Shown here piece by piece: positions 1 to 10,848 of a stretch of DNA of 10,848 nt; within the stretch, counting starts at the first letter, position 1, and each line of letters opens with the position of its first letter. Both the position numbers and the translations under genes were made by a program. This DNA is from an uncultured Sphingomonas sp. Its GTDB lineage: Bacteria > Pseudomonadota > Alphaproteobacteria > Sphingomonadales > Sphingomonadaceae. The DNA is taken from positions 1 to 10,848 of the forward strand of contig CAMPIY010000041.1 of assembly GCA_946886645.1 (NCBI GenBank). Reading direction: 5' to 3'. The notes beneath the pieces were generated by a model. That model did not search any database, was not told the origin of the DNA, and saw only the letters and a list, made by a program, of their open reading frames with translations.

Positions 1-173
1 TTATGCTCGACATACATGTCGACTTCTTCGAACGAGTCCGGGTCGAGCAGGACTGAGAGCCGCTCGCGCGCGGTCAGCCGTCCCTTGGCGTGCTGTGCGT
101 CGATGCGCTTTTGCCCGCCGCCCATGCGCGCAGCTTCGCGCCGTGCTTCCAGTTCCTCGATCGTCGTCGCCAT
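1..173 (-). CDS. pccB: Propionyl-CoA carboxylase beta chain, N-terminal part (runs off left edge)
   Basis: This is the biotin-dependent acyl-CoA carboxylase beta (carboxyltransferase) subunit. It moves carboxyl from carboxybiotin on the alpha subunit to propionyl-CoA, giving methylmalonyl-CoA in the cytoplasm. Only the first 57 codons are in the window. They show the typical family opening: a charged helix from residue 5, then [11 protein letters not shown] at 18-28, GRLTARERL at 31-39, LLDPDSFEE at 42-50 and DMYVEH at 52-57. This pattern matches PccB rather than the acetyl-CoA carboxylase AccD type. The ATG at 173-171 is preceded by GAGAGGG at suitable spacing, which supports the start. It is the last visible gene of the minus-strand row and follows the PrsW gene by 44 bp, so it may share the transcript or have its own promoter. 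Methylcrotonyl-CoA carboxylase beta is a less likely alternative. The catalytic region lies outside the window. Confidence 0.88.
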
Positions 174-217
174 GAAATCCCTCTCTGGCCGCTCTTTCGA
201 CGCGTGGGGGCGATAGG

Positions 218-1267
218 TCAATCGCGGCCGACGACCTCTTTCAGCTCCGACAATTCCCAATCGTCGTTGCGGCTGAAAGGGAGCAAGGGCTGGAGCGCCG
301 CGAAGCCGGTGCGGCCCATGGCCTTGCGCAGCGCCTCCAGTTCCGCGAATTGCCGGCGAAGTCGATAGCGCTCTTCCGGCTGGACGAGGCGATCCTTGTC
401 CTGAAGCTCGCGTTCAGCCGCGAGCACCAGCTCTGTCTTGAGCGTGCAATAGGCGTGAATTCGTTCTGCCTGCGACCCGGTCGACCGCTTGGCCAGCGCC
501 TCGATCCTCTGCCCGCTGGCGTCCTTCGGAAAACCCCCGCCGCGCCACTCGGCCAGCGCCGCCTCATGCGCCGCGCTTTCCTGCGCCAGCCAGCCCTTGG
601 CCTCCCCCTCGCCGAACCGGAGGACGCCCAGCAGGACCAGTGGTGCGGTAACCAGGGTGACGAACATGACGGGCATCGGCTGGTCGGGGAAATGGTTGAA
701 GGCCATGTGGATCAGGCTCGCCGCGACATAGCCCGGCAGAAACCACAGCGGGTTGAGCCAGAATTTGCCGCCGCTGGCCCTCGTCGACCTCTCGCCCAAC
801 TCATGCGCAATAGCGGCGAGGATTGCGGTGGTCGTGCCGTGCATCACCGCCGTTCCCAGTCCGCGCACCATCCACACCGGGGTGGTCAATTCGGGATAGC
901 GGGCGAGATAGAAGATATTCTCGATGACCGAGAAACCGGCCCCGATCGTGAAGCCGGAAATGACCGCGTCCAGCTTGTACCCGATGCGGTTGCCCGCAAA
1001 CAGCAGCACAACCGCCAGCCCTTTGAGCGCTTCCTCGATCCAGGGCGCGACGATCCGGCTGTAGAAGGAGAAGCCCATCGGCAGATTGTCGAGCATCTGG
1101 CCGCTGATCGGCCAGGCGGCGAGCGCGGTGATCCCGCCGAGGATCAGCAGGCCCAGCATTTCCCACACGCTCATCAGCTTGAAGATGTCGAGCCAGGCGA
1201 ACATCGCCGCCATCAGCAGGACCGGCACCAGTGCCAGCGACCAGTCGATCACTTCCGCCATGTTCAT
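218..1267 (-). CDS. PrsW-family intramembrane metalloprotease with cytoplasmic C-terminal extension
   Basis: This polytopic membrane protein belongs to the PrsW (peptidase M82) family within the CPBP/PrsW-like membrane protease superfamily. The founding member, in Bacillus subtilis, makes the site-1 cut in the anti-sigma factor RsiW. About seven hydrophobic segments lie between residues 7 and 217. The expected metal-site residues are visible: the Glu pair in PWIEEALKG (78-79), [10 protein letters not shown] with Glu116, His143 in VMHGTT, and LIHMAFNH with His187 and His192. Residues 218-349 form a charged, mostly helical tail that is probably cytoplasmic and longer than a minimal PrsW core. 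The start is ATG at 1267; a second ATG two codons later is possible. AAGGCG, overlapping the upstream stop codon, is the ribosome site. The 10-bp gap to the upstream gene indicates translational linkage. No anti-sigma/sigma pair is adjacent, so the substrate is unknown. Confidence 0.87.
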
Positions 1268-1277
1268 GAGCTACGCC

Positions 1278-4200
1278 TTACATGATTTTGAGGGAAGCGA
1301 GCCACTCCGTCTTGCCGTCGATGTCCTTGTCGCCGAACCCGCGCGCCACGCCGACCGAGAAGACCATCGGCAGCCGGAGCGCGACGGTGAAGGCCAGGTC
1401 GATCTGCGCCCCGATGTCGTGGACGCGATAGCTGCGGCCGTTCGGCGCTCCGAACAACATCGTCCCGCCGAACAGTGCCGGCCGCGCATAGCTTAGGTAA
1501 AATGCTGGAGTTCCGACTTCTGCGAAGCGGAGCGGTGGCAGGTTCACTTCGCCCGTCACCTTGGCGAACTTGCGTGCGGCGATCTGGTCGATCTCGAAGC
1601 CCGGGAAGCTTTCCAGCTCGCGGTACCGCTTCTCCGGCCGGTTATCGACATAGTTGTTGCGGAAGCTTCCGAAATAATAAGCGCCGAGCGGGCTTTCCTC
1701 ATGGCCACCGGCAAGCCCCGCCTGCGCATAGACCCAGGCCGAGCTGTTCCCGATCGGCAGCGGCACACCATAATCGATGCCGCCCATGATGTGCGGGTAG
1801 CTGTCGCCCAGCGCATGATCGACGCCGCCGACGATCCGCCAGGCGATGCCCTTTTCATGATCGACGCCGCCCAGCGATTTGCGGGTATTGGTGTATTTGA
1901 TGCCTGCTTCGGCTGACAATATGTTCTTGGGGCTGGCGACGTTCTGCGCGGACGGTAGCTGCTCCAGCCCGAAATAGCCGGCGACGGTGCCGAACACGTC
2001 GAGTTGCCGCGGCGGGTCGTAGATGATCGTCTTGTTGTACGAAGCGCTGATCGAATCTCCCTTGCGGCTTCGAAGAACCGGTCCGGCAAGGTCGTAGATA
2101 TCGGCGTCGTTGTGCCAGTAGCGCAGCTTCCAGTTCAGCGTCTGATATTCGATGTCGGCGTGGAGCCGCTCCTTGTCCCGCATGTCTCCCCAGGGCGAGA
2201 CGCTGAAGGTCGCGCTCAACTGCCGGAATTGCAGCGGGTCTTCGAAATGGAGGTAAAAGCCCGGCGCGACTTTCTGCTTATATCCTTCGATGACCGGATA
2301 GGTCGCCGCCAGCTTCATCCGTCCGCCGGGATGATACATGCCGCGCTGGGTGATGAGGGAATCGAGGTCGATCTTGGCCGGCGATCCGACGCCCCACTCC
2401 TTAAGCTCCGGGTGCGTTTTCACGACCTGCGTGCCGAGGAAGTCGACCGTCCCAAGGTCGTTCTTCACTTCGGGCGTGATGAGCGAGGGCGTCAGCCCCT
2501 GCCCGGCATATTCGTAGACCAGCAGCCGCCCATCCGGTCGCAGCATCGGCCGGAAGAAGCCGGTCGCGGCGTTGGAAACGGCCTCATATTTCTTCGACGC
2601 AATGTCGAAATGGAAGACGTTCGACACGCCGGTGTAATAGCTGGTGCCGTAAAGCGACTTGCCGTCGGGCGTGAAGGTGAAGCCCTCCGGCGTCGAGGGC
2701 GGCAGGTCGAGCCGCGCAATCTCTTCCGGCCCGGCCAATTCCTCGAACGATTTCATCGACCAGACGCGGACCGATTGGGTACCGTCGATCTCGCCATAGC
2801 TGGCGGAGATCATCGATCCGTCGGGCGAAATGTCGAGGTCGAACGGCGTGGTGCCATAGTCGAACGTGTGGATCTGGTTGAAACCAGCATAGGGCGGCGG
2901 GATACGAACGATGGTCGCGTAGCCATTCTGATGGCGGATGCCCCAGATCGACTTGTCGCGCGGATTGACGACCATGTCGCCGATCCGCGCGTCCTTCAGC
3001 AGCATCCGCTTCTTGCCCGTGTCGACGTCAATTTCGAACAGGTCGCGGAAGGCGTAATTGTCTTCGGTGTAATAGGCTTTCCGAGCATCGGGATCGAAGG
3101 CGACGCTGGTCACCTTATAGAGCATCATGCCCTTGAGTTCGGACAGCTTGCGCAACTGGCCGGTCGCAAGGTCCATGGTGCCGATGAACCCGATCTCGCC
3201 CGGATAGCGGAATGCCGCGACCAGCCGGTTGGTCTTCTCGTCGACATAGCCGCGCGACATCGACCCCAACCCTTTCGGACTGAGGTGCGTAACCTCCGTC
3301 AGCGGATAGGCCGACAGCTTGGCCAGGTTGGCCCGCTGGAAATTGCGCTCCCACGACAGCCAGTCGTCCCATGCGTCGTCGAGCCGCTTTCCGAAAACCT
3401 GGCGAAATTGCGCAGCGTAGAAGGCCTTGCTGCCTTCGTCGCGGCGGAGCCACTGGACGACCTTGTCCGGCCCATAGGTCAGCGCCAGCCACGACATGAA
3501 GCGGGTGCCGTAGAGATATTCGTTGACCCCGACCTGGAAGTCGACCGCCGTGCCTTCGCTTTCCAGGCCGAGCGGCGAATAGAGCTTGTCGCCGTCGCGA
3601 ACCTTGGCGCGGAACACCATCTCGTCGAAGGCGCCCTGCCCGCGCCCAAGCCCGCCCGCCATCCATGTCTCGAAGAACACCGCCGAACCCTCGAGATACC
3701 AGCGCGGGACATTGTTCCTGGGCGTGGCCAGGAAATTGTAGAGGATCGATTCCGGATGCTCCTGGATCGGCATCGGCTTGCCGTGCAGGAATTTCCGCCA
3801 GAAGGCGTCGCGCTTGTTCCACACGTCCATGGTCGCGACGTGCGCCAGCTCATGGTTGGTCATGGTGAAGAAGCGTTCGCCCGGCGTGAACGTCTCCATC
3901 GACTGCGACAGCGGCGCGACGTCGAGCAGCACGGCGTTGTTCGGCGACGACCGCGCCCCCGCGTTGCCATAGTCGCCGAAATCCTTGATCAGCACCGTCG
4001 TGCGATCCCACGGCGTCCAATTGAACTTGCGCTTGTGGAACTGGAGCGCGTTTTCCAGCGACCGGCCGATGTACGGCGTCAGGTAGGTCTGGACCGGGTC
4101 GAAATAGAGGATCGAGAAGTTGCTGGTCTCGAGGGTCGAGAGCGGGATGCCCGACGCGTCGGGCGGCACATGTTCCGGTTCCTTGGGAGCGGGCTCTCCG

Positions 4201-4379
4201 GCCGGCGGCTCGGCCGGAGGGGTGTCGGGCTGGGCGACAGGTTCCTGAACCGTCGTCGTATCCGGCTGCGGGGGAGGCGGGTCGACCTGCTCCTGGGCAA
4301 ATGCCCCTGAGGCCGACCCCGCCAGCAACGCCGCAAGCACGCCCGCTACGGCCGGGCGCTGCCGGTGCCTTTCACTCAT
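1278..4379 (-). CDS. Exported gluzincin-type zinc peptidase fused to a beta-propeller and a predicted outer-membrane beta-barrel
   Basis: This 1033-residue envelope protein has several recognisable parts. A signal peptide covers 1-28 (AFA|Q cleavage site), followed by a Pro/Glu-rich linker at 30-74. A Peptidase_MA-like zinc protease domain spans about 85-355, with HELAH at 176-180. The third ligand is probably Glu230 in WYLEG, the usual gluzincin arrangement. Residues about 365-640 hold repeated blades typical of TolB/WD40-like propellers, for example FDLDISPDG at 513-521 and FTFTPDG at 567-573. From about 685 to the end, alternating aromatic/small strands and turns look like an outer-membrane barrel. 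The last residue is Met rather than the usual aromatic. The gene starts 33 bp after the repeat-protein stop, with a G-run just before the ATG, and lies 10 bp upstream of the prsW-like gene. Propeller and barrel assignments come from pattern reading; the protease motif is directly visible. Substrate unknown. Confidence 0.8.
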   Translation of the reverse strand: MSERHRQRPAVAGVLAALLAGSASGAFAQEQVDPPPPQPDTTTVQEPVAQPDTPPAEPPAGEPAPKEPEHVPPDASGIPLSTLETSNFSILYFDPVQTYLTPYIGRSLENALQFHKRKFNWTPWDRTTVLIKDFGDYGNAGARSSPNNAVLLDVAPLSQSMETFTPGERFFTMTNHELAHVATMDVWNKRDAFWRKFLHGKPMPIQEHPESILYNFLATPRNNVPRWYLEGSAVFFETWMAGGLGRGQGAFDEMVFRAKVRDGDKLYSPLGLESEGTAVDFQVGVNEYLYGTRFMSWLALTYGPDKVVQWLRRDEGSKAFYAAQFRQVFGKRLDDAWDDWLSWERNFQRANLAKLSAYPLTEVTHLSPKGLGSMSRGYVDEKTNRLVAAFRYPGEIGFIGTMDLATGQLRKLSELKGMMLYKVTSVAFDPDARKAYYTEDNYAFRDLFEIDVDTGKKRMLLKDARIGDMVVNPRDKSIWGIRHQNGYATIVRIPPPYAGFNQIHTFDYGTTPFDLDISPDGSMISASYGEIDGTQSVRVWSMKSFEELAGPEEIARLDLPPSTPEGFTFTPDGKSLYGTSYYTGVSNVFHFDIASKKYEAVSNAATGFFRPMLRPDGRLLVYEYAGQGLTPSLITPEVKNDLGTVDFLGTQVVKTHPELKEWGVGSPAKIDLDSLITQRGMYHPGGRMKLAATYPVIEGYKQKVAPGFYLHFEDPLQFRQLSATFSVSPWGDMRDKERLHADIEYQTLNWKLRYWHNDADIYDLAGPVLRSRKGDSISASYNKTIIYDPPRQLDVFGTVAGYFGLEQLPSAQNVASPKNILSAEAGIKYTNTRKSLGGVDHEKGIAWRIVGGVDHALGDSYPHIMGGIDYGVPLPIGNSSAWVYAQAGLAGGHEESPLGAYYFGSFRNNYVDNRPEKRYRELESFPGFEIDQIAARKFAKVTGEVNLPPLRFAEVGTPAFYLSYARPALFGGTMLFGAPNGRSYRVHDIGAQIDLAFTVALRLPMVFSVGVARGFGDKDIDGKTEWLASLKIM

Positions 4380-4391
4380 CCGCCCCCCACA

Positions 4392-4405
4392 GCCGCCGAG
4401 GCGGC
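4392..4405 (-). other. Short GC hairpin between two operon genes
   Basis: The 33-bp gap between the repeat-protein gene and the peptidase-propeller gene contains GCCGCCGAGGCGGC, a palindrome able to form a 5-bp stem with a four-base loop. No T-run follows it on the minus strand, so it is not a convincing terminator. It may simply be an mRNA structure between the two genes. Confidence 0.3.
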
Positions 4406-4412
4406 AAACGCG

Positions 4413-6113
4413 TTAGTTCGCTTGGCTGATGGCCCTCGCCAGGCTTCCGCTCTGCAACGCCGAGGCAAAGGAAGCATTGGTCGCCAGCGAACGGAACGCC
4501 GCATTCTGGCTAAGCGCTGCAAACGCCGCCGAATTGCGGGAAATTGCCGACAAGGCCGCGGAGTTATCCGCCAGCGCGGCAAAGGCCGCCGGATTGGCCA
4601 TCATGGCCCCCAGCGCCGCCTGATTTCCATTCAGTGCTGCAAGGCTGCCGGCGTTGAGCCTACCCTGCGATGCCAGCGACGCGGCAGCCGCGGCAGAGTT
4701 GAAGGCCTGCGCAGCCGAAACCGCGTTTGCCAAGCGTCCGCTCCGCGCCAGCGAAGCGAACGCCGCCTCGTTGCGGGCCATGGCTTCGATCGCCTTGGCG
4801 GTTCCGGCAAAGTTGACGCTGTTGGAGGAAAGCCCAGCGATCGCCCTGGCGTTCTGCGTCAGCGCGGCGAAGGCCGCCGGATTGCTGAGCGCCGACATTG
4901 CGCGGGCGTCGCCCGCCAATTCGGCGAACGCCTTGGCATTCGGCGCCATCGCGGCATTGGTGCCGCTCAGGGCCGCCGCCTTGAAGCCGGCGCTATCCTT
5001 CACCAGCGCGGCGAAAGCTCCCGGATTCATCGCCATGGCGTTCAGCGCGACACGGTGGTTCGCCAGGGCCGCGAACTGGGCCGAATGGCCCGCCAGCCCC
5101 GCAAGAAGCCGCTGATCCCGCGCCAAATTCGCAAAGGCCGCCGAGTTACCGGTTAAGGCCGCCAGCGACGCCGAATTGACCGCGCGCGAGTTGCCGAAGC
5201 TGGCCGACATTTCCGCCGCGGCGCGAGCCGCGCTCGCCAGCGAGGACGGGCTTTGCGCCAGTGCGGCGAACGCCGCCTCGTTGCGGGCCATGGCTTCGAT
5301 CGCCTTGGCGGTTCCGGCAAAGTTGACGCTGTTGGAGGAAAGCCCAGCGATCGCCCTGGCGTTCTGCGTCAGCGCGGCGAAGGCCGCCGGATTGCTGAGC
5401 GCCGACATTGCGCGGGCGTCGCCCGCCAATTCGGCGAACGCCTTGGCATTCGGCGCCATCGCGGCATTGGTGCCGCTCAGGGCCGCCGCCTTGAAGCCGG
5501 CGCTATCCTTCACCAGCGCGGCGAAAGCTCCCGGATTCATCGCCATGGCGTTCAGCGCGACACGGTGGTTCGCCAGGGCCGCGAACTGGGCCGAATGGCC
5601 CGCCAGCCCCGCAAGAAGCCGCTGATCCCGCGCCAGGTTCGCAAATGCCGCCGAATTGTCGGCCATTGCGGCCAGGGCCGCGTCCTGCCGCGCCCTCGAT
5701 TGCGAAACCAATGCGGCCGACTGGGCCAGGCTGCGGAATGCCGCCTGGTCCTTGGCCAACTCCGCGAAAGCCTTGGGATCGGCAGCGATCGCCGCCATTG
5801 CCGCCCGGTTCTGAACCAGCGCCGCGAAGCCCGGATCGCCGGCCAGCGCGCGGAAATTCGGATCCTTGACCATGACCTCAAAGGCATCGGTCTGCATCAG
5901 CTGCGCCACCGAAGTGTCGCCAAGCGTCACATCCTTTGCCCCGATCTGGCTGGAAACATAGCGATCCGCCGGGCCTACTGTGCCCGCGGTCGGACCTAAT
6001 GGCGGATAAACTCGGCCGAGCCCGTAAGCGCCCGCTGCGATTGCCAGCACGGCCGCTCCGGTAGCCAGATATTTGCGATTCGAACGCTCACTATCGTTCA
6101 CGATGTCAGACAT
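4413..6113 (-). CDS. Alanine-rich decapeptide-repeat protein with N-terminal membrane anchor or signal peptide
   Basis: I do not recognise a named family. The 566-residue protein begins with a short basic segment and a hydrophobic stretch at about 14-33, either an uncleaved signal anchor or a signal peptide. Most of it would then lie outside the cytoplasm. From about residue 78 to the end it consists of ten-residue units of the form x-[N/D]-[S/P]-x-A-F-A-A-L-A, rich in Ala, Leu, Phe and Met and almost free of Cys and Trp. The units are regular over long runs (for example 151-200). Residues 153-283 and 323-453 are identical, an offset of 170 residues. The Asn/Asp/Ser-Pro at each unit start looks like a helix cap, which suggests a helical rod or solenoid. 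The gene is first in the minus-strand row. A G-rich stretch (GGGGGCG) just before the ATG is a weak ribosome site. No catalytic motif is visible; a structural or scaffold role is only inference. Confidence 0.72.
   Translation of the reverse strand: MSDIVNDSERSNRKYLATGAAVLAIAAGAYGLGRVYPPLGPTAGTVGPADRYVSSQIGAKDVTLGDTSVAQLMQTDAFEVMVKDPNFRALAGDPGFAALVQNRAAMAAIAADPKAFAELAKDQAAFRSLAQSAALVSQSRARQDAALAAMADNSAAFANLARDQRLLAGLAGHSAQFAALANHRVALNAMAMNPGAFAALVKDSAGFKAAALSGTNAAMAPNAKAFAELAGDARAMSALSNPAAFAALTQNARAIAGLSSNSVNFAGTAKAIEAMARNEAAFAALAQSPSSLASAARAAAEMSASFGNSRAVNSASLAALTGNSAAFANLARDQRLLAGLAGHSAQFAALANHRVALNAMAMNPGAFAALVKDSAGFKAAALSGTNAAMAPNAKAFAELAGDARAMSALSNPAAFAALTQNARAIAGLSSNSVNFAGTAKAIEAMARNEAAFASLARSGRLANAVSAAQAFNSAAAAASLASQGRLNAGSLAALNGNQAALGAMMANPAAFAALADNSAALSAISRNSAAFAALSQNAAFRSLATNASFASALQSGSLARAISQAN
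4756..5125. repeat. Perfect 370-bp direct repeat, second copy (codes for the C-terminal unit)
   Basis: Every base matches 5266-5635 when read line by line, at an offset of 510 bp (170 codons, in frame). The identity ends abruptly on both sides. It lies inside the decapeptide-repeat gene and encodes the second copy of the 131-residue identical protein block. Confidence 0.95.
5266..5635. repeat. Perfect 370-bp direct repeat, first copy (codes for the N-terminal unit)
   Basis: This is the partner of the repeat at 4756-5125. Between the copies lie 140 bp of unduplicated sequence (5126-5265). Just outside the block the amino acids NSAAFANL are still shared, but four of eight codons differ synonymously. 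This suggests that an older repeat was later homogenised over exactly this block. Confidence 0.95.
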
Positions 6114-6148
6114 GGCACGCCCCCGATTGCAGTGCGATGGAACGGGCG

Positions 6149-6177
6149 CTGGTAAATGGTAAATTAACCTTCGTCAA
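6149..6177 (-). promoter_or_regulatory. Candidate promoter for the minus-strand operon
   Basis: On the minus strand TTGACG (6177-6172) is followed, after 17 bases, by TACCAG (6154-6149), about 36 bases before the ATG of the repeat protein. The -35 is a good match and the -10 is weak. The spacing and position are right, but nothing else confirms it. Confidence 0.35.
6151..6169 (+). promoter_or_regulatory. Tandem heptamer and CtrA-like motif in the divergent intergenic region
   Basis: GGTAAAT occurs twice in tandem (6151-6164) and runs directly into TAACC. Within it, TAAA (6153-6156), seven bases, then TTAACC (6164-6169) differs by one base from the alphaproteobacterial CtrA box TTAA-N7-TTAAC. 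It lies between the proposed -35 and -10 of the minus-strand operon, a place where a bound regulator would block transcription. Binding is inferred only. Confidence 0.35.
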
Positions 6178-6182
6178 TTGGG

Positions 6183-6236
6183 CATGTTGTAAGCCATTGT
6201 TTTTCCATCTTTAAAAATTTTGCAGATATATTTCGC
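6183..6236 (+). promoter_or_regulatory. AT-rich stretch, probable promoter region of the histidine phosphatase gene
   Basis: This is the most AT-rich part of the window. It contains TTGTAA (6187-6192), 17 bases, then TTTAAA (6210-6215), which could serve as -35 and -10 for the plus-strand gene starting at 6329. An alternative -10 is the GATATAT at 6225-6231. The leader would be about 100 bases long. No exact promoter can be fixed from sequence alone. Confidence 0.3.
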
Positions 6237-6317
6237 TCTCAGGCATCCGTCCCAGATTCATGGCTCGACTCGATTGACGCTGAACCTTTCCGTCCGGTCG
6301 CGCTTTGGACTTGCCGC

Positions 6318-6323
6318 AGGAGG
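6318..6323 (+). promoter_or_regulatory. Shine-Dalgarno site that fixes the histidine phosphatase start
   Basis: AGGAGG lies five bases before the ATG at 6329. This strong site favours that start over the upstream in-frame TTG at 6305. Confidence 0.85.
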
Positions 6324-6328
6324 AAGCA

Positions 6329-7099
6329 ATGGCGCCAAGACAGCATTGGCCCGAGCGGCTTTGGTTGGTTCGGCACGGGCAAAGCCAGGGAAATGTCGCA
6401 CGCGACGCGGCCCATGAAGCCGGCCACGCGGTCATCGACCTCGACATCCGCGACGTCGATGTGCCCTTGTCCGAACTCGGCAAGCGGCAGGCCGAAGCGA
6501 CCGGCCGCTGGTTCGCGGCGCTGCCCGAGTCCCAAAAGCCCGAAGTCCTTCTGTCGTCGCCCTATGTCCGGTCGCGCCAGACGGCGGAGGCGATCTGCGA
6601 CGCCGGCGGCCTTTGCGGCGGCGCCAAGCCGACCATCCTCGACGAACGCTTGCGCGAACGGGAGTTCGGCGTGTTCGACGGCCTGACCACGCTCGGTATC
6701 CGGCAGAAATATCCCGAAGAAGCCGCGCACCGCACCAAGATGGGCAAATTCTACCACCGGCCGCCGGGCGGAGAGAGCTGGGCCGACGTCATCCTCCGGC
6801 TCCGCTCGATGCTGAACACCATCAACCTTCATTATGCCGACAAGCGGGTCCTCGTCGTCGCGCACCAGGTGGTGGTCCTGTGCATGCGCTATATATTGGA
6901 GGAGCTGACCGAGGCGCAGATCCTGGCGATCGACAAGCAGGCCGAAATCCTCAACTGCGGCATCTGCGCGTTCGATTTCGAGCCCAATGCGCAGTCGCTG
7001 TGCGTGCCGACGCTGGAGCTATGGAATCACGGAGCGCCGCTGGAGGCGGAAGGCACCCCGCAGACCGCCGAACCCGACATGATGACCGGCTCGCGATGA
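6329..7099 (+). CDS. Histidine phosphatase family protein (phosphoglycerate mutase-like)
   Basis: This 256-residue cytoplasmic protein belongs to the branch-1 histidine phosphatase superfamily. Members move or remove phosphate through a phospho-histidine intermediate. The catalytic core is visible: LVRHGQSQGN at 13-22 with Arg15 and catalytic His16, SSPYVRSRQTAE at 76-87 with Arg81, the REREFG segment at 109-114 supplying the acid residue, and VVAHQ with the second His179. PPGGES at 145-150 resembles the broad-specificity or fructose-bisphosphatase-like members. The length is usual for the family, so it is a phosphatase or mutase whose substrate cannot be named. An ideal AGGAGG site sets the start. 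Its TGA stop overlaps the ATG of the broken nnrD, so the two were translationally coupled. The pairing with a nicotinamide-nucleotide repair gene may hint at a housekeeping role. Confidence 0.88.
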   Translation: MAPRQHWPERLWLVRHGQSQGNVARDAAHEAGHAVIDLDIRDVDVPLSELGKRQAEATGRWFAALPESQKPEVLLSSPYVRSRQTAEAICDAGGLCGGAKPTILDERLREREFGVFDGLTTLGIRQKYPEEAAHRTKMGKFYHRPPGGESWADVILRLRSMLNTINLHYADKRVLVVAHQVVVLCMRYILEELTEAQILAIDKQAEILNCGICAFDFEPNAQSLCVPTLELWNHGAPLEAEGTPQTAEPDMMTGSR

Positions 7100-7559
7100 C
7101 CGCTCCCGCCCCGTTGAACCGCGAGCTGCTCGACCGCCATCCGCTTCCGGCGAGCAGCGGCGGCAAGGAGGAACACGGCCGGATATTGATCGTCGCGGGA
7201 TCGAGGGACGTTCCAGGTGCCGCCCTGCTTGCAGCCCATGGCGCAATGCGGGCCGGCGCTGCGCGGAGCACTACCAATGCCTGGTCCTGGTCAAGGGTGC
7301 CCAAAGCCACGTCGTCCGCGACAACGGAGAGGTATGGAAATATCCGGGAGGCGGCCCCGGCCTCGGCGTGTCGGGATCGGGCGACGTGCTCGCCGGGATC
7401 GTCGGAGGATTGCTCGCCCGAGGCGCCGAACCGCTGACGGCGCTGCTTTGGGCGGTCTGGCTCCACGGCGAGGCAGGCCGGTCGCTCGCCGGCAAGGTGG
7501 GGAAGCTCGGCTTCCTCGCCCGCGAAATCCCGGCCGAGGTGCCGTCCCTGCTGCCCTAA
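7096..7559 (+). pseudogene. nnrD: NAD(P)H-hydrate dehydratase remnant with internal deletion and frameshift
   Basis: The intact enzyme uses ADP or ATP to dehydrate damaged NAD(P)H hydrates back to NAD(P)H. The first 55 codons, from ATG at 7096, read as the normal N-terminus: GRILIVAGSRDVPGAALLAA at 28-47, then AMRAGA. The next recognisable part is in another frame from about 7263. It includes the LVLVKGAQ strand, GVSGSGDVLAG and a normal C-terminus ending in LLP at 7556. The pieces meet near 7256-7265. Lost are the central strands, the GPG loop, the DADAL and the TPHxGE regions, about 130 codons compared with the usual 280-290. The interval of 464 nt is not a multiple of three. The first frame runs on to a stop at 7437 with no family resemblance. 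The active site cannot be complete. The N-terminal epimerase domain is absent, as in stand-alone forms. An assembly error at the junction is possible. Confidence 0.82.
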
Positions 7560-9019
7560 TGATCCGTGTGACCGTCGAGTTCGTCGCCGACCAGCTTCAC
7601 GACGTGAATGACGTTGGTCGATCCGCTCGTCTTGAACGGAACGCCGGCCATGATCACGACCCGGTCGCCCGACACCGCGAGGTGGTGACGCAGGACCATC
7701 CGCTTGGCCTTGCCAACCATCTCCTCGAAATTCGACACGTCGCGCGAATGGACGGCATGGACGCCCCATTGCAGCCCCAGCCGCCGCGCGACCGCGAGGC
7801 TCGCGGTCATCGCCATCGTCGGCACCGGCGCCCGCTCGCGCGCGATCCGGCGGGCGGTCGAGCCCGACGAAGTGTAGCAGGCCATCGCCTTCGCCGAGAG
7901 GATGCGGACGATCTGGGCGGCGCTTTCCGACAAGGCATCGGCCGTGGTTGCCTCCGCCGGCGTTTCGGTGAACTGGATTCGGCCCGAATAGACCGGGTCG
8001 GCCTCGACGCTCTGGCCGATCTTGTCCATCATCGCGACGGCCTCGACCGGATATTGCCCGGCCGCGCTTTCGGCCGACAGCATGATCGCGTCCGCCCCGT
8101 CATAAATGGCGTTGGCGACGTCGCTCACTTCGGCGCGCGTCGGGCTGGGCGACACGATCATCGATTCCAGCATCTGGGTTGCGACGACCACCGGCCTTCC
8201 GGCCTGCCGGGCAGCGGCGACGATCCGATTCTGTGCCGGCGGAACATCCTCGGGCGGCAACTCGACGCCCAGGTCGCCGCGCGCCACCATCACCGCGTCG
8301 ACCAGCGAAATGATCTCGTCGAGATGGTCCAGCGCATGGGGTTTCTCGATCTTGGCCAGCAACCCGGCCTTGTCGCCCACCAGGTCGCGCGCCTCCACGA
8401 CGTCCTCCGGCCGCTGGACGAACGACAGCGCAATGAAGTCGGCGCCTTGCTCCAAGGCAAAGGCGAGGTCGCTGCGGTCCTTGTCGGTCAGCGCGGGGAT
8501 CGGCACCACCACGTCGGGGACGTTGACGCCCTTGCTGTTCGACACTTTGCCGCCGACCATCACTTCGGCCTCGATCCGCTCGTCGGAAACGTCGAGCGCC
8601 TTGAGACGGACCTTGCCGTCATCGATCAGCAGACGGTCCCCCGCCTTGAGCGAGGCGAACAACTCCGGATGCGGCAGCTGGACGCGGGCCGCGTCGCCCT
8701 GCGCCGGGCTGACGTCGAGGACAAACCGCTGCCCGGTCTCCAGCATCACCGAACCGCCCTTGAACCGTCCGACCCGAAGCTTCGGCCCTTGCAAGTCGAA
8801 CAGAATCGTCGTCGGACGGCGAAGAGTCTTTTCAAGGCCGCGGATCGCCTCGACCAGCGCCACCTTGTCCGCCTGCTCGCCATGGCTCATGTTGATGCGG
8901 AAGGCATCAGCGCCCGCCTCCATCAACGCGCGGATCATCTCGGGACTTGAGGAGGCCGGCCCCAGCGTGGCCAGGATCTTCACCTTGCGGGCGCGCGGTT
9001 TCAGCATGGGCCTCGCCAT
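7556..9019 (-). CDS. pyk: Pyruvate kinase
   Basis: This enzyme converts phosphoenolpyruvate and ADP to pyruvate and ATP, the last step of the lower glycolytic (Entner-Doudoroff) route. The 487 residues are normal for the family. Visible motifs are KILATLGPAS (14-23), FRINMSHGE (40-48, substrate Arg41), FDLQGPKLR (74-82), the catalytic Lys223 in AKIEKPHALDHLDEI, MVARGDLGVELP (244-255) with the metal ligand Asp249, TQMLESMI (281-288) and SAESAAGQYPVEAV (315-328). The C-terminal regulatory-type domain from about 360 includes SSGSTARRIAR. No strong ribosome site precedes the ATG at 9019; the second ATG at 9007, with GCGAGG before it, is a possible alternative giving 483 residues. The gene faces nnrD tail to tail, with its TAG overlapping the TAA of nnrD, and is divergent from gapR. 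Confidence 0.97.
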   Translation of the reverse strand: MARPMLKPRARKVKILATLGPASSSPEMIRALMEAGADAFRINMSHGEQADKVALVEAIRGLEKTLRRPTTILFDLQGPKLRVGRFKGGSVMLETGQRFVLDVSPAQGDAARVQLPHPELFASLKAGDRLLIDDGKVRLKALDVSDERIEAEVMVGGKVSNSKGVNVPDVVVPIPALTDKDRSDLAFALEQGADFIALSFVQRPEDVVEARDLVGDKAGLLAKIEKPHALDHLDEIISLVDAVMVARGDLGVELPPEDVPPAQNRIVAAARQAGRPVVVATQMLESMIVSPSPTRAEVSDVANAIYDGADAIMLSAESAAGQYPVEAVAMMDKIGQSVEADPVYSGRIQFTETPAEATTADALSESAAQIVRILSAKAMACYTSSGSTARRIARERAPVPTMAMTASLAVARRLGLQWGVHAVHSRDVSNFEEMVGKAKRMVLRHHLAVSGDRVVIMAGVPFKTSGSTNVIHVVKLVGDELDGHTDH

Positions 9020-9126
9020 AGCGGCTGTGGCGATGCGTTCAACCGGCTTGAGGCATACGGTGGCCTCGCCTAGGGAACCGCCTCAAGGTTGAAACCTCAA
9101 AAAGATTCGAAAGGGCGGAATTTCCA
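9020..9126. promoter_or_regulatory. Divergent intergenic region between pyk and gapR
   Basis: These 107 bases must hold the promoters or leaders of pyk (leftward) and gapR (rightward). I could not find a pair of boxes good enough to name. GAAAGGGCGGAA just before the gapR ATG provides a loose ribosome site. Confidence 0.4.
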
Positions 9127-9369
9127 ATGAGCGAAGGCAATGTCTCGGCCGACCAGTTACGGCTGTTCATCGAGCGGATCGAGCGGCTGGAAGAGGAAAA
9201 GAAGGGCATCGCCGACGATGTGAAGGACGTCTACGCCGAGGCGAAGGCCAATGGTTATGACACCAAGACGATGCGCTCGATCGTCCGCCTGCGGAGGATG
9301 GAGAAGAATGCGCGCGACGAAATGGACGCGCTGCTCGACACCTATCGCACCGCGCTCGGCATCGCGTAA
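9127..9369 (+). CDS. gapR: GapR-family nucleoid-associated protein (UPF0335/DUF2312)
   Basis: This small DNA-binding protein of alphaproteobacteria binds AT-rich, overtwisted DNA ahead of replication forks and helps topoisomerases and chromosome replication (known from Caulobacter crescentus GapR). All 80 residues fit the family: [19 protein letters not shown] at 8-26, a long coiled-coil helix, then [20 protein letters not shown] at 29-48 and the basic [12 protein letters not shown] at 49-60, followed by a C-terminal helix. Length and motif order are complete. It is divergent from pyk and 57 bp upstream of yebC, with a strong hairpin between. Proximity of gapR to pyk is, from memory, common in alphaproteobacteria. 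The main alternative is a phage-type GapR copy, which the chromosomal neighbours make unlikely. Confidence 0.93.
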
Positions 9370-9396
9370 AGAAAGCTGAAGGGGGCCTTTCGGGGT

Positions 9397-9421
9397 CCCC
9401 AAAAAGTACCACTTTTTGGGG
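9397..9421 (+). promoter_or_regulatory. Perfect 11-bp hairpin covering the yebC ribosome-binding region
   Basis: CCCCAAAAAGT (9397-9407) pairs perfectly with ACTTTTTGGGG (9411-9421) around an ACC loop. The last stem bases, GGGG at 9418-9421, are the only Shine-Dalgarno-like bases for yebC, five bases before its ATG at 9427. The preceding G-runs (9381-9385 and 9392-9395) could pair instead with CCCC at 9397-9400. This allows two alternative structures, one with the G-run hidden and one with it free. Only three T bases follow, so an ordinary terminator is less convincing, although partial termination after gapR is possible. Confidence 0.6.
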
Positions 9422-9426
9422 TTTGC

Positions 9427-10170
9427 ATGGCAGGTCATTCCAAATTCAAGAACATCATGCACCGCAAGGGCGCGCAGGATAAGAAGCGCTCGGGCATGTT
9501 TTCCAAGCTCAGCCGCGAAATCACCGTCGCGGCCAAGATGGGCCTGCCCGACCCCGACATGAACCCGCGCCTGCGCGCCGCGGTCATCGCCGCCAAGGCG
9601 CAGTCGATGCCCAAGGACAATATCCAGCGCTCGATCGACAAGGCGGCCAAGGGCGAAGGCGAGAATTACGAGGAAATCCGCTACGAAGGCTTCGGTCCCG
9701 GCGGCGTTTCGCTGATCGTCGAAGCATTGTCGGACAACCGCAACCGCACCGCGACCAACGTCCGCACCGCGTTCAGCAAGAATGGCGGAAACCTCGGCGC
9801 ATCGGGATCGGTCAGCCACGGCTTCGACCGGATGGGCCTGATCGAATATTCGGGAAGCGCGGGCGACGCGGACAAGGTGCTTGAAGCCGCGATCGAAGCC
9901 GGAGCCGACGACGTCGAGAGCGACGACGAAGGCCATGAAATCTGGACCTCGATGGATTCGCTCCATGAAGTCGCCAAGTCGCTCGAAGGCGCGCTAGGCG
10001 AGCCGGAATCGGTGAAGCTGGCCTGGAAGCCCCAGACCCCCGTCGACGTCACCGGCGACGACGTCGCAACGCTGATGAAGCTGATCGATGCCCTCGAAGA
10101 GGACGACGACGTCCAGACCGTCTCGGGCAATTATGAAATCAGCGACGAAGAACTGGAGAAGCTCGGCTGA
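9427..10170 (+). CDS. yebC: YebC/TACO1-family protein
   Basis: This 247-residue protein of the YebC/PmpR/TACO1 (DUF28) family is usually annotated as a transcriptional regulator. Recent work on the family, including mitochondrial TACO1, points to helping ribosomes through difficult sequences such as proline runs. The signature is complete: [21 protein letters not shown] at the N-terminus (residues 1-21), the [13 protein letters not shown] helix (25-37), [12 protein letters not shown] (46-57), YEGFGPGGV (86-94), [21 protein letters not shown] (104-124) and an acidic C-terminal tail. Length is typical. It lies 57 bp after gapR, and its ribosome site is buried in a hairpin, so expression may be set by RNA structure. 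In many bacteria yebC stands beside ruvC; here ung follows at 14 bp, keeping a DNA-repair neighbour. The choice of transcriptional or ribosomal function cannot be made from this sequence. Confidence 0.95.
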
Positions 10171-10184
10171 CCGACGCAGGAGCC

Positions 10185-10848
10185 GTGGTCGACGACGTCC
10201 GGCTGCATCGAAGCTGGCTGGAGCCGCTGCGGACCGAGTTTTCCAGCCCCTACATGGGCGATCTGAAGCGCTTCCTGCTGGCGGAGCGGGAAGCGGGGCA
10301 GCGGGTTTTTCCGAAGGGCGCCGAATGGTTCCGGGCGCTGGACCTGACGTCGCTCGACAAGGTGCGGGTCGTGATCCTGGGTCAGGATCCCTATCATGGC
10401 GAGGGTCAGGCGCACGGCCTTTGCTTCTCGGTCAAGCCCGGCGTCCGCCCGCCGCCTTCGCTCGTCAATATCTACAAGGAAATGCGGAGCGACCTCGGCA
10501 TCGAGCCGGCCCGCCACGGCTTCCTCGAGCATTGGGCAAATCAGGGCGTCCTGCTCCTCAACAGCGTCCTCACCGTCCGCATGGGCGCTGCAGCGTCGCA
10601 TCAGGGAAAGGGTTGGGAGCAATTTACCGACGCCGTTATCCGGCTGGTCAATGCCCGGCCCGATCCGGTCGTCTTCATGCTGTGGGGAAGCTATGCGCAG
10701 AAGAAGGCCGCGTTCGTCGACGGTTCGCGGCACCTGGTGCTGAAGGCGCCGCACCCGTCGCCGCTCTCGGCCCATAACGGCTTCTTCGGGTGCCGCCATT
10801 TCTCCAAGGCCAACGAATTCCTCGAAAGCCGGGGGCTGCCGCCGATCG
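10185..10848 (+). CDS. ung: Uracil-DNA glycosylase, family 1 (nearly complete, cut by window end)
   Basis: This base-excision repair enzyme removes uracil from DNA. The 221 visible residues hold the whole catalytic core: VVILGQDPYHG at 62-72 with catalytic Asp68, the uracil-stacking Phe81 in GLCFSV, GVLLLNSVLTV at 121-131 with Asn126, and the DNA-intercalating loop APHPSPLSAHNGFFG at 188-202 with His190. The final GLPPI suggests only a few residues remain beyond the edge. I chose GTG at 10185 because the conserved SW...L..EF...Y segment begins at residue 10; the first in-frame ATG (10254) would remove it. AGGAG (10178-10182) lies only two bases before this GTG, which is unusually close. The gene starts 14 bp after the yebC stop and is probably co-transcribed with it. 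Confidence 0.94.
   Translation, partial: MVDDVRLHRSWLEPLRTEFSSPYMGDLKRFLLAEREAGQRVFPKGAEWFRALDLTSLDKVRVVILGQDPYHGEGQAHGLCFSVKPGVRPPPSLVNIYKEMRSDLGIEPARHGFLEHWANQGVLLLNSVLTVRMGAAASHQGKGWEQFTDAVIRLVNARPDPVVFMLWGSYAQKKAAFVDGSRHLVLKAPHPSPLSAHNGFFGCRHFSKANEFLESRGLPPI

Follow-up and report, generated by a model that had tools for sequence, protein, structure and literature searches.

The window, the whole stretch of 10,848 nucleotides analyzed here, encodes a membrane-anchored repeat protein of 566 aa with relatives at 72 loci (hereafter T; ORF at 4413..6113, minus strand), and the coupling of T to two downstream genes is well supported. One of these genes encodes a peptidase-like protein that we call c0, and the other encodes a PrsW-family intramembrane protease. 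Our literature search did not find a description of the T family in the papers covered, and this bacterial gene set appears to be undescribed. We tentatively favor, with a little less than even confidence, the reading that T is a periplasmic tether or sensor arm that would couple c0 to anti-sigma/PrsW proteolysis. The preliminary description of this DNA had left out the operon, the better guide to what T does.

T is built of ten-residue units that look old

The ten-residue Ala/Phe/Leu repeat previously reported in T is real. With one copy of an internal duplication omitted, the self-identity of the 566-aa ORF product peaks at lags of 10 (z = 4.2) and 20 (z = 5.1) residues compared with 1,000 shuffles, and the consensus of 24 nonduplicated predicted helices reads N-[S/P]-A-A-F-A-A-L-A. 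These 24 units were defined from predicted helix caps, leaving out the second duplication copy and helices of more than 10 residues. Their codons are in register at positions 1 and 2 (z = 12.5 and 24.6, respectively, against a within-unit codon shuffle) and to a lower degree at position 3 (z = 6.2), and Tandem Repeats Finder did not find a DNA array in the window. Given the codon-register test and the absence of a DNA tandem array, the units look old at the DNA level, yet they are retained in the protein.

The duplication joins residues 153 to 283 (5265..5657, minus strand) and residues 323 to 453 (4755..5147, minus strand), which are identical at 131 of 131 positions with an offset of 170 residues; the DNA is free of mismatches over 4756-5125 compared with the sequence at +510. 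The identity thus covers 131 residues and 14 predicted helices, and the earlier statement that a 170-residue duplication equals 17 units does not hold. The repeat phase, which had been described as constant, is so within runs but not overall, since the spacing of helix starts in the structural model is exactly 10 residues in 24 of 42 steps, 9 in 6 steps, and between 8 and 27 in the other 12.

No Pfam family matched T at E ≤ 10, and the single NCBIfam match, TPR_END_plus, stayed below its cutoff (18.8 bits; cutoff, 32), in agreement with the previous view that T belongs to no recognized family. We therefore rejected TPR, HEAT, or another catalogued helical repeat family as an assignment for T, as no Pfam or NCBIfam profile exceeded its curated cutoff. 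A Med31 match in the T protein of the relative L041 (30 bits; cutoff, 25) was set aside as a repeat artifact, since no single stretch passes alone.

AlphaFold2 predicts a regular series of short helices

The array occupies 4419..5912 (minus strand), as delimited by the AlphaFold2 (AF2) model, the N-cap count, and the codon-position test. AF2 modeled it as 43 short helices with a median length of 9 aa over residues 68 to 565, mostly at ten-residue spacing; most helices have 7 to 10 residues, some are longer, and they are joined mostly by turns of 1 or 2 residues. The mean pLDDT over residues 68 to 565 is 79.6, and beyond residue 70, a pLDDT of at least 85 is reached in 25 of 50 ten-residue blocks. 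Asparagine, aspartate, serine, or threonine occupies the cap in 35 of the 43 predicted helices (background, 22.8%), consistent with the proposal that each unit opens with a helix cap. A Foldseek search of the PDB with the T model did not find a match at E ≤ 0.001, so the full-length structure prediction proposed as a check returned regular helices with no PDB counterpart at that threshold. The model of a gamma T protein (L057) also shows a regular short-helix series, with a mean pLDDT of only 64.1, and the two models contain 30 to 43 helices per chain. With its repeats predicted to form short helices in regular succession, T resembles the alpha-solenoids. TPR, HEAT, and designed helical repeat units have 30 residues or more, whereas units of the T family have 9 or 10 and the window T has no Pfam repeat match.

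Relatives share an anchor, a juxtamembrane motif, and an array

The 72 relatives were obtained by scanning an alignment of the span-proximal region over genome contigs. By their record titles, they come from Sphingomonadales, Caulobacterales, Hyphomonadaceae, Rhizobacter and further Burkholderiales, and gamma MAGs, among them Woeseiaceae, Lysobacterales, and Chromatiales. Nonpathogenic strains that carry the gene set include Sphingomonas hankyongi, S. rhizophila, and Rhizobacter sp. Root404. By eye, the N termini of the window T and its relatives show a short basic stretch and then a single hydrophobic span (approximately residues 15 to 36; 6006..6071, minus strand). Four alignments define the juxtamembrane motif that follows, GTxxPAxRY..Q...DVxLGD..V..LMQTD (approximately residues 44 to 79; 5877..5984, minus strand). 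The segment between the span and the array of T reads GTVGPADRYVSSQIGAKDVTLGDTSVAQLMQTDAFE. All 73 loci, the window included, matched a pattern built on the beginning of this motif.

Of 31 alpha-type loci, 29 have an array period of 10 or 20, the exceptions being L007 (below threshold) and L064 (period 4). The period is 9 in 33 of the remaining 39 loci; of the others, L026 has a period of 10, L047 of 20 (borderline), L055 of 8, and L072 of 7, and the arrays of L040 and L044 are below the periodicity threshold. In L064, the array of the alpha-type T (7884-9332) consists nearly entirely of four-residue NAAS/NAAQ units, and c0 and PrsW still follow.

One could regard the tail as a tolerated, functionless low-complexity sequence produced by replication slippage, as the variability of the units and the recent 131-residue duplication in the window would suggest. 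Such neutral expansion is highly improbable in our view: 70 of 73 loci carry an array of 60 aa or more, a contig end (L031 and L052) or a stop (L065) truncates the remaining three, and the arrays are periodic in 67 of 70 loci (L047 just borderline). Furthermore, the units of the window are old in DNA and still kept at the protein level, and their caps and predicted helices are regular.

c0 and PrsW follow T

The c0 gene starts 33 bp beyond the end of T and encodes a 1,033-aa HExxH peptidase-like/beta-propeller/barrel-like protein, as judged from the ORF, the alignment, and Pfam (1278..4379, minus strand). Its HExxH motif (residues 176 to 180; 3840..3854, minus strand) and a downstream glutamate, E230, are conserved without exception in the 29 aligned members. 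The barrel assignment is weak, resting on weak Pfam matches: at E ≤ 0.05, PD40 was matched in 12 of 29 members and Omp85_2 in 11 of 29, and PD40 scored 19.8 bits in the window c0, compared with a cutoff of 20.9. These propeller and Omp85_2 matches recall TolB propeller and Omp85/D15 barrel proteins, and single c0 relatives are named "Bacterial surface antigen (D15)" or "TolB family protein" by their sources. Unlike those proteins, c0 adds an N-terminal HExxH domain and spans ∼1,000 aa, mostly without a Pfam match. PrsW starts 10 bp beyond the end of c0 (218..1267, minus strand; PF13367, E = 2.6e-18). Residues E78, E79, K82, E116, H143, H187, and N191 are the same in all 17 aligned members, and the window gene thus encodes a PrsW-family protease with conserved motifs, as in the SigW/RsiW/PrsW system.

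In 59 of 73 loci, the first same-strand gene beyond T is c0, and in one more c0 lies further on. Among the loci without c0, 9 end within ∼105 bp after T and 4 have 430 to 1,136 bp left. ORF clustering placed PrsW downstream of T in at least 47 of 73 loci; some genes escaped the ORF picking, for example in L007, where a profile search located PrsW beside c0. Clustering did not find PrsW beside c0 in L040, L047, and L048. In L083 (G543:C4), a gene that looks GGDEF-like by eye lies between an anti-sigma-T fusion and c0.

We also measured co-occurrence in two genome sets. In 71 genomes of the alpha genus to which the genome of L001 belongs (c0 at E ≤ 0.001, PrsW at E ≤ 1e-10), T was found in 30, c0 in 31, and PrsW in 31. 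All 30 genomes with T contained c0, and the mismatches (G182, G172, and G183) lie at contig ends. An anti-sigma profile gave weak matches (E of 3e-7 to 6e-4) in 7 of the 71 genomes, 3 with T and 4 without; because these matches are weak and occur in genomes with and without T, this genus seems to have no anti-sigma gene. In 64 genomes of the Burkholderiales family of L072 (c0 at E ≤ 1e-30, anti-sigma-T fusion at E ≤ 1e-12), c0 was present in 21 and the fusion in 14. Each of the 14 fusion genomes also contains c0, and in 7 the two genes share a contig. The 7 c0 genomes lacking the fusion comprise 6 that are cut by a contig edge inside c0 or at most ∼350 bp upstream and one (G531) with a T-like array that runs off the contig. 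As several assemblies break at the T repeats, the gene set is probably undercounted. In G508, G530, G547, G549, G551, and G556, the contig starts no more than ∼600 bp before c0, at the T array or close to it.

The tight pairing of T with a conserved HExxH protein would also be expected if the array were a sacrificial, multisite substrate of c0, its repeated units offering repeated sites and its cleavage state reporting peptidase activity or mislocalized c0 to anti-sigma/PrsW. We consider this very unlikely, as the units show no evident common site across lineages.

Sigma genes and anti-sigma domains precede T in many relatives

An ECF sigma or anti-sigma cluster lies upstream of T in 38 of 73 loci, and SpoIIE, HATPase, and STAS clusters lie upstream in 35, 25, and 25, respectively. 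In gamma-type loci, the upstream order is SpoIIE with GAF, HATPase, STAS, ECF sigma, and an anti-sigma-like membrane protein (zf-HC2, sub-cutoff). These domains (SpoIIE, HATPase, STAS, sigma-70, and PrsW) were assigned by Pfam in L041 only and by sequence clustering in the other loci. None of the five regulatory clusters was found upstream in 34 of 73 loci, the window included; in 27 of these 34, the sequence extends 3 kb or more upstream, and all 27, the window among them, are alpha-type. In the window, we did not find a nearby ECF sigma or anti-sigma gene, nor the RsbU/V/W-type set of SpoIIE, STAS, and HATPase_c_2 that is present in L041. L044 has the STAS cluster alone upstream. L026 combines window-like ten-residue units with upstream ECF sigma, anti-sigma, STAS, and HATPase clusters and bridges the alpha- and gamma-type arrangements.

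In L034, L040, L044, L047, L072, and P0011-P0014, T is fused in frame to a preceding N-terminal domain. This N terminus aligns over 70 columns with the anti-sigma family found as a separate gene in gamma members (hhalign probability, 98.9%; E = 2e-17). Residues 1 to 190 of the L072 protein, covering the anti-sigma domain, span, and motif, had 160 protein matches; among the 120 matches listed, 119 cover 92 to 100% of the region and 17 are named anti-sigma factor RsiW by a source. The linker of the fusions has a GC3 of 0.54 to 0.64 (five loci) compared with 0.83 to 0.92 in T (four loci), indicating weak coding character, and an SD-like stretch occurs just before T's own start. From these two features, the fusion is possibly not obligate, and T in these loci may be made both alone and fused. 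The three Rhizobacter-type linkers have the same length, 58 residues.

The fusions also bear on topology. Since the segment before the span is an anti-sigma domain in these relatives, and such a domain is necessarily cytosolic, the sequences support a placement of the array outside the inner membrane.

The main rival to a sensor arm is a purely structural tether: T would be a periplasmic scaffold that sets the distance of c0 at the outer membrane, and the sigma module would just regulate expression of the operon. Alpha members retain T-c0-PrsW with no nearby sigma gene, and the chains of 30 to 43 predicted helices would suit a spacer. Nevertheless, we hold this alternative to be rather unlikely, because it accounts neither for the in-frame anti-sigma-T fusions nor for the presence of PrsW, and Gly-rich arrays would presumably lack stiffness.

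Array sequences differ between distant lineages

Among the 120 listed anti-sigma-T matches (of 160), 96 tails were scorable, 20 were short, and 4 had no recognized motif. The fundamental periods of the tails among these listed matches were 8 (36 tails), 5 (16), 9 (15), 18 (7), 7 (6), and 10 (5), with rarer periods of 12 and 6 (2 each) and 14, 4, 1, and 16 (1 each), and no period in 3. Several metagenome tail proteins look frameshifted, so that single entries are untrustworthy. Six loci of the L072 family with T on the contig of c0 (L081, L085, L089, L090, L093, and L100) have six different units, among them QSTG, DASTGRSV, ALGQAQGQ, and ANGAANSA. Tails on separate contigs of this family consist of TNGGGLN, GGANA, AGQQ, and others, and 11 of the 14 tails were readable.

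At short distance, the N-terminal parts and arrays are, respectively, 87% and 74% identical between L117 and L118, 81% and 89% between L040 and L044, and 69% and 61% between L040 and L047. By sequence comparison, close relatives thus keep their arrays, and free exchange fails at this distance. Distant relatives keep the anchor, the juxtamembrane motif, the partner, and the possession of an array, with the array sequence exchanged, for example, from NPAAFAALA helices to GGANA, QSTG, or TNGGGLN units. The idea of a new helical rod or solenoid outside the inner membrane therefore stands in part: AF2 predicts the short helices and the anti-sigma fusions support the location, but conservation of a helical rod is not supported, since related loci have a period of 9 or repeats such as NAAS, QSTG, GGANA, and TNGGGLN. 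In L080/L104 (G531), the T-like array upstream of c0 consists of 7-residue KAADLSS units, an Ala-rich stretch, and C-terminal window-like ten-residue units, which looks like the replacement of one array type by another.

Differences between arrays within one family would likewise be expected of a surface or matrix fiber exposed outside the cell, perhaps via c0, whose turnover would reflect an arms race with phages, predators, or enzymes. The weak barrel match in c0 could fit this idea, and so could the resemblance of the window array to ten-residue repeats of phage tail fibers, which have similar N..AF/M..IAN units (7qlr, E = 9.5e-12 in a profile comparison; phrog_7809, E = 2.5e-7). These matches lie mainly in the repeats and do not establish common descent, and the identified neighbors in the window are housekeeping or envelope genes, not phage genes. 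A surface fiber is quite unlikely, given that T is held by a membrane span that is preceded in relatives by a cytosolic anti-sigma domain.

A putative envelope-surveillance module

We propose that T, c0, and PrsW make up an envelope-surveillance module in which T, anchored in the inner membrane, forms the periplasmic arm. The array would serve as a long repetitive spacer or tether that spans the periplasm from the inner membrane to the outer membrane, where c0 would sit and might contact T. In many other proteobacterial members, the module would feed an ECF sigma factor, with the anti-sigma factor beside T or fused to its cytosolic end. A change in the envelope would be sensed via T and c0 and would expose the anti-sigma/T to site-1 cleavage by PrsW (or c0), and this cleavage would pass on the signal by freeing the sigma factor. 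The proteolytic step is modeled on Bacillus, where PMC3498285 describes PrsW as the site-1 protease of the anti-sigma factor RsiW. In the window lineage, T, c0, and PrsW may work alone or on another partner, since a sigma or anti-sigma gene is absent nearby.

The array would be selected for length and repetitiveness, being in the window lineage a putative chain of ∼10-residue helix-turn units, and under such selection lineages could replace its sequence. A more specific version is possible, if doubtful: an anti-sigma factor with a periplasmic repeat arm and an apparently obligate c0 partner in the outer membrane would form a new class of envelope-sensing system, a sequence-independent ruler or tension line between the membranes, with length and repetitiveness selected and sequence and fold left free. 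Helical, Gly-rich, and Ala-rich arrays would then occupy one orthologous position.

The proposed module resembles the Bacillus SigW-RsiW-PrsW-RasP system in that an ECF sigma factor, a membrane anti-sigma factor, and a PrsW-family protease occur in one neighborhood in gamma members. It differs in that the anti-sigma factor is fused to a long repeat arm or adjoins one, an HExxH/propeller/barrel-like protein comes next in nearly every sufficiently long locus, RsbU/V/W-like genes lie upstream, and the window has no sigma/anti-sigma gene. In L041, the ECF gene is preceded by genes, in order, for a SpoIIE phosphatase with GAF, a HATPase, and a STAS protein, an arrangement that recalls RsbU/RsbV/RsbW partner switching. 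That switching classically acts on SigB-type factors, whereas the genes here adjoin an ECF factor and an envelope module.

If true, the proposal would describe a new signaling/tether module in several Proteobacteria classes and would link PrsW in Gram-negative bacteria to a putative outer-membrane peptidase. It would also provide a natural experiment on the requirements for a periplasmic arm, with the same anchor and partner genes combined with many unrelated-looking repeat tails. A helical repeat with units of 9 or 10 residues and no catalogued family match here would be useful for the study of repeat-protein structure.

Elsewhere in the window, 7096-7559 (plus strand) holds a short NAD(P)H-hydrate dehydratase (Carb_kinase) start that matches profile positions 1 to 26 of 242 only, below the curated cutoff. 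The sequence after it had no family match in the one frame tested, and the gene looks truncated or broken.
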